Source: Jaminaea rosea
Taxonomy: Eukaryota > Basidiomycota > Exobasidiomycetes > Microstromatales
Length of the DNA stretch: 64,000 nt
Assembly (NCBI RefSeq): GCF_003144245.1
Contig: NW_020289982.1
Coordinates: 124,001 to 188,000, forward strand
Direction: 5' to 3'
Every line of letters starts with the position of its first letter. Position 1 is the first letter of the stretch. The notes beneath the pieces were generated by a model. That model searched no databases and was not told the DNA's origin. It saw only the letters and a list, made by a program, of their open reading frames with translations. Position numbers and translations under genes: made by a program. Positions 1-64,000 of the stretch are shown here, piece by piece.

Positions 1-2872
1 GCACAAAGCAGCCAACCTGCGCCAGCACGACACAAAGCGCGATCGCTCTTACGGTGCTGGACTTGCCACCCATATTCGCGCCAGTAAGGACCAAGCCCTT
101 CTGCCCGTCATTGCCCAGCTGAATATCATTCGGCACGTAATCGTCCCGCAGCGCCTCACTCATCGGGTGGCGCAATCCCGTTAGGTGGAGAACGTCCCCT
201 CCGCTCTCGGGAACGAAGACCGGTCGCGTGTACCCGGGGAGGGCTGCTACGCTTGCCAAGCTTGTGAGAGCGTCCAGATTGCCCAGGGCAGAGATGGTGT
301 TGCGCAGCACGGTCGAATGCTCGCAAAGCTCGTCGAGAAAGGTAGAAAATGCCTCCTTCGCTTTCGCCTCTAGCCGCTCGCGGTGCTGGTCACGTCGCTT
401 GATGTGCGCAATGATTTCTGGCGTATGGAAGCGTACTACACTCTTTGTTGCTGAGATGCGCAACCAATCCGCAGGAACTTTCTTCGCGTCCCCGACTCGC
501 ACCTCGACTAAGTAGTCGATCCCGCTCACCGTGGCATACTGCAGGGTAGGGCGCTTGAGCTGCTTGCGGAGGTCGATGAGGTGCTCCTCTAGGTCCGCTT
601 CTACTAGGCTGATCTGGTCCTTCTCATCTTGCAGCTCAGGAAACTTGTCTTCCGGAAACAAGTTCTCCTTCTCGCCCTTTCGCGCAGCGGAGACGTTGAA
701 TTCCTGTAGGGCGGTCTTGATCACAGAACGAGCACGAGGAAGTGCGGCTATGGACTCGTTGAGGAGAGAAGATTTCAATCCTACGTCGCCGGGATGGGTA
801 ACAGGCTCGAATTGATGGGTGATCCGGTTCAGGGCGAGCAGGATGGTCGCGACCTCATTTGTCGTGGCACGTCCGTAAAGCATGCGGGCTAGCCCCTTTT
901 CCAGGTCGGGCTGTTTTGTCAGGAGCTCGGGTACTTTGCTCAGGAGCGGGTCCTTGCCCTCCAACATCTCGCTGACTGCGTCCATCCTCTCCTCCAATCG
1001 CTTCACATCCGTCAATGGTCGGGCAATCCAGCGGCGCAGGGTTCGCTTGCCAAAGATGGTCTTGCACTTATCCAGCAGCCAGCAGAGGGATCCCTTGTAG
1101 GTCCCCTCTGTGGTGGCGAAGAGCTCAAGGTTGTGTAGCGTGCCGGTGGAGAGAAGCATCTCAGAGCGCGCCTGGAAGGAGACGAAGTTGCCTGTGACTT
1201 TGAACATGGACGCCAGGCCGAAGGACCTGAGGTGAGAGATGCATGCTGCGAGAGCCTGGACAGTCAGAGGGGGCAGCTTCATTACCGTGGCAATTGTGGC
1301 ACCGGCGGAGGCGTCGTCGATCACGGAGCGTTGCTTGCTACTTGATGCGGGGTCTGAGCCCTCGCCGTCGGCCATGTCGACATCCTGCATGCCAGTCTGC
1401 CCCGCTTCCTCGTAGAAGGACGTCACCCTATTGAAAGCTTCGTTGTATGTGAGCACCGACTCTGTCCTCTCTACTCGCAGACGAGTCGAGGCGATGCCGA
1501 CCGAAGACGACGTAGATGGGTTGCCTGCCAGGTAGCGAATGAGCTTCTCTGTTGACTTGCTCAGCTTGCCAAGCGGCGGCAGAAGAAGCTCTGCTGGCTG
1601 CAAGTGAGCCAATCGCGTCTCAAGCTCGCTCCTCATACTGCTGTCCATGAACTGATCGTAGACGACTGCACCCGTCGCAGCTTGGACGGCAATCAGTCCG
1701 ATGGACACTCGCTCGTCTGACCCCTCCATCTTCTCAACCAATGCCACGAGACTGTTCTGTGCAACCGGATTCTCCATACCTGACTCATCACCACCGACCG
1801 TCTCAAGGTCCTCGACCCAGGTACTGGCAGTGTACAGCTCAGTCAGGCTGCGGGTAAAGGGCTTAGACGAGTTCGACGAGGCAGCTTTGAGTGCTCGCGT
1901 CTCGGTCTGGCGAACAACGCCGACTTTGTAGCCCGCCTTGATGAGGCGTCGAGCATGGATATGAAGGCGATGCACGGGAATGCTTGCAATGCGCATATTC
2001 TGCTTGGGAAAGCACATGACGTTGAGCTCTTTGGAGGCGTTGACTGCATCCTCTTCGTAGGCGATGAATCTGTGCGGATGTGTGTGTGTGTCTGATCTTT
2101 AGAAAGAACTCAGGCTCAGTGACGGAGTCAGGCGCACTCACTTGTATCCCACTTCGAAAAGCAGCAGCACGTCAGGGTGCTTTGCCCTGAGATCGAGGAC
2201 CTGTAGCTCGAGTGGCGTGTACTTGACCTTGCTCGACGATGGTTGAGCATTCTTGCCTTTGCCTTTGCTCGAGCCACTTCTAATGGCGGTACTGCTGGCA
2301 AAGCGATGAAGATTGGAGCTACCCTCTTGCTTGTCCTGGCTTTCGTCTTCATCCTCATCAGCGCCACCTTCTCCGTCTTCGTCAGCTCCGTCGCCTCCCT
2401 CGTCGCGCTCGGCAGCCTTCGCGGCTTGGTCCCACTTGACGATAGGATTAGCATCACCAAGTAGCTTTTTGCGAAACGTGTTATGCCTCTCTTCCTCATG
2501 AGCACTGCGTTGCGAAGAGGTGGGGAGGGGCAGCTCCTCGGTGCTCTCGTCCAGCGCGGCTTGCTTGGAGCGTGGGGTGAAGCGCCACTGCTCTACGCGG
2601 TCTCTGCTGCTGGAGGACGGCTTAGATGGCGCAGTAGGGGGCCTGACGCGTTTGATAGGAGGCTCGTCCTCGTCGTCGCTACGGATGTGGTCGCCATTGG
2701 TCTGGCGACGACCAAGCGTGGAAGAGGTGGCAGCTGCGTAGGGGGGGGAAGCGGCTCCAGAAGGGGAGCGGGAGGCTGAGGCAGATGGAGCGCAAGGCGC
2801 CTGATTAGCTGCCTTCTTGGTGAAGAAGGACGAGATCGTCGGTTGCCCGGGTGCTTGACTCTTCGGCGGCAT
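1..2872 (-). CDS. MSH3: DNA mismatch repair protein Msh3 (MutS family), 3' part outside window
   Basis: Msh3 pairs with Msh2 (MutS-beta) to recognise insertion/deletion loops in nuclear DNA. The ATG at 2872 opens with a PCNA-binding PIP-like box (QPTISSFF, about residues 11-18), then an acidic Ser-rich linker, then YTPLELQ...VGYK of the mismatch-binding domain. A 72-nt intron (2070-2141, GTGAGT..CACAG) splits the Lys codon of that motif. Exon 2 stays open to the window edge and carries KVGVVRQTETRALK, the connector and lever domains and the Walker A segment TGANMGGKSS (about residue 906, near positions 85-56). The N-terminal motifs fit Msh3 better than Msh6. The usual Pro of Walker A (TGPNMGGKSS) is Ala here. 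The rest of the ATPase domain lies outside. It is divergent from SEC5, with 249 bp between the starts. Family call is firm. Confidence 0.93.
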
Positions 2873-3121
2873 GACGAGTGACGTTATGGGCCGCTGCCAC
2901 CGCAGAGTCTCGCGATTGATGGGAAGTCAGAGAGGCGAGAACAATTGGCTGGCTGCGCCCATGGCGGACTGGCGGCAAGACCAACTTGAGACAAAGCGCG
3001 TCGAGTCCGTCCGCGTGAGCGCTTGGGCCACTTGAGCTTGGGCCGGCTGCAGCTGTTGGCTTGATTCCTTTCGCTCCTCTTCAAGCCAGATCGCCTTCCT
3101 CTTTGCGACTTTGCGCCCGCC
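2873..3121. promoter_or_regulatory. Shared divergent promoter MSH3 / SEC5
   Basis: This 249-bp spacer separates the two start codons and must hold the promoters and leaders of both genes. I recognise no specific factor site or TATA box in it. Confidence 0.5.
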
Positions 3122-6096
3122 ATGGCGCACCTCGGTCTGCACGTCGACGAGGCCACTCTCCTCAAGGAGTATCGTCTCGAATCCCTCGACCCTTCCTCCT
3201 TCCAAGACATAGACCATGCCGAAGACTCACCAGCCACCGCCGGCTTGGGCGTCAACGAGGAGCCTGATCCCCTCGGCCTTCATCAACGCATCACCACCCG
3301 CAACCTGCCAAAGGACATCCGACCCCACGTCACCGTCTCCTCCAAGACGTTTGATCCCAAGCTCTTCCTCTCCACCATCCATCCTGATGCTACCTTTGCC
3401 GATCTGACGCATGGCCTCAACCAGCTCAAAGACAACATAGAGCAACGCAGCCAAGCCCTCAAGGTTCTAGTCGAGGACAATTTCGACCGCTTCGTAGCCG
3501 TCAAAGCTACTACAGATGGCGTGTATCGTGAAATGAAGGAGTCGGACGGCGGGCCTCTCCAGCGCGAGTCAGAGTATGGCGTCAAAGACCTCAAGTCCAT
3601 CCTCGCCCAGGCGAGCGCGAGAGCAGATCAGGTCTTCACGCCCGTGCTCGAGAACAATCTCAAGGCCATGAAGCTGCGCTCTACGCTCGGCGTGTTTGAG
3701 AAGAGCAAATTCTTCTTCAACTTGCCGGGCAGCTTGGCAGAGAGCGTTGATGCGAAGCGATACGATGCTGCGTTGCGAGACTATAACAAGGGCAAATACC
3801 TCCTCGAGAATCGACCAGGCCAGCTACTCGCCTTCAACACTGGACCGGCGAGTGGAGACAACAACATCACAGAGAAACAACGTCAACAGCAGCAGAGGCT
3901 GTTCAAGAAGGTGTGGGATGCGGTGGAGGCGGTCATGAAGGATATGGAGAGAAAGTTGTTTGCCAGCTTGAGGGAGCCCAAGAGGAGTGTGGACGAGCAG
4001 GAGAAGACCATAGAGTGAGTGGCGCCACTAGTCATCAACAGCTTCGGCTCTGGCTCTGACGACTATCCCCTGACGCTGCCCTTCCTCGCTCTGCCCCGCA
4101 CAGAGTCCTCCTTGAACTTTCACCCCGCGAAGACCCCGTTGCGGTCTTCCTCGAGTCCCAGCACAAGCACATCCACACGCTCATGCGCTCCTCCTACCAA
4201 TCCGCCGAAACCAAGGTGGGCAATGCACGCACAATGAATGACCTCCTCCCGCGGACAGACAAGGACAGGGCGAGGGACATTCAGTCGTGCCTCCGCCAGA
4301 TTGGCAGGGGTGATCCCAACTTTGAGCGCAGCTTTGGGGCGCCGGCTTGGAGGGCTATTCATCATCTTGTGAGGATGGTGAGCGAAAATCTGCTACAGAC
4401 TTTGCCTTCCTTTTGGAGGGTGTGTAAAAACCAAAGCGAGGTGAGTGCGCGGTGATGCTGGCTGATGGCCACGTCTCGTATGGCTCACAAGATCAACTCC
4501 CTCATCTCGTGATACTCAGGGCAAATTCTCGAAAAGCGTTTCCCCTGGCATTCAGTCCCGCGCCCGTTCATGGGCGTCCGAGAGCATCGACTCGTACATA
4601 TCTCTCCTCTCGGCCTTCTTCACCCTTACCGACGTGTCCATCCTCGGACGGCAACCCCTGTCCCCTTTGCCGGCATGGGTACCCGCCAATTCCAGCAGCA
4701 TGACTGCGGCGCATTACATGCACCTGATCCTTCAGGATCTGGCAGAGACCGCCAATACGCTCAGTGCGCTAGGCATTGGCGGCACACCTGAGGCGCTGAA
4801 GACGTTCGTCATCAATGCGAGATTCAGCTTTACGGAGGTTCTGTGTAATCTGTGGCAGGGAGATGCGAAGTTGTTCTACATGCTCGAGGATTGTAGGTAG
4901 CAAGCGCTGGGTACGCAGATACTCCTCACGAGCTGACTGACACTTACCCCTTCTCCGCGGCGCACGCAGGGACGATCAACCCGGATGAACAGTCCACCAC
5001 CCTCTTCCTCAAAGATCTCTCTTCGTTCCATCGCAGCAATGCGCGCGCAGCCTACCACATAGCTTCGGGCCGCACGCGCGATCCCTTCGACTCCTCCTCT
5101 CGCTCCCGCTCTACTGGTGCCGATCGCGACACCGGCGTCTCTACCGAAGCGACCTCTCGCATCAAAGCCGCCTTCCTCGATAGCATCTACGCCTTCCTCG
5201 ACGGCATCGTCCACCTAGCCTTCAGCGAGTACGACCCGCTGGATCCCACCACCTCCACCTCGCACAAAGTTGTGGGCAACTCCCGCCTCACCGTAGACGT
5301 ACAAGAGCTCGACACGCGCATCCTGCTCAGCGTGACCAACCTCTCTCACCTTTCGCGCATCGCTATCCCCACCATGGCCAAACAGTTCCAAGAAGTCTAT
5401 CACTGCAAGATGAGTGAGGACCTGGCCACGATCGAGGAGGTGGCCAGTCAGCTGGACAAGATCCTCTTCCATGACTTCCTCAAGCGTCGCAGCGAGGCAC
5501 TGAACGATGTCTTCCGGACGGGCATCTTACACGGCGGGATAGACTGGGCTCGCCTGCCTCGCCCCTCCGAGGTGCATCCCTTCATCTACGAGGCCCTCCT
5601 GGCGCTGGTACAGGTTCACGCGCAGGTGCAGTCCGTCGCAAAGGCCCTGGTGAGCCGCACGATCAGCAGCCTGCTGGAGGGTTTGACCGAGGTGATTCTG
5701 CAGTCCTTCAAGGAGGTGCCCCGCTTTGGGATGGGGGGCATGTTGCAGGCCACATTGGAGATCGAGTTTGTTCATCAAACCTTGAGCGCCTTTGTCTCTT
5801 CGAAGGCCGAGGAGAATTTGAAGGCGACGTACGACGTAATTTCGACGAAGTACCAGCAAGGGCGAGGAGGAAAGGAGGATGGGGCAGAGCTGCAGCGCGA
5901 GTTGGAGGGGGTGAAGAAGACGTTGCTCGCGAGCAGAAAGATGACGGCGTTGGAGTTCTTGTGTTTCAGGAAGGGCAGTGGGAGCAGTAGTAGCAGCAGT
6001 GGATCGAAACATAGGAAGGATTCGGGGAGTAAGTCGGGAGAAGCCAGGCCGGCTTCGTCTGCAAGTGCCACGACGTCGTCGTCGTCACGGCGCTAA
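3122..6096 (+). CDS. SEC5: Exocyst complex component Sec5
   Basis: Sec5 is a subunit of the octameric exocyst that tethers secretory vesicles to the plasma membrane. Four exons (3122-4014, 4104-4440, 4520-4892, 4970-6096) join in frame to give about 909 residues. The N-terminal part has the family's conserved FDPKLFLSTIHPDATFADL block (about residues 78-96), then a coiled-coil stretch; the last exon is the helical-rod part ending in a Ser-rich tail. Introns of 77-89 nt have clear GT..AG ends. For intron 3 I prefer the donor GTAGGT at 4893, which gives Trp at the junction; GTAGCA at 4897 is possible and gives Cys-Arg instead. It converges on the CDK11-like gene, whose stop is only 90 bp away. 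Confidence 0.9.
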
Positions 6097-6185
6097 GGAG
6101 ATGATGGCGCTGAGGCCAATGGACGTTCTTTTTCATTGTACAATAACACAATACCAACCCAAGTCCTGCACAGTGAGCTGAAGAC

Positions 6186-7691
6186 TCAAAAGCCAAAGTC
6201 GAGTTCATACTCCTGCCTCTTCCGTTGCCCGCTCAAGCTGTCCGTACCCTCTCTCGACCGTTTCCTCGACCCATTCTCGTCCACCTCATCCTCACCTCGC
6301 CTCCGTCTCGGCCCAGGCGGCGGTGCACTTGGCGTTCTTTCCCTCAGATCCACCTGCCTCCTGACCTCTCCAGCAGCCCTACTAGGCCAAGTCCCGAAGC
6401 TCTCCGGATGAGCAGGTCTAGGTGGCTCCCTTGCGAACCAAGAATGCTTCTCGGCTTCCTCAGCAGTCAAGCGTTGCGAAGGGTCGTAGCAGAGCAGACC
6501 AAGCAGTAGGTCAAGACAGGCGGAGCCGTGTTGCTCTACCGAAGTGGGGAGATGGGAGGAGAGGAGGGAGCGCGGGGAGCGAGAAGTGAGGGATGGTGTG
6601 CAGAGTGGGGAACGAGAGAAGGATTTGAGGATTGAGGGGGCAAGAGGGAGGTCCTTCACGGCGGGCCAGCTGGTCGTTGTTGGGGGACCGAGGGTTGTGA
6701 AGATCTACAAGACGCCGAGGCGAGTCAGTGGAGCCTGTTTCTCTTTCTCGTGGCGCAGAATTTTGCTCACCTTGATGATCTGATCACTCTCATTCTTGCC
6801 TTGGAATAGCGGCTCCCCCTTGAGTAGCTCGGCCATGATACACCCGACAGACCACACGTCGATGGCAGTATCGTAGTCCGTCTGGCCCAGGAGCAGCTCA
6901 GGGCTGCGATACCACAGTGTGACGACTAGGTCAGTAAGAGCACCTGGTGGCGGCGATCTGGTTCTGTTGCTGCTGCTGCTTTTGGCTTGGTCACCGTTGC
7001 GTGAGGTAGCCTCTGGCTTTGCTGCGGGCCCGCCCTCCCCATACAACCTCGCCAGCCCAAAATCCGCAATCTTCAGTCTTCCTCGATTATCCAGCAACAA
7101 GTTGCTACTCTTCAAGTCGCGATGTATAATCCAATGGCTATGCAAATGGCCTAGCCCACTCAGTAGCTGCCTGAGCAGACTCTTGATTTCGGACAGCGAA
7201 AAGAGGCCAGGCCCCATATCCATCAATAAAGTCTTGAGGTCGTGCTCTACGAACTCGAAGACGAGAAAGATCTGTGTCAGGGTATCGCCGACGGCTATCT
7301 CGTGTAGCCGAACCACGTTGGGGTGGGACGAGGCCATCATGAGTGTGCGGATCTCCCGGAGTGAGGTGATGGGAAAGCCTTGCCGCTCATTTTGCATTTT
7401 GAGCTTCTTGAGCGCTACGATACGTCCACTTGAGGTATGTCTGGCGCGATAGACTATGCCGTAGGACCCTTCCTCTATGCGGTTGAGACGCTCATAGGCG
7501 CTGATGGAGGAGCATTGTTGGATCGGAGGATGGAGGTTACGAGGTGGGGGGATGCGAGGCGCAGGGTAGAGGGGACGCTCAGCTCGCGTGACGCCCGCAC
7601 TAGAGCCCTCGCCGTTGTTGTCGTCTATGTCTTCGCGGTGGCCAGGATTGATGCTGCTCAGCTCCTGTGGCCGCTGTTGCTCTTGATTCAT
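6186..7691 (-). CDS. CDK11-type (PITSLRE) cyclin-dependent protein kinase
   Basis: A Ser/Thr kinase of the CDK10/CDK11 branch; family members act in transcription and splicing control. Two exons (6771-7691 and 6186-6704; intron 6705-6770, 66 nt) give about 479 residues. Visible are the Gly loop EEGSYGIVYRA, the lysine of VALKKLKM, the signature helix PITSLRE that gives CDK11 its name, HRDLKSSNLLL, DFGLARLYG and VVTLWYRSPELLLG. About 30 Gly/Ser/Pro-rich residues are inserted in the activation segment between DFGLARLYG and ALTDLVVTLWYR. The C-terminal tail is Arg-rich. The start chosen is the ATG at 7691 (MNQEQQRPQ); an in-frame ATG at 7823 would add 44 residues that look like leader sequence and would leave only 52 bp to ARP9. 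CDK10 is the alternative assignment, but PITSLRE rather than PISSLRE favours CDK11. Confidence 0.87.
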
Positions 7692-7875
7692 TGCATGGTG
7701 AGGGAAGAGAAAGTGAGGCACCGTTGCTGCTCCCGTCTGTCCGTCCGTCGAGTCGAGTCCAAAGTGGACGGAAGGCCAAGTGAGGCGACGCGCTTCTCGC
7801 GCCGGTCGACGACTCCTTCGCATCTGATCCTCACTACCCGCATCCGCACGTCACTTCCGCCTCTCTTTGCCCAGA
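7692..7875. promoter_or_regulatory. Divergent promoter CDK11-like / ARP9
   Basis: A 184-bp spacer between the preferred start codons. Its small size means the two genes probably share a nucleosome-free region. No specific site is recognised. Confidence 0.4.
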
Positions 7876-9683
7876 ATGTCGCGAGAGGCACGCACAGTCA
7901 TCATCTCTCATGGCTCACACACGATCCGTGCAGGTCTGGGCATCCATGAGGTGTTGCGTCAACCTACCGTCAATCTGACGGCTCGCGTCGGCCTCCGCCG
8001 ATCTCAGCTGGAGGGAGGAGAGAATGTCAAGCCGGCAGACTATCTTGTCGGCGCCATCCTAGACGAGGCATTGAGGACACAGACTGCTGAGGACCCTGTG
8101 ACAGTCTCCTGGCCGATGATCGGGGGCGAGATCAGAGATTGGGGAGGAATGGCTGCACTCTGGTGAGCATTCCAGTTATTCCCCAGCCGCCGAGTGTATA
8201 CACTCACACTTCTCTACCCGCCTCGTTCACGCCCAGGTATCACGTCCTCTTCTTCCTCCTTCCCGTCATCCGGTCCTCCAACAGCTCCGTCACCCTCCTC
8301 TCCCTTCCTCCCACCACCATTACCCGCTCCTCATCAGCGCGCATCCACAAGATCTTCTTTGACGAATTCAACACGCCCGCCTTCTGCCTCGTCGATTCCG
8401 CCCTCGCCTCATCATTTGCCGTCGGGCAGATGATGGGAACCGTGGTGGATGTAGGGGCGAGAGGCAGCACAGTAGCATGCGTGATGGATGCGCTTATGGT
8501 GCCGCAGAGCATCAAGAGGTGCGAGGTGGGACTGGGGGAGTGCACGGCCTATCTGGCGGGTCAATTGGGCAGGGATGCCAAGGTCGTTGAGGCGTTGAGC
8601 GGTGTACAAGAGGATGAGGAGGCCATGGCTTCCACTTCCAGCGCTCCGTCCTCGAGACAATCACGTCTCCTACTTGCTCTCGCCCGCGAGCTCTTCGCAC
8701 AAGGGCACGTAGTAGCAGACGAAGCCTCGGCGGCCGCAGGAGGGAGCGGTGCGGGTGCATCAGGCGACCAAGCAGCAGAGGACGATGATGGCAACTTCGA
8801 CGTTCTGGGCGCGCTCACTAGCGGTAGAGAGAAGGAAGCCATCGCGGAGCAGGAGCGAAGGAACAAGGAGCTCGTGGCCCAGGGCAAGGAGCCTGAGCCC
8901 ATGCAGACCGCAGGCGATATGGCAGGGCAGACGATATCGAGTGCCGCGGCTCTGACGGCAGAGAATGGTGATGATGGTGGAGAGGACGATGACGCCACAA
9001 TTAGGGTGCCGTTCAAAGGACGCAACATCCGCGTACCGCGCTCAGCCCTCTCAACGGCTCTCACTCCACTGGTAGACCCCTCCGTCCTCAGCAAAGTAGC
9101 AGCAAGCACCGACCTGCTCGACCTCTTGACTCCGCTTGGCTCATCATCTTCTTCGTCACAGCGCACAGACTGGTCGTCCACCCCCTCCCTCCCAGCAGCA
9201 ATCCACGCCTCAATCTCCACGACTCTCGACGTTGAACGGCGCAATGGTCTCTGGGAGCATCTCATCGTCACCGGCGCGCCCGTTGGGCTAGTCAAGGGTC
9301 TCACGCCAAGCCTTGTAGCAGCTCTACAACGCTATGTCGCCGCAGCCTCCGCCGCTGCCAATGGAGCGCAGGGAGCGGGCGGGCCTGCCGGTCCCGCTGG
9401 GGGAGATGATGACGGGGACGATGGTCCAACGGGGACGTACACGCCTAATACGGCCCAGTCGGGCAAGCTGGCACCAGGACAGCCAAGCAATGTGCGCGCT
9501 CTCCGCACGCCAGACTATTTCAGCGATTTCAAGGAGAGGGTAGACCTGGCACCCTTCCTTGGGGCGACGATCTATGCCAAGCTGGTGTTTGCGGATAACC
9601 AGGCGCGCGGGTATGTGAGCAAGGCCGGGTATGCTGAGCGTGGGCCGGCGGGGGCTTGGAGTGTCATGGCTAGTGACAAGTAG
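7876..9683 (+). CDS. ARP9: Actin-related protein Arp9 (SWI/SNF and RSC subunit)
   Basis: Arp9 is a fungal nuclear actin-related protein that with Arp7 binds the HSA helix of the SWI/SNF and RSC remodelling ATPases. Two exons (7876-8162 and 8237-9683; intron 8163-8236) give 577 residues. The diagnostic match is the C-terminus: TPDYFSDFKE, FLGATIYAKLVF and YAERGPAGAWSVM parallel the end of yeast Arp9 (PDYFPEWK, FLGAQIVSK, MKGPAALWDV). The central TSGREKEAIAEQERR corresponds to Arp9 TSGRDTREVLEERER. The actin fold is divergent, with Gly/Ala- and acid-rich insertions, as expected for this poorly conserved ARP. The ATG at 7876 (MSREARTVII) is the first ATG in this frame. It is in tandem with TDP1, 250 bp downstream. 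Confidence 0.88.
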
Positions 9684-9933
9684 GGGGTGCGAAGTCAAAT
9701 GAAAGAGAAGTGAATGAGAAATGCTGATGAGCGTGAGCGGGTCGTGCGAGACTGCATGACGCGTACAGTGGTGGCTTGCCGTGCTTGCCGCTCGCTCAGT
9801 CCGCCTTTTGTCTGTCCGTCCATGCGCTCGAGTGGAGTTGCAAATGAAAGTGGCGGGAGGAAAGGCTTCGCGGCCTCGTTGCTTCTTGAACCACACACCA
9901 ATCAATCCTCTCTTCTCGTCAGCGGCGACGCAG

Positions 9934-11979
9934 ATGAAGCCAAGAGAGGCGCCGATCGTGATAGACGACGACTCGGAGGATGAGAGTGGAGATGTGCTGC
10001 TGAACGAGCAGAGGAGCAGCAAGAGGGCGCGGACGTTCAAGGTGGATGATGAGGACGACAGTATCGTGGAGATTACGAGGGAGAGGCAGGCGGGCCAGGC
10101 GGCTCAGCCGGGCCCCGAGGGTTTGTCATCGTCCCAGCAGCAAATCCAAGCTAAGGAAAAGGACCAGCAGCAGCAGCTAGCAGCGATAGCGCTCGGGATT
10201 GGGGGACTCAGCGGCCTCGACCGAGCTGCTCTGGAGAGGGAAAGGAGGGAGCGCCAACGTCAGAGAAGGAGGGCGGCTGGGCTGGCGAGTGAGTCAGAGG
10301 ACGAGCAAGACAACGACCCTGGAGCTGCGGGCAAGGCGCGGCCAACTCAAGTATCATCAGCTCGACCTTCAGCCTCCTCATCGTCAACTCGCCCCGGGCC
10401 AGGCTTCTCCTTCGCCTCCTCGTCCTCGTCTGCCACTACATCCCGCGTAGCCGCAACGTCAGGCATCGGCTCCTCCTCTCCTCCAGCACTCCGTCGGATC
10501 CTCTCAGGCGATCCATTCTGGGATGGGGCTGTGAAGCGGTCTTACAATCGGTACACCTCAGATGGAGTCCCCTTCTCCGACTTTCTCCTGCCCACGACAA
10601 GGAGCAATGCTGCTGGCCTGCAAGCCGCGATCGTCGCCTCATTCGACTGGGACTTTGCCTGGCTTGGCTCAATGCTACCTACAGAGCGTGACGCCCTTCC
10701 CGGTAAACAAGGCCCGCAGATCACATTCGTGATGAAGGAGCGCCCAGGCCTCCCTGCGGGAGTACACCAGATGGAGAAGCCGGGGTGGGTGACACTTGCA
10801 GTCAAGAATAGGGGCAATGACTACTCTAGCATGCATATCAAGATGCTACTCCTCGTATACCAGGATCGACTTCGCCTCGTGATCTCCACCGGCAACTTGA
10901 ACAGGATCGATTGGGAAAGCCTGGAGAATGCGGCCTGGGTGCAAGACTTTCCCCTTCTACCTCCTGGCGCCGCAGCGAGCTTGTCTGCTCAAGGCACAGA
11001 CGTAAAGGATCAGCTCGTCCGCGTGCTACGCGGTATGGACGTCCCTGCTGCCCACCCGGTCTCTCGCGCTCTGCAGCGTTACAATTTCGACAAAGGGCCC
11101 ACATTGGTCGCCTCCATACCGCGACGCACAGCATACCAAGGGAGGAACGAGATTAGCCTGGTAGGACTAGGCAGGCTCGCTGACCAGGCGAGAAAGCTGC
11201 TAGGCGATCGCGCACAGGTCGAAGTCGAGGCACAAGGATCTTCAATGGGCTCTTACTCTCAACGCTGGCTCCAGCAATTCCACCTCGTTGCTACCGGAAG
11301 CTCCTCTGGATCGTCGGCTGAACTCAAGCTAGACGTTCTGCCTCCCAGCGGCAAGGCGGCCACCAAGGCATATCTCGATCTTGTCGGCAAGCCCACACAA
11401 GCAAGCAAAATGGATCGCGCTGCTGTGCTTAAGCGCCATGACGACACTGGCAAGGACGATGAAGCGGCTTGGCCCCCAATCAAGGTTCTCTTTCCCTCGC
11501 GTGACTTCGTGGTGCATCAATCCGTTGGCGGGGCAGCAGGTGGTGGCTGCCACTTCGGCAAGCCAGAGGCATTCACCAAGTGGAAGCATCTTTGCTATCA
11601 CGCCAGAGCAGAACGGCACGAAGGAGTTCTGATGCACCAGAAGGGCGTGCTCGTTGTCAAGAAGGGGAGGGAGGTTGAGCAGACGGCGGGCAGCAGCAGT
11701 AGCCATTCGAAAGACGAAGAGGAGACGATCGGCTACGTCGTCATGACCTCCGCCAATTTCGGGCAAAATGCCTGGGGCAACCTTTCACGTCCTTCTGCAC
11801 AGGCTGGCATTCAGCTCAGCGTCAATAATTGGGAGCTTGGCGTTATACTGCCCTTGAAGAGGAGAGATTTGAGGGCGGAGGCGAAATTGACGACGAATGC
11901 GAGGAGCGCTATTTGCTGGAAGAGGCCGGCCAGGCAGTACGGCGAGGGAGATGTGCCTTGGTCGCCTACCGTCCAGTAG
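9934..11979 (+). CDS. TDP1: Tyrosyl-DNA phosphodiesterase 1
   Basis: Tdp1 hydrolyses 3'-phosphotyrosyl links left by trapped topoisomerase I and other 3' blocks on DNA. It is a phospholipase-D superfamily enzyme with two HxK motifs, both present: MHIKMLLL followed by STGNLNRIDW (His about residue 301), and MHQKGVLV followed by TSANFGQNAWG (His about residue 568). The N-terminal 150 residues are acidic and Ser-rich; the IVIDDDSEDES stretch resembles a SUMO-interacting motif. It is a single exon with no intron needed, 681 residues from the ATG at 9934. An in-frame ATG at 9844 would add 30 residues. It converges on the RAD5-like gene; the two stops are 178 bp apart. Confidence 0.92.
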   Translation: MKPREAPIVIDDDSEDESGDVLLNEQRSSKRARTFKVDDEDDSIVEITRERQAGQAAQPGPEGLSSSQQQIQAKEKDQQQQLAAIALGIGGLSGLDRAALERERRERQRQRRRAAGLASESEDEQDNDPGAAGKARPTQVSSARPSASSSSTRPGPGFSFASSSSSATTSRVAATSGIGSSSPPALRRILSGDPFWDGAVKRSYNRYTSDGVPFSDFLLPTTRSNAAGLQAAIVASFDWDFAWLGSMLPTERDALPGKQGPQITFVMKERPGLPAGVHQMEKPGWVTLAVKNRGNDYSSMHIKMLLLVYQDRLRLVISTGNLNRIDWESLENAAWVQDFPLLPPGAAASLSAQGTDVKDQLVRVLRGMDVPAAHPVSRALQRYNFDKGPTLVASIPRRTAYQGRNEISLVGLGRLADQARKLLGDRAQVEVEAQGSSMGSYSQRWLQQFHLVATGSSSGSSAELKLDVLPPSGKAATKAYLDLVGKPTQASKMDRAAVLKRHDDTGKDDEAAWPPIKVLFPSRDFVVHQSVGGAAGGGCHFGKPEAFTKWKHLCYHARAERHEGVLMHQKGVLVVKKGREVEQTAGSSSSHSKDEEETIGYVVMTSANFGQNAWGNLSRPSAQAGIQLSVNNWELGVILPLKRRDLRAEAKLTTNARSAICWKRPARQYGEGDVPWSPTVQ

Positions 11980-12157
11980 GAGGGTGGAGGATGGAGGAAG
12001 AGGCGGGGAAACAGAGCATCTATCATACCCATGTCAAGCAGCGCAGAGCTAGCATCTGCGTCAATCAATACGAATCCGATCACAGCTCGCTGTACAGCCT
12101 CTCTTGACTGGCTGTCTATTGATGAACGCAAGACGTCGCTGACACCGCTCCTCACCT

Positions 12158-15100
12158 CTAATCTTCTCCGAACAAAATTCTCAAATTCTCCACCGTCTCG
12201 CTCTCCCTCTCACCCTCCTCCGTCCCCTTGCTGCCTGCAAGCGCCTCATTGACAAGGGCCGTCTTGCGCTTCTGAATGCGCAGAATCCTCTCCTCGATGC
12301 TGTCCTTGATGAGGTAGCGATGCACTACCACATCCCTCGTCTGACCAATGCGATGCACACGGTCGACCGCTTGTTGTTCGACACTTTCGGCCCACCAACA
12401 GTCCAGGAGCCAGCAGTGGTGCGCTGCTACCAAGTTGAGGCCTACCCCACCCGCACGGAGGGAGACGAGGATGAGGAGGTGACCATCGAAATTGCTGAAG
12501 TGGGACAGCACTTTCTCTCGGTCTTTTTGGGAGGTAGTTCCGTCGAGACGGACGTAGGGGTGGTGCGCGCTGGAGAGGGAGGATTGGACGAGGTCGAGGA
12601 ACGAGGTGAACTGCGAGAAGATGACGCCTTTGAACTTGGGTTCGGCGGCGCGTAGCTCGGCCAGGTCGGTCAGAAGGGCTGAGAGCTTGGTCGAGGTGCG
12701 CATGGGGGCGATGTCGCGACCTTTGAGAGTGTGAGCACTTGATGACTTGGTTCCAGCAGACGTGGGCTGCTTCGTGTCTCCGGTTCCTTGTCCCTTGCCC
12801 TGGGCGCCATTGCCATCGATGTCATCAAGCTCTCCATTGAGCGATGCAGCCAAAGCCTGCACCTGCTCCTGGCTGCCGTTGACGCCGCCGTCATCTCCCT
12901 CTTCGCCTCGCTGAAATTGCGCCACCAGCTCCGCTACCTCCTTCTCCGCCTCCTCATCCTCTGCTACCTCTTCTGCAGGGGCAGCCTTCCCTCCCTCCTC
13001 CCTTGCCTCTCGCGCACGCTTGTGACTCTCCTGCAGTGCCTTCAGCACAAGCAAAGGATGACAGACGGCCTGTCTGAGCCTCATCAAGACCGTAAAGATG
13101 ACACTGAGGTTCTTGGTCACGCTACCATCCCTGCTGAGACGCTGATACTGGACCCAAGCGCGATCGAAGCAAAGGTCGTAGATCCTTCTCTCCACCGCAG
13201 AGAAGTCGAGGTATCTCATCTCAACCGTCTTGCTCGGCAGGCTGACGATGGGCTTGCCCTCCTTATCCTTGAATCCCTTCTCTCTTCTCAAGAGCAAGCT
13301 CTCCAGAATGACCTGCACAATCTCCAACGCCTTGGGATTCTTGTTGGCAAACGGCTTCCCGATGAAGGAGTTGAAGAAGGCAAAGTCGCCCCATGGCTCG
13401 ACACGGAGGAAGTTGAGCAAGCTGTACAGGTCTGTCAACCTGTTGACTATCGGACTACCCGTAAGGCACCATCGCTTGCGCGTGACGAGATCGCGGCAAG
13501 CGCGCGCATTTTGGGTCGTGCGGTTGCGGATTGTATGTGCTTCATCGAGAATGACCCGATGCCAATCGACGGCGTAGAGTGGGGCTTGACGAGCGATGCG
13601 GGAGGTAGCGATTGAGTTGGCGCCGGCACCGAGGTCACGAAATCGCTTGTACTCGGAGACGAGCGTGCCGTACGATGTGATGACCACATCCACCGTCCCG
13701 CCCTCGAGGCGATCCATGACATCTGCCTTCGTGTCGCCGTAGTGCAGAAGGGCATTGAGCGTATTGGCGTTGCTGGCCCGGTCTAGCTCGCTCTTCCACT
13801 GGCCCACGAGACTCATTGGAGCAACGACGAGCGTAACCTGGCCGGCGATGGTAGCTGTCGCGGCGCGATTCACTCCGGCGGCATTGCGGCCGAAGGCTGA
13901 GCTGATGGAAGTTTGACGGGGCCCACTGCGCCCTTCGATCTGCTTGGAGCGTGCTGCGTCGTCTACGTTCGCAGCGCCGTTGTCCTCGTCGTCGCCTTCC
14001 TCTCCTGGTCTGGCAGGACGATTGGCATGGATGAGTGAGGCGACCATGATTCTGCATGCGGGTAGTAGGCTGCTGTCAGTGATGATTCTTCGAGACGCAA
14101 TGGGACGACGACATCTGAAACACACGTTTTGCCAAGCCCCATCTCGTCTGCTAGAATGCCACCGCGCGTGCCTTGGCTTGCCGGTTGGAACTGCATGCTC
14201 ATCTCGCCAATGTAGGGATTGAAATAGAAGCTGGATTCGCCCTCTTGCGCTCTCGACGATGATCTTGCTCCTGCTGCCTCGTCCTCTTGCGGAAACTTGT
14301 ACTCCTGCCAGAGAGGGTGCAAGCTAGCATCCTGCCTCTGCCCTTCACGCCCTTGTCGCATAGACGCTGGTCTCTCCATGTTCTGCATCCAGCCCAGTGC
14401 CTGCTTCTGGTACGGTCTGAGGCTGAGCGCAAAAGTGTCGGGCGGCTCGACCTCTGGTAGCTCTCGATCGTGCTTTTGAGCCTTGCTGTAGACGTCGGCT
14501 AGCTGCTTGTCTTCAATCTCTGTTCCATCATTCACATCAGGCTCGGCTTCGTCTTCGCCATCTACTGCGATGGCCGTTGAGGACGATGCGCCTGCTCCGT
14601 CAGTGCTAGGTGCAGGCGTTGCCGGTGTCGCTGACCTCGACCCATTTTTTGGCATGCTTGGCCCACCATTGCGCACAGACGTGGGACTCTGACTTCTTCT
14701 CAACGTCTCCTGCCCGCCGTAGTGATCGAGCATCGACGAGCTGCCAAATTTGCCATCTTCCGCGTGCTGCTGCAGTATATCGCTTGACTGCGTAGGCTTG
14801 AGGTCGCATGCCTTGAACAGACGAATGAGGGCAGATTTGCGGGTGCGCAGCTCCTTCTCATCCGTTGTCTCTGCTGTCTCTTGGAAGAAGTTCTTGGTGG
14901 GCTCGTTGCGAATATTGCGAGAGCGTCGCACGTCTGCCATGTCCGGGAAGGCTTCACGACGAAGGTAAGCCTGCGAGCGTGGCAATAGCGATGCGGGAGT
15001 CAGTGTATGCCCTCGTCAGGTGGCTATATGCTGCGCCACTGACCTTGATGTCCAGCAAGATATCGCATCCCACGCTGAGCACTGGAGGGCAATCGACGAC

Positions 15101-15893
15101 GTAGCCTTCAAATTCAGCCATATTAAGATCCATGAGCTTGGAGACCCAGATGGCTGCCTCTGTGGGTAGTCTGCCGACCTCGAAGCCTGCGCGGGTGGGA
15201 TCGGAGGAGGCGAGGCGGGAGGAGTCAGCGCGGGTATATGCTACTAGTCCTGAATATGCCTGTTCACCTCTCGTGTTGGCGAATCGTACCACGTAGTCGT
15301 CCGTTTGTTTCGTCTTCTGCGTAGAAGACGAGGAGGCAGTCTTGCCGCTCGAAGGTCCCGCTCCACCAAAGCTGAGCTTTGTCTGCTTCTTAGCTGGTGG
15401 CTTCTTGGCCGGCGTGGCAGCCGTCGCAGCTTGATTGCGCTGTTTGTCTCGCTGAATTGTTACCTTTGCACCTTGCTCTGCATAGCCCCTTCCCTTCGAC
15501 AGAGCCCAGCCTGCGACGCAGAAGTGGCCGATCTGTGCAGTACGAAGAAGTGGGTGAGCGCGGGTGGCGTTGTGTTAGAAGGCCGCTCTCTCTCACGTAT
15601 TTGCGCTGCCATGATGGCCCTGGTTCGGCTTCCTGAGGGGGTGATGTGCTTTTCTCCTGCTTGTGCATGCTTGAACCACCATTAGCAATGCTGCTGTCGG
15701 CCTCGACCTTCCTCCTCTTGTGAACCGTCACACGCTCAGCGTCTCTGTCCTCACGTCCATCGTCCTCGTAATCAGCGCTGCTCCCACGAAAGAGGTTCGG
15801 CCCAGTCGGCGAGGGAGATCGATCCTTGGTTCCAGCTGCTGGCGGAGGAGGCGACGATGCAAAGAAGTCGACGTCCTGCGAGCTGGTTGCCAT
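12158..15893 (-). CDS. Rad5-like HIRAN-SNF2 DNA repair ATPase lacking a RING finger
   Basis: The closest family is Rad5/HLTF, the SNF2 translocase and E3 ligase of error-free post-replication repair. Four exons (15597-15893, 15044-15532, 14126-14970, 12158-14051; introns 64-74 nt) give 1174 residues. In order: a disordered N-terminus; the KYIGHFCVAGWALSKG strand; a HIRAN domain (YVVRFANTRGEQ to ILLDIKAYL, about residues 150-265); LSLRPYQKQALGWM; Walker A ILADEMGLGKT; DEAH as VILDEAHTIRN; and helicase-C motifs VIFSQFTSFLDLV and QAVDRVHRIGQT. In Rad5 a C3HC4 RING sits between the two lobes. Here the 120 residues from VCHPLL to STKLSALL are acidic and Gly/Ser-rich with no cysteine after the first motif, so no RING can fold. 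I therefore leave the symbol blank: it may be a Rad5 orthologue that lost E3 activity or a paralogue. Confidence 0.88.
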
Positions 15894-16089
15894 GTCCACC
15901 ACAGAACAGTCGAGGATGAAGAACTAAGTCAAGAAGCTGAAACGCGTGGCCCGAGCGCGACAGGACGGAACAGAGAAATCCAGTCGCGGACACAGCGGAG
16001 TGAATGAGGGCGACAGCCACGACCAGCTTTCCTTCCAACCACCACCTCCTTCCCCGCCCCTGAAGCCTCATCATGGTGGATACATCAGC
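15894..16089. promoter_or_regulatory. Divergent promoter RAD5-like / MFS::PIG-T
   Basis: A 196-bp spacer between the RAD5-like ATG (15893) and the first usable ATG of the transporter frame (16090). No specific motif is recognised. Confidence 0.4.
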
Positions 16090-19000
16090 ATGACCTTGTC
16101 CAGCAAGCTTTGCGCACTCAGAGTCGCCCTCTGGGGCCCGCCTCCGGCTTCGGCCCTGGAGGCGAGACTGATTCGCAAGATCGACTTTCTCGTTCTCACT
16201 TTCACTTGTCTCATGTATTGGTCAGTACGCTGGTCAAGCAGCACAGCCCCGTCATTCGCTCTGCTGAAGATGCTCCAAAATTTTCATGCCCCTCCTCAGG
16301 TCCAACTACCTCTCCCGCACCGGCTTCCAATTCGCCTATGTCTCCGGCATGTCAGAGGATCTCTCCTTCCAAGGGAACGACTACTCAATAGCCAACACCC
16401 TCTTCACCGTCGGCTACGTCCTAGGCATGATACCCAATATCCTCGCTCTTCAAGTTGTTTCGCCCCACTACTGGCTGCCGGGGGCAGCCGCGCTATGGGC
16501 AGGGCTGGCAATGTGCCTCGCTGCGGCCAAGAACCCTGCGCAGGTGTTTGCGATTCGTTTCTTGCAGGGGCTCGTGGAGGCAAGTACGTTTGCAGGCTCA
16601 CATTACATCTTGGGATCGTGGTACACGGAGACGGAGATTGGCAAACGCAGCGGAATATTCGCCTCCTCTGCACAGCTTGGCAGTCTCTTCAGTGGAGTCA
16701 TCCAAGGGGGCATCCATACGAACATGGACGGGTATAGGGGCCTGCGCAGCTGGCAATGGCAGTTCCTCCTTGATGGCTTCATTGGCATTCCCATTGCCCT
16801 CTATGGATTCATCTTCTTTCCGGACGTGCCACGCAGGGCGAGAAAGTGGCTCTTGACGGAGGAGGAGCGCAAATTGGCCATCGAGCGTCTCCCTCGCCGC
16901 CAGCAAGTGAAGACGAGGATGGGATGGTCGCTCATCAAGCGCGTGTTGGGCCGATGGCACTGGTATGCCTTTTCCGCATTATTTGCCTGGTCAAGTATGC
17001 TCGAGTCCATTGGCTCAAATGGTCTCTTCGCCCTCTGGCTTCAGGCCGAGAGGTACCCGGTCAGGGATCGCAACTACTGGCCTCTCGCTCTTCAAGCAGT
17101 CGCGATCTCCTCGACTATTATCGCGGCGGCGGTCACAGATCTACCCAGCATCCCGCGCTGGACAGTCAATCCCGTTATGGCCGTCAGTCTGATCTTCACT
17201 AGCATCGTCCTCCTCATATGGACGGTCCCCTTCGGCCTAAAGTTCGCCGCCTTCACCATAGGAGGGATGGGCTACGCGGGACAGGCGACAAATTTCTCGT
17301 GGGCAAACATTGTCTGCGCCGGAGACGAGCAGGAGAGAGCTGTTGTGCTCGCCTCGATGAACATGTGGAGTAGTACGGTGCAGGCGTGGTGGAGCATCGT
17401 CTTCTACCCGGCGACGGACGCCCCGCGCTTCCGTAGGGGATGGATCGCGATGATTTGCATTGCGGTTGTGACGGTCGGCATCGCGTTGACTGTGAGGTGG
17501 ATGGAGTTGAGGGAGAGGAAGCAGCGCGAGGGCGAGGAGGCGGTAGAAGTCGACCAGATGCTGCAGCAGGGCATGACAGTACAGGCGCAAGAAGTCAAGG
17601 ACGAGGAGCCTATCGATCCCTTCGCTGGGGCGGAGAAAGCGTCTACTGTCACGGGACCGCAGCGGCGTCGAACGTCATCAGGGTCACGCCACAGCTCTCA
17701 GTCAAGGCTCATGAGCAGCCTGGCTTTCGTAGCACCCCTGCTGTGTCTCTTCATCGCCGCTCCGAACGCGGCTGCTGCAACATCGGTTCCATCCCTCTTC
17801 GCAGGGGATGACTTCCACGAAGCGCTCCACCTCCGTCCACTCCCCACCGGTCGGGTACAGAGCACCTTCTCTTTTACTCTCACCTCGCCGCACTCGCCCT
17901 TTTCTTTGTCATCGTCGCAAGGTCAGCCAGGTCGGCATTTCGGCCTGCTGCCTGCATCACTCCTGTCGACGATTGAGACATCAGAGCTCCCCATTGAAGA
18001 GCTGAGCTTGAGCTTCAATAAGGGGCGATGGAACTATGAGCGATGGGGGATGCCAACCTTCTTCGACGGGAAGCAGGAATGGGGCTCAGAGATGGTGGCT
18101 ACGGGGGCGGAGGTGTGGGCGCGATATGACTCCACGACAGACCGGGACAATCGTCAGCACCCGCTCGCACATGAGGCAGATGCCTTTCATGGACTGCTCT
18201 CGCGACTTTCGGGCCAATTTTGCTCCACCCTTGCCGCCGCAGGCTCAAGAGAAGCAATCTCCGTCCCCTCCAATCTGACGCGCCCCCTCTTCTCCCGCAG
18301 CGCCAGCGATGACGGCAAACTAGTTCTCCACCTTTCCTCGCCTCCTTCTCCTTGCACCGAGGTCCTCCACCCCATGCTCTCCCTCCTGCCTTGCAAGAGG
18401 GCAGCCGGACTTGCGAGCGTACTGGAGCCGCATAAGTGGTTGGAGACGGAGTGGCACGGCATTGAGCTCAACATTCGTCGACGAAGCGGAGGCGAAGGGT
18501 GGGAGGTAGTAGTCAAGGTAGGAAGCGTGTGGAACGGGGTTGCAAGAAATGGCAAGAGGGACTTCTCCATGAGCAAGATCATGGGGGAGCCGCTACGCTC
18601 GACTTGCCCGCTTGCTAGTAGCAGCTTTGTCACTCTTGTGGCTCCGCAGGATGGGAGCGACTTTACTGCTGAACCTTTGCAGATTGGCGCCTTCATCGAG
18701 GCGGACGCGCAAGGTGGTGACGAGGAGCAGAACGACGCTGAGGACAAGGCTAAGCGGGAGCATCCTCTCATCACCCTGGCGGGCAAGCTACGCAAGGAAG
18801 GACAGCTGCGCTACGACACTGCCTCCTTCCTTTCTACCGCACCCGACCTGGACGTCTCCCTCCAATGGCTCAGCGAAGAGAAGTTCAATTACATTGCCGA
18901 GCGGCTCGTCCTTCCGGCACCCTCCTCTCTGTCCTCTCCAAGCCTCGGCGTACGTCGCTCCTTCATCTCGTCCTCCGCCCTCAGCGGGACCCTGCAACTC

Positions 19001-19657
19001 CACCTCACCAATCCCCGCCCAGACACATCTCGTCGGCTCATTTACAGGGACGTCCTCCCCTGGTTCCTGGACTTCTCCCTCCCTACCTCGCACTCCGTCA
19101 CCACACTCCAGCCTCAAGACCCCAATTCGCCGTACATCCGCTTCGAGTCAGACGAGAAGCGCGATGCGGTTCGAAGGGTGAGCTACACGCCCTCCGCGCC
19201 CAGGAGAGGCCCTGCGGTACTGGAGTTGGAACTCGTCGTCCCGCCTGCCAGTGAAGTGACGTGGAGTGTAGAATTTGACAAGGAGACGCTGCGCTATGAG
19301 GAGCACCCACCCGATGCGCATCGCGGTCTCGACGTAGGCGCTGCGACTGTGTGGGAGGTGGAGGACGACGATGCGCGGGACGACCCGAAGGGCACTGCAC
19401 GACCGCCTCGCCCTTTGCCGGGGAGGGTGTGGAAGACCCAAGTGGGGCTCATCGAGGTGGCAGTGCCCGACTTCTCGATGCCCTACAACGTCATCATCTT
19501 CACTTCGACGATTATTGCCTTGTTCGCAGGAAGCGCGGTGAACATTCTTACGAGGAGATTCACGGATGTCGAGGTGCCGCCGGATCTCGTTAGTGCGGCA
19601 GCTGCGGTGGTAGGCGTAGCGAGTAAGAGGCTAAAGGGCAAGGAAAAGGCGATGTAG
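16090..19657 (+). CDS. In-frame fusion: MFS anion:cation symporter (Fen2/Liz1/Dal5-like) + GPI transamidase PIG-T/Gpi16
   Basis: Two exons (16090-16220, 16300-19657; 79-nt intron, donor GTCAGT, acceptor CTCAG) encode one 1162-residue frame. Residues 1 to about 480 are a 12-TM major facilitator of the allantoate/pantothenate (Dal5/Fen2/Liz1) type: YWSNYLSRTGFQFAYVSGM, RFLQGLVEASTFAGSHYILG, QWQFLLDGFIGIPIALYGF. The frame then runs through about 60 hydrophilic residues with no stop and no good GTNNGT donor into a complete PIG-T protein, starting with its own ATG and signal peptide (17711). I saw no stop codon in the linker when I read it codon by codon. Either the locus makes one fused protein, or two transcripts overlap and the transporter ends by an unrecognised splice, or a stop was lost by sequencing error. 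The substrate cannot be told from sequence; vitamin or ureide anions are typical of the family. Confidence 0.72.
17711..19657 (+). CDS. GPI16: GPI transamidase subunit PIG-T / Gpi16 (module of the fused frame; possible separate gene)
   Basis: PIG-T/Gpi16 is the lumenal scaffold of the ER complex that attaches GPI anchors, disulfide-linked to the protease subunit Gpi8. This module has everything a stand-alone protein needs: an ATG, a textbook signal peptide (SSLAFVAPLLCLFIAAPNA), FHEALHLRPLPTGRV, the LSFNKGRWNYERWG block, the LSGQFCSTL cysteine matching the Gpi8-linked cysteine region, EPCPLAS-like PLRSTCPLASS, VPWFLDFSLPT-type beta strands, and the terminal PDFSMPYNVIIFTSTIIALF membrane helix. 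It is 648 residues, a normal length. It is listed separately because internal initiation or a separate promoter inside the transporter's 3' end would produce exactly this protein. Confidence 0.85.
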   Translation: MSSLAFVAPLLCLFIAAPNAAAATSVPSLFAGDDFHEALHLRPLPTGRVQSTFSFTLTSPHSPFSLSSSQGQPGRHFGLLPASLLSTIETSELPIEELSLSFNKGRWNYERWGMPTFFDGKQEWGSEMVATGAEVWARYDSTTDRDNRQHPLAHEADAFHGLLSRLSGQFCSTLAAAGSREAISVPSNLTRPLFSRSASDDGKLVLHLSSPPSPCTEVLHPMLSLLPCKRAAGLASVLEPHKWLETEWHGIELNIRRRSGGEGWEVVVKVGSVWNGVARNGKRDFSMSKIMGEPLRSTCPLASSSFVTLVAPQDGSDFTAEPLQIGAFIEADAQGGDEEQNDAEDKAKREHPLITLAGKLRKEGQLRYDTASFLSTAPDLDVSLQWLSEEKFNYIAERLVLPAPSSLSSPSLGVRRSFISSSALSGTLQLHLTNPRPDTSRRLIYRDVLPWFLDFSLPTSHSVTTLQPQDPNSPYIRFESDEKRDAVRRVSYTPSAPRRGPAVLELELVVPPASEVTWSVEFDKETLRYEEHPPDAHRGLDVGAATVWEVEDDDARDDPKGTARPPRPLPGRVWKTQVGLIEVAVPDFSMPYNVIIFTSTIIALFAGSAVNILTRRFTDVEVPPDLVSAAAAVVGVASKRLKGKEKAM

Positions 19658-19748
19658 ACGAAGGTAGAGCGGGGAAAAGCATCTGCAAAATGGTATGATT
19701 AATCGCAACACGTCCAGCTGTCCCGATCACGGTCCGATCTGGCCCCAC

Positions 19749-20711
19749 CTACGCTCCACTTGCCCTCTTCTTATTTCTCTCCTTTACGACAAAATTCCTC
19801 GTAATCCTGTCGCCAAGCCCCATAGGCATCGCATTGAGGAATTTCAATCCCCTGGCATGCGCACCCCACGGCACGATGACCGGTCCAGGCCTCGAGCTCA
19901 TCCAGCCCGGCGCAAGGGAGGCGATGGCAGACTTGACCCAATCGTGTGAGGTGGGCATCATGCTTGTCGGTGGGCCGTCATTCATACCGCTGATGACCGT
20001 ACCAGGGACCATGCAGACGACGTCTACTTGAGAGGGGGAGGGGGAGCTATGTTGCTCATTGTAGAGGGAGCGGGAGAAGTGGAGATTGTAGGCTTTTGTG
20101 CCACTGTAAACGGAGAGGCTACGCATGCGAGGGGTGAGAATGACGGTCAGTCTCTTGCCTCCCTCGCTCTGAACGTATGCCGCGCATACTCACTAAGGGC
20201 TCGGCGCCCACGCCCCGAGACTGGCAACATTAATGAGCAGCGCCGGTCCCCCTGCGGCCTTCATCTTGGGCAAGGCTCGCTTCGCAACCAGAGTGGGGAA
20301 CATGGTGTTGAGCGCAACCATCGCACACGCATCCTCATCGCTGACCTCCTCGAGCAATGGATAGTCTTGATTCGTGATGCCGATGTTGTTTACCACGACG
20401 CGCAGCGAGAGGGAGGGGTCATCGATGGCTTCGGCGATCTGGCCAAGCTGAGGTGGTACTGACCCGGCGTCCGCTACCAATGTGCGAACTTCAATCGGGC
20501 GTGAGGACGAGGCTGATGCGCCAGTGAGGTCCGCCTTGACTTTGTCCAGCTTAGCCTGGTCGCGCCCATGGATTAGGACATTGAAACCTAGCGCGGCCAG
20601 CTGGGAGGCCCACTCGTAGCCCATGCCGTTCGTCGCGCCCGTGACTAGAGCCCACGAGGGCTTGGTATCGTCGGTAGACTGGTATCTGCGAAGAGCGTGG
20701 GAGGCGGTCAT
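19749..20711 (-). CDS. Short-chain dehydrogenase/reductase (3-oxoacyl reductase / 17beta-HSD-like)
   Basis: An NAD(P)-dependent oxidoreductase of the classical SDR family. Two exons (20194-20711, 19749-20118; intron 20119-20193, GTGAGT..GTAG) give 295 residues. Visible are the cofactor motif TGATNGMG (residues 24-31), the structural motif VVNNIGITN (NN of NNAG), the catalytic Ser of VASLGAWAP and, across the splice, the catalytic pair in SPYLSVYSGTKAYN (YxxxK). The N-terminus (HALRRYQS) is basic and could be a short mitochondrial leader; no membrane helix precedes the Rossmann fold, unlike microsomal 3-ketoacyl-CoA reductases such as Ifa38, to which the sequence style is nearest. The substrate is not predictable. 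It is divergent from the acyl-CoA thioesterase-like gene, which hints at acyl metabolism. Confidence 0.85.
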
Positions 20712-21129
20712 GACTGATTGAGATGGGGAAACAGACGTGAGGATAGGAGGTCAAGACGAGAAGACGCGAGAGAGCGGACAGAGCAGGACAAAGCGGAATG
20801 ACGGACAGGCGGATGTGCAAGCATTCCGCGCTCCACAGTGTAGGCCTTGCCCGGCCGTCAAGGCTTACTTCGATGTCTACCTTTGATCTGGTTTGGTAGT
20901 CTTCTTACGATTTGGTGATTGAAGCAAGGCCGCTTTTATGACTCTCCATCCCATCTCTCTTCGATTGACTGAGGCCAGAGCTGTTGCTCCCACGTCGGCC
21001 CGATTGCCGCCTCCGGCCCGGCGATCTTGATTCGTGCTCGGCACGGGCCATCGCGTTTAAACCGGAAGCCCAAGTCAGTTTTGACCCTTCCCTCTTTCCT
21101 TACGCTCCTCATCCTTCAGCCGTAAAAAC
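20712..21129. promoter_or_regulatory. Divergent promoter SDR / thioesterase
   Basis: A 418-bp intergenic stretch between the two start codons. Its middle (about 20870-20960) is more AT-rich than its surroundings, as expected of a promoter. I recognise no defined binding site. Confidence 0.4.
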
Positions 21130-22457
21130 ATGGCTCCGCTGACCTCACAGGAGCTCAGGCTGGACTCACGAAATGAACATGAGGACTCGGCCACCTTCAG
21201 CGCTCCATGGAATGAGATTGTACGTGCGCTTGCCTCTCCCTTCCACTTGACAGCTCGCAGCTTACCTCTCCTCCCGCTTCGCACCCGCAGTGGACGATTG
21301 GCGTGTCCCCGCAAGGCGGCTATTCCCTCTCCCTCATGATTCAAGCAGCACAAGCATGGGTCCGCCTCCCCTCTACCCACTCTCACCCAACTGCGGCCCC
21401 GCACATCGACCCGCTGCACGTAAGCGCAACCTTCGTGTATCCGCAGTCCATCTCCAAGCCGCTGAGTATCGTCGTCAAGCCACTCAAGAGGGGCAAAGGA
21501 GTGACTCTGGCCCAAGTAGACCTGACACAGGAGAACACAGTAGTATTGACGGCCAAATTGTACCTCACGAACTTCGCCGCAAGAAGAGGAGCGGACCCAC
21601 CAATAAAGGGGCCGTCCTTCCCTTCGCATCCCTGTCCCCTCACCAAGCCAGGCGAAGTCACGTCACAATCAAAACACTACGGCGGTAAGCAGGTCAAGTT
21701 CAGAGAACTGATATCCATGCGGCGTGATGATGCTTTTGAGGAGAGGAACAAGGGCAAAGTGGCGGGGGCGTGGTTTGAGATTACAGGCGATGGGGAGCGG
21801 GATGGGCTCGCGGACGGCAAGGAAAGAGGGGTAGGATATCACTGGCTGCCGATCTTTTGCGACATGTACCTGTGAGGAGGCGATGCTGCGTCATTCAGCT
21901 GAGCCAGGACTTGCTGACCCACTGACGCTCTTCGTCCGCAGTCGCCCCCCAGAACAGCGCGACCTCTACCCTAAGGGAACAGCGTGAGTGTACGACAGAT
22001 CACGCTTCACCTGACGTCGCATTGTTGACTCCCCTCCTTCTTGCTGCCTCGCCTGTAGCTGGTGGTACCCGACCCTCTCCCTCTCAATAGAGTACAAGCG
22101 CTCCCTCCCGCAAGACGTCCTCCTCCGTCGGTGGGGTGAAGTGTCCTGGGTCGACTTTACCCAGGATGGGCAATATGACAATAGCGTGAGCCTGACCCAC
22201 GGTGCCTTCACGCCTCTCCTCTCTCAGGCTGACTTGTTCTCCCTCGGACTTGTTCGCGGCAGGTACAAATCTGGAGCCATCCGGCAGATAACCATCTCCT
22301 CGACCCATCAATGCGAGAAGAGGACGGCCCGCAGATCCTGGCCATCGCGAGGCAGGTGGCCTTGTCTACACCGCTGGGACAGCAAGGAGGTGAGAAGAGG
22401 AGGATGCAGGCTAGGAGCACCAGCGAGCAGGGCGAAGGAAAAGGGGCGAAGCTATGA
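21130..22457 (+). CDS. Acyl-CoA thioesterase-like protein (hot-dog fold) with C-terminal PTS1 (AKL)
   Basis: Five exons (21130-21219, 21291-21871, 21942-21983, 22059-22185, 22263-22457) join in frame to 344 residues. The N-terminal WTIGVSPQGGYSLSLMIQAA, then HIDPLHVSATFVYP and VKPLKRGKGVTLAQVDLTQ, match the thioesterase-like superfamily (4HBT_3/TesB-type) pattern of PNGGY, HPDP, and R-G-R-x-hydrophobic-QV. After the last splice the C-terminus reads IWSHPADNH and ILAIARQVALST, the second hot-dog strand, and ends Lys-Gly-Ala-Lys-Leu. AKL is a canonical peroxisomal targeting signal type 1, so a peroxisomal acyl-CoA thioesterase role in fatty-acid turnover is inferred. Exon 3 is only 42 nt. Without the final intron the frame would lose both the last strand and the PTS1, which supports the model. 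Confidence 0.82.
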
Positions 22458-22830
22458 TTGGCCAGTGGGCGTGCCGATGGGCGAGCGATGCAGGAGCGAG
22501 GTCATGAGGACAGTGAAATCGTGTTACGTCTAATGAGGAGAGGGAGCTACAAGTCGAGGAGGGAGATGACAGCGAGGGGAGCAGAAAGAGAATTATAGAC
22601 ATCTTGGAGAGGGCGATCCGCGCAGCGGGTTTGCGAGAGGAGAAGGTCCGTTAATGTGTCGTAGGTGACGATCGTGAGGTAGAGTAATTTGATGACAGGG
22701 CAGCGATACGTTGGTCACTGTGGCGTAGCAGAGTGTTCGAGGAGTTGGTTGGCTGGCTGTCCATCGTTCTGCTTGATGCGATGAGCTGCTGCTGCTGCTG
22801 TTTCGATGCTGATACTGTCCATGACCCACC
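22458..22830. other. Intergenic, convergent 3' ends
   Basis: A 373-bp spacer between the thioesterase stop and the DUF7137 stop. It holds the two 3' UTRs; a short CTG run near 22786-22800 is the only repeat seen. No gene is recognised. Confidence 0.5.
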
Positions 22831-23541
22831 TCACAGTGCCCTACCCAAGATGTTCCATCCTGATAACCCCACAGCCAACAGGGTAGCCACCAGCCCCACT
22901 ACCAGCGGTTGCGGCATGTACCCCAGCCCAGCCCCACTCTTGCAGCTTGCACAAATCCACCCAGCGCTCAAAGGCGTATACGCCTGAGGGATGTAAAGCG
23001 CAAATTGCACCTTCTGATTCGGCTGGAACACCCCGGGGCTTGCTCCCACGCCGAGTCCCCTCTCATCCATTACCTGCAATCTATACGTCTCCTGCACTAG
23101 CGCTGGCAGATTGCTCGCCGCAGCCGTCATTGAGTAGCTATACGGGTTCCAAATCGCCTGCGTGGCAGTCCCGGGCAGCGTGGCAATGGGATAGGTGTTC
23201 TTGTTGCTCGTGCAGTACGCTTGGAGCGTGAGGGAAGTAGGGTAGGAGAGGATGCTAGTGAAGTTCCATGCAAAGGTGACGTCTACTCCAGGAGCGATCT
23301 TGTAGTAGGAGGCTTCTGCGGTCTGGACAGGCTGGGTTATCGTGATGCCTCCGGCTGGGGCGGATGAGGGGATTGAGACGCCCGTCGTGGAGGCGGTATT
23401 GCCGCCATTGTTGCCATTCTGGGCTGCGGTGGTGGTTGTGGGTTGGATGATGGGGTCTGCTGCTTGAGCGAGAGCGGGAGTGAAGGCGAGTGCAGTGCAG
23501 AGGAGGAGGAAGAGGGTGGGAAGCTGGCATGGTGTCATCAT
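22831..23541 (-). CDS. DUF7137 secreted/surface protein, probable GPI-anchored or membrane-tethered
   Basis: A 236-residue protein from the ATG at 23541 (MMTPCQ; a second ATG follows at 23538). It has a strong signal peptide (LFLLLCTALAFTPALA), a Thr/Asn/Gly-rich linker, and one globular domain with the marks of fungal DUF7137: SYYKIAPGVDVTFAWNFTS, NTYPIATLPGTATQAIWNP, MDERGLGVG, FALYIPQAYTPLSAGW then CASC. The C-terminal hydrophobic stretch VVGLVATLLAVGL is followed by only eight residues (SGWNILGRAL region), consistent with a GPI-attachment signal or a tail anchor. The function of the family is unknown; a cell-wall or cell-surface location is inferred. No intron is needed. PIG-T of the GPI transamidase lies 3 kb away, a neighbourhood I take to be coincidence. 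Confidence 0.8.
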   Translation of the reverse strand: MMTPCQLPTLFLLLCTALAFTPALAQAADPIIQPTTTTAAQNGNNGGNTASTTGVSIPSSAPAGGITITQPVQTAEASYYKIAPGVDVTFAWNFTSILSYPTSLTLQAYCTSNKNTYPIATLPGTATQAIWNPYSYSMTAAASNLPALVQETYRLQVMDERGLGVGASPGVFQPNQKVQFALYIPQAYTPLSAGWICASCKSGAGLGYMPQPLVVGLVATLLAVGLSGWNILGRAL

Positions 23542-24070
23542 GGTGGAGAGCGTGGAGCCTTTGCTCCTGGTCGTGAGTGCGACGTGCAAGAGTGGAGCGA
23601 GTGAGGTGTAGAGGGATAGTTGATGCTGATGATGAGGACGGCAATGAAGCGAAGGAAGGCGACGTGTGTGCGCGTCCTGGCCTCTTCTCTGAGAAGTCGA
23701 TGGGAATGGCAAGTGAAGCAAGGAGGTGCGAGAAGCGAGGAAGCGAGGGAGAAGTCCAAGTCCAACAGACCCGCCTCAGGGTTCCAGAGAGCAGGCGGGC
23801 ACTTTTGGCTGGACTGAGACGCGGGAGTGCGACGCCCTCACGAGACGGGGCTGTGAGTCGGAGCTCCGCCCGAATTTCTCGAGCTCGGGCCTCGTTGAGA
23901 GTGGTCACAACCAAGAACTCTTGGAAGGTGCTGCGGGAAGCGATGAAAGGGGACAATGACATGATTGATGCGATTGCATGGTGGTGACTTGGTTTTCGTG
24001 TATGAAGAGCGTTTTGCGTTCTGCGCTCTGACTGTCATCTCTCACTCTCTCGATTAGCACGGACCCCCAT
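23542..24070. other. Intergenic between DUF7137 start and ataxin-10 homologue stop
   Basis: A 529-bp stretch holding the promoter of the DUF7137 gene and the 3' UTR of the next gene upstream on the same strand. The reading frames here look non-coding. No specific site is recognised. Confidence 0.45.
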
Positions 24071-26106
24071 TCACGCGTCCACCAGCCTCAAACCCCCCAC
24101 CAACTCCTGGCTCGCCGCATTACCCTGCAACAAATAGCGCAGTGTGAACACGGCATGCTCCCGGATATACGGATTGCTCACATCCAGCTTGGTCATTCCC
24201 AACACGAGGAGCAGTCCACCACTCTCCCTCACCAAATCCTGCACGGCCCGCACTTGGTCTCCTTCCTCTGCATTCTCTAACGCTGAGCGCTCCTTGAAGG
24301 ACTCGGGGAGGGATGACGGGGAGTGCTGGAAGACTAGGACGCCGAGAAGTTGCACGAGGGCTCGATTGAGGTGATCGAGCCGCGGACGGTCCGGTTCGGC
24401 TTGTGGGCCGGTGCCGCTGAGACCAGTAGAGGTGTGTGCGTGCCCTTCTGGCAGGCTGCCATTCCCATTTTGCCCCATCCTAGATGTGAAGGGCGAGATA
24501 GCAGGTGCAAATTCGCCCACCGCTCTGAGGAGCTCTACCACTGCCTCCACAAACTCGCGTGTCCTCATCCTGCGCAAGACTTCTTCGCTCTCCAGCCTGA
24601 ACTGCTCGTCGTCCTCCATCCCTTCGCAGCCTATCATGCCCAGCTGGATGAGGTTCTCCAGCACAAGTACCAGAGCAGCGTGCACCCCGAGCAGGCGGCG
24701 GTCAACATGACCTGCGCTGTGCTGAGAGATAGCGCCGCGAATGAAGGTGGCTAGCCTTGCAAACTCGTCGACGAGTACGCCAAACTGGTCCATGCTTGAG
24801 TTCTCCCTCATTGTGTGCTGCTGGCCACCCGCGTTGATCCAAGCATCGACTGTCTTTAGCAAGAGCGTTTGCTCGGTGGTGACAATCTCCTCGTGCTGCC
24901 CGTCCAGCTCTCCCGAGCCGACGCAAGCAGGCCCGAGATTGCGGTACATGTGCCTGAACAGCCCGATTTCGAACAGGTGAGCGAAGATGGCGTAGCCCAC
25001 TGTGACTTGCATGGAGCTGGAAGGGGAAGAATGGGTCGATGTGCGCTTGTGCTTCGATAGCTTCTGCGCTCGCGGCTTCGAAGCTGGTGTTGAAGGCCCA
25101 TCGTGGAGGTCGAGCTCCCCCACACCAAAGTCTTCCAGCTCGCCGTCGTCATCGTCGTCGTCTTCGTCACTTTCGCTATGTCCATTACGCCCAAGCCTAT
25201 GGTCACCCTCGTCGTCCTCTGCAAGCGTTGTTTCGAACAAGTGGAGCAGCTGGCCCAAAAGCCTCCGTCCTGCCAAGCTGGCAGCCAGGGCAGTCGAGTT
25301 GGTGGCGGACGACTTGATGCAGTTGAGCAGCAGCACCTGAACCGCTTCGACCGTACCGGCGTCAGGGGAGGCAAGAAGATTCTGCAGCACCTCGACGCGT
25401 TGTGTCGCTTCTTGGCTTGCTGTGCCATTGACTGCGCTGCTAGGCCTGACCACCCTCAACTTGTGGAAGAGGGCCTTCTGTAGGTTCTTGTGCATCGTGA
25501 CCATATTGCAGAGCAGCTGCACTAATGTGCGCACGAGCGGCTGTATCTCAGGGTCGCTGCTGAATGCCAAGCTCGAGCCTAGTCGGAGGAGGGCAAGCGT
25601 GTCGCTGCAGAGGCAGTCGAAGATGAGCTGCTGGGCTTGTGGGTGACCGGCTACGAGGTTGCGGAGTAGGCGGGAGGAGAGGAGAGACAGGTGAACCTGC
25701 GACGAGAAGAGCGAAAGGAGTTGAGTACTGATGCCGAAGGACGCCTCCCCTTGGCCGTCTCTCTCGTACCCACCTTGATCTGCACCCGCTCAGACTGCGA
25801 GAAACCAGAAGGCTCCTTAGCCTTGATCTCGAAGACGCTCTTCCACAATGGCGCGAAAACGGCTGCTCCTCTCGGCGATCCCGATCCAGACTCGCGCAGG
25901 GCAAGTAGAGGTAACAGCTCCTCTCTTACGCCTTCGAGGTTGGTTTGCGCCAGCGATGACGCCTGCTGCAATGCTAGGAGGAGGTCGGACTCGCGCACGG
26001 GGGCTGGCGAAGATGAAGACGACGATGGTGAAGAGCCTTCGCTGAGCAGACCATCACGCAAGAAGGCTTTCAGCGCGGCTGGTACCGAGGTAGACGAGGT
26101 GGTCAT
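24071..26106 (-). CDS. Ataxin-10 / Ctr86-like armadillo-repeat protein
   Basis: Two exons (25774-26106, 24071-25695/6; intron 25697-25773, donor GTGGGT) give 652 residues. The sequence is mostly amphipathic helices of an ARM-like array, interrupted by an acidic/Ser loop (about residues 270-310). The C-terminal block NPYIREHAVFTLRYLLQGNAASQELV is the conserved ataxin-10 domain also found in yeast Ctr86 (shown in part here; human has IREWAIFAIRNLLEGN). Family members are cytoplasmic scaffolds linked to cytokinesis and, in yeast, named for copper-transport genetics; a catalytic role is not expected. Start ATG at 26106 (MTTSSTSVPAAL) is the only one in frame ahead of the conserved helices. It is divergent from the carnitine acetyltransferase gene. 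Confidence 0.82.
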
Positions 26107-27000
26107 CTCGCGAGCGGTGAGACGGCGATGGGGATGGTGGGAATACTGGTCGTTTGAACCCTTGATCTCGACAGCACCGCCTGGCTGCTATCTGGTCGTC
26201 CTTGACTCGCGCGTTCCTTCGGCGTCCATTCGGACGGATGCAGCGGCTTGAGTCGCTCGACTCGCAGTCCGTGCCCTCGCAATCTACGCGGCGCACCACT
26301 TCACGCCAGGCCACGAGGCGCGAGGCGCAGGCAGCCAGCTAAGCGTCCACGAGACGATGGGATGATACGATTGCAGTGAGGAATGGCGGATATGTCAACA
26401 AAGGGGGCGGTGAAGGAAACGAGGTTGATGTTGCAGACAAGCCTTGTTCGAAGTCAGATGGATCGCATGCTAGATCGCTCATTGGCCCTTCTCGTGGCTC
26501 CGGCGGTTGCAGCTCATCGACGCAATCACGCGGATTCACGCCGAGAGCCGGAGCCCACCACCACTCGACTTCGACCTCTGCGATCAGACGCCCTTCTCCT
26601 CGAGAGATGGCCCACGCAGCGAGCGACAGCATGATCAGAGCAATTGATACATCAAATTGGAAAGCATCGTGACCACAACCTGCTTGTTGCTGTGCTCTTC
26701 TTGCATCAGGCTTTCGCGGGGTCCCACACTATGGCCGACTTGGCCGTCGGCGAATGGGGCAGGCGGGGGGTGGGCCAGCCACGCTCACTGCCCGTCGCCC
26801 GGTCCGCCCTGTCGGCGGAGGCAGGCGCATCTCTCCGGCAATTGGCGAGGGGAGAAGGGAAGGCGGCCCTCGCAGAAAGCGTAGCTCCACCCGAAGAGGT
26901 AAAACGTCGACCAAGGATTCGCAGCATTGAAATCGGCTTCTCCTCTTTCCTTCCTGACCCCAATCATCTTGCATCCTTCAACTCCTCTGCGTCGGCTGGC
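26107..27000. promoter_or_regulatory. Divergent intergenic ataxin-10-like / carnitine acetyltransferase
   Basis: An 894-bp stretch upstream of both genes. An open frame continues upstream of the acetyltransferase ATG from 26644, but its composition is not coding-like and the clear mitochondrial leader begins at 27001. No defined regulatory site is recognised. Confidence 0.4.
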
Positions 27001-29006
27001 ATGCTCCTCCCCCGCCAATCACTGGCCACCGCCCGATCAACTCGAACATCGACGACGCCCATCCTCCGCCTCTCCCAGCAACAACAGCGTCGCACCATGA
27101 TCCTCAAGGCATCGACCCTCGCCAATGGCAAGGGCAAGCTCTTCGAGGGGCAGCAGTCCCTTCCTTCTCTCCCCGTCCCCGCCCTTGAGCAAACCTTGAA
27201 GAAGTACCTGCGCTCCACCGTGCCTCACCAGGCCAACGAACAGGCCCTCGAGAAGACGCAGGCGGCTGTCGAGTCGGCTCTCAGCGGCAAGGACCACGAG
27301 CTCTTCATGACCCTCCAGAAGCGATTGCAGGAGCGTGCTGCCTCGCCCGAATCGGACGGCAACTGGCTTGCTAGCTGGTGGAACACCGCAGCTTACATGT
27401 GTGAGTGTCAGCGAGGCGCCCGAGATGCCCTTCTCCCCTTGCTAACCCGTCTTATCTACGCCCCTCGCCGCCAGCGTATCGCGACCCCGTCGTCCCATAC
27501 GTCTCTTACTTCTACGCACACAAGGACGACAAGCTGCGCACTACTGCGCCGAAGCGCGCATCTGCCCTTCTCAAGGGCGTTCTGGCCTTCCGCAAGCTCG
27601 TCGAATCCGAAGAGCTCGCCCCGGAGAAGACCAAGACAGGCTACCTCTGCTCTGGCTCCTACCCTTGGATGTTCAACGCCTCGCGCATCCCGGTCAAGGG
27701 AGAGGACGAGGCTGTCAAGTACCCGGCGGACAAGAACAACCATGTAGTGGTGGTGAGGAAGGGCAGGTTCTACGAGTTTGACCTCGTGGATGGCAGTGGG
27801 AAGGAGCTCAGCGCGGCGGATATTGAGGCGCAGCTGGACAAGATCCTCGCCCAGGCCTCTGAGCCCGAGTCTACGCCTGTTGGCGCCCTCACGTCGGACA
27901 ACAGGGACAAGTGGCTCTCCTCCCGCGAAACTCTCATGTCCGCCTCGCCCAAGAACAAGGAGGCGCTCGAGCGCATCCAGTCTGCCGTAATTGTCCTCTG
28001 CTTGGACGACCTCAAGCCCGTCACGCGCGAGGACTCGGCATGGCAGCTCTGGTACGGCGATGGCAAGAACCGTTTCTACGACAAGCAGCAGCTCATCGTC
28101 TTTGACAATGGCAAGTCGGGCTACATGGGCGAGCACTCCACCATGGACGGCACGCCCACGCTCCGCATGAATGACTTCATCATCCAGGCCATCGCCGCCA
28201 ACAAGATCGACATGGGCGCTTCCGAGCCGCAGGGCAATCTGGGCACCCCCAAGCCGATTGGCTTCGAGCTCGATGCAAAGAGCAAAGATGCGGTCAAGCA
28301 GTCGATCAGCAACTTCGAAGCCCTCAAGGCCAAGCACGATCTCTCTATCCTCGACTTCCAGGGCTACGGAAAGAATGCCATCAAGGCGTACAAGTGCTCA
28401 CCGGACGCATGGGTTCAGATGGTCATCCAGCTCGCATTCTTCAAGAAGCATGGCCACCCTGCCCCAACGTACGAGTCTGCGCAGACCCGCAAGTTCAAGT
28501 GGGGACGAACAGAGACGATCCGCTCTTGCTCGCCTGAGTCGCAGGCATTCGTCGAAGCGATGCAGGACCCCGTCGGGAGGGATGAGGACAGGTACGCAAA
28601 ATTCCAAGCGGCGGTAAAGCAGCACCTCAACTATGCGACTTCAGCTGCGGACGGACAGGGGGTGGATCGCCACTTGTTCGGACTGAAGAAGCTCCTCAAG
28701 GATGGAGAGGAGGTGCCCGCCCTGTACAAGGATGAGGCCTTTGGCAAGTCCTCCAACTGGCAGCTGTCCACCTCTCAGATCTCGAGCGAGGTCTTCTCTT
28801 CTTGGGGGTACGGTGAGGTAGTCCCGGATGGGTACGGCTGTGCGTACGCTATCAAGGGTGACTCGCTCACGTTCACGGTTACGAGTTTGAAGCTGGGAGC
28901 TGGGGAGCTGACCCACTACTTGAATGAGGCGGCGTTGGAGTTGAGGGAGATGCATGACAGGTTGGCAAAGGCGAGGGAGGCCGAGAGTGGCAAGGGGAAG
29001 TTGTGA
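27001..29006 (+). CDS. CAT2: Carnitine O-acetyltransferase (mitochondrial/peroxisomal type)
   Basis: Transfers acetyl groups between CoA and carnitine, allowing acetyl units to leave peroxisomes and enter mitochondria. Two exons (27001-27400, 27475-29006; 74-nt intron) give 643 residues; the junction restores AYMSYRDPVVPYVSYFY, a choline/carnitine acyltransferase signature. The catalytic His is in GYMGEHSTMDGTP (residue 354). Also visible are LCSGSYPWMFNASRIP, LWYGDGKNRFYDKQ, QLAFFKKHGHPAPTYESAQ and SEVFSSWGYGEVVPDGYG. The first 32 residues (Arg/Ser/Thr-rich, no acid) look like a mitochondrial presequence; a second ATG at 27097 (MILKAST) would remove it. The C-terminus is GKL, close to but not a canonical PTS1. 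The known Cat2 enzymes use such dual starts for dual location. Confidence 0.93.
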
Positions 29007-29225
29007 GAGCGCCGCGTGAGGAGACGTTGGATGTTTTTGCTTAATGTTGATGCCGTTCGGCTACTAGAGGACGATATGCATAAGAGTGAAGCTGTGAATG
29101 GCATGTGTGATAAATTGAGTCCATGTACGACGAACATCAGAAAGCAAGGACAAGGCAGTGAAGGATGGGAACAGATGGCTGGTTGGCTTGACTATCTGCC
29201 CTGGTATTATTGCCCCAATCCTCAT

Positions 29226-30403
29226 CTACCTCCTGCTAACGGTCCTGAACAAACTAACAGCAAATACCGTCACGTACGCCAACAAGGTTGTAAAGCTCAA
29301 CCCGATGAATGCTCCCTGCAATCTACAGATGTATGGCTGCAATCCCGGGTTCTGAAGCACGTTGGGACCCTCAGCTTCCGCGCAAGAACCGGACGAGGAG
29401 GCAGAGGTGTTGAATGGGGAGTACCAGTTCACGCAGACGAGGGAGGAGGTGGCGTAATTGTCGAACGTGAGGGAGAGGAGTGAGGACCAGAGGGAGATGA
29501 AGATGAGCTGCGTGCAAAGGAGAAGGACGAGGGGAAGGGGATCCCAGTCAGGCCACATGTGCGTGGATGTCTCGAGACACGGTTCTCGCCTACTCACCTC
29601 GATCAACTGGTACCCCAGCTTACTACCAACGCTCCAAAGCCCGATCGGTCTCCCAAAGTACTCCAACCACACCTGCGTCGCCACATGCACTAGACTCAAT
29701 GGCGCTACCACAATTCCGAACAGTGGGGACGACCCAACGCTGTCGCTAGCCCTCTGTGCTCGCAACGTGATGTAAAGCTTGATCGCAATCGCGAGCGTGG
29801 CGGTCGTGAAGCAGAGATTGATGCAGCGCAGCAGCAGCGGGGCAAAGGGATGGTGCAGCAGGAAGGAGGCCCACGCCGATTCGGTCGTGGAGCGATGCGT
29901 TGAGGCGTCTCCGTGGATGGCGCGACCGGTCTTCTCGTCGAAGGAGATGATGGGGGCGCCACGACTGCCTTTCTTTTTGCTCTTGCGTGAGGAAGTCGAG
30001 GCGCCACGCTTGTGCCCTCTACTCTCTGAGGCGCCATTGCGTTGATTGCGGCGATTGAGACCCATGAAGGCGAGCTTTTTCTTCCCTTGTGAGCCAGAGG
30101 GTTTGCCATCCGCCTTGCCATCTCGGTCCCCTTGGTCGGCCCCATCGAGGTCGTACTGGTCCCACTGCGACGCCTCTGGCCTCCACGGTGACTCCCAGCC
30201 GGGCGTTTGAGCTTGAAAGCGAGTGAACGACTTGCCTAGCTCTTCATCATTATTGTTGGCAGGGATACGTGCGCGCATCTCCGTCGCAGGGAGGTACGAG
30301 GAGGGGTCGCTCTGCTGCTGGGCTTCCGTGTCACTTTGCTTGCTTCGGGGTATGTTGCCGCTCGAGTCGTCTCCGCTTGTGCTGGCAGGAAGGCTGTTGT
30401 CGC

Positions 30404-30438
<35 letters not shown>

Positions 30439-31373
30439 TGCTGTGTGATTCGATTACTACTCTGCTGCCTTTTCCTCGCTCCTTGCCCGCCAAGAAATCC
30501 GGCAGCAGTGCCGGCGCTGGTCGCCTCGCCAAGCCCGATAGCGTCAGCTCGACGATCTTTCTCTTTGTCCTTGCTTTTGCCTTTGCCGTGATGGCGATGA
30601 TGCTTGTGATGGTGATGATGCTCCTTCTTCTGACGTTGCCTCCCATCGATCCCACCGGGAACAGCCCCGCTCAGCCCCTGCAGATTGTCGTTGTTGTCAC
30701 CGGGAACCTCCTCGTCACTCTCACACGTATCGCTCCCATCGCCGCTCTCACTGCTCCCACTACTGCTACTCTGCGAAGAGCAGGCGCTATCCCGTCTTCT
30801 AGCGCTGCCGGTAACAGCCTTGCCCTTCTTCTCGCGCTTTTGGCGCTCTTCGTCAGCGGTGCGCTCCTTCTCCTTGCTCTGGTGGAGCATAAGGAGGTGA
30901 TGCTCGTGCAGCCTGTTGCGGTACTTCTTGGGAAGTGTGAAGGTCCAGAAGCGATCCGCTCCGCTGCTGCCTTCGTCTTCGTCGCCATGAGGTGAGGAGG
31001 AAGTGGCGCCCGTTGGTGTGGGCGCATTGCTGCTTCGTCCGCCCATGCCGCCTACTGAGGCTGAAGGGGTGGATATCGGACCTGGAGGTCGGGTCTTTGA
31101 CGATGAGGGTTGAGGTTGGGATGCTGCGGGTTGTTTGTTTTTGCTGCCGGACGAAGAAGCTTGAGCTCCCTGGCTGGCGTCTGCTCCTCCCTCTAGGCCT
31201 CCGACATCATCCTCTGTATCCCTCGCCCAAGCCGGCGTAGTTATAACGCTGCGCCGGTCCTGTTTTCGTCTCGATGCTGTCGTAGAAGGAGCGCTGCCGA
31301 TGCTGCCCACGTTGTTGTTGATGCTACCTCCACCGCCTTCGCTGCGACGACGAGCGTCGCGGATCGACGACAT
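29226..31373 (-). CDS. Srf1-like multi-pass membrane protein (putative phospholipase D regulator)
   Basis: Two exons (29598-31373 and 29226-29507) give 685 residues. The first 440 residues are disordered with His-rich, Gln13 (30405-30443) and Ser-rich tracts; islands RFWTFTLPKKYRNRLHEHH and FQAQTPGWESPWRPEA look conserved. Four membrane segments follow: FAPLLLRCINLCFTTATLAIAI, FGIVVAPLSLVHVATQVWL, LIFISLWSSLLSLTF and FIGLSFTTLLAYVTVFAVSLF. EYFGRPIGLWS and the terminal SLFRTVSRR resemble yeast Srf1, a regulator of phospholipase D Spo14. The 90-nt segment 29508-29597 reads through in frame but has a perfect GTGAGT donor and CACGCAG acceptor, and it would insert 30 polar residues between two helices, so I treat it as an intron. 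The name is a moderate-confidence inference. Confidence 0.68.
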
Positions 31374-31751
31374 GTCGGGATAGCGGTATGAGGAGGAGGA
31401 CGATGAGGGGAAGATGTCGAAGCAAAAGCTCGTGGGAAAGGAGGGAAGGAAGGGGAAAGGAGCTAGCCTAGGGTCCGGTGCTCTCGCCCTCTCGGTGATG
31501 ACGCCAAGGAACGCGGGCGGACACAAATGAGGCGGCGGGCCGGGCGAGCGGAGTGTGACACAATCGAGACCAAGAGTCGTGCGGGACACGGACGGACAGA
31601 GAGGCGAGCAGAGACTCGATTCCTTGGTCTCAGGCACGGCTTGGATATTGGAACGTCTTCGCCTCGCAGCACCGTATCAAGTTTAGAGCTCGACTGGCGC
31701 TACCACGACGACGACGAGTGGAGAGGAGTGAATATCGTCGAGGAGAGCGCG
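31374..31751. promoter_or_regulatory. Divergent promoter Srf1-like / DUG2
   Basis: A 378-bp spacer between the two ATGs. Both frames stay open for part of it (minus to 31637, plus from 31527), but neither extension starts with ATG next to conserved sequence. No specific site is recognised. Confidence 0.4.
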
Positions 31752-34700
31752 ATGAGTCAAGGTATCACGGAGAGGATGCAGGCCACTTCGCTCCTGGATC
31801 CACCTGCGCTGGTCCACACGCTCGCTCACGGCGCACACGACTCGTCAAGCTCATCATCCTCCGTCCTCGCTTTGGCGGTCAGCGCGAGCGACAACGTCAA
31901 TGGAGATGGCCCTCTCATCTTTTCCGCCACCTCCTCTTCAGAATCGATCCACGTCTTCTCCTCTCACACATACCTGTCACACCCAACCACTCCCCAGCTA
32001 CACGGGCACACGTCGTCCATCCTCGCCCTCGAAATCGCCCCCTCCCCTCGCAATTGGCTCTTCAGCGCGTCAGCAGACGGCACGGTTCGGATCTGGGATA
32101 CGATCAGCTTGGAGTGCTTGTATGTGATACTGGTACAGGGAGACGATGAGGAGGACAGCAGTGTAGGAGACGTATTCGCACTGAGGTGGCAGAAGGAGAC
32201 GGAGACGTTATTCATTGGATGCCAAAATACGAGCTTGAGATGGTGCAGCTTGGCCAAGCTGCCGTACTCAAATAGGAGTAGGAGAGTGAGGGGAGCAAAG
32301 GCTACAGACGCTATCGGCAGAGGAGCTCGTTCACGCGCCTCGGGCAGCGACGACGAAGACGAAGACAACGAGCTCGACGCAATATCCTCACCTGCGACGG
32401 CTGCGGCAGGCGCGTCCTCCTCAACCTCTCGCTCCTCCGCCATTCCGATCCCAACACCTCCCCTCGTGCGGCCACACAAGTTCTTTGACTCAGATGCGCT
32501 ACGACAAAGCAACAATGCAGCGACTGCCCAGGCATTAGGGCTCTCATCCTCTTATCCGTCAAGAACTAGCAGCTTCTCCGGCCCGCCATCGCCTGGACCT
32601 CGTACGCCTCCATTGAGCAGCAGGATGGGCCGATATCCTTCTCACCAGGGAAGTCCGGGGCCGAGCGCCCCATCACCGGTACTGCCGGCTGCTCCCAACA
32701 TCGAGGCCCCGCCAGCGATGGGCGCTGATTCTCAGAAGCCAGCGAGGACTGCACGCTACATGCAACTTGGCCCCTCCTGTGTCCTTCCCAACGCACACTA
32801 TGGATACATCTATGCGTTAGCCCTCTCTTCGTCGCCGTCCATGACCTCCTCTACCACACCCCCTCTGCTTGCCTCGGGCTCAGGGGACGAGGATGTTAAA
32901 TTGTGGGCTTGTCCCACGCCATCCTCATCAACGGCGTCGTCAACGAGCTGCCTAGAGCTGGTCTCCACCCTGCCCGGCTCCTCGACCACTAGCGGCGGAG
33001 CAGTCCTTTCACTCGCAACGTGGGGTCAGACCACACTCTTCGCCGGCAAGCAAGACGGCGGAATAGACGTTTGGGATCTGGACACGCGCGCTCTCCTGCG
33101 AACGTTGGAGGGAGGGCACGACGATGATGTGCTCTGCCTTGTTGCGCAAGAGGGTGGGGAAGACGAGGGGGACGGAGCAACTCTCATCAGCGCAGGCGCA
33201 GATGGGCGCGTCTGCCGCTGGGATGCTGGCTTTAGGCTGACACAGCGCTGGAATGCTACGCAGCATCAGCATGGCGGAGCGGGCAGCATTCAAAGCTGTA
33301 CGGTTCTCCCCGCTGAGAAGAGGAGCGGTGCCGGCCTCCGCCTTCTCACAGGCGGGTCAGACGGGCTCATCTCCGTCTGGCAGCTCTCCTCCCATTCCGA
33401 CACCACCGCAGCGACTAACAGCGTCATCAAGCGCGTCGGCTTTGAGCTTGACACCCCCTCCAACACCACCACCACCACCACCACCTCCTCCTCTTCCATA
33501 CGCTCAGCTCCGCGCAACATCTCCTACGATACCCTCCTCCCCTCTCTCGCTGCTTTCGTAGCATTTCGGTCCGTTTCCTCATCCGACTCCTCATCAGAAG
33601 GAGCCGCAACGCAACAGGGATACCACCGCGAGCAGAGCAGGCAATGTGCCTACTGGCTGAAAACCCATCTCTCTTCCCTCGGTGCTAGCCAGTCCCAAAT
33701 CTTGCAGGGCGCTCCAGGCCGGAACCCGCTCGTCCTCGCCACATTCGAGGCTCGCAGTGGGCTTCCGTCAGCGTCCCCCTCGTCAACAAGGAGAAAGCGT
33801 GTGCTATTCTACGGCCACTACGACGTAATCACCGCCCCCTCGACTGGAGGTGGGGGAAGTGGCTGGAGGACGGCATCGCCTTGGACCTTGACGGGGCAAG
33901 ACGGTTATCTATACGGCCGAGGCGTGTCAGACGATAAAGGTCCGATCCTAGCGGTCGCCTCTGCAATTCAGCGTCTCCACTCGCGTCGCAACCTGGAGGT
34001 AGATGTGGTGATGCTCATTGAGGGAGAAGAGGAGAGTGGATCGGCGGGATTCAGGGAATGTCTTGAGAGGCATAAAGGCGATATCGGTGAGGTGGACGTG
34101 GTGCTGTTGAGCAACTCTTACTGGTTGGATGAACAGACCCCGTGTGTTACGGTCGGCATGCGCGGGGTGATCAAGGCGAGCGTCACAGTCTCCAAGCCAA
34201 CCAGGCGCCTCGGACACAGCACAAGCGGGTCACGCTGTGACGCCGCAGGCGGCGGAGGTGGGGACGGGGATGATGTTCACTCTGGCGTGCAAGGTGGCTC
34301 ACTACGCGAGCCTATGCTCGACCTCGTACGACTTCTCGCCCATCTGTCCGATGGCGGACAGCGTGTGCTGGTGCCAGGGTTCTACGAAGATGTGGCGTCA
34401 CTGAGCACAGGAGAGATCAAGGAGTACGAAGAGATCGTACAGGTGCTCAATGAGAATGCGGAGAAGGAAGCAGGAAGCAAAAGCGACAGTTCCTCGCCCA
34501 GCGTCGACTCCCTCATGGCCAGATGGCGCTACCCCTCGCTCTCGCTGCATGGCATCACTTCGTCGTCGGCGAGCACCATCAAGCCGTCCTCCTCTAACAG
34601 TATCAGCAAGTCATCATCCTCGTCGTCCTCAGCTGGACACAGCGGAGCGATCATCCCTGCCCGGGCCACTGCTCATCTCTCACTGCGTCTCGTCCCCAAC

Positions 34701-35171
34701 CAGTCCCTCTCCACGGTACGCAATCAGCTGGAACAATACCTCCACGAGCGCTTCGACGCCGCTCAAATCGAGCTCACCTCCAGCGGCATAGCGCTCCCTC
34801 CCCCACCAGGTCGCAACACACTCACCGTCGACGTCGGCCACGAAGCCGGCTGGTGGGTGGCGGACTCCTCCAGCGCCTACACATCTGCGCTACGCGAATC
34901 CATCCGTCAAGCTTGGTCCTCCTCGGACTCTCCTGCTTCCTCATCGAACAGCCCCACCCTGCCCCTAGCAATCAGGGAAGGTGGCTCCATTCCGGCCGTC
35001 TCTATCCTCGAATCCTTCTTCTCCGCTCCAGCCGTACATTTGCCCATGGGACAGGCCAGCGATAGTGCCCATTTGAGTGATGAGAGGATTCGCTTGTTGA
35101 ACTTGTTGAAGGGGAGGGAGATTGTCATGGGATGGTTGGGAAGGGTGGCGGCACTTGACGATGGAAAGTGA
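31752..35171 (+). CDS. DUG2: Dug2-type glutathione degradosome protein (WD40 + M20 peptidase)
   Basis: Dug2 forms with Dug3 a cytosolic amidotransferase complex that cleaves glutathione by a gamma-glutamyl-transpeptidase-independent route. A single exon, 1139 residues. The N-terminal half is a WD40 propeller (HTSSILALEIAPSPRNWLFSASADGTVRIWD; SGDEDVKLWA; ISAGADGRVCRWD; LTGGSDGLISVW) broken by a Ser/Pro-rich loop. The C-terminal half is an M20 metallopeptidase: YGHYDVI (metal His and Asp), YLYGRGVSDDKGPI, EGEEESGSAGF and VGMRGVIKASVTV, then VHSGVQGG and the terminal AVHLPMGQASDSAHL. About 25 Gly/Asp-rich residues (near 34200-34275) are inserted just before HSGVQGG; I found no splice pair that removes them. 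Start ATG 31752 (MSQGITERMQ). The WD40-M20 order is normal for Dug2. Confidence 0.9.
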   Translation: MSQGITERMQATSLLDPPALVHTLAHGAHDSSSSSSSVLALAVSASDNVNGDGPLIFSATSSSESIHVFSSHTYLSHPTTPQLHGHTSSILALEIAPSPRNWLFSASADGTVRIWDTISLECLYVILVQGDDEEDSSVGDVFALRWQKETETLFIGCQNTSLRWCSLAKLPYSNRSRRVRGAKATDAIGRGARSRASGSDDEDEDNELDAISSPATAAAGASSSTSRSSAIPIPTPPLVRPHKFFDSDALRQSNNAATAQALGLSSSYPSRTSSFSGPPSPGPRTPPLSSRMGRYPSHQGSPGPSAPSPVLPAAPNIEAPPAMGADSQKPARTARYMQLGPSCVLPNAHYGYIYALALSSSPSMTSSTTPPLLASGSGDEDVKLWACPTPSSSTASSTSCLELVSTLPGSSTTSGGAVLSLATWGQTTLFAGKQDGGIDVWDLDTRALLRTLEGGHDDDVLCLVAQEGGEDEGDGATLISAGADGRVCRWDAGFRLTQRWNATQHQHGGAGSIQSCTVLPAEKRSGAGLRLLTGGSDGLISVWQLSSHSDTTAATNSVIKRVGFELDTPSNTTTTTTTSSSSIRSAPRNISYDTLLPSLAAFVAFRSVSSSDSSSEGAATQQGYHREQSRQCAYWLKTHLSSLGASQSQILQGAPGRNPLVLATFEARSGLPSASPSSTRRKRVLFYGHYDVITAPSTGGGGSGWRTASPWTLTGQDGYLYGRGVSDDKGPILAVASAIQRLHSRRNLEVDVVMLIEGEEESGSAGFRECLERHKGDIGEVDVVLLSNSYWLDEQTPCVTVGMRGVIKASVTVSKPTRRLGHSTSGSRCDAAGGGGGDGDDVHSGVQGGSLREPMLDLVRLLAHLSDGGQRVLVPGFYEDVASLSTGEIKEYEEIVQVLNENAEKEAGSKSDSSSPSVDSLMARWRYPSLSLHGITSSSASTIKPSSSNSISKSSSSSSSAGHSGAIIPARATAHLSLRLVPNQSLSTVRNQLEQYLHERFDAAQIELTSSGIALPPPPGRNTLTVDVGHEAGWWVADSSSAYTSALRESIRQAWSSSDSPASSSNSPTLPLAIREGGSIPAVSILESFFSAPAVHLPMGQASDSAHLSDERIRLLNLLKGREIVMGWLGRVAALDDGK

Positions 35172-35388
35172 GAGGGAGAGGACGCGAGGTGGAAATGTCA
35201 CTGTCTACATTGTACTGGGATGCCAATCGGATAGTCTAGATACAGAAAGGGAATCGCGGTCGTAGGAATGGAAGCGCAGTGGTAATGACGAAGCCAAGTT
35301 TCGATGACGATCTTGCCCTTACTACGGCTGACACTGAGCCTGATGGGTTCTACCCGTCTCTCTCTCTCGAGCCACCCTCCCCTGCTCT

Positions 35389-38377
35389 TCAATTTGATCC
35401 CCTTCTCTCCTCGCCATGTCCATGCTCTGCACTGACCCCACCATTTTGAGCCCAAGGACAAGGGCAAGGGCATTCTCCGCAGGGAACAGACGTGGCGCCC
35501 TGCCTGCTCCCACTCGCACTACCACTCGAAGCTACTCCACCATCCAACATCCTCAACGCCTCCTCAACGCGATCGTTCTCCAGGTAGAGACGGCGACGCT
35601 TGTGGTGCGCACCTGTCTGCGTCTGCGTCGCTGCTGCCGCTGCCGTGAGCTCGGCTGCTCCAGCTCCGGACGGACCACCACGAACAGCGCTCGTAGGCGA
35701 AGTGGCCGTCGCTGGCCCACGACCAGAGACCACGTCTGCCAGCAAGTTGAGGCCGCCCTCCCATTTGGGGAATCCGGGGTGGGCACGCAGCTGTTTGAAT
35801 GCAGAGGGAATCGAGAAGCCTTGCGCGTGCGAGCTGGACGAAGGGGAGCCGAGAGGCGGCAAGGTCAGGTGGGAAGGACCACCAACGCTCCCACGCGGTC
35901 GGCGATAGTAGGATGGCGTTGCGCTGGAGGTGGGGCCCGTTGTGAGGCTTCGAGGGGGTAGGGTAGGTCGAGCAGGCGAGGCGGTTGAGCCAGAGCCTGA
36001 AACTCCACTACGCTGCTGCATCGAGAAAGAGAAGTCGCCTGAAGGAGGCACAACCCCCTGCGGTGCGGCGTTCGGCCAGCTCTCGGCCCCCGCCTGTGCG
36101 TTGTATCTCCTGGCCCCATTCGCACTGTATGGCTCTGCGGGTCTGATCGTCTGACTACTACTCGCCGTCGCCTCACTCTCCGCCTCGCTCAAGTTGGCAT
36201 TATCGTCTGCGGCCACAGCCTCACAGAAGGCGGCTAGGGCAGGGTCCGTATTGCATGCCGGACAGTTACGGGGGTCGCCGGAGCACATGGCTTCGTCTGC
36301 TGTCTCGTCTTCTTCGTCTTCCTCGACGTCATCGAGGCCATCGTGGTAGCCGGGTGGGAGAGGAGTGGGCGTCCAGCTGTACATTGCGCTGCTCGTCGAC
36401 GAGAGGGTGCCGGTGGAGGAGAGGGGCTGGGTCCACCAGAGCTTCTTCTGGCCAGATGATGTGCTGGGAGCCGCCTTCGACGGGGTCGTCGTGGCCGTGG
36501 ACTTGGAGGCTTGAAGGAGACCGGTAGCTGCTGCGACGGCGGCTGGGGAGCGGCTGGCTGCGCCAGCGCCTATTGTCGTTGGTGGCGCGGCGGTCTTAGA
36601 GGCCGATGCGGTAGTGGTGGCCCAGAGCTTGGGCTTGTTGGATGAAGACGTAGAGAGGCGCGACGAGAGGAGTGAGGCGACGGTGACTGCCGGCCTACGT
36701 GGGACAGAGAATGACAGAGTGGTGTCATCCTGACTTTCCGATGCTGCCGGTGCCGTCGCTCCCTCGTGCACGTTCTCATACTCCGACTCTTCGATCTTGA
36801 CCATCTGGTCCACCCCGTCCATCCAAGCCGCCGCAGCAGCGTTGGCCTTCTCGCTGACGTCATCGCCGTCTTCGTCCATGCCTGTGAGGTCGAGCACCGC
36901 CTCACCGCGGCAAAGGCAGGGCGTCGCATCGGTGCAGAAGCCACAGTCCCGATCCATGTCAATGTCGCTCATGGGCATGAGGTCGGGCGAGCCGCGCGTT
37001 GCCGTTGCGGAGGAGGTAGCTGCCCCTCCGCCACCGCAGCCGCGGCTTGTTGTGGCTACGGGAGGTTGCTCGAAGAAGGGCGTAAGCAAGGGCTGTGAGG
37101 CTGACATTGAATTGCCATTGCTGCCATCGAAGCGAGTGGTAGGCGATCCGAAAGTGGGGGGAGAAGGTGCCGCAATGCTCATTGCTCCAAAGCGCGAGGT
37201 CGACGCGCCCATGTGATCCGCAGGTGCGAGGGGTAGTGATTCACCCGCTCGATCAGCTGAGGACGAGGGGCGTGAGGGCAGAGGGCGCTTGCGTCGGGCT
37301 GCCAGCGTTGGCCCATTCTCCTCCCGAGGTGGTGACATTGAGGACGATGCTTCGTGCGCCGGTGCACGACATCCTGCTCCTGATTGAAGGCAGCCGTTCC
37401 ACCCTTGTGAAGGGGGCTGCTGATGCGGATGGTACTGTGGCTGCTGCTGCTGGGTCTGCATGGCTCGCAGCTGACCATGCGTCTCCTGAGCCTGTAGCTG
37501 AAGATGCTTGACAGCAGCTTCGAGGTCCTTGACTTGACGCCTCAACGTTGCATTCTCCGTTGTGAGCTCCTCACTCTGGGTCCTGATTTCCCGCTGCGCT
37601 TCGGCCTCTTTGGCGTCGCGCGTGAGCTTCTCTGCCTCATATTCGGCAACCTTGGCCTCGAGGGTTGCGACGTGGTTTTGCTTACGTTCGCGAACTGGAG
37701 AGCGAACGGAATACGTGGTCAGCGGATGTCGGGAGGAAGACAGTGAGGCGCTTAGTGCTTACAAGCTCTCTGGCTTGCTCGATTCTGAGCCTGACGCTTG
37801 GTGAGTGGCTCCTCCTGGCTAGGCTTGCGGCCTGGCTTGGCTCGTTGAGGTACGACCTGTCGTTGCGAGTAACTTCCGGTCAGCGATTGGATTATCGACA
37901 TTGACCCGCCCAACGCTTACTCACCCAATCCTTCTTATCTTCAAGGCCAGGTGTAGGTGTAGGACTGCCAGCTCCGGTGCTGCTGGTGGCCCTCGATATA
38001 GAGCTGGTGGCGTTGGAAGTCGAAGCGGATGCCTTCTTGGCCGCTGCGGCCGCCTTTGCGCTCGCTCGCTTCGCAGCCGTGGAAGCCTTGGTCTTGCTCG
38101 CTGGCTGAGGAGGAGGGGGCACAGTCGTCTCATTAGGTGTCGTGGGCGAGTTGGCGCTGCTCGACGATGAAGAGGCTGATGAAGCCATAGATCCGGCTGA
38201 AGAGGCTGACACGGACAGCTGCGAGGCTGCACCCTGGTGTGCGTTGTTCATCGTCGTGTGGAAGGCTGCCATGTACGAAGGGCGACCCGTGGATGTTGAG
38301 ACCGATCCTCCTCCTGCTACGCCTTGACTCTGACGGCGAGAGAAGGGGATGGGCAAGGGAGAAGCGGGTGACGACAT
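35389..38377 (-). CDS. HAPX: HapX-type bZIP iron regulator
   Basis: HapX binds the CCAAT-binding complex and represses iron-consuming genes when iron is low; its cysteine-rich regions sense iron-sulfur status. Three exons (37925-38377, 37763-37856, 35389-37694; two 68-nt introns) give 950 residues. Splicing creates the Hap4-like CBC-binding motif DWVVPQRAKPGRKP (about residues 149-163) directly followed by the bZIP basic region TKRQAQNRASQRAFRERK and a leucine-zipper/coiled coil to about residue 235. Three cysteine clusters follow: CGFCTDATPCLC (about 433-444), CSGDPRNCPACNTDP (about 653-667) and, at the C-terminus, CGECPCPCPW (about 918-927). These are the HapX hallmarks. The rest is Ser/Ala/Pro-rich. 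The middle exon is 94 nt, and neither motif is complete in any single exon. Confidence 0.93.
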
Positions 38378-39242
38378 TCGTCGCGCTCTCCGAATTCAAG
38401 ACGAATGGATCGAGTGGAAAGAAGCGGAGCGTCGGAAGGGTCGGGTGTTCGTTGTTTCTGTGTGCGAGCAAAGGACTTGCGTGCCGTTTATCGTCGTTCC
38501 TGGGCAACGCGCGAGGTCAAGGGGATGAATGGACTCTCAACTCAAGCAATGTCGATGATGGTCGTGTGGTGGGAGTCAAAGAAAAGGGCGGAAGAGATGG
38601 CGGCGATGATCCAGTGGGACTAGTCTGTGAGACGCCGTCTGCCGTCTGCACTCGGTCACGGCCGGCTAAAACGCTCCATTGGGCCCACAATCAGATTTGC
38701 CTCGTCCGTTGTCTCCGCTGCCCACCTCGCGGCCCTTCACTGTCGCGGCCGCGCTGCGCTCCCACGTGGAGAAACTCGATGGCGCCTTCCGCCGTGTCTC
38801 TCCAAGCTCATTCACCTGCCTTTGTCTCTGGCTCAGCGCGCTCCGGTCGGCATGCTATGGATCTCTCTCTCTGTGGATCAGACGGTGTGGCAGTTCATCC
38901 TTACAGGTATCCCCGTCCTCCATGAGACGCCACCTATGTCCCTGATGCCATCGACCTCGGTTTGGACTAGCCTTAGCTTCTGGGCTGAAAGGAGGCTTTC
39001 GTGGCACATGCAACGCCGGGCAGCTGGTGCAAGAGCAGCAGGGGTATATTTTCAAGCGCAAATGAACAAGGGCAGAGACAAGAGCGCCACAAGATGCAGA
39101 AGATGTAGCAGTACAAAAGTTTCCAGGAAGCCTCCCAAATACGCGCTCGAGCCGCCAGAGCCCCTCAGTCTCCTCCATTCCAACACCACCCCTACGGTCA
39201 CACGAATGTCGCGCTCCCCTTCCGGCGAACTTTCGCCAGTCC
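38378..39242. promoter_or_regulatory. HapX upstream region (and 3' end of PH-domain gene)
   Basis: An 865-bp stretch ahead of HAPX and behind the next gene on the same strand. A CCAAT-type pentamer lies in the HAPX direction near 38676-38680 (read on the minus strand). I did not find the ATCWGATAA-type GATA site known from ascomycete iron repressors. Open frames on the plus strand here start at GTG, and their translations do not look like protein. Confidence 0.35.
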
Positions 39243-42200
39243 TCATGACGTGGGACTCGTAGTCCTCAGCGTCCTCATGTGCACCGGCCTCAGCCTGGCC
39301 GTAACAGCGTAGATCTGCGCAGCTTCAACTGACGACCCTTCCAGATCGTCGTACGTACTGCTCCTCGCACTAGTAGTCGTACTATTCGACCCAGTCGCCC
39401 ATCCCGCGTCCGTCGTGGTCGCCACAGAGTCAGGACGCCTCTGTTGCTGCTGCTGCTGCTGCTGGCGGCGAAGCCACTGTCGCCACTCGTTGCCCGCTCG
39501 CTCCAACCCGTCTTCCCCGTCGTCATCAGCGTCGTCGCGTAATTCCTCTTTCGAAGCGCCGTGATCGAGTGGCCCGAAAGAGCTGTGCGTCATGTCCATC
39601 GCACGAGGTTGCTGGCGAGTAGCCATGAGCGAGTGATGACGCGAGTGCCCTCCGCGACGCGAAGCTGAGGTGGAAGAGGAGTGAGTGCTCAGCACTGATG
39701 AGCGTCGGCTATTCGTGCCGCTGTTGCTGCCGGCGCCGAATTGATAGAGGGAAGCGTGCGAGGCCAATGAAAAGCGACGCGAGGCTGCTGCCGCGTCCTT
39801 CGTCTGCCAGGGTAGGGTGGATGGCGGAGGCATCGCTGACGCGTCATCATTGTTCTCCTTGTCTGCGGCAAGAGCGGCGCTGCGCATGCGACGAGGTGGC
39901 GTGGCCATCTTCCTCGGGGGCGAAGTGAAGGCCGACTCGCGGTTTTTGGCGGGCGTCGATCCTGCGATGGGAGTCATTGCGGCGGAATCGGCCTCCGCAG
40001 CACAGCTGAGAAGGGGCGCCGAGCGCTTCTTGCCCATTTGACGGGGTGGAACCGGAAGGCCGATGGAATGGCTGACTGGCGCTTTGCTCATCTTGGCCAC
40101 CGATGCAGCGGGCACGGCGTTGGGACGAGTCAAGTCCTCGAAGGGGATGCGTGGCCGTGTCGAGGTACTCTGTAGCTGCTGATGAGAGCGCGATGTTGGG
40201 AGATGGTGCGTAGTCTCATGACGACCCTCATCGGCGCGCACCTGCTGCTCCTCATCCGCAAAGATGCCCAGACCCAAAGTCGAGCTGGCGCTCTTTTTCC
40301 TCGTCCTCACATTGCCGCCCAATTCTGCAGTCGCGCTCATGCTCGGTGTCAAGGCCGGGCTCGTAGCCGCAGCCTCGGAGCGCAGGTCACGCTTGGCCTC
40401 AGCAGCCTCGTAGGGGCCCAGTCGTCCGATGGCGTCCATACGGGAGACCATGACCTCGGGCGGGAGGATCCGCTCGATGATCAGCGGGGATGGCGTGTCT
40501 TCAGGCAGCGGAGAACCGAAGACGGTGTTCGAGCCTTCCGTTGTCGGTGAAGAAGGAGCAATCACCTCGCAGATACGACCGGGCGACTTGCCTCCGCTAA
40601 GATCACGGCCGGCCGTGCCCAATCGCATCATCTTGTTGGCGCCCTTGCCAATGATCCTACCCAGCCCTGTAGGCATCGAAGTCGACGAAGGCAGGCCGGA
40701 AGCACTACCATTTGCCTCAGTCTCCGTCGCAGAGAAGGAACGCACCGGCTCGTGCGGAGCGACGGTAGCGCTACCCGTTGCAGGGAAGACCTCGCGCACG
40801 CCTACACGGGAAGCAGGCTTGCGATGAACGGACTGCGCTCCAGCAGGTATGCTTGGCCGGATGGAGGACTTGAAACTGAAAGCTGCAAACCGACTGGTAG
40901 CTTCCTCGATGCCAATGGGCGTGCGAGGAGTTGGCGGCTCCGTGGCCGTCATCGAATCATCGCTACCGACGTCACGCGCTGCGCGGTTGTTCGATGTGGA
41001 AGACGAGGCGTTGCTCGACACCTTGGACCGCATGGCTGAGGAAGAAGGTAGCGGCGGCGAGCTCATCCATGAAGCGCCGCCCATCCCACTATGAGCGCTC
41101 GACTCAGGGAAAGGCAGCGGGGCGGCGGCTGCCAATGGGTCTGGCGCTTCCATTGTAGGAGAACCAGCTTTGCGCAGCTCTGCGAATCGTTGCATGGCGT
41201 GTCGTCGCTCGTTGCCCATGATCTCGTCGAGAGAGCCATCCTGAGCTGGCTCGGGAGTGGGTGACATGGCTCTGTTCGGCTGGAACGTCGAGACGAAGCG
41301 CTGCGGGGCTGATTGTGGAGCAGCCGTTGTTGACCGGGAATGCGGCTCGTCTGGCGTGCCGCCACTCTTGAATAGTGCGAACAAGGCCATCGGCGAGCTG
41401 GCTCTACGGTCGCTCTGCACCGACGTGCGGTGATCCCCAATGGAGCTGACAGAGCGACGCATTGAGCCGAACGTGGACTTGACGCTCATTCCCGAAGACG
41501 TGTTGGGACGAGACGAGCCAGCCATCGCATTGCTGCTCGTATTGCTGCTACCGGAAATGAGACTGAGCCTCTTGCCCGTCTCAATGGACAAGCGGCGAAG
41601 ACGTCGGCGAGGTGCGGAAGGCGGGACGACAACGCTCTCTTGAGCAGTCTGGGAGGCGTCGCCTGACCCGGCGGACGACTCGACACGTCGTCGTCGCGCA
41701 TTGTTGCCAGCATCCTCCAGGAGATCCGTGATGGAAAGGCGCGACCGTACGCGCGTCATGGCGCCGCCCCAGCTGGAGCCCGACGAAGTAGCAAGGGCGC
41801 ATTGTTCGCCCTTTGGCGGTCGAGAAGATGGAGATGCTGTCAAGGAGCTTTGTGCCCTATTTGAGGGCTCATTGCTGGGAGGCTCAGCTCGCTGAAGCCA
41901 CGGCGAGATCATTTCGGCCCATCGCGTCATTGCTGAAGCGCTCGGAGCTCGCACGACGACCACAGAAGCTGAGTGGTCCTCTTTTGGTGAAGTGACGGCT
42001 TCGCGACGGAAGCGATCGCCGAGTGCACGATCGCTCCCACCACTCTTGGGGCTGAGCCTATTGAAGCTCGAGACGCGAGGGCGGCCAGGCAGGCGGAGCC
42101 ATGAGCTCAGCCTCGATGATGTCTGTGGTGGCGAAGCCGCTTCGGCTGGCACGTCTGGCTCCTCTTCCGCGTCGACTCTAAGGTTGAAGCGCGGTGCTGT

Positions 42201-42692
42201 AGCTGGCGCGGCATCGCCGCTGGGCTGCGGACTCTTGCGCGGGGCGATGTTGGCTGAACGCTCAAAAAGGGCGTGCAGAGACCCGCTCGTAGCAGCGCGA
42301 GGCAACATGGAAGACGTGCCGCTCGATCGCCTGCTGGAGAGTGAGGGCCTCTTTTTGAGGGAAAGGATCAGCTCAAAGGGCCCCTCTGAGGCTCCCCATG
42401 ATCCAGAGGTCTGCAGGCTGTCGAAGGAGCTAAGCTGGTACGTCGCTGCGACTAGCGTGGGATCAGTCGCAGCAGCCACTCTGTGCACGGGAGAAGAAAA
42501 TTTAGCGTCTCAGAGTCTTGCCAGGTTCGTCGTCGCGATTCTGCGTGCTCACCTTGAATGGTATACGTGTAGGCTGCCATCGAGCAGTGCGCACCACTTT
42601 TCTTCCCACCTTCCCGAAAGGTTGACGAGCAGACTGCCCTCGTATGTCGGAAGGCGGTGAGCGCTGGTGCTTGCGGCGGCTGCGACGCTCAT
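39243..42692 (-). CDS. Large PH-domain protein, otherwise disordered, function unknown
   Basis: A short first exon (42553-42692, only 46 codons) joins by a 72-nt intron (42481-42552, GTGAGC..GTGCACAG) to one long exon (39243-42480), giving 1125 residues. The join recreates a pleckstrin-homology domain: YEGSLLVNLSGRWEEKWCAL, then LHVYHSRVAAATDP, ending EGPFELILSL (about residues 17-95). PH domains bind phosphoinositides or proteins, so a membrane-associated scaffold is inferred. The remaining 1030 residues are Ser/Pro/Arg-rich with many basic-RRxS-like sites (candidate kinase targets), short conserved-looking islands such as SITDLLEDAG and SLDEIMGNERRHAMQRFAELR, and a Gln8 run (39441-39464). 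I do not recognise the full-length family. Confidence 0.8.
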
Positions 42693-44814
42693 CGTGAGGT
42701 TGCTGTAGGTGGCAAATAGAGCTACTCCGAGCTTGTGCTAGGCCCTCGTGGCTGCTTCAGCGCCGAGGCCACCAGCCAGCATGCGAGGTGATGGCGAGCG
42801 CCTTGTGAGTCGACGCGGGCCCGGTGATGCCGGCGAGAGACGATGAGGAGGGAATGAGGAAGTGAGGGAGCTCGAGGATGATGAGGTGGGAAGAGCGAAA
42901 GGAGAGGATGATCCTTTGTCGACGATCAATATCCACCTCGTGTTGTCACCCAATCTGAGCAACTAATTCGAGGTGATTGCAAGCACGCCTCCTTCCTTCC
43001 CGCAGGCGCGTCCGCGTCCACGTCCAAGCCGTCCAAACGTCGAGGCAGGCTGGGCTCTGCTCTGTCTGTCCTTGCCTTTGTCTGTCTGCAGGGCCCAAGT
43101 CGACCCAGACGTTCGGCTCTCATCCTCGTTTGCCCATCGTCCATCGTCCGTTGTCGGATGTTGCATCTCGCTGCACCTCTCACACTCAAGCTGTCACATT
43201 ATTTGGCGGCCAATGTGGATGTGTTGCTTTCGTCGCCTGGCTCTCTCTGGCCGCTGCTCCGTCGCTCGCTGCGCCCGAAGATTGGCTTTTTCAGGTCCGT
43301 CGCGCTTGACTTTGACCCGCGCCGCCGACGCTAGTCGACGTCAAAAGCAAGTCAGTCACCTCAAGTCAAGACGGGGCGAATCTCGCTTGGCGCCCGCTCC
43401 GGCCCCGCCGTCCGAGCTGGAGAGCCAGCTTAGCGGAGGGCCTCTTGAATCAACAACACGTAGAGGCCACTTTTGAGGCTGGACGCGACGCACGCAGCTA
43501 CGGTCCCGCCTGCGTCGCATACGATTTATGGTCCGCCGGTCTCTTTGAGACCCCCGCTTCGAATACGAGAGGCGCGCGCGCCGGATAACAAGAAGAGAAC
43601 GAAGATGAGCATCGTCTGTTTGTCCGTCCCGAGAGTCTGAGCTTCTGAGATGCCGGTAGTGGCGTATCATTGGCCCCCGATGGATGCACGACCAGCTGCG
43701 AGGGAGCGTGTGGGCGAACCTCTCCACGAGCCAGACCGCCAACGGGCCAAATTCACCTCGAGTGGTATGAGGACCACTTCTTCCGATCGTGCTCCGAGGT
43801 TGCGCTGAGACAGAGAGCAATTTGGCGTCGCAAGGCGAGCAGAGCAACGATGGATAGCGAGCCGCAGAGGCGCCTGCTAACTCCCGCCCTTCATATGCAT
43901 CTATCGTGTGCGAGTGAAGCAGCCGCCGCTGTCCGTCGCAAGGTCGAAATGAGACAGCTCGACAAAGTCGTAGGCTCAGTGATGTCCAGGCATGGGAACG
44001 AAGACGTCCGTAGACTTGCTCAGTCATCGCACAGCCAATCGTCCTTTCACATCGATCCCGCTCGCCCGCCTTTTAGCGTGGACGCGCGCCTGGGCCGCAC
44101 AAAAGGCAAAGCTTAACAGCACGGCAAGTCAACGGCGACCTCGAGATGAGAAAGCAGATACCCCAATCATGTATCTCGCAGCGGCTGTCAAGAACATGCA
44201 CTCCCTCTGATATCGTCTGATATGCAGTAGAGAGTGGTTGTTGGAGGACAGCTTTGGAATGATGAGCAGTCAGTCGAGCTTCTGCTTTCATCGGCCGCGG
44301 CAGTGGCACGGCGGGGAGAGCGGCAGGCAGGCAAGCGATCGCAGTCCAAAGCAGCATCGTCGGCGCCGTTGCCACGTGTAGTGAGAGTGAGAGGGGCCAA
44401 TGTCGTGTAGTGAGAGCGAGGGGCCAATGTTCTATCTGATCCAACCGAGACGTCCTCGAGCATCAAGAAGAGCATTCGCCCTGGTCCTCTAGCCTTTCCC
44501 CCGGGAGCCTCCGTCAGCTACGACCCGCTCCTGATTCACTCGTCACGCACTCGCTGGCACTCCTTCAGGCGACAAGCATTGCTGCGGGTGGTGAGTCTGT
44601 ATGATTGGCTAGACGGCCCCATTTTGATGGTGATACAAGGGTGACGGAGCACTCGACGCCCACTGATCAGCCCGCTGTCTACGCTCCGAGCGCTGCGACA
44701 GCGGTCAACGCTTCCCCATGCAACGACAGCTGAGTTCGTCAGACTTGGATTCCAGCCCGGACGACCCACCCATCCCACCTATCCGTCAATGGCGAGTGCG
44801 GTGCAGTGCAGCGC
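42693..44814. other. 2.1-kb region with no recognised gene
   Basis: This is the longest gap in the window. It contains the promoter of the PH-domain gene on the left and the 3' UTR of eL22 on the right. The longest frames (223 codons at 43356-44027 minus; 148 codons at 43670-44116 plus) are Arg/Ser-rich and of unnatural composition. I found no tRNA, snRNA or 5S-like fold, no direct terminal repeats and no transposase fragment. Confidence 0.5.
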
Positions 44815-45282
44815 TTACTCGTCGTCCTGGTCGTCACCGGCCGAGACGTTGTAGAATCGGACGATGAAGCCACCGCCGGGCTGGGCGACGACGCGCAGCC
44901 AGTCACGGAGCTGAGAGCGCTTGAGGTACTTCTTGGTGAGGTACTTGAGGTAGCGCTTGGAGAAGGGGATGGTCGTGGTGATGTTGATCTTGCCCTCGCC
45001 TGGCGGGGAGATTGACAGGCGTGAGCAAATTGATCTTTCCTTGACTGCTTGTCACAGCTTTGGTCACTTGCTGCCGTCTGTCTGCTACTCACCCTCACGC
45101 TGGACCTTAACGACGTCACCGAGCTGGCCAGCCTTGCCGTCAACCTTGATGCGGTCGTGGAGGAACTTCTCGAATCCAGCGGCGTCGAGGATTCCGTCAG
45201 CGGCGGGTCCGGAGAAGTCGATGAAGTACTTCTGGCCGGCGGCCTTGGACTTGCCAGTGGTGGGCTTGGGTGCGGCGGGCAT
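44815..45282 (-). CDS. RPL22: 60S ribosomal protein eL22
   Basis: A structural protein of the large cytosolic ribosomal subunit near the exit tunnel. Two exons (45093-45282, 44815-44999; 93-nt intron 45000-45092, GTGAGT..CGCCAG) give 124 residues, the family length. Characteristic sequences: KYFIDFSGPAADGILDAAGF, FLHDRIKVDGKAGQLGDVV, and after the splice INITTTIPFSKRYLKYLTKKYLK then RDWLRVVA; the acidic tail DDQDDE is typical. The intron splits a Gly codon in the loop between strands. Divergent from CBF5 across 385 bp. Confidence 0.96.
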
Positions 45283-45667
45283 GTTTGCGAGATGAGACGA
45301 AGTGGTATGTGGAAGGGAGCGTTGACTCTACCAAGTGTTAGTCTGGCAAAAGGATGAGGAGAAAGGGAGAAGAGGAAGCCAGTCGAGCGCTCTGCAGTCC
45401 TCTGCCTGCGGAGCGGGACGCAGAGAGTCAGACAGGCCGCGGCGCAGCGAAAAAGAGAGGCGGGGTCGAGGTGAGCCACGTGGTTGACCAGTCTGGAATT
45501 TCGCAAAGTCGGCTCCCGCTCGGACGGGCAGGTCGACTGGAGTCGAGATGAGGACAACGACGACGACGACGACCGTCGAGGAAGGCGGATCTGAAGCTCG
45601 AGCGCAGCATCGTCATCACCACCATCACCACTTTCACCTCGTCCTCACCCCTCTCGTCATCGTCGCC
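45283..45667. promoter_or_regulatory. Bidirectional promoter RPL22 / CBF5
   Basis: A 385-bp spacer serving two ribosome-biogenesis genes. An in-frame ATG at 45548 would extend CBF5 by 40 residues of Thr and His repeats; it is taken as leader because 45668 has a strong context (GCCATGG) and matches the family start. Confidence 0.5.
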
Positions 45668-47306
45668 ATGGCAGCCGTCGCATCTACGTCTGCTCAGCAG
45701 CAGGCAGCGGGCGACTTCATGATTCAGCCAGAGAAGACGGGCCCCGTCCTCAACACTTCTCAGTGGCCTCTGCTTCTCAAGAACTACGTGAGCAACGAGG
45801 CGGCGGCGGCGACAGTACAGCATATATGCAGCGAATCGCCCCTCTGACATTCAATCTTCTCCCTCCCCTTTCGCTCGCCAGGACCAGCTCCTCGTCCGCT
45901 CATCCCACTTTACCCCCATCCCTCACGGTTGCTCGCCGCTGAAGCGCGACCTGCAATCCTACGTCAAGTCGGGAGTTATTAACCTTGACAAGCCCTCGAA
46001 CCCCTCCTCACACGAGGTGGTCGCTTGGATCCGCCGTATTCTTCGCGTCGAGAAGACGGGTCACTCCGGCACTTTGGACCCCAAGGTCACAGGATGCCTC
46101 ATCGTCTGCATCGACCGAGCCACCCGTCTGGTCAAGTCGCAGCAAGGAGCAGGAAAGGAATACGTTGCCGTTCTGCGACTGCACGATTCATTGGGAGATG
46201 TCAAGAAATTGCCTCAGGCAATTGAGACTCTCACGGGAGCCCTGTTCCAGCGGCCGCCCCTCATCTCGGCCGTCAAGCGTCAGCTGCGTATCCGTACCAT
46301 CTACGAGTCGAAGCTCCTCGAATTCGACAACAAGCGTCACCTCGCCGTCTTTTGGGTTAGCTGCGAGGCTGGAACCTACATTCGTACGCTCTGTGTGCAC
46401 CTGGGACTGCTCCTTGGCGTCGGCGGTCATATGCAGGAGCTGAGGCGTGTTCGCTCAGGAGCCCTCAGCGAGAACGACGACATCGTAACGATGCACGACG
46501 TACTGGACGCTCAGTGGCTGTATGACAACCAGCGCGACGAGTCGTACCTCCGCCGCGTCATCCGCCCGCTCGAGTCGCTCCTTGTAGGCTACAAGCGTAT
46601 TGTCGTCAAGGACTCGGCAGTCAACGCCGTCTGCTACGGCGCCAAGCTGATGATCCCCGGTCTCCTCCGCTACGAGGCCCAGATCGAGCTCAACGAGGAG
46701 GTTGTGCTCATGACCACCAAGGGAGAGGCGATTGCGCTCGCGATTGCGCAGATGACGACGGCGGATTTGGCGACGGCGGACCATGGGATTGTGGCAAAGG
46801 TCAAGAGGTGCATTATGGAGAGGGACACGTACCCGCGTAGGTGGGGTTTGGGACCCAAGGCGATCGAAAAGAAGAAGATGGTCAAGGATGGCAAGCTTGA
46901 CAAGCATGGAAAGCCGCTGCCCGGTGTCACGCCGGATGCGTGGACCAAGGGATACGTAGACTACGCCGGCGATGCGGGCAACGCGGGCGCCGCAGCAGCA
47001 GCGAGTGGCAGCGGTGCTGGTGCCAACGGCAATGAAGCAATGGCAGCTACGGCAGCAGCAGCAGCGGCAGGCGCAGCATCAGGTGTCGAGGCAGCAGCGG
47101 CGTCAAAGAAGAGGAAGGCCGACGAGGATGACGATGACGAGGCCGATGAGACAACGGCGACTGCGGGCGGCAAGCACGATGGCGAGACGGAAGAGGAGCG
47201 TAAGGCGAGGAAGGCGGCCAAGAAGGCAAAAAAGGAGGCAAAGAAGGCCGCGGCTGCAGCAGGGGGTGAGGAAGATGGCAAGAAGAGAAAGAAGGAAAAG
47301 GCGTGA
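45668..47306 (+). CDS. CBF5: H/ACA snoRNP pseudouridine synthase Cbf5 (dyskerin)
   Basis: The catalytic subunit of nucleolar H/ACA snoRNPs, converting uridine to pseudouridine in rRNA and snRNA. Two exons (45668-45787, 45882-47306; 94-nt intron) give 514 residues. It begins with the DKCLD-type [19 protein letters not shown], then [20 protein letters not shown] and the TruB catalytic motif [11 protein letters not shown] (Asp106). [38 protein letters not shown] and [14 protein letters not shown] follow. The PUA domain ends near [20 protein letters not shown]. The C-terminal 120 residues are Ala/Gly-rich then Lys/Glu-rich ([21 protein letters not shown]), the KKE-type nucleolar tail. Very well conserved throughout. 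Confidence 0.97.
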
Positions 47307-47527
47307 GCCAGAGTCGCGTGGTCCTCTTCTTGTCTTGTAGCCTCGTCTTCGCATCTTCTATGAGCATTCATTCATGATCGTCACAGCATCGCGCGCACGC
47401 AGTGAGGCATGAGAGTTTCGATAACAGTGGAACGCAGCGTTATCGTAATCGACTGGTGGCATTGTTCATCGATCTCGTCGGACATATTCTCGCCGTGCTG
47501 CTGCTGCTCCTCCGCGATCTCGCCTCC

Positions 47528-50482
47528 TCAGATCGCACTAGCCACAAGATCCACTGCCCTCTGGTGTTGCGCTCTCACAGCCAACTCGAGCCCGACGCCC
47601 TGCTCAGCACTATAGGTCATCCTCGCCCTCACTAACGTCTTGCTGCTCTCAACCCCACCGCCCGCCGACGCTGCACCAAGCACCACGCTGCCCGCAAGAT
47701 TGAGCGTATGCACACTCGTCGAGCTAGGCGCCTCAGTCCCACCGAGCGGGCTGAGTCCGAGCAGTGGGACCAACAGATCGCATGCGTCCCTCAAGCTCGC
47801 AACTGCAGTAAGGGCATACGTCTCCGTCGCTTCCGCACCAGAGGAGGACAGGTCCTCCCACTCCCTTGCAAAGTCACAGAAGCGCCCCTCAACATAGTCC
47901 GCCACTCCGAGATCGAGCGCCTCAATCTCGTACGAGTCTTCGAATCCTTCCTCGTCTGCCTCGCCTGTCGAGGGGTCCACCTCTTTGCTCGTGAAGCGCA
48001 ACGTCGCTGACAGCTGGCCTTGCGGGTAGGCGTCTGCCTCGGTGCGAGTAAAGGAAACGTACACCGTCCCGCTCGGATTCTCCTGATTGAGCAAGCCGAT
48101 GGGCAGGATGAAGTCTTCAGTGAGTCCGGCTTCGTCAGCTCCACCGACAAGGACAGCCACATTCTCCAGCACAACCTCCGGCAAGGTGTTGGTGACGTTG
48201 AATTGGAGGACGACATTGCGGGCAAAGACGTGCTTGACCGCTGTGACGACGTATTCCGTCTCGCGCTCGGTGAGCTCGACGGGCTTCGGGGTGGACTTGA
48301 GGAGGGGACCATACGAGGAGAGTTGGGGGATGGCGGAGAGGGTCGATTGGTAGTGGGCACGTGTGGCAGCCGCTGATGAGCCGTCGTCCAATCCAGCGCC
48401 AGGAAGGGCATTGCTGGCGGCGCCTGCCGCAGAGGTGGATGCCGTGGAGGGACCACTGCCGCCCTGCGAGGCCATGGCTACCTTGCTCGCTGCTTCGGCC
48501 TTGGCGCGCAGTGCTTCTTGCTGTGCTTCTTCGCGGGTGATGCGCTGCACTTTACTCGCGTCAAAGGCTGCTGAGGACGGGCCTGCAACTGCCTCGCCGT
48601 CTCCTTCGACTTCACCGTCTGCACCGGTACCGTTGGTAGCGACGCCGGCCTTGCTGAGATACTTCTGCAGCCTACTCTCCAAGTCCTGCAGCTTGAACGA
48701 CGATTCGTCATTAACGAGTCGCTGTGCCAGCTTCGTGTCACGCAGCAGCCTCAGATTGAGTGCCGCTCGATCCCTGACCTCGTCATCTACATCGTCCAAG
48801 CAACGCTGGAGCAGCACCTCGATCCTCGCACTGAGCGCCTTGTCCTGCACTCCAAACTTGGCCAGCGCATTTACGGCCGCTGCCCTGACGATTGCGTTCT
48901 CCAGGATGACTCGATTGTAGATGTAGCGGATGTACTTCTGTGGACTCGACATTTTTGGTCCCTCTGCTCCCAGTACGTGAAGAATGCGCACCGAGAGCTT
49001 GGTGAACTCGCAGTCCTCGATGAATTCGCAGAGGTGCGCGAGGGCCGCCTCTTTGCAGTCGGCAATGAAACGGATCATGTCGAAGATTGCCTCCACCACT
49101 GCACGCTTGAAGTCGTACCCGCCTTCGTCGCGCAGCACGCCGGAGAGGAAGGCAAGCATGGCGACTTGCTTCGAGGGGAATTTGAGGCAGAGCGATCGGA
49201 TGGCGTCGACTACGATGACCTTGAACTCGTCGCTGATCTCGCTCATGAAGGTGCTGATCTGCTTCATGAGTCTGTCGACCGAGGCTTCCGTGCCCGTCTT
49301 GAGAAGCGTGGTGATGGCGTACGTGGCCACACTGCGGTTCGGGTCGGTGATGAGGTTCTCCATGTCGACGTTGCAGCTTGAGACGGCAGCGGGCTGGTGC
49401 TGGGCCAGCTTGGCCAAGGTACGAATGGCTGCGAACTTGAGCGTGGACTTGGAAGAGGAGAGGAAGAGCTGAAGGATGGCAATGGGCTTCTGCAGCTCAG
49501 TCGAGGTGACGCCGCGCAGCTCGCAGATGGCCTTGGCCGCTTCGTAGTTGACCATGTCCGACTTGTGACGGAGCCAGTTCTCCAGGAGCTCCAGCATGAC
49601 ACCTCGCAGATTGGGGTCGTCATCTGCGATCTTGGCTGCGTAGCGAACGAGCATGCAGAGGGCCATGGGGCTGCGCAGCGTGATCGAAGCAGAGCCGCGA
49701 CCACCACCGGAGGCGCCAGCGAGCTGCTGCACCAGCTTGATGACGGCCATGCGGTCTCCCGAGCGGATGAGGTAGAGAAGGCCCAGAGCGTGGTACTGAA
49801 CAATGTAAGAGCTTGAAGGGATGCTCTGGAAGCCGCTCTGTTGTTGAGGCTGGGCGCTTCCTCCGCCAAAGTAACTGCCCATGCCGCCGAAGCCGGCCCC
49901 AAAGGCACCGCTGCCACCACCGCTGCCTGACTTGGCGCTGAGGGCCTCTTGGACCTCGTTGCCCCATCTGCGAACGACATCGCGAGCGCCTACTTGGAGC
50001 TGGTACGAGGAGACGAGAGCTGCAGACGCAATGGACGAGTTGCGGTCGACGATGGCTGACTTAAAGAATCGCTCCAGTCCTTGAACCATGGACGCATCGA
50101 CGACGCGGCTGAGCGCGCGAATGGCATTGGGACGGTAGACAACTTCGACGTTAGGCTGCATATCCTTCATGATCGATGCGGTGACCATGATGACGTCGTC
50201 AGCCAAGGGGCAAAGCTCCTTGATGGCCAGATAGACCATCTGACGCAAGGCAGGATCGCGATTCTGGAAGAGCTTGGTGCAGCCAAAGAAGAGCGTGGTA
50301 GCTTCCTGCCTGGCGAGCGTCTCTCCCGTGTATAGGAGGTAGAGGACCTTTGTGAGGACGATGCGGCATTTCCTCGGGGATACTGGCGTCTCATTGAAGA
50401 CGCGAGCCTCTTGGACCACGGACGCCTTGTCCTGGTAGAAGGACCCGACGCCAGCCTCTTCGTTCTTTTTGCTCAGCGACAT
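47528..50482 (-). CDS. SEC21: Coatomer subunit gamma (COPI)
   Basis: Gamma-COP is a heptameric COPI coat subunit for Golgi-to-ER retrograde transport. It is a single exon of 984 residues with no intron needed. The N-terminus MSLSKKNEEAGVGSFYQDKASVVQEARVF leads into the adaptin-like HEAT trunk (YTGETLARQEATTLFFG, IKELCPLADDVIMVTASIMKDM, RPNAIRALSRV, DRNSSIASAALVSSY, VNYEAAKAICEL, DPNRSVATYAITTLLKTG, ADCKEAALAHLCEFIEDCEF). A disordered linker and the C-terminal appendage (ELTERETEYVVTAVKHVF, VVLQFNVTNTLPEVVLENV) follow. A Gly/Gln-rich insert (SGSGGGSGAFGAGFGG, near 49850-49940) lies in the trunk. The frame is open upstream to 50668, but the conserved start is 50482. Confidence 0.95.
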   Translation of the reverse strand: MSLSKKNEEAGVGSFYQDKASVVQEARVFNETPVSPRKCRIVLTKVLYLLYTGETLARQEATTLFFGCTKLFQNRDPALRQMVYLAIKELCPLADDVIMVTASIMKDMQPNVEVVYRPNAIRALSRVVDASMVQGLERFFKSAIVDRNSSIASAALVSSYQLQVGARDVVRRWGNEVQEALSAKSGSGGGSGAFGAGFGGMGSYFGGGSAQPQQQSGFQSIPSSSYIVQYHALGLLYLIRSGDRMAVIKLVQQLAGASGGGRGSASITLRSPMALCMLVRYAAKIADDDPNLRGVMLELLENWLRHKSDMVNYEAAKAICELRGVTSTELQKPIAILQLFLSSSKSTLKFAAIRTLAKLAQHQPAAVSSCNVDMENLITDPNRSVATYAITTLLKTGTEASVDRLMKQISTFMSEISDEFKVIVVDAIRSLCLKFPSKQVAMLAFLSGVLRDEGGYDFKRAVVEAIFDMIRFIADCKEAALAHLCEFIEDCEFTKLSVRILHVLGAEGPKMSSPQKYIRYIYNRVILENAIVRAAAVNALAKFGVQDKALSARIEVLLQRCLDDVDDEVRDRAALNLRLLRDTKLAQRLVNDESSFKLQDLESRLQKYLSKAGVATNGTGADGEVEGDGEAVAGPSSAAFDASKVQRITREEAQQEALRAKAEAASKVAMASQGGSGPSTASTSAAGAASNALPGAGLDDGSSAAATRAHYQSTLSAIPQLSSYGPLLKSTPKPVELTERETEYVVTAVKHVFARNVVLQFNVTNTLPEVVLENVAVLVGGADEAGLTEDFILPIGLLNQENPSGTVYVSFTRTEADAYPQGQLSATLRFTSKEVDPSTGEADEEGFEDSYEIEALDLGVADYVEGRFCDFAREWEDLSSSGAEATETYALTAVASLRDACDLLVPLLGLSPLGGTEAPSSTSVHTLNLAGSVVLGAASAGGGVESSKTLVRARMTYSAEQGVGLELAVRAQHQRAVDLVASAI

Positions 50483-51614
50483 GGTGCGCGAGACGAAGAG
50501 GTAGGGAGACGAGCGGGCAGAGTGAGTGTATGTAGGCCTTCCTCGAGGCTGGAGAGGGTGATGATGAGGACAAGGCTTCCAAGTCGTCGATCGTCGATGT
50601 GTCGTTCTCTCGCACCAGCCACGCCCGGCCAGCGATCTTCGACTGGCACGCGGGGGGGCGCTCAACACGTGGCCGCGACTTCACCTCCCGCGACCTCACC
50701 TCCGCGACCTCACCTCCGCGACCTCACCTCCATCTCCATCTCGTAGGCCATCCGAGCGACGAGAGCGCAAAGACACAGAGATGCCCAGTGGGACGCAGCC
50801 CTCATGACGATCTTTGCTATGTTTCCTGTTAAGCGTGATCCTCTGCTGCCTGCCTGTCACCACTTGGGGTTGGGTCCCCTGGATGCCACTGCTCATTGCT
50901 GGGCCACTCCAAGCGCAGGATCGCCACCCCCTCCATGACACTCGCCGACCAGTCCCTGAGCTCAACCATTCTCTTCACCGAGAAGCTGCGCATTTACTTG
51001 CCACCATCGTCGCCGTCGTCACCGTTGCTTGAATACGGCTGGCTCCTCGCCCATCTCTCGCTCCCGTTTCAGCCCGCCCGCCCGCTCACCCTGCTTGCCA
51101 TGTGCGGCTGCTCAGCGTGAGTTCAGTCGCGGCGCTGCAGCCTTGCCGCTCTGACCCAGTGCCGCGCCGCCTGCTGCCCAATGAATTTGGGCCCACCCAC
51201 GGTCGCTGGAATAGAACGACGGCATGGGCGGGCGGCAGGCTGAAGCGGCGTCCGGCCCAAAGGTTCGAGGCGAGCTCAGTGACGGCCTCTCGGTCTCGGT
51301 CAGCGACGGCTTCAAGGGCGCATGAGTCGAAGCCAAGGCAGGCTTGGAGGCAGGCGCAAGCGCAGCAAGCGGCAGCAAGTTGTCCTATCCCCCGCGATAT
51401 CATTCCACCTCGACTTCTTCGCATTGATCCCCACGCTACCATCTCAACGTCGCATCGCATCGCCGCCTTACTCCCTTTGCGATCGAGATCATACTCATCT
51501 TCCCGCCGAGCGTTGTTGCGGCTACCCCTCGGGGTTAAAAACAAAGGACCGATTCGTGATCATCGAAATCGTACTGCCCCCCGCTCGAATTCACCTTCGT
51601 GACTCAACGACAGG
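50483..51614. promoter_or_regulatory. Divergent intergenic region SEC21 / bZIP gene
   Basis: A 1132-bp non-coding stretch. It contains a CACGTG palindrome (50666-50671) next to a short tandem repeat (50675-50731). The last 230 bp before the bZIP ATG are free of upstream ATGs; an ATG at 51322 opens a 141-codon frame that overlaps the bZIP start in another frame, relevant only if the transcript starts upstream of it. Confidence 0.45.
50675..50731 (+). repeat. 14-bp tandem repeat, three exact copies plus one degenerate
   Basis: The unit GCGACCTCACCTCC occurs three times without a mismatch (50690-50731), preceded by one altered copy (50675-50689). It sits about 190-250 bp upstream of the SEC21 start and is adjacent to CACGTG. 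Confidence 0.9.
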
Positions 51615-53417
51615 ATGGCTTCCTCGAACCAAAACTTCTATTTCCCTCCCAGCCTGGGCGAGGCTGAAAAGACGCCCTCTGATCAGACGTCGCCTGACAA
51701 GGACACCAACGTCAATCAGCAGCCTACCTCCATCCTCGCTGGCCTAAACGCATTCGACGGCGATGAATCGACAGGAGCCGATGCCGAGAGCACCGCCAGT
51801 GCCAACTTTGCCGACCAGCTCGCCCTCTGGACCAACGCCAATTTCTCCTTCGATGGGCCTACAGGCCATGCTCTGCTCCTCGACGAGGACAAGGACGACG
51901 ACCAGAACCAGCCCAGCGGGAGTGGGGGCAATCAGAATGGGCAGCAAAATGGCGTTGCCCAAGGCAACGGGGGCGGCAACAATGGCAATGGCGACGTAGC
52001 TGGACATGACGGCGTCCCTGCTGAGCCCACGCATCGCGACCACAAGCAGCAGGCTGATCAGCATCAGCAGAGCCAGTACTTTGCTCCGCCTTCTTCTGCT
52101 GCGGGTGAAGGGCGTAGGCCTGGACGGAGTACGGGGTTCCGCGATGAGCTTGCTCGTCGCAATGCCGAGAACTCGACGCCAAATGGTACCTCGGGCAATG
52201 CTGGCGGCAGCGGAAACGGTAGCGGTGACTCATCTCTGCCTTTCTCCGTAGGCCAGAACGCCTTCTCTGCGTTCAGCGCCAGCGACGATGGTCGTCAACA
52301 GCAGCAGCAAGCGGCTCAGCCTCAACTTCAGTCCCAGCCTCATCAGCAAGCTCATCAGCAGCAGCAGCAACAGCAGCAGTCCGCCTCATTCAATGCTCTG
52401 GGCAATTTCGGCGGTGTGCCGTCCATGTCTCCTGACCTCTTGCAAGCCCTCGCCTTCCAACAACTCCTCTCCGGAGTGCAGAATCCCTTCGCGCAGGGCA
52501 TGATGGGTATGAGCGGCTTCAATCCTGCCTTTGGTGGAGCGGGCGGTTTTGGCGGCATGGGGATGCTCGGCCAGTTCATGCCGAATGCCGTGGATGCTCA
52601 ACAACAACAGCAGCAGCAGCAGCAGCAGCAACAGCAACACCGCTCTTCGTGGCAGTCACAGCGGGGTTCATCCAATACGCCGTCAGACGACGAGCTTGAG
52701 GACGACAGCGCGAAGCACACCAAGGCGTCCGGCTCCACCTCCTCCAAAGCGTCGGGCAAGAAGCGTCGCGTCTCCTCTGCATCGGCAAGCAAGTCAGAGA
52801 AAGCCAAAGCGGCCGCTGAAGCTGCTGCAATCGCCGCAGAAGAAGCAGAGATTGGTCGTGCAGCCCGCGAGGAAATCCCCCCTCTCCAGCTCATCGACAC
52901 GGGCAATCCAGAGGCCGACGCAGAGGCCAATCGCCTCGCCATCGAAGAGGACAAGCGTCGCCGCAACACTGCTGCGTCCGCTCGCTTCCGTATCAAGAAA
53001 AAGGCACGCGAGCAAGCGCTCGAGCAAACTACGAAGGAGCTCGAGGGCAGGGTGAGGGAATTGGAGGAGCAGAACTCTGCGCTTACGACCGAGAACGGCT
53101 GGCTCAAGAGCCTCATCACCATCAGACCAGGAGGCAACGGTGTTGCGACCAACGCGAATGCATTGGGCGGAGGTGGTCTAGCAGGAGCTATGGGCTTCGT
53201 CTCACCGCAAATGGCCGCTGCAGCAGGCATGATGCCGCCTCACTTCAAGGACGCACAGCAACAACAGCAGATGATGATGTTCGCCAATGCTCAGAACGGC
53301 GATGCGAGGGATACTGGGCTGCGTCCTCGTGGCGTCGGCACGGCTGAGGCTGGTGGCTCTGGCTCTTCCTCTCAGCGATCTCAGAACGGTAAAGGGAAGA
53401 GGGGACGCGACGAGTAG
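51615..53417 (+). CDS. bZIP transcription factor, Cys-3/Met4-like
   Basis: A single exon of 600 residues. The bZIP lies at about residues 451-512: basic region EDKRRRNTAASARFRIKKKA, then a zipper REQALEQTTKELEGRVREL with EEQNSALTTENGWLKSLI. The RRNTAASARFRIKKK form and the WLK in the zipper end are typical of fungal Cys-3/MetR/Met4-type regulators of sulfur amino-acid metabolism, less so of Gcn4, so control of sulfur assimilation is inferred. The N-terminal 400 residues are a Gln/Asn/Gly-rich activation region with runs of Gln (Gln8 near 52358-52381; Gln13-14 near 52600-52640) and Met/Gly repeats; a second Gln/Met tract follows the zipper. The promoter side is shared with SEC21. A 5' leader of at least 230 nt without ATG is likely. 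Confidence 0.85.
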   Translation: MASSNQNFYFPPSLGEAEKTPSDQTSPDKDTNVNQQPTSILAGLNAFDGDESTGADAESTASANFADQLALWTNANFSFDGPTGHALLLDEDKDDDQNQPSGSGGNQNGQQNGVAQGNGGGNNGNGDVAGHDGVPAEPTHRDHKQQADQHQQSQYFAPPSSAAGEGRRPGRSTGFRDELARRNAENSTPNGTSGNAGGSGNGSGDSSLPFSVGQNAFSAFSASDDGRQQQQQAAQPQLQSQPHQQAHQQQQQQQQSASFNALGNFGGVPSMSPDLLQALAFQQLLSGVQNPFAQGMMGMSGFNPAFGGAGGFGGMGMLGQFMPNAVDAQQQQQQQQQQQQQHRSSWQSQRGSSNTPSDDELEDDSAKHTKASGSTSSKASGKKRRVSSASASKSEKAKAAAEAAAIAAEEAEIGRAAREEIPPLQLIDTGNPEADAEANRLAIEEDKRRRNTAASARFRIKKKAREQALEQTTKELEGRVRELEEQNSALTTENGWLKSLITIRPGGNGVATNANALGGGGLAGAMGFVSPQMAAAAGMMPPHFKDAQQQQQMMMFANAQNGDARDTGLRPRGVGTAEAGGSGSSSQRSQNGKGKRGRDE

Positions 53418-54071
53418 GCGAGCAAAGTCAGCTCTCCGCCGTCATTTCGCCCGCCTCTGGCTCCTCCCCCACAAAAGTCTCACATCATCTACTATCCCTT
53501 CCCATCGTGTCACCCTTCGGTCCACCCCCTCTCCTCTCCCTCGCACTCCTTCCTCTATATCCTCTTCCCATAGACGATTCGTGTATTTAGTCCAGTCCAA
53601 CCTGTTCTCCTAGCTCTCAGTCCAACCTGGTTGTCAGATCTCGTGTTTCTCTTTTGTCGTTTCTTCTGTATCTCTTTACGACCTCCAACAGGTCACCTCA
53701 AGGTCTCCAACAGACCTTCTTTTAATCATTCAGCCAGATCACTCGTAGACATCAGCGTTGCGTGAGGTTGAGGTGGTGTGGAGCGTGAAGCAGCCACGGC
53801 GAGGAGACGGACGGAGAGGAGAGACGGGAGCACGACGGCCCATCCGCTCGTGCAGCTCAGCTTGAGATCTTCGCAGACGACATTCTACTTCCTCGTCATT
53901 GTCATCCTCGCCGTCTTTCAAGGCTCCGTTGCTCGTCTTGCTTCGCCTACGTGGACTCGTAGAGCGTACGACGCAGAGTTTGACCTGACGACGACGGCGG
54001 CGTCGGCCCCCTCCCTTCCTTCCTTCCTTCTTCTTCAGCATCTCCTTGGCCACCTGCCCTCCGCCGCCGCG
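53418..54071. other. Intergenic between bZIP gene and SF3B3
   Basis: A 654-bp stretch with the 3' UTR of the bZIP gene (pyrimidine-rich, 53450-53720) and the promoter of the next gene. The SF3B3 frame stays open upstream to 53778 but without an ATG, so this part is leader. Confidence 0.5.
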
Positions 54072-57000
54072 ATGCACCTCTATAACCTGACCCTCTCGCC
54101 GCCCTCAGCAGCGACAGTCGCTGTAGCCGGCCAATTCTCTGGCACCCGCAAGCAGGAGATCGTCGTCTGCCGTGGTGGCTGCAAGCTCGAACTGCTCCGC
54201 CCGGACACCACAGTGAGCGGCAAGGCGCATGCCATCTTCGAGCAGCACACCTTTGGCGTCGTGCGTAGCCTCGCTAGCTTCCGCCTGACAGGAGGAAGCA
54301 AAGACTACCTCATCGTCGGATCTGACTCGGGCCGCATCACCATTGCTGAGCTTGACGTCAAGGCAAATGCATTTGTCGTCGTGCATCAGGAGACCTTTGG
54401 TCGTTCAGGGTCGAGGAGAATCGTACCGGGCCAGTATATTGCGACGGATCCCAAGGGGAGGGCAGCAATGATTGGGGCGATGGAGAAGTCGAAGCTGGTC
54501 TACATTCTGAACAGGGACGCAGCTGCCAATCTCACCATCAGCAGCCCGCTCGAGGCGCATAAGCCCAATGCGATTATCCATGCCCTCGTAGGGCTCGATG
54601 TAGGCTACGAGAACCCTACTTTCGCAGCACTCGAGGTCGACTACGAGGAGGCCGACAGAGACTCGACGGGCGAGGCGGCAGAAGCCACGCAGAAGTTGCT
54701 CACGTACTACGAGCTCGACTTGGGTCTCAATCACGTAGTGAGGAGATGGTCCTCCCCTGTAGAGAAGACGGCCAATCACCTCGTTCAGGTGCCCGGAGGG
54801 TACAACCAGAATACGGAGCGATGGGAGGGTCCAGGAGGGGTACTGGTATGCTCAGAGGACTACATCACCTACAAACACAGCGTAGGGGAGGAGCATCGCG
54901 TGCCTATGCCAAGGCGCCTCAACCCTCTCGATGACAATGGCGCCTCCAGCTCCTCAAGCGCGCCACGCCGAGGCAACATCGTCGTCTCTTCGGTATGCCA
55001 CCGAATGAAGAATGCCTTCTTCTTCCTCCTCCAGAATGAGGATGGGGACCTCTTCAAGCTCACCATAGACCACCAAGACGAGGATGTGCGAGCCCTCAAG
55101 ATCAAGTACTTCGACACTGTGCCCCTCGCCTCTTCCCTCGTCATCCTGCGCGCGGGTTTCCTGTTCGTGGCAGCAGAGTTTGGCGGGTCGGCTCTGTACT
55201 CCTTTCAGAAGCTGGGGGACGACGATGAAGTGCCGACGTATTCTAGTGCGGATCTACCCGAGTTGGGGATGACCGAGGTCAAGGTCGAGCCGCCCACTTT
55301 TACACCTCGTCCATTGGACAATCTGCTCCTTACCGACGATCTGCCCGCTCTCGACCCCATACTGGACGCAAAGGTGCTCAACCTCCTCGGAGGAGACACG
55401 CCGCAAATCTTCACGCTGTGTGGGCGCGGGCCGAGAAGCACATTCAAGATGCTGCAGCACGGCCTAGAGGTGCAGGAGGCTGTCAGTTCTGATTTGCCTG
55501 GTATTCCCAATGCGATCTGGACGACGAAGCTGAGCGAGCAGGACGAGTATGACTCCTACATCGTGCTCAGCTTCGTCAATGGGACGCTCGTCCTATCGAT
55601 TGGCGAGACGATCGAGGAGGTGAGCGACTCTGGCTTCCTCACCTCTGCGCCGACGCTGGCCGTCCAGCAGCTTGGCGCCTCTGCTCTGCTACAGGTCCAT
55701 CCAAAAGGCATCAGACACATCATGGCAGACCGTCGTGTGGTAGAGTGGGCGGCCCCTCCTATGCCCGATGGCGAGCAGACGAGCATCGTAGCTGCGGCCA
55801 CCAACTCACGGCAAGTCGTCGTTGCCTTGGCTCCAACAAACGAGATCGTCTACTTCGAGCAAGATCTCGACGGGCAGCTCAACGAGTATCAGGAACGCAA
55901 ATCCATGGGCGCGCCCATTGTGGCTCTCAGCATAGGGGACGTGCCGCAGGGCAGACAACGTACGCCCTACCTCGCCGTTGGTTGTGAAGACCAGACGGTG
56001 CGCATCGTCTCCTTGGACCCAGAGTCGACTCTGTCGCCTATCAGCATCCAAGCCCTCACAGCCCCGCCGCACAGCATCTGTATCGCCGAGATGCAGGACG
56101 TGACCGTCGATCGCAATCACCCCACCTTGTTCGTCAACATTGGCCTGAAGAACGGAGTACTACTGCGTACGGTTCTGGACCCCATCTCTGGCCAGCTGAC
56201 AGACACACGAACCCGCTTCCTCGGTGCCAAGCCCGTGCGACTCGTCCGTATCAAGCTACAAGGCGGGGCACCGGCCGTGCTCGCATTGAGCTCACGGCCT
56301 TGGCTCAACTACGCACATCAAGCTCGCACCCACTTCACGCCGCTCTGCTTCGACGCCCTGGATCATGCGTGGACCTTTAGCGCAGAGATGTGTCCTGACG
56401 GCTTGATTGGGATCGTGGGCGGGTCGCTGCGAATCTTTACCGTCCCCACGCTGGGTACGAAGTTGAAAGCAGACTCTGTTGCCCTCTCCTACACGCCGAG
56501 GCGCATGGTGGCCCATCCGGACGGCAGCGGGCTCTTCTACATCGCAGAGGCGGATCATCGTACCCTCTCACCCTCGGAAAAGGAGAAGCGAATAGCCTCC
56601 CTCACTCGAGAGCCAAAAGTGGGAGAGCGAGGAGTGCTTGACCTCGACCCAGTGGAGTTTGGGCCCCTCCGAGCTGAAGCAGGGAACTGGGCTAGCTGTA
56701 TCCGTGTCGTGGACGCGAAGGCGAGGGAGACGACGCATGTCGTTGAGCTGGAGGGGAATGAGGCAGCCTTCAACGTTGCGCTCGTGCCGTTCGCCAACTC
56801 CATTGACCCGACGACGGGGCAGCCGGAGATCTTCCTGATCGTCAGCTCCGCGCGAGCCGCGACGGTCACACCGCGCTCACACGCGCAAGCCTTCCTCACC
56901 ACGTATCGTCTCGTCGCGGGCTCAAATGGGCGCACATTGGAGCTCCTCCACAAGACAGAAGTAGACGATGTGGCTCTCGCCCTCCGTCCCTTCCAAGGCC

Positions 57001-57890
57001 GTCTCCTCGCCGGCGTGGGCAAAGCGTTGCGCATCTACGATTTGGGCAAAAAGAAGCTCCTTCGCAAGGTGGAGAACCGCAATTTCCCCACAGCCATCGT
57101 CGCGCTGGATACGCAAGGTCCGACGCGTATCGTCGTGGGGGATGCGCAGGAGTCCACCTTCTTTGTCAGCTACAAGGCGGGGATGACGACCGGGGTGGCA
57201 GCAGGGGACCCGGCAGGGCAACAACCTCGCCTCGTCATCTTCGCAGACGATACAGTCCCGCGATGGATCTCGGGTGCGAGCGCCATGCTCATGCTGGACT
57301 ACGATACCGTCATTGCAGGCGACAAGTTTGGGAACGTGTTCGTCAACAGGGTACCCAGTCAGGCTAGCCATGATGTCGACGAGGACCCGACTGGATTGAC
57401 CGTCCTGCACGAGAAGCCCTTCCTGCAGGGCGCACCAACCAAGTGTGAGCTCCTCGCCCACTTCCACGTCGGGGACGTGGTGACGAGCTTACAGAGGGCG
57501 GCGCTCAGCCCCGGAGGACGGGAAGCGGTAGTTTACACCTGCCTGGGCGGCACCGTCGGAGTATTGGTACCCTTTGCTAGTCGAGAAGACGTAGAGATGC
57601 TCAGCACCCTCGAGATGCACATGCGGACTACGTCGCCCTCTTCCTCTTCCTCTGGCCCATCAGCAACAGCTCCTGGGTCCGCGTCGTGCTCGCTGGTGGG
57701 GCGAGACCATCTGGCGTACAGGGGGAGCTACGTGCCTGTCAAGGCGTGTGTGGATGGCGATCTCTGCGAGACTTTCGGGTTGCTAGCGCATCAGAGGCAG
57801 GCGGGGATTGCTGAGGGTTTGGAGGGTGAGAGGACTCCTGCCGATGTAAACAAGAAGTTGGAGGCGCTGAGGATCGGAAGTGCGTTCTGA
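54072..57890 (+). CDS. RSE1: Splicing factor 3B subunit 3 (SF3b130 / Rse1)
   Basis: A scaffold of the SF3b part of U2 snRNP, holding SF3B1 and SF3B5 for branch-site recognition in the nucleus. A single exon of 1272 residues without introns (human 1217). The start MHLYNLTLSPPSAATVAVAG matches the family exactly (MFLYNLTLQ). Other landmarks: KQEIVVCRGGCKLELLRPD, YLIVGSDSGRITIAELD, RRIVPGQYIATDPKGRA, MIGAMEKSKLVYILNRD, DTVPLASSLVILRAGFLF, RGPRSTFKMLQHGLEV, and the C-terminal GTVGVLVPFASREDVEMLS. The fold is three WD-like seven-bladed propellers as in DDB1/CPSF160. Family-typical residues persist to the end. Only a Ser/Ala-rich insert near 57640-57690 looks lineage-specific. Confidence 0.96.
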   Translation: MHLYNLTLSPPSAATVAVAGQFSGTRKQEIVVCRGGCKLELLRPDTTVSGKAHAIFEQHTFGVVRSLASFRLTGGSKDYLIVGSDSGRITIAELDVKANAFVVVHQETFGRSGSRRIVPGQYIATDPKGRAAMIGAMEKSKLVYILNRDAAANLTISSPLEAHKPNAIIHALVGLDVGYENPTFAALEVDYEEADRDSTGEAAEATQKLLTYYELDLGLNHVVRRWSSPVEKTANHLVQVPGGYNQNTERWEGPGGVLVCSEDYITYKHSVGEEHRVPMPRRLNPLDDNGASSSSSAPRRGNIVVSSVCHRMKNAFFFLLQNEDGDLFKLTIDHQDEDVRALKIKYFDTVPLASSLVILRAGFLFVAAEFGGSALYSFQKLGDDDEVPTYSSADLPELGMTEVKVEPPTFTPRPLDNLLLTDDLPALDPILDAKVLNLLGGDTPQIFTLCGRGPRSTFKMLQHGLEVQEAVSSDLPGIPNAIWTTKLSEQDEYDSYIVLSFVNGTLVLSIGETIEEVSDSGFLTSAPTLAVQQLGASALLQVHPKGIRHIMADRRVVEWAAPPMPDGEQTSIVAAATNSRQVVVALAPTNEIVYFEQDLDGQLNEYQERKSMGAPIVALSIGDVPQGRQRTPYLAVGCEDQTVRIVSLDPESTLSPISIQALTAPPHSICIAEMQDVTVDRNHPTLFVNIGLKNGVLLRTVLDPISGQLTDTRTRFLGAKPVRLVRIKLQGGAPAVLALSSRPWLNYAHQARTHFTPLCFDALDHAWTFSAEMCPDGLIGIVGGSLRIFTVPTLGTKLKADSVALSYTPRRMVAHPDGSGLFYIAEADHRTLSPSEKEKRIASLTREPKVGERGVLDLDPVEFGPLRAEAGNWASCIRVVDAKARETTHVVELEGNEAAFNVALVPFANSIDPTTGQPEIFLIVSSARAATVTPRSHAQAFLTTYRLVAGSNGRTLELLHKTEVDDVALALRPFQGRLLAGVGKALRIYDLGKKKLLRKVENRNFPTAIVALDTQGPTRIVVGDAQESTFFVSYKAGMTTGVAAGDPAGQQPRLVIFADDTVPRWISGASAMLMLDYDTVIAGDKFGNVFVNRVPSQASHDVDEDPTGLTVLHEKPFLQGAPTKCELLAHFHVGDVVTSLQRAALSPGGREAVVYTCLGGTVGVLVPFASREDVEMLSTLEMHMRTTSPSSSSSGPSATAPGSASCSLVGRDHLAYRGSYVPVKACVDGDLCETFGLLAHQRQAGIAEGLEGERTPADVNKKLEALRIGSAF

Positions 57891-58482
57891 GCGGGCGAGA
57901 CGAGCCAACAGGGAAGAGAGGAGCGGGGAACGCATGGCCGAGAGGGAAGGAGTGGGTGGCAGCGAGTGGAGAGTAGGGACGCGATCGTTTTCGAGGCAGC
58001 CTTCGAGGGCAATACTGTGGAATACTCATCTGCTCTGACTTTCCGTTACCAACCTCAGCGCTGCAACATGTCAGCAGCAGCAATCTCGAGCTATCGTGTG
58101 AATGTGTGCCGCCCGCCCCCTTCCGCCTTCACCTTCCTCAGCGAATGTGTCTGTTCTGTCATGACTCGTATTTGGGTAGGCGAGCAAAGGAGGAGCGTCG
58201 AAGAAGCGGGAGATTGAGGAGTGGTTGACCAACGGTATGCCTGCGTGCCTTTCCCTCCCCTGTTCCAGCGAGGAGGCGCCAGTTGCCATTTGCAAAAGAC
58301 GAGACCAAGTCCTTCGCTGCAACGATCTCGCCCACGAGCCTGTTTCGCTCTCAGCCACAGCTTTGAGGCTGCGGCGATAGCTCTTCTCTCGTCGGCACTG
58401 CATCCTCCGCCGCTCTGCCGCTCCGTCATCCACACGATCACCCATCCTCTTCGTGCTCCCTTCCCTTTGTCCGTCCCATCAT
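57891..58482. other. Intergenic, convergent 3' ends of RSE1 and ACP1
   Basis: A 592-bp stretch containing the two 3' UTRs. Short open frames on both strands are Ser/Arg-rich and not protein-like. I recognise nothing else. Confidence 0.45.
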
Positions 58483-59106
58483 TTACTGAGCCTCGGGGGT
58501 CTTGGAGATGTACTCGATGGCCTGGCCGACGGTGGTGATCGCATCGGCGTCTGCGTCAGGGATCTCCTGCGAGTGGTCGAGGGGTCAAATGAGGCGAAGT
58601 CAGTCAGCAGCGAGTAGAGATTGGACTCGCGATCGAGCAATGAGCAGCGAGCACTCACGATGTTGAACCTGAAACAACGCGGGAGTGAAAGGTTGCGTAA
58701 GGAGAAGGGTGGAGAAGAAACGGTCAGCTCGTGCTCATTCCTGTACACCTGCGCGCCCTCCCGCGACTCACTCCTCCTCAATAGCCATGACAACCTCGAC
58801 GGCATCCAAGCTGTCCAACCCAAGCGTGCTAGTGAAGGACGCCTCAGCGTTGACCTTTGCCGGGTCCACCTTCTCGAAGCTCTTGAGGATCTCAACGATG
58901 CGGTTCTGGATCTCCTGCTGGCTGAGACCCGATGACGAGGCGTATCCGCGGCGAGCGACTGCGAACGAGGTTGGGGCAACGGCGCGAGGAGCGGCGGTGC
59001 GCAGCATTGAAGGCGCAGCGAGGCGAGGGGCAGCGGTAGCAGCCATGACGGGCATGCGCTGGCGGACGAGGGAAGAGGCAGCGAGACGAAGAGTGGGTGC
59101 GACCAT
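58483..59106 (-). CDS. ACP1: Mitochondrial acyl carrier protein (with a 10-nt microexon)
   Basis: Carries acyl chains on 4'-phosphopantetheine for mitochondrial fatty-acid/lipoate synthesis and is a structural subunit of respiratory complex I and of Fe-S assembly. Three exons: 58772-59106 (335 nt), 58659-58668 (10 nt) and 58483-58566 (84 nt), with introns of 103 and 92 nt. The sum is 429 nt, 142 residues. The basic presequence (MVAPTLRLAASSLVRQRMP to ARRGYAS) fits mitochondrial import with cleavage near RGY. The pantetheine Ser is in LGLDSLDAVEVVMAIEEEF (Ser99). The microexon supplies the end of the Glu codon plus Phe-Asn-Ile, which every ACP needs between EEE and EIPD. All four splice ends are canonical. 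Confidence 0.95.
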
Positions 59107-59399
59107 TGTTGCGATGGCAAAGTGGTGAAGTTGTGCTGTTGGTAGTGACGATGAGTTGGGTGGAGAAGGAAGATTGAAGTTAAACCGCCGCCTGTCATCC
59201 CATCGCACGGTCGAGACGGCCGGCCACAGGGCCACATCGATGACCAACGCGCGGCTCAGGTCGGCGAGCAGCACGCAGACCACGTGGCACGACTTCGTCT
59301 CCCTCTGTCCGTCGGCGAGGCTGAGAAGATGGAGCTCACCTTTGCTCCTCACTTGAACACCTCCAACTCCAACTCCTCACCTCGGTTCGCTCGCTCGCA
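59107..59399. promoter_or_regulatory. Bidirectional promoter ACP1 / bL17m
   Basis: A 293-bp spacer shared by two nuclear genes for mitochondrial proteins. It holds a CACGTG palindrome at 59281-59286, a possible Cbf1/bHLH site. Confidence 0.45.
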
Positions 59400-60443
59400 A
59401 TGAAAGGCCTCGCCTTCCGTAAACTGTCCCGCACATCAGGGCATCGCAATCACCTGCTGCGTAACCTCGTCACCTCCCTCTTCCACCACGAGCGCATTCA
59501 GACTACAGTCGCCAAGGCAAAGGAGGCGCAACGCGAGGCAGAGAAGGTCATTACCGCTTTGAAACGATCGCACGATGAGCAGAGGAGGGGTCACGACCAG
59601 CAGTGGTATGCAGCAAAGGGCTACGTCTTTTCAGCGGCCGATGATACCATCTTGCACAAACTGGCGAAGCGCTATGCGGAGAGACCGGGGGGCTATACGA
59701 GGTTGCACCTCTACGGCAATCGACCAGGGGACCATGCTCCGCGAGCGCTTTTGGAGTTGGTGGATAACGACAAGGGAGATCTAAGACTGGAGTTGACGGC
59801 GAGGTGTATGGCTAGGCAGGTATTCATGGAGGGAAAGAAGCGCAGCAGCAGCTCCTCGTCGGCGAGCATGACGGCCATCACGCCATTGACCTGCCCCAAC
59901 CCGGAGAAGGACTCGCGCTTCCTCCCTCAAACACGCACAAGGATCGCACAACTTCTCCGCTTTCCTGATGGGAGGGATGCAAGGTTGGCGTCGTTGCTCT
60001 CGCGCGCAAATGAGCACTTGTTCAGGCTGAGGGCAGAGGATCAGCTCGACGGCGGAGCGGTAGTAGTGGACGAGGAACGCATGGCGACGGGAGAGTGGAA
60101 GGACATGCAGCCGAGGGGTAGGCTCTTGACCCCTCCTGTCAAAGGCAGGAGGCTGATGGCCGGCATGGCTCCTTCCCTCTCGATGCCAGGGGCCCCCGCA
60201 GCCGGCGAGACTACTTCGAGAGCCACAGGCGGCAAGGCGCAGCAGCAGCGCTCTCGCTTCTTCGAGCCGCAACCTCTTAAGGGCACGACGCAGAATTCTG
60301 TCATTCGACTGGGCAAGGGGGCCTTTGCGAGACGAGGTGGGGTGGATAGGGTGGCAGGCAACCCGGTTGCATTTAGGAGCGCGGCGAGGAAGGGGGAAGT
60401 CAAGGCGAGGGCGAGTGGGAATGCGAGGGTCAGGTATTCATGA
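59400..60443 (+). CDS. MRPL8: Mitochondrial large-subunit ribosomal protein bL17m
   Basis: The mitoribosomal homologue of bacterial L17, located at the tunnel exit side of the large subunit. A single exon, 347 residues. The bL17 core is at the N-terminus: KLSRTSGHRNHLLRNLVTSLFHHERIQTTVAKAKE, with YTRLHLYGNRPGDHAPRALLELVDN closing the domain (about residues 100-125). The remaining 220 residues are a fungal extension, basic and Ser/Gly-rich, with no recognised domain. The start has no separate presequence, as in other bL17m proteins whose basic core targets itself. Divergent from ACP1. Confidence 0.93.
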   Translation: MKGLAFRKLSRTSGHRNHLLRNLVTSLFHHERIQTTVAKAKEAQREAEKVITALKRSHDEQRRGHDQQWYAAKGYVFSAADDTILHKLAKRYAERPGGYTRLHLYGNRPGDHAPRALLELVDNDKGDLRLELTARCMARQVFMEGKKRSSSSSSASMTAITPLTCPNPEKDSRFLPQTRTRIAQLLRFPDGRDARLASLLSRANEHLFRLRAEDQLDGGAVVVDEERMATGEWKDMQPRGRLLTPPVKGRRLMAGMAPSLSMPGAPAAGETTSRATGGKAQQQRSRFFEPQPLKGTTQNSVIRLGKGAFARRGGVDRVAGNPVAFRSAARKGEVKARASGNARVRYS

Positions 60444-60790
60444 GGCGGAGAGGAGAGGGATGAGGCGAAATTGTACCACCATCATTTGAGCGCAAAGAGC
60501 GCGTAGCATGCATACACTCTTACTCGCCGGGCTCCGATTGACGTGCATCTCAAGTCGATGAAGGTGTGAGCCCGAAACGCTTGGCATCGCGAAGTGAATC
60601 CGCCGCCACAAGAGCATCAGCTCAACGCGGCTCAGCGCTGCACACCTTAATGGTGCTGACATCCTTGGCCTCCAAGCAGGAGGCAGTGGCAGCGCTAATC
60701 AGAAGGGAGCAGCGGCTGTGACGGTGCGTCAGACGCGATTGATTGGTTGCATGGGTTCATAGGATACCTCTGAAGCCACCTCTACAAGCT
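60444..60790. other. Intergenic between bL17m and tRNA-Ala
   Basis: A 347-bp stretch. It contains the 3' UTR of the bL17m gene and the upstream flank of the tRNA. No open frame looks coding. Confidence 0.5.
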
Positions 60791-60877
60791 GGGGAAATAG
60801 CTCAGGGGTAGAGCGCTTGCTTAGCAGAAATCGTCACGGTTTGCATGAGGCCCGGGGTTCAATTCCCCGTTTCTCCA
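60791..60877 (+). tRNA. tRNA-Ala (AGC) with a 15-nt intron
   Basis: The cloverleaf can be drawn in full. Acceptor GGGGAAA pairs with TTTCTCC (one G-U), discriminator A at 60877. D stem GCTC/GAGC, T arm CGGGG-TTCAATT-CCCCG. The anticodon AGC lies at 60823-60825. After A37 an intron of 15 nt (60827-60841) is placed at the canonical 37/38 position, followed by T38 and the stem GCATG. The anticodon stem CTTGC/GCATG has one T-T mismatch at pair 28-42. Internal promoter boxes A and B are intact. Confidence 0.9.
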
Positions 60878-60959
60878 TCTGTTTTGGCTTCCTGGTCTGC
60901 CAGCCCGCACAGCAGCGCGGCAGGAACACCTTTTGCGCTAGCAGCCAGTCTCCTAGGCG

Positions 60960-61562
60960 ATGGCGCAGCCGACATGCTTTACATGCGATGACGATGTGAT
61001 TCCACAATACGTACCTCTCCTCGTTGTCGTACAGACTCGTCACCTCATCTTCATTCTCACGTCTACCGCCGTCATGCTCAGCGCGGACACTATCGTCCTG
61101 GTGATTACGGCGCTCGTACTTCTACACCAGCTTCCACGCTTCGTCCAGCCCAACATTATCGTCGTCTGCGAGAAAGACTACATCGACAAGGTGGCCGAAG
61201 CCGAAGTCATCGACAATGGCAATGCTGGCGTTGCCGACTTGCGCCGCCGCACCTCACCAAGCGCTCCACGGTCCAAGCGTCACAGCGAGAACTTTGAACT
61301 TGCAGTCATCTTTTCGGCGATGTACCTTGGGGGGTTGTGCCCGTTTTTCGCGTGGGAAGCAATGAACAGAGGTTGGAACCCGCTGGCAACAGCGGCATAC
61401 CCGGTCTGCACGGTGGCTGTAATCTGGCTTCTCCCTTCCATCTTCAGCAGGTGGTACACCGCCTATTACCAGTGGCAGCGGATTCGAGACCTCACTATTG
61501 TCTGGCGGGCCAAGAGGGGTTCAGATGGTGCGAATGCGGAGGACACTCAGAAGCAGAAGTAG
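60960..61562 (+). CDS. Unknown small membrane protein (about 3-4 membrane segments)
   Basis: A 200-residue frame without intron that I cannot assign to a family. Hydrophobic segments are visible at about residues 30-57 (LIFILTSTAVML, then TIVLVITALVLLH), 119-133 (LAVIFSAMYLGGLCPFF) and 143-165 (ATAAYPVCTVAVIWLLPSIF). Between them is a polar loop with RRRTSPSAPRSKRH; the tail is charged. Codon use in the body (GAG AAA GAC TAC ATC GAC AAG) looks like that of its neighbours, which argues it is real. The ATG at 60960 lies only 82 bp after the tRNA; an ATG at 61074 is an alternative start. It could also be the visible part of a spliced gene. Confidence 0.5.
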   Translation: MAQPTCFTCDDDVIPQYVPLLVVVQTRHLIFILTSTAVMLSADTIVLVITALVLLHQLPRFVQPNIIVVCEKDYIDKVAEAEVIDNGNAGVADLRRRTSPSAPRSKRHSENFELAVIFSAMYLGGLCPFFAWEAMNRGWNPLATAAYPVCTVAVIWLLPSIFSRWYTAYYQWQRIRDLTIVWRAKRGSDGANAEDTQKQK

Positions 61563-62276
61563 CGAGGAGACGCGAACGGAGCATGGGAGCGCACCAGATT
61601 GAGGCAAGAACGTCGGTGGTGGGATATGTGTAGCGTTGTCGGCTAGTATTGGGCACTTGCCGGCTAGGAGCGATGTGGGTGCGGTGGCGGCGAAGCGATC
61701 CCGGATTATACGGTGCGGCAATGCGGCACGAGTAATGTGATCTAGCCTCAGCAGACCTCATAAGAGCGTGATTGGGGGGCTCAGCGTCGACATAGGCCCA
61801 CCCTGATCCCCGCTGTCATCGTGAGATGGTGGAGGCGTCGACTACGAACGGGGCCGTTGCAGAGAATCGCTGCTGACATTCGTTGATCTGCGCGAGCCCC
61901 TGGCCGGCGTTCCAAAGGATGCCGAGGAGACGCCGCGAGTTGAGCAAGCACTGCGATCGACATGATGGGTGGGAGTGAGGAGAACCACCCACGCTAATCA
62001 TCTGATTATTCTGGCAAGTACATGCACAGGATAGACAGAGACGTACATCGGCGGACCGAGAACAAGCTTGAACGGTTCCTCGTTGGCTCTACATCTGCAG
62101 ACCCTTCTCGCAGCGCCAGTGACGTCTGAGGCTCCTCGCCACCTTCGCCCGCTGGACAGCAATGCAACACGAAAAGGAATCGCTCGCAACATCGTCTTGC
62201 CAGCTTCGCTCGCGCTCCCCCTCGCAAGACGCGTGAGCGTAGGGAGACAAAAGAGAAGGGATGCGCACGCGCACGT
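61563..62276. other. Intergenic between unknown membrane protein and tRNA-Leu
   Basis: A 714-bp stretch in which I recognise no gene. The minus-strand frame 61816-62001 (61 codons) has a helix-like stretch but no start context, partner exon or family match. Confidence 0.45.
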
Positions 62277-62378
62277 TGACAAGAATGGGATTCGAACCCA
62301 TGCTCCGAAGAACTGCGAATCGTCGAGGATCCAAAGGATTCCTTAACACAGCGCCTTAGACCGCTCGGCCATCTTGCC
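62277..62378 (-). tRNA. tRNA-Leu (AAG) with a 22-nt intron
   Basis: On the minus strand the acceptor GGCAAGA pairs with TCTTGTC (one G-U) with discriminator A. TGGCCGAGCGG and AAGGC form the D arm of a type II tRNA. The anticodon stem is CTGTG/CGCAG (one wobble) and the anticodon AAG is at 62342-62344. The intron 62319-62340 follows position 37. A short variable arm (TTCTTCGGAGC) and T arm ATGGG-TTCGAAT-CCCAT complete the fold. The variable arm plus AAG identify Leu rather than Ser. Confidence 0.92.
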
Positions 62379-62516
62379 GTTCTGGCAGTTTGGTCAAAGT
62401 GATTGTTTATGAACGTTTCTTCATTCCTCATTGTACCCGCGTGTGGAGGAGAAACGCACGGACAGAGGCGCCGACTCCCGCTCGATGTGTTGCTTCGCAC
62501 CGCCCTCTTGCTCGCA

Positions 62517-63001
62517 ATGGCATCGAGACCAGCATCATCGTCTGCGCCGCCTCCCTTCAACGGAGCGCAGGCGCAGGACTTCCTCGCATTGAGATGGGCC
62601 GCTGCACAGCGTGGTGAGTCTTGTCGCGCTGGGTGGACGACATCGAGGGCAGGCTGGGCCACTGATTCGAGCATGTCGCCACACGCGCGCAGAGAACCCG
62701 ACCATCTACCAGAGCGAGCAGGGCACAGCGTCGCCTGCTGGTTCGGCGGCTGCACAGAAAAAGGCGGGAGGAGCGTGGGGCATTGCGGGCAATAGGGGTG
62801 GGTAAGCGTGTCGCGCAAGACCCGCGTCACCTCACCTCGCGCTGATCGTCTTGCTCCTTCCTGCTTCATCCGCCAGCAGGCGCCGCTGCCCAGCGAGGAG
62901 GCCCTGGCACCGCTTCCACAGCCCCTCAAACGTCCAGCTTCGCTACCAATCTCATCAAGGCTGCGGGTCAGCGTCGTGGTACTGGTGCAGGCGCTGCGTA
63001 G
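62517..63001 (+). CDS. Small Gly/Ala-rich protein of unknown function (three exons)
   Basis: Three exons (62517-62613, 62693-62797, 62877-63001) with GT..AG introns of 79 nt each join in frame to 108 residues. The N-terminal half has a short ordered-looking segment, FNGAQAQDFLALRWAAAQRE then NPTIYQSEQGT. The C-terminal half is Ala/Gly/Gln-rich and ends SFATNLIKAAGQRRGTGAGA. I do not recognise the family. All three exons keep frame only when both introns are removed, which supports a real gene. The last acceptor is a CAGCAG tandem (62874-62879), so a one-residue splice variant is possible. It lies 138 bp from the tRNA-Leu, which runs in the opposite direction. Confidence 0.55.
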
Positions 63002-63240
63002 GAAGGCTGCGTGGCCACCAATCAATATCAGCATCTCACTCTCCATCACGCGGCATGAGGGTAGAGCTAGTGTGATAGAGTCATGGTAGAGGTGACAACA
63101 TGGTGTGGATACAAGAGTGAGAAGAGAGACGAAATGGAGCGGTCGAGTCGATGAGAAGCTGGTGATTTGCCCCTGCTCGTTGCGATGATGTCGTTGCGCG
63201 CCTCCGCCGCCCACCTCGCTGCGGCTTCACGCACGCCGCC

Positions 63241-64000
63241 CTAGTCGAAGGCGAGCACCCCTTGCCCCCTCTCCGGATCATTCAACCTCTGCACATTCAC
63301 CTCAGGCCCAAAAGTCGTGCTCGACATATTCTGCGGCGTGATCAGCACGTACTGCACGTTATGGCTCGTCTTGCTCTCGTCGATGATCATCTTCATCGAG
63401 ATGCGTCGATTGACCGCATCCATGAAGACGTCGAACTCGTCGAGACAGCGAATCGGGCAGCCAATCGCGCCCCACAGGGAGAGCAGCAGGCAAATGGTGC
63501 TAAAGGACTTTTCGCCGCCAGAGAGGGATCGAGGGTCCTTGTTCTTGGAGGCTGTGCCGCTACGCCCGCCAGTCGCCATGGGGTCATCCATCTGGACCTT
63601 GATGCTCAAGCGCTGCGCATCGTGGTTGAAATTGAGAGAGCCAGTGTAGCCGCGATTGCTGAGATGGTGCGTGAACATGGCACGAGCTCGCACTGCGATT
63701 TGGGTGCGGAACTGCTGCCACATATCGAGGCGACGCTTGAGGGCGGACTTGAGGGCCCTGGTCGCAGCCTTCATCGCATCCATTTCGCGATTGGCGTCGT
63801 CGAGGGCCTTTTGGCGGCTGCGGTACTCCGCCACCACTTCTTCCAAGCTGCCGCCACCCTGTCGCCTGGCCTCCTCGAGTAAGTTTTCAACAGCTTGGAT
63901 CTCCTTTTCGTAGTACTCGTGCGAGTGGCTAGCCTCAACGCGTTCTCCCTCCGTGTACTGTAGTGCCTGCTCCTCGCCTTGCATCCAGTCGTTCTTCCTC
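63241..64000 (-). CDS. SMC6: Structural maintenance of chromosomes protein 6, C-terminal part
   Basis: The Smc5/6 complex maintains chromosome structure during replication and recombination repair; Smc6 is its DNA-binding ATPase arm. Only the 3' end is inside the window; the frame is open to the edge. Visible are the end of the coiled coil (YYEKEIQAVENLLEEARR, to about 63700), the head re-entry motif FTHHLSNRGYTGSLNFNHD, the ABC signature LSGGEKSFSTICLLLSLW, Walker B CLDEFDVFMDAVNR and the D/H-loop SHNVQYVLITPQNM. The FDVFMDAVNR form is diagnostic of Smc6 rather than Smc5. The stop is at 63241. No intron in this part. Confidence 0.95.
   Translation of the reverse strand, partial: RKNDWMQGEEQALQYTEGERVEASHSHEYYEKEIQAVENLLEEARRQGGGSLEEVVAEYRSRQKALDDANREMDAMKAATRALKSALKRRLDMWQQFRTQIAVRARAMFTHHLSNRGYTGSLNFNHDAQRLSIKVQMDDPMATGGRSGTASKNKDPRSLSGGEKSFSTICLLLSLWGAIGCPIRCLDEFDVFMDAVNRRISMKMIIDESKTSHNVQYVLITPQNMSSTTFGPEVNVQRLNDPERGQGVLAFD

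Follow-up and report, generated by a model that had tools for sequence, protein, structure and literature searches.

A continuous frame joining an MFS transporter to PIG-T/Gpi16 in Jaminaea rosea, a putative precursor of two membrane proteins

Described counterparts and layout of the locus

Viral polyproteins undergo signal-peptidase cleavage. The polytopic protein iRhom2 is reported to be cut in part by signal peptidase beside its first transmembrane (TM) domain, which follows a long N-terminal cytoplasmic part (PMC7618786). A signal peptide relocated inside T. cruzi GP82 is described as uncut, with no mention there of upstream TM segments (PMC6513831). At the level of transcription, genes of the mushroom P. 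crispa that lie on read-through transcripts are reported to be transcribed independently as well (PMC4503453).

Here we describe a locus in a window of 64,000 nucleotides of Jaminaea rosea (contig NW_020289982.1, positions 124,001 to 188,000), where a transporter of the major facilitator superfamily (MFS) runs in frame into the GPI transamidase subunit PIG-T/Gpi16. With iRhom2 (PMC7618786) and the viral polyproteins it would share a signal-like segment away from the N-terminus, whereas the chain here is a putative cellular precursor of two unrelated proteins. With the polycistronic read-through transcripts of mushrooms it would share same-strand neighbors on one mRNA, if it is so transcribed; there, stops in all frames are reported between the open reading frames (ORFs), whereas here the frame is continuous (PMC4503453). 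In the titles and abstract openings of the matches listed by a literature search, no such fusion was described. Searches of viral contigs gave two stretches with a pattern match to the PIG-T protein query (none confirmed) and no match to the transporter protein or conserved motif queries, and prokaryotic genome contigs gave 24 stretches for the PIG-T protein query (none confirmed) and none for the motif query; these collections are uninformative on fungi.

The stop-to-stop frame at 16268-19657 comprises 1129 codons without an internal stop, and the product spliced from 16090-16220 and 16300-19657 has 1162 residues (~128 kDa) and a single, terminal stop (Table 1). The in-frame fusion proposed in the initial annotation is therefore present, with both Pfam domains in one frame. 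The same annotation had the frame running uninterrupted from transporter to PIG-T, which holds as regards internal stops, but a transporter start at 16090 requires an intron at 16221-16299. The frame is continuous across both domains in the sequence, and a single polypeptide is predicted from it. Programmed frameshifting is not needed, the frame being continuous already. In the scoring of candidate introns, the pair 16221-16299 ranked top once donor and branch terms were included, whereas by codon score alone two rival pairs lay slightly above it (27.5 and 27.3 versus 25.9). We prefer it also because the joined protein then reads across TM1 in the manner usual for such transporters.

Table 1. 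Features of the transporter-PIG-T locus (positions in the window)
Feature	Positions	Strand	Description
Upstream ORF (uORF), 7 codons including stop	16073-16093	+	-3 A, +4 G; read from sequence
Transporter exon 1	16090-16220	+	Start codon to TM1 region; other frame than exon 2
Intron, 79 nt, GT-AG (GTCAGT...CCTCAG)	16221-16299	+	Joins the two frames
Remaining MFS domain	16300-17500	+	Pfam MFS_1; TM12 ends at 17494
Linker, first half	17501-17605	+	Acidic, predicted cytosolic tail; coding-like codon usage
Linker, second half	17606-17710	+	Arg/Ser-rich end; codon usage indistinguishable from noncoding
PIG-T Met and signal peptide	17711-17779	+	14-residue h-region; possible cleavage site AAAA|TS; by inspection
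PIG-T/Gpi16 luminal domain, C-terminal TM helix, stop	17780-19657	+	Pfam Gpi16, yeast Gpi16 match

About 196 nt (15894-16089) separate the transporter start from the point where a RAD5-like helicase gene on the minus strand (HIRAN and SNF2 matches) is inferred to begin, and this interval is a probable shared divergent promoter of the two genes. The TGA of the uORF overlaps the transporter ATG (as ATGA), and the uORF could regulate the output of the transporter, and hence of PIG-T, via reinitiation. The PIG-T ATG is likewise part of an ATGA (17711-17714), whose TGA is not in the transporter frame.

In the transporter part, Pfam MFS_1 matched residues 40-403 (E value = 3.1e-28; 99.2 bits versus a cutoff of 33.4) over profile positions 2-341 of 347, i.e., from end to end. 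Twelve TM helices were counted by eye, and six were flagged by a hydropathy threshold scan. With a query lacking exon 1, matches among solved structures were weak (sialin, E value = 0.008), the best NCBIfam match was TIGR00893 (subfamily 2A0114; 114.7 bits versus a cutoff of 395), and no Dal5-specific model was among the NCBIfam matches. We tentatively take the transporter to be of the Dal5/Fen2, allantoate-permease type (anion:cation symporter family). It shares MFS_1 over the full domain with the fungal transporters of this putative type, but the stop after the cytosolic tail is absent here.

In the PIG-T part, Pfam Gpi16 (PF04113) matched PIG-T residues 24-621 (E value = 2.1e-96; 324.1 bits versus a cutoff of 27) over profile positions 6-552 of 571, and solved structures of yeast Gpi16 (9ub7; E value = 1.4e-39) and human PIG-T (E value = 4e-32; human entries 7w72 and 7wld) were matched as well. 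In an alignment whose query included one codon ahead of the Met, residue 6 of the PIG-T described here pairs with human residue 7, and therefore PIG-T appears to retain its own signal peptide. This agrees with the initial placement of an ATG and signal peptide at 17711, the Met being residue 515 of the fusion. The motif PDFSMPYN at residue 1100 is intact, lies before a TM helix, and aligns with yeast and human; in yeast Gpi16, D545, S547, M548, and Y550 of the DFSMPY segment are reported to affect GPI or substrate binding, and GPI16 mutants are reported to be inviable (PMC12786357). Nearly the whole profile, the signal peptide region (human), and DFSMPY are thus alike, whereas the solved entries are separate proteins, some of them fluorescent-tagged, and here a complete transporter precedes in frame. 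We regard the PIG-T part as a putative GPI transamidase subunit.

Openness and composition of the junction

The linker had been described as about 60 polar residues; it is indeed in frame, and it extends over 72 residues from the end of TM12 to the PIG-T Met (residues 443-514, from nt 17495). When the 210-nt linker was resampled by a first-order Markov model, it was open in a fraction of 0.21. Among overlapping windows from nine stretches taken as intergenic, some of which may hold genes, 400 of 1906 were open at 210 nt and 970 of 2284 at 105 nt, and overall the chance openness of a 105-nt stretch was 0.42-0.60. The open junction by itself is weak evidence of fusion, because a 210-nt stretch is open by chance about one time in five; agreement of frame contributes, we infer, a further factor of ~3.

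Codon usage was scored with a model built from 5777 codons in ten stretches with Pfam support in other parts of the window, and the coding windows used as a yardstick come from these same training stretches and overlap one another. The first half of the linker (17501-17605) scores as coding: none of the 536 intergenic windows and a single one of the 5445 wrong-frame windows match its score. The second half (17606-17710) scores low: 38 of 1089 coding windows were equally low or lower, its score was equaled or exceeded by 119 of the 536 intergenic windows and by 1274 of the 5445 in a wrong frame, and another forward frame outscores the fusion frame (0.11 versus -0.06). Scores near zero also occur in parts of the PIG-T start. 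Codon statistics thus support translation to about 17605 but give no such support for the final 105 nt ahead of PIG-T. The transporter tail runs about 37 codons beyond TM12, and the rest reads like a former spacer or a low-complexity linker. The noncoding-like usage of these last 105 nt suggests a young fusion that arose through loss of the transporter stop.

The drop in coding signal after 17605 would also fit a former stop at that point which was lost in the assembly, leaving the two genes as ordinary neighbors. One other frame across the linker has stops at 17544, 17574, and 17712, so that an indel error could hide one. Finished assemblies seldom carry a base error at one particular codon, however, and a one-codon error would leave the missing flank and leader signals described below unexplained; we consider an error of sequence or assembly unlikely.

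Gene borders elsewhere in the window provided a second comparison, for which starts and stops are our own readings of the sequence. The set comprised 14 downstream flanks (that of PIG-T included, and three belonging to ORFs that lack a Pfam match) and 14 other starts (including a kinase and Atx10; from 15 ORFs, Cbf5 and a thioesterase were left out, having no in-frame ATG before the domain). The linker (17541-17710) has an AT fraction of 0.39 versus 0.40-0.54 in the flanks, with a narrow gap at the edge (RSE1 flank, 0.40), and its richest 30 nt reach 0.50 versus 0.57-0.73. Coding DNA averages 0.41 and 0.53, respectively (394 windows), and for the richest 30 nt the coding windows have a 95th percentile of 0.60, which overlaps the range of the flanks. 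Within 250 nt upstream of the PIG-T ATG, the best 60-nt pyrimidine fraction is 0.53, the lowest of 15 starts (0.62-0.85 in the others), and the -3 base is C, whereas 11 of the 14 other starts have a purine there. The 60 nt adjoining the ATG are not extreme (0.48; DUG2, 0.48; kinase, 0.32; Atx10, 0.53). The junction therefore lacks the AT-rich 3' flank and the pyrimidine-rich leader that border the other compared genes, which is stronger evidence than the open frame.

Three other ORFs in the window may be noted. In that at 31467-35171, an M20 peptidase domain comes after WD40 repeats, the arrangement of fungal Dug2. The RSE1-like ORF has 1372 codons and no introns; long intronless ORFs of this kind, taken with the 0.48 introns per gene reported for U. 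maydis (PMC2219887), would point to Ustilaginomycotina. An ORF of 530 codons (8091-9683) aligns with the central part of the actin profile alone (93-189 of 410); it may encode a divergent actin-related protein, or else have further exons that escaped notice.

These border signals bear on whether the locus holds two overlapping transcription units, with the PIG-T mRNA starting inside the transporter gene and any long mRNA being minor or nonproductive for PIG-T. The independent transcription reported for the P. crispa read-through genes (PMC4503453) is a precedent for such a layout, which would also account for the noncoding look of the last 105 nt and for the retention of a Met and signal peptide by PIG-T. 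Yet the 250 nt before that Met offer no pyrimidine-rich leader, a C stands at -3, no AT-rich flank is present, and the transporter frame would still have no stop of its own; a transporter mRNA ending in the linker would be a non-stop mRNA, because the linker frame has none. We regard overlapping units as a serious but doubtful alternative.

An intron at the junction, missed or alternative, might end the transporter or remove the junction. Five inferred introns of the window served as the yardstick: they are 64-79 nt long, score 5 or 6 out of 6 at the donor, contain a branch-like site, and have 10-13 pyrimidines among the 15 nt before AG. This yardstick is partly circular, as donor and branch terms were used in choosing them. 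There are 277 GT-AG pairs of 40-350 nt with donors within 17480-17711; the donor score is at least 5 in 26, all from the donor at 17492, and two of these 26 satisfy all three measures (17492-17732, 241 nt; 17492-17804, 313 nt). Both have a donor score of 5 of 6 and shift the frame to an early stop, and lowering the donor threshold to 4 admits 21 additional pairs (23 in all). Introns of U. maydis are reported to average 170 nt, at 0.48 per gene (PMC2219887), so length by itself is no ground for dismissing the two candidates. On the other hand, they are far longer than the 64-79 nt of the yardstick, each has a single branch-like site that is not CTRAC, and both delete the start of PIG-T. The initial reading that no GTNNGT donor lies at the junction is correct for 17440-17800, and the missed intron that it listed as an alternative finds little in its favor; we judge it very unlikely.

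Topology and fate of the PIG-T signal peptide

When the N-terminus of a 12-TM protein is cytosolic, its tail is cytosolic as well, and by established topology rules a hydrophobic segment after such a tail crosses the membrane with its C-terminal end facing the lumen. The fusion topology predicted from these rules is coherent, with PIG-T in the lumen, where it works. An AlphaFold2 model of the fused frame without exon 1 had a mean pLDDT of 37.4 and was not used.

The initial annotation took the former signal peptide for a thirteenth helix. The coherent topology is in keeping with this, but the 14-residue core and AAAA|TS resemble a signal-peptidase site just as much, and a permanent tether is one of two possible outcomes. 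The segment LAFVAPLLCLFIAA (14 residues) is followed by PNAAAATS, and by inspection it has the 14-residue h-region and the small residues at -3 and -1 of a signal peptide. In wild-type yeast, a model TM segment of 14 Leu with a cleavage cassette is reported to be cut efficiently, and segments of 17 or 20 Leu are not (PMC11579918). The partial cut in iRhom2 (PMC7618786) offers a further analogy for cleavage. Against cleavage, yeast signal peptidase is reported to disfavor n-regions of more than 16 residues (PMC11579918), whereas in the fusion the segment comes after a stretch of at least 72 presumably cytosolic residues instead of a short n-region; the uncut relocated signal peptide of T. cruzi GP82 (PMC6513831) points the same way.

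In a fusion that is produced but never cleaved, the thirteenth helix would tether PIG-T permanently to the transporter. Besides the resemblance of the segment to the 14-Leu segment cut by yeast (PMC11579918), the inviability of yeast GPI16 mutants (PMC12786357) weighs against such an outcome, as an N-terminal transporter would have to be tolerated. By analogy with these systems, cut and uncut forms are both possible, and at least partial cleavage is favored. Without glycans, the computed masses are ~69 kDa for PIG-T, ~60 kDa for the transporter, and ~128 kDa for the uncut chain.

A putative two-protein precursor and its implications

Whether one transporter-PIG-T precursor is made at all appears evenly balanced. 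In its favor are the frame and its domains, the lack of a good junction intron, and the unusual composition of the junction; against it are the noncoding look of codon usage over 17606-17710 and the ease with which 105 nt stay open by chance. A single transcript, translation through the linker, the membrane topology, and the cleavage are all steps that we infer. A precursor cut at least in part may tentatively be given the larger share of that balance, whereas the smaller share, a fusion that persists uncut, is rather unlikely.

Our preferred reading, held tentatively and as a whole slightly more doubtful than cleavage as such, is a two-protein cellular precursor split by signal peptidase at the signal peptide of PIG-T, with the outputs coupled via one promoter and one uORF. 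The transporter stop would have been lost beside a closely spaced downstream PIG-T gene, and the single promoter, divergently shared with the RAD5-like helicase gene, would give one mRNA for the precursor. The transporter part, read as 12-TM, would enter the ER membrane with its tail cytosolic, and the old PIG-T signal peptide would insert as a thirteenth hydrophobic segment, placing PIG-T in the lumen. Signal peptidase would then probably cut after AAAA, at least partly, to release a normal PIG-T and the transporter.

If the precursor is made, it would show that a signal peptide can turn the chance loss of a stop codon between neighbors into a workable fusion, since cleavage by signal peptidase would give both proteins back. 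The arrangement would then represent a simple eukaryotic route to operon-like coexpression of membrane proteins. If the chain remains uncut, a GPI transamidase bearing a transporter would be an unexpected architecture for an essential complex.
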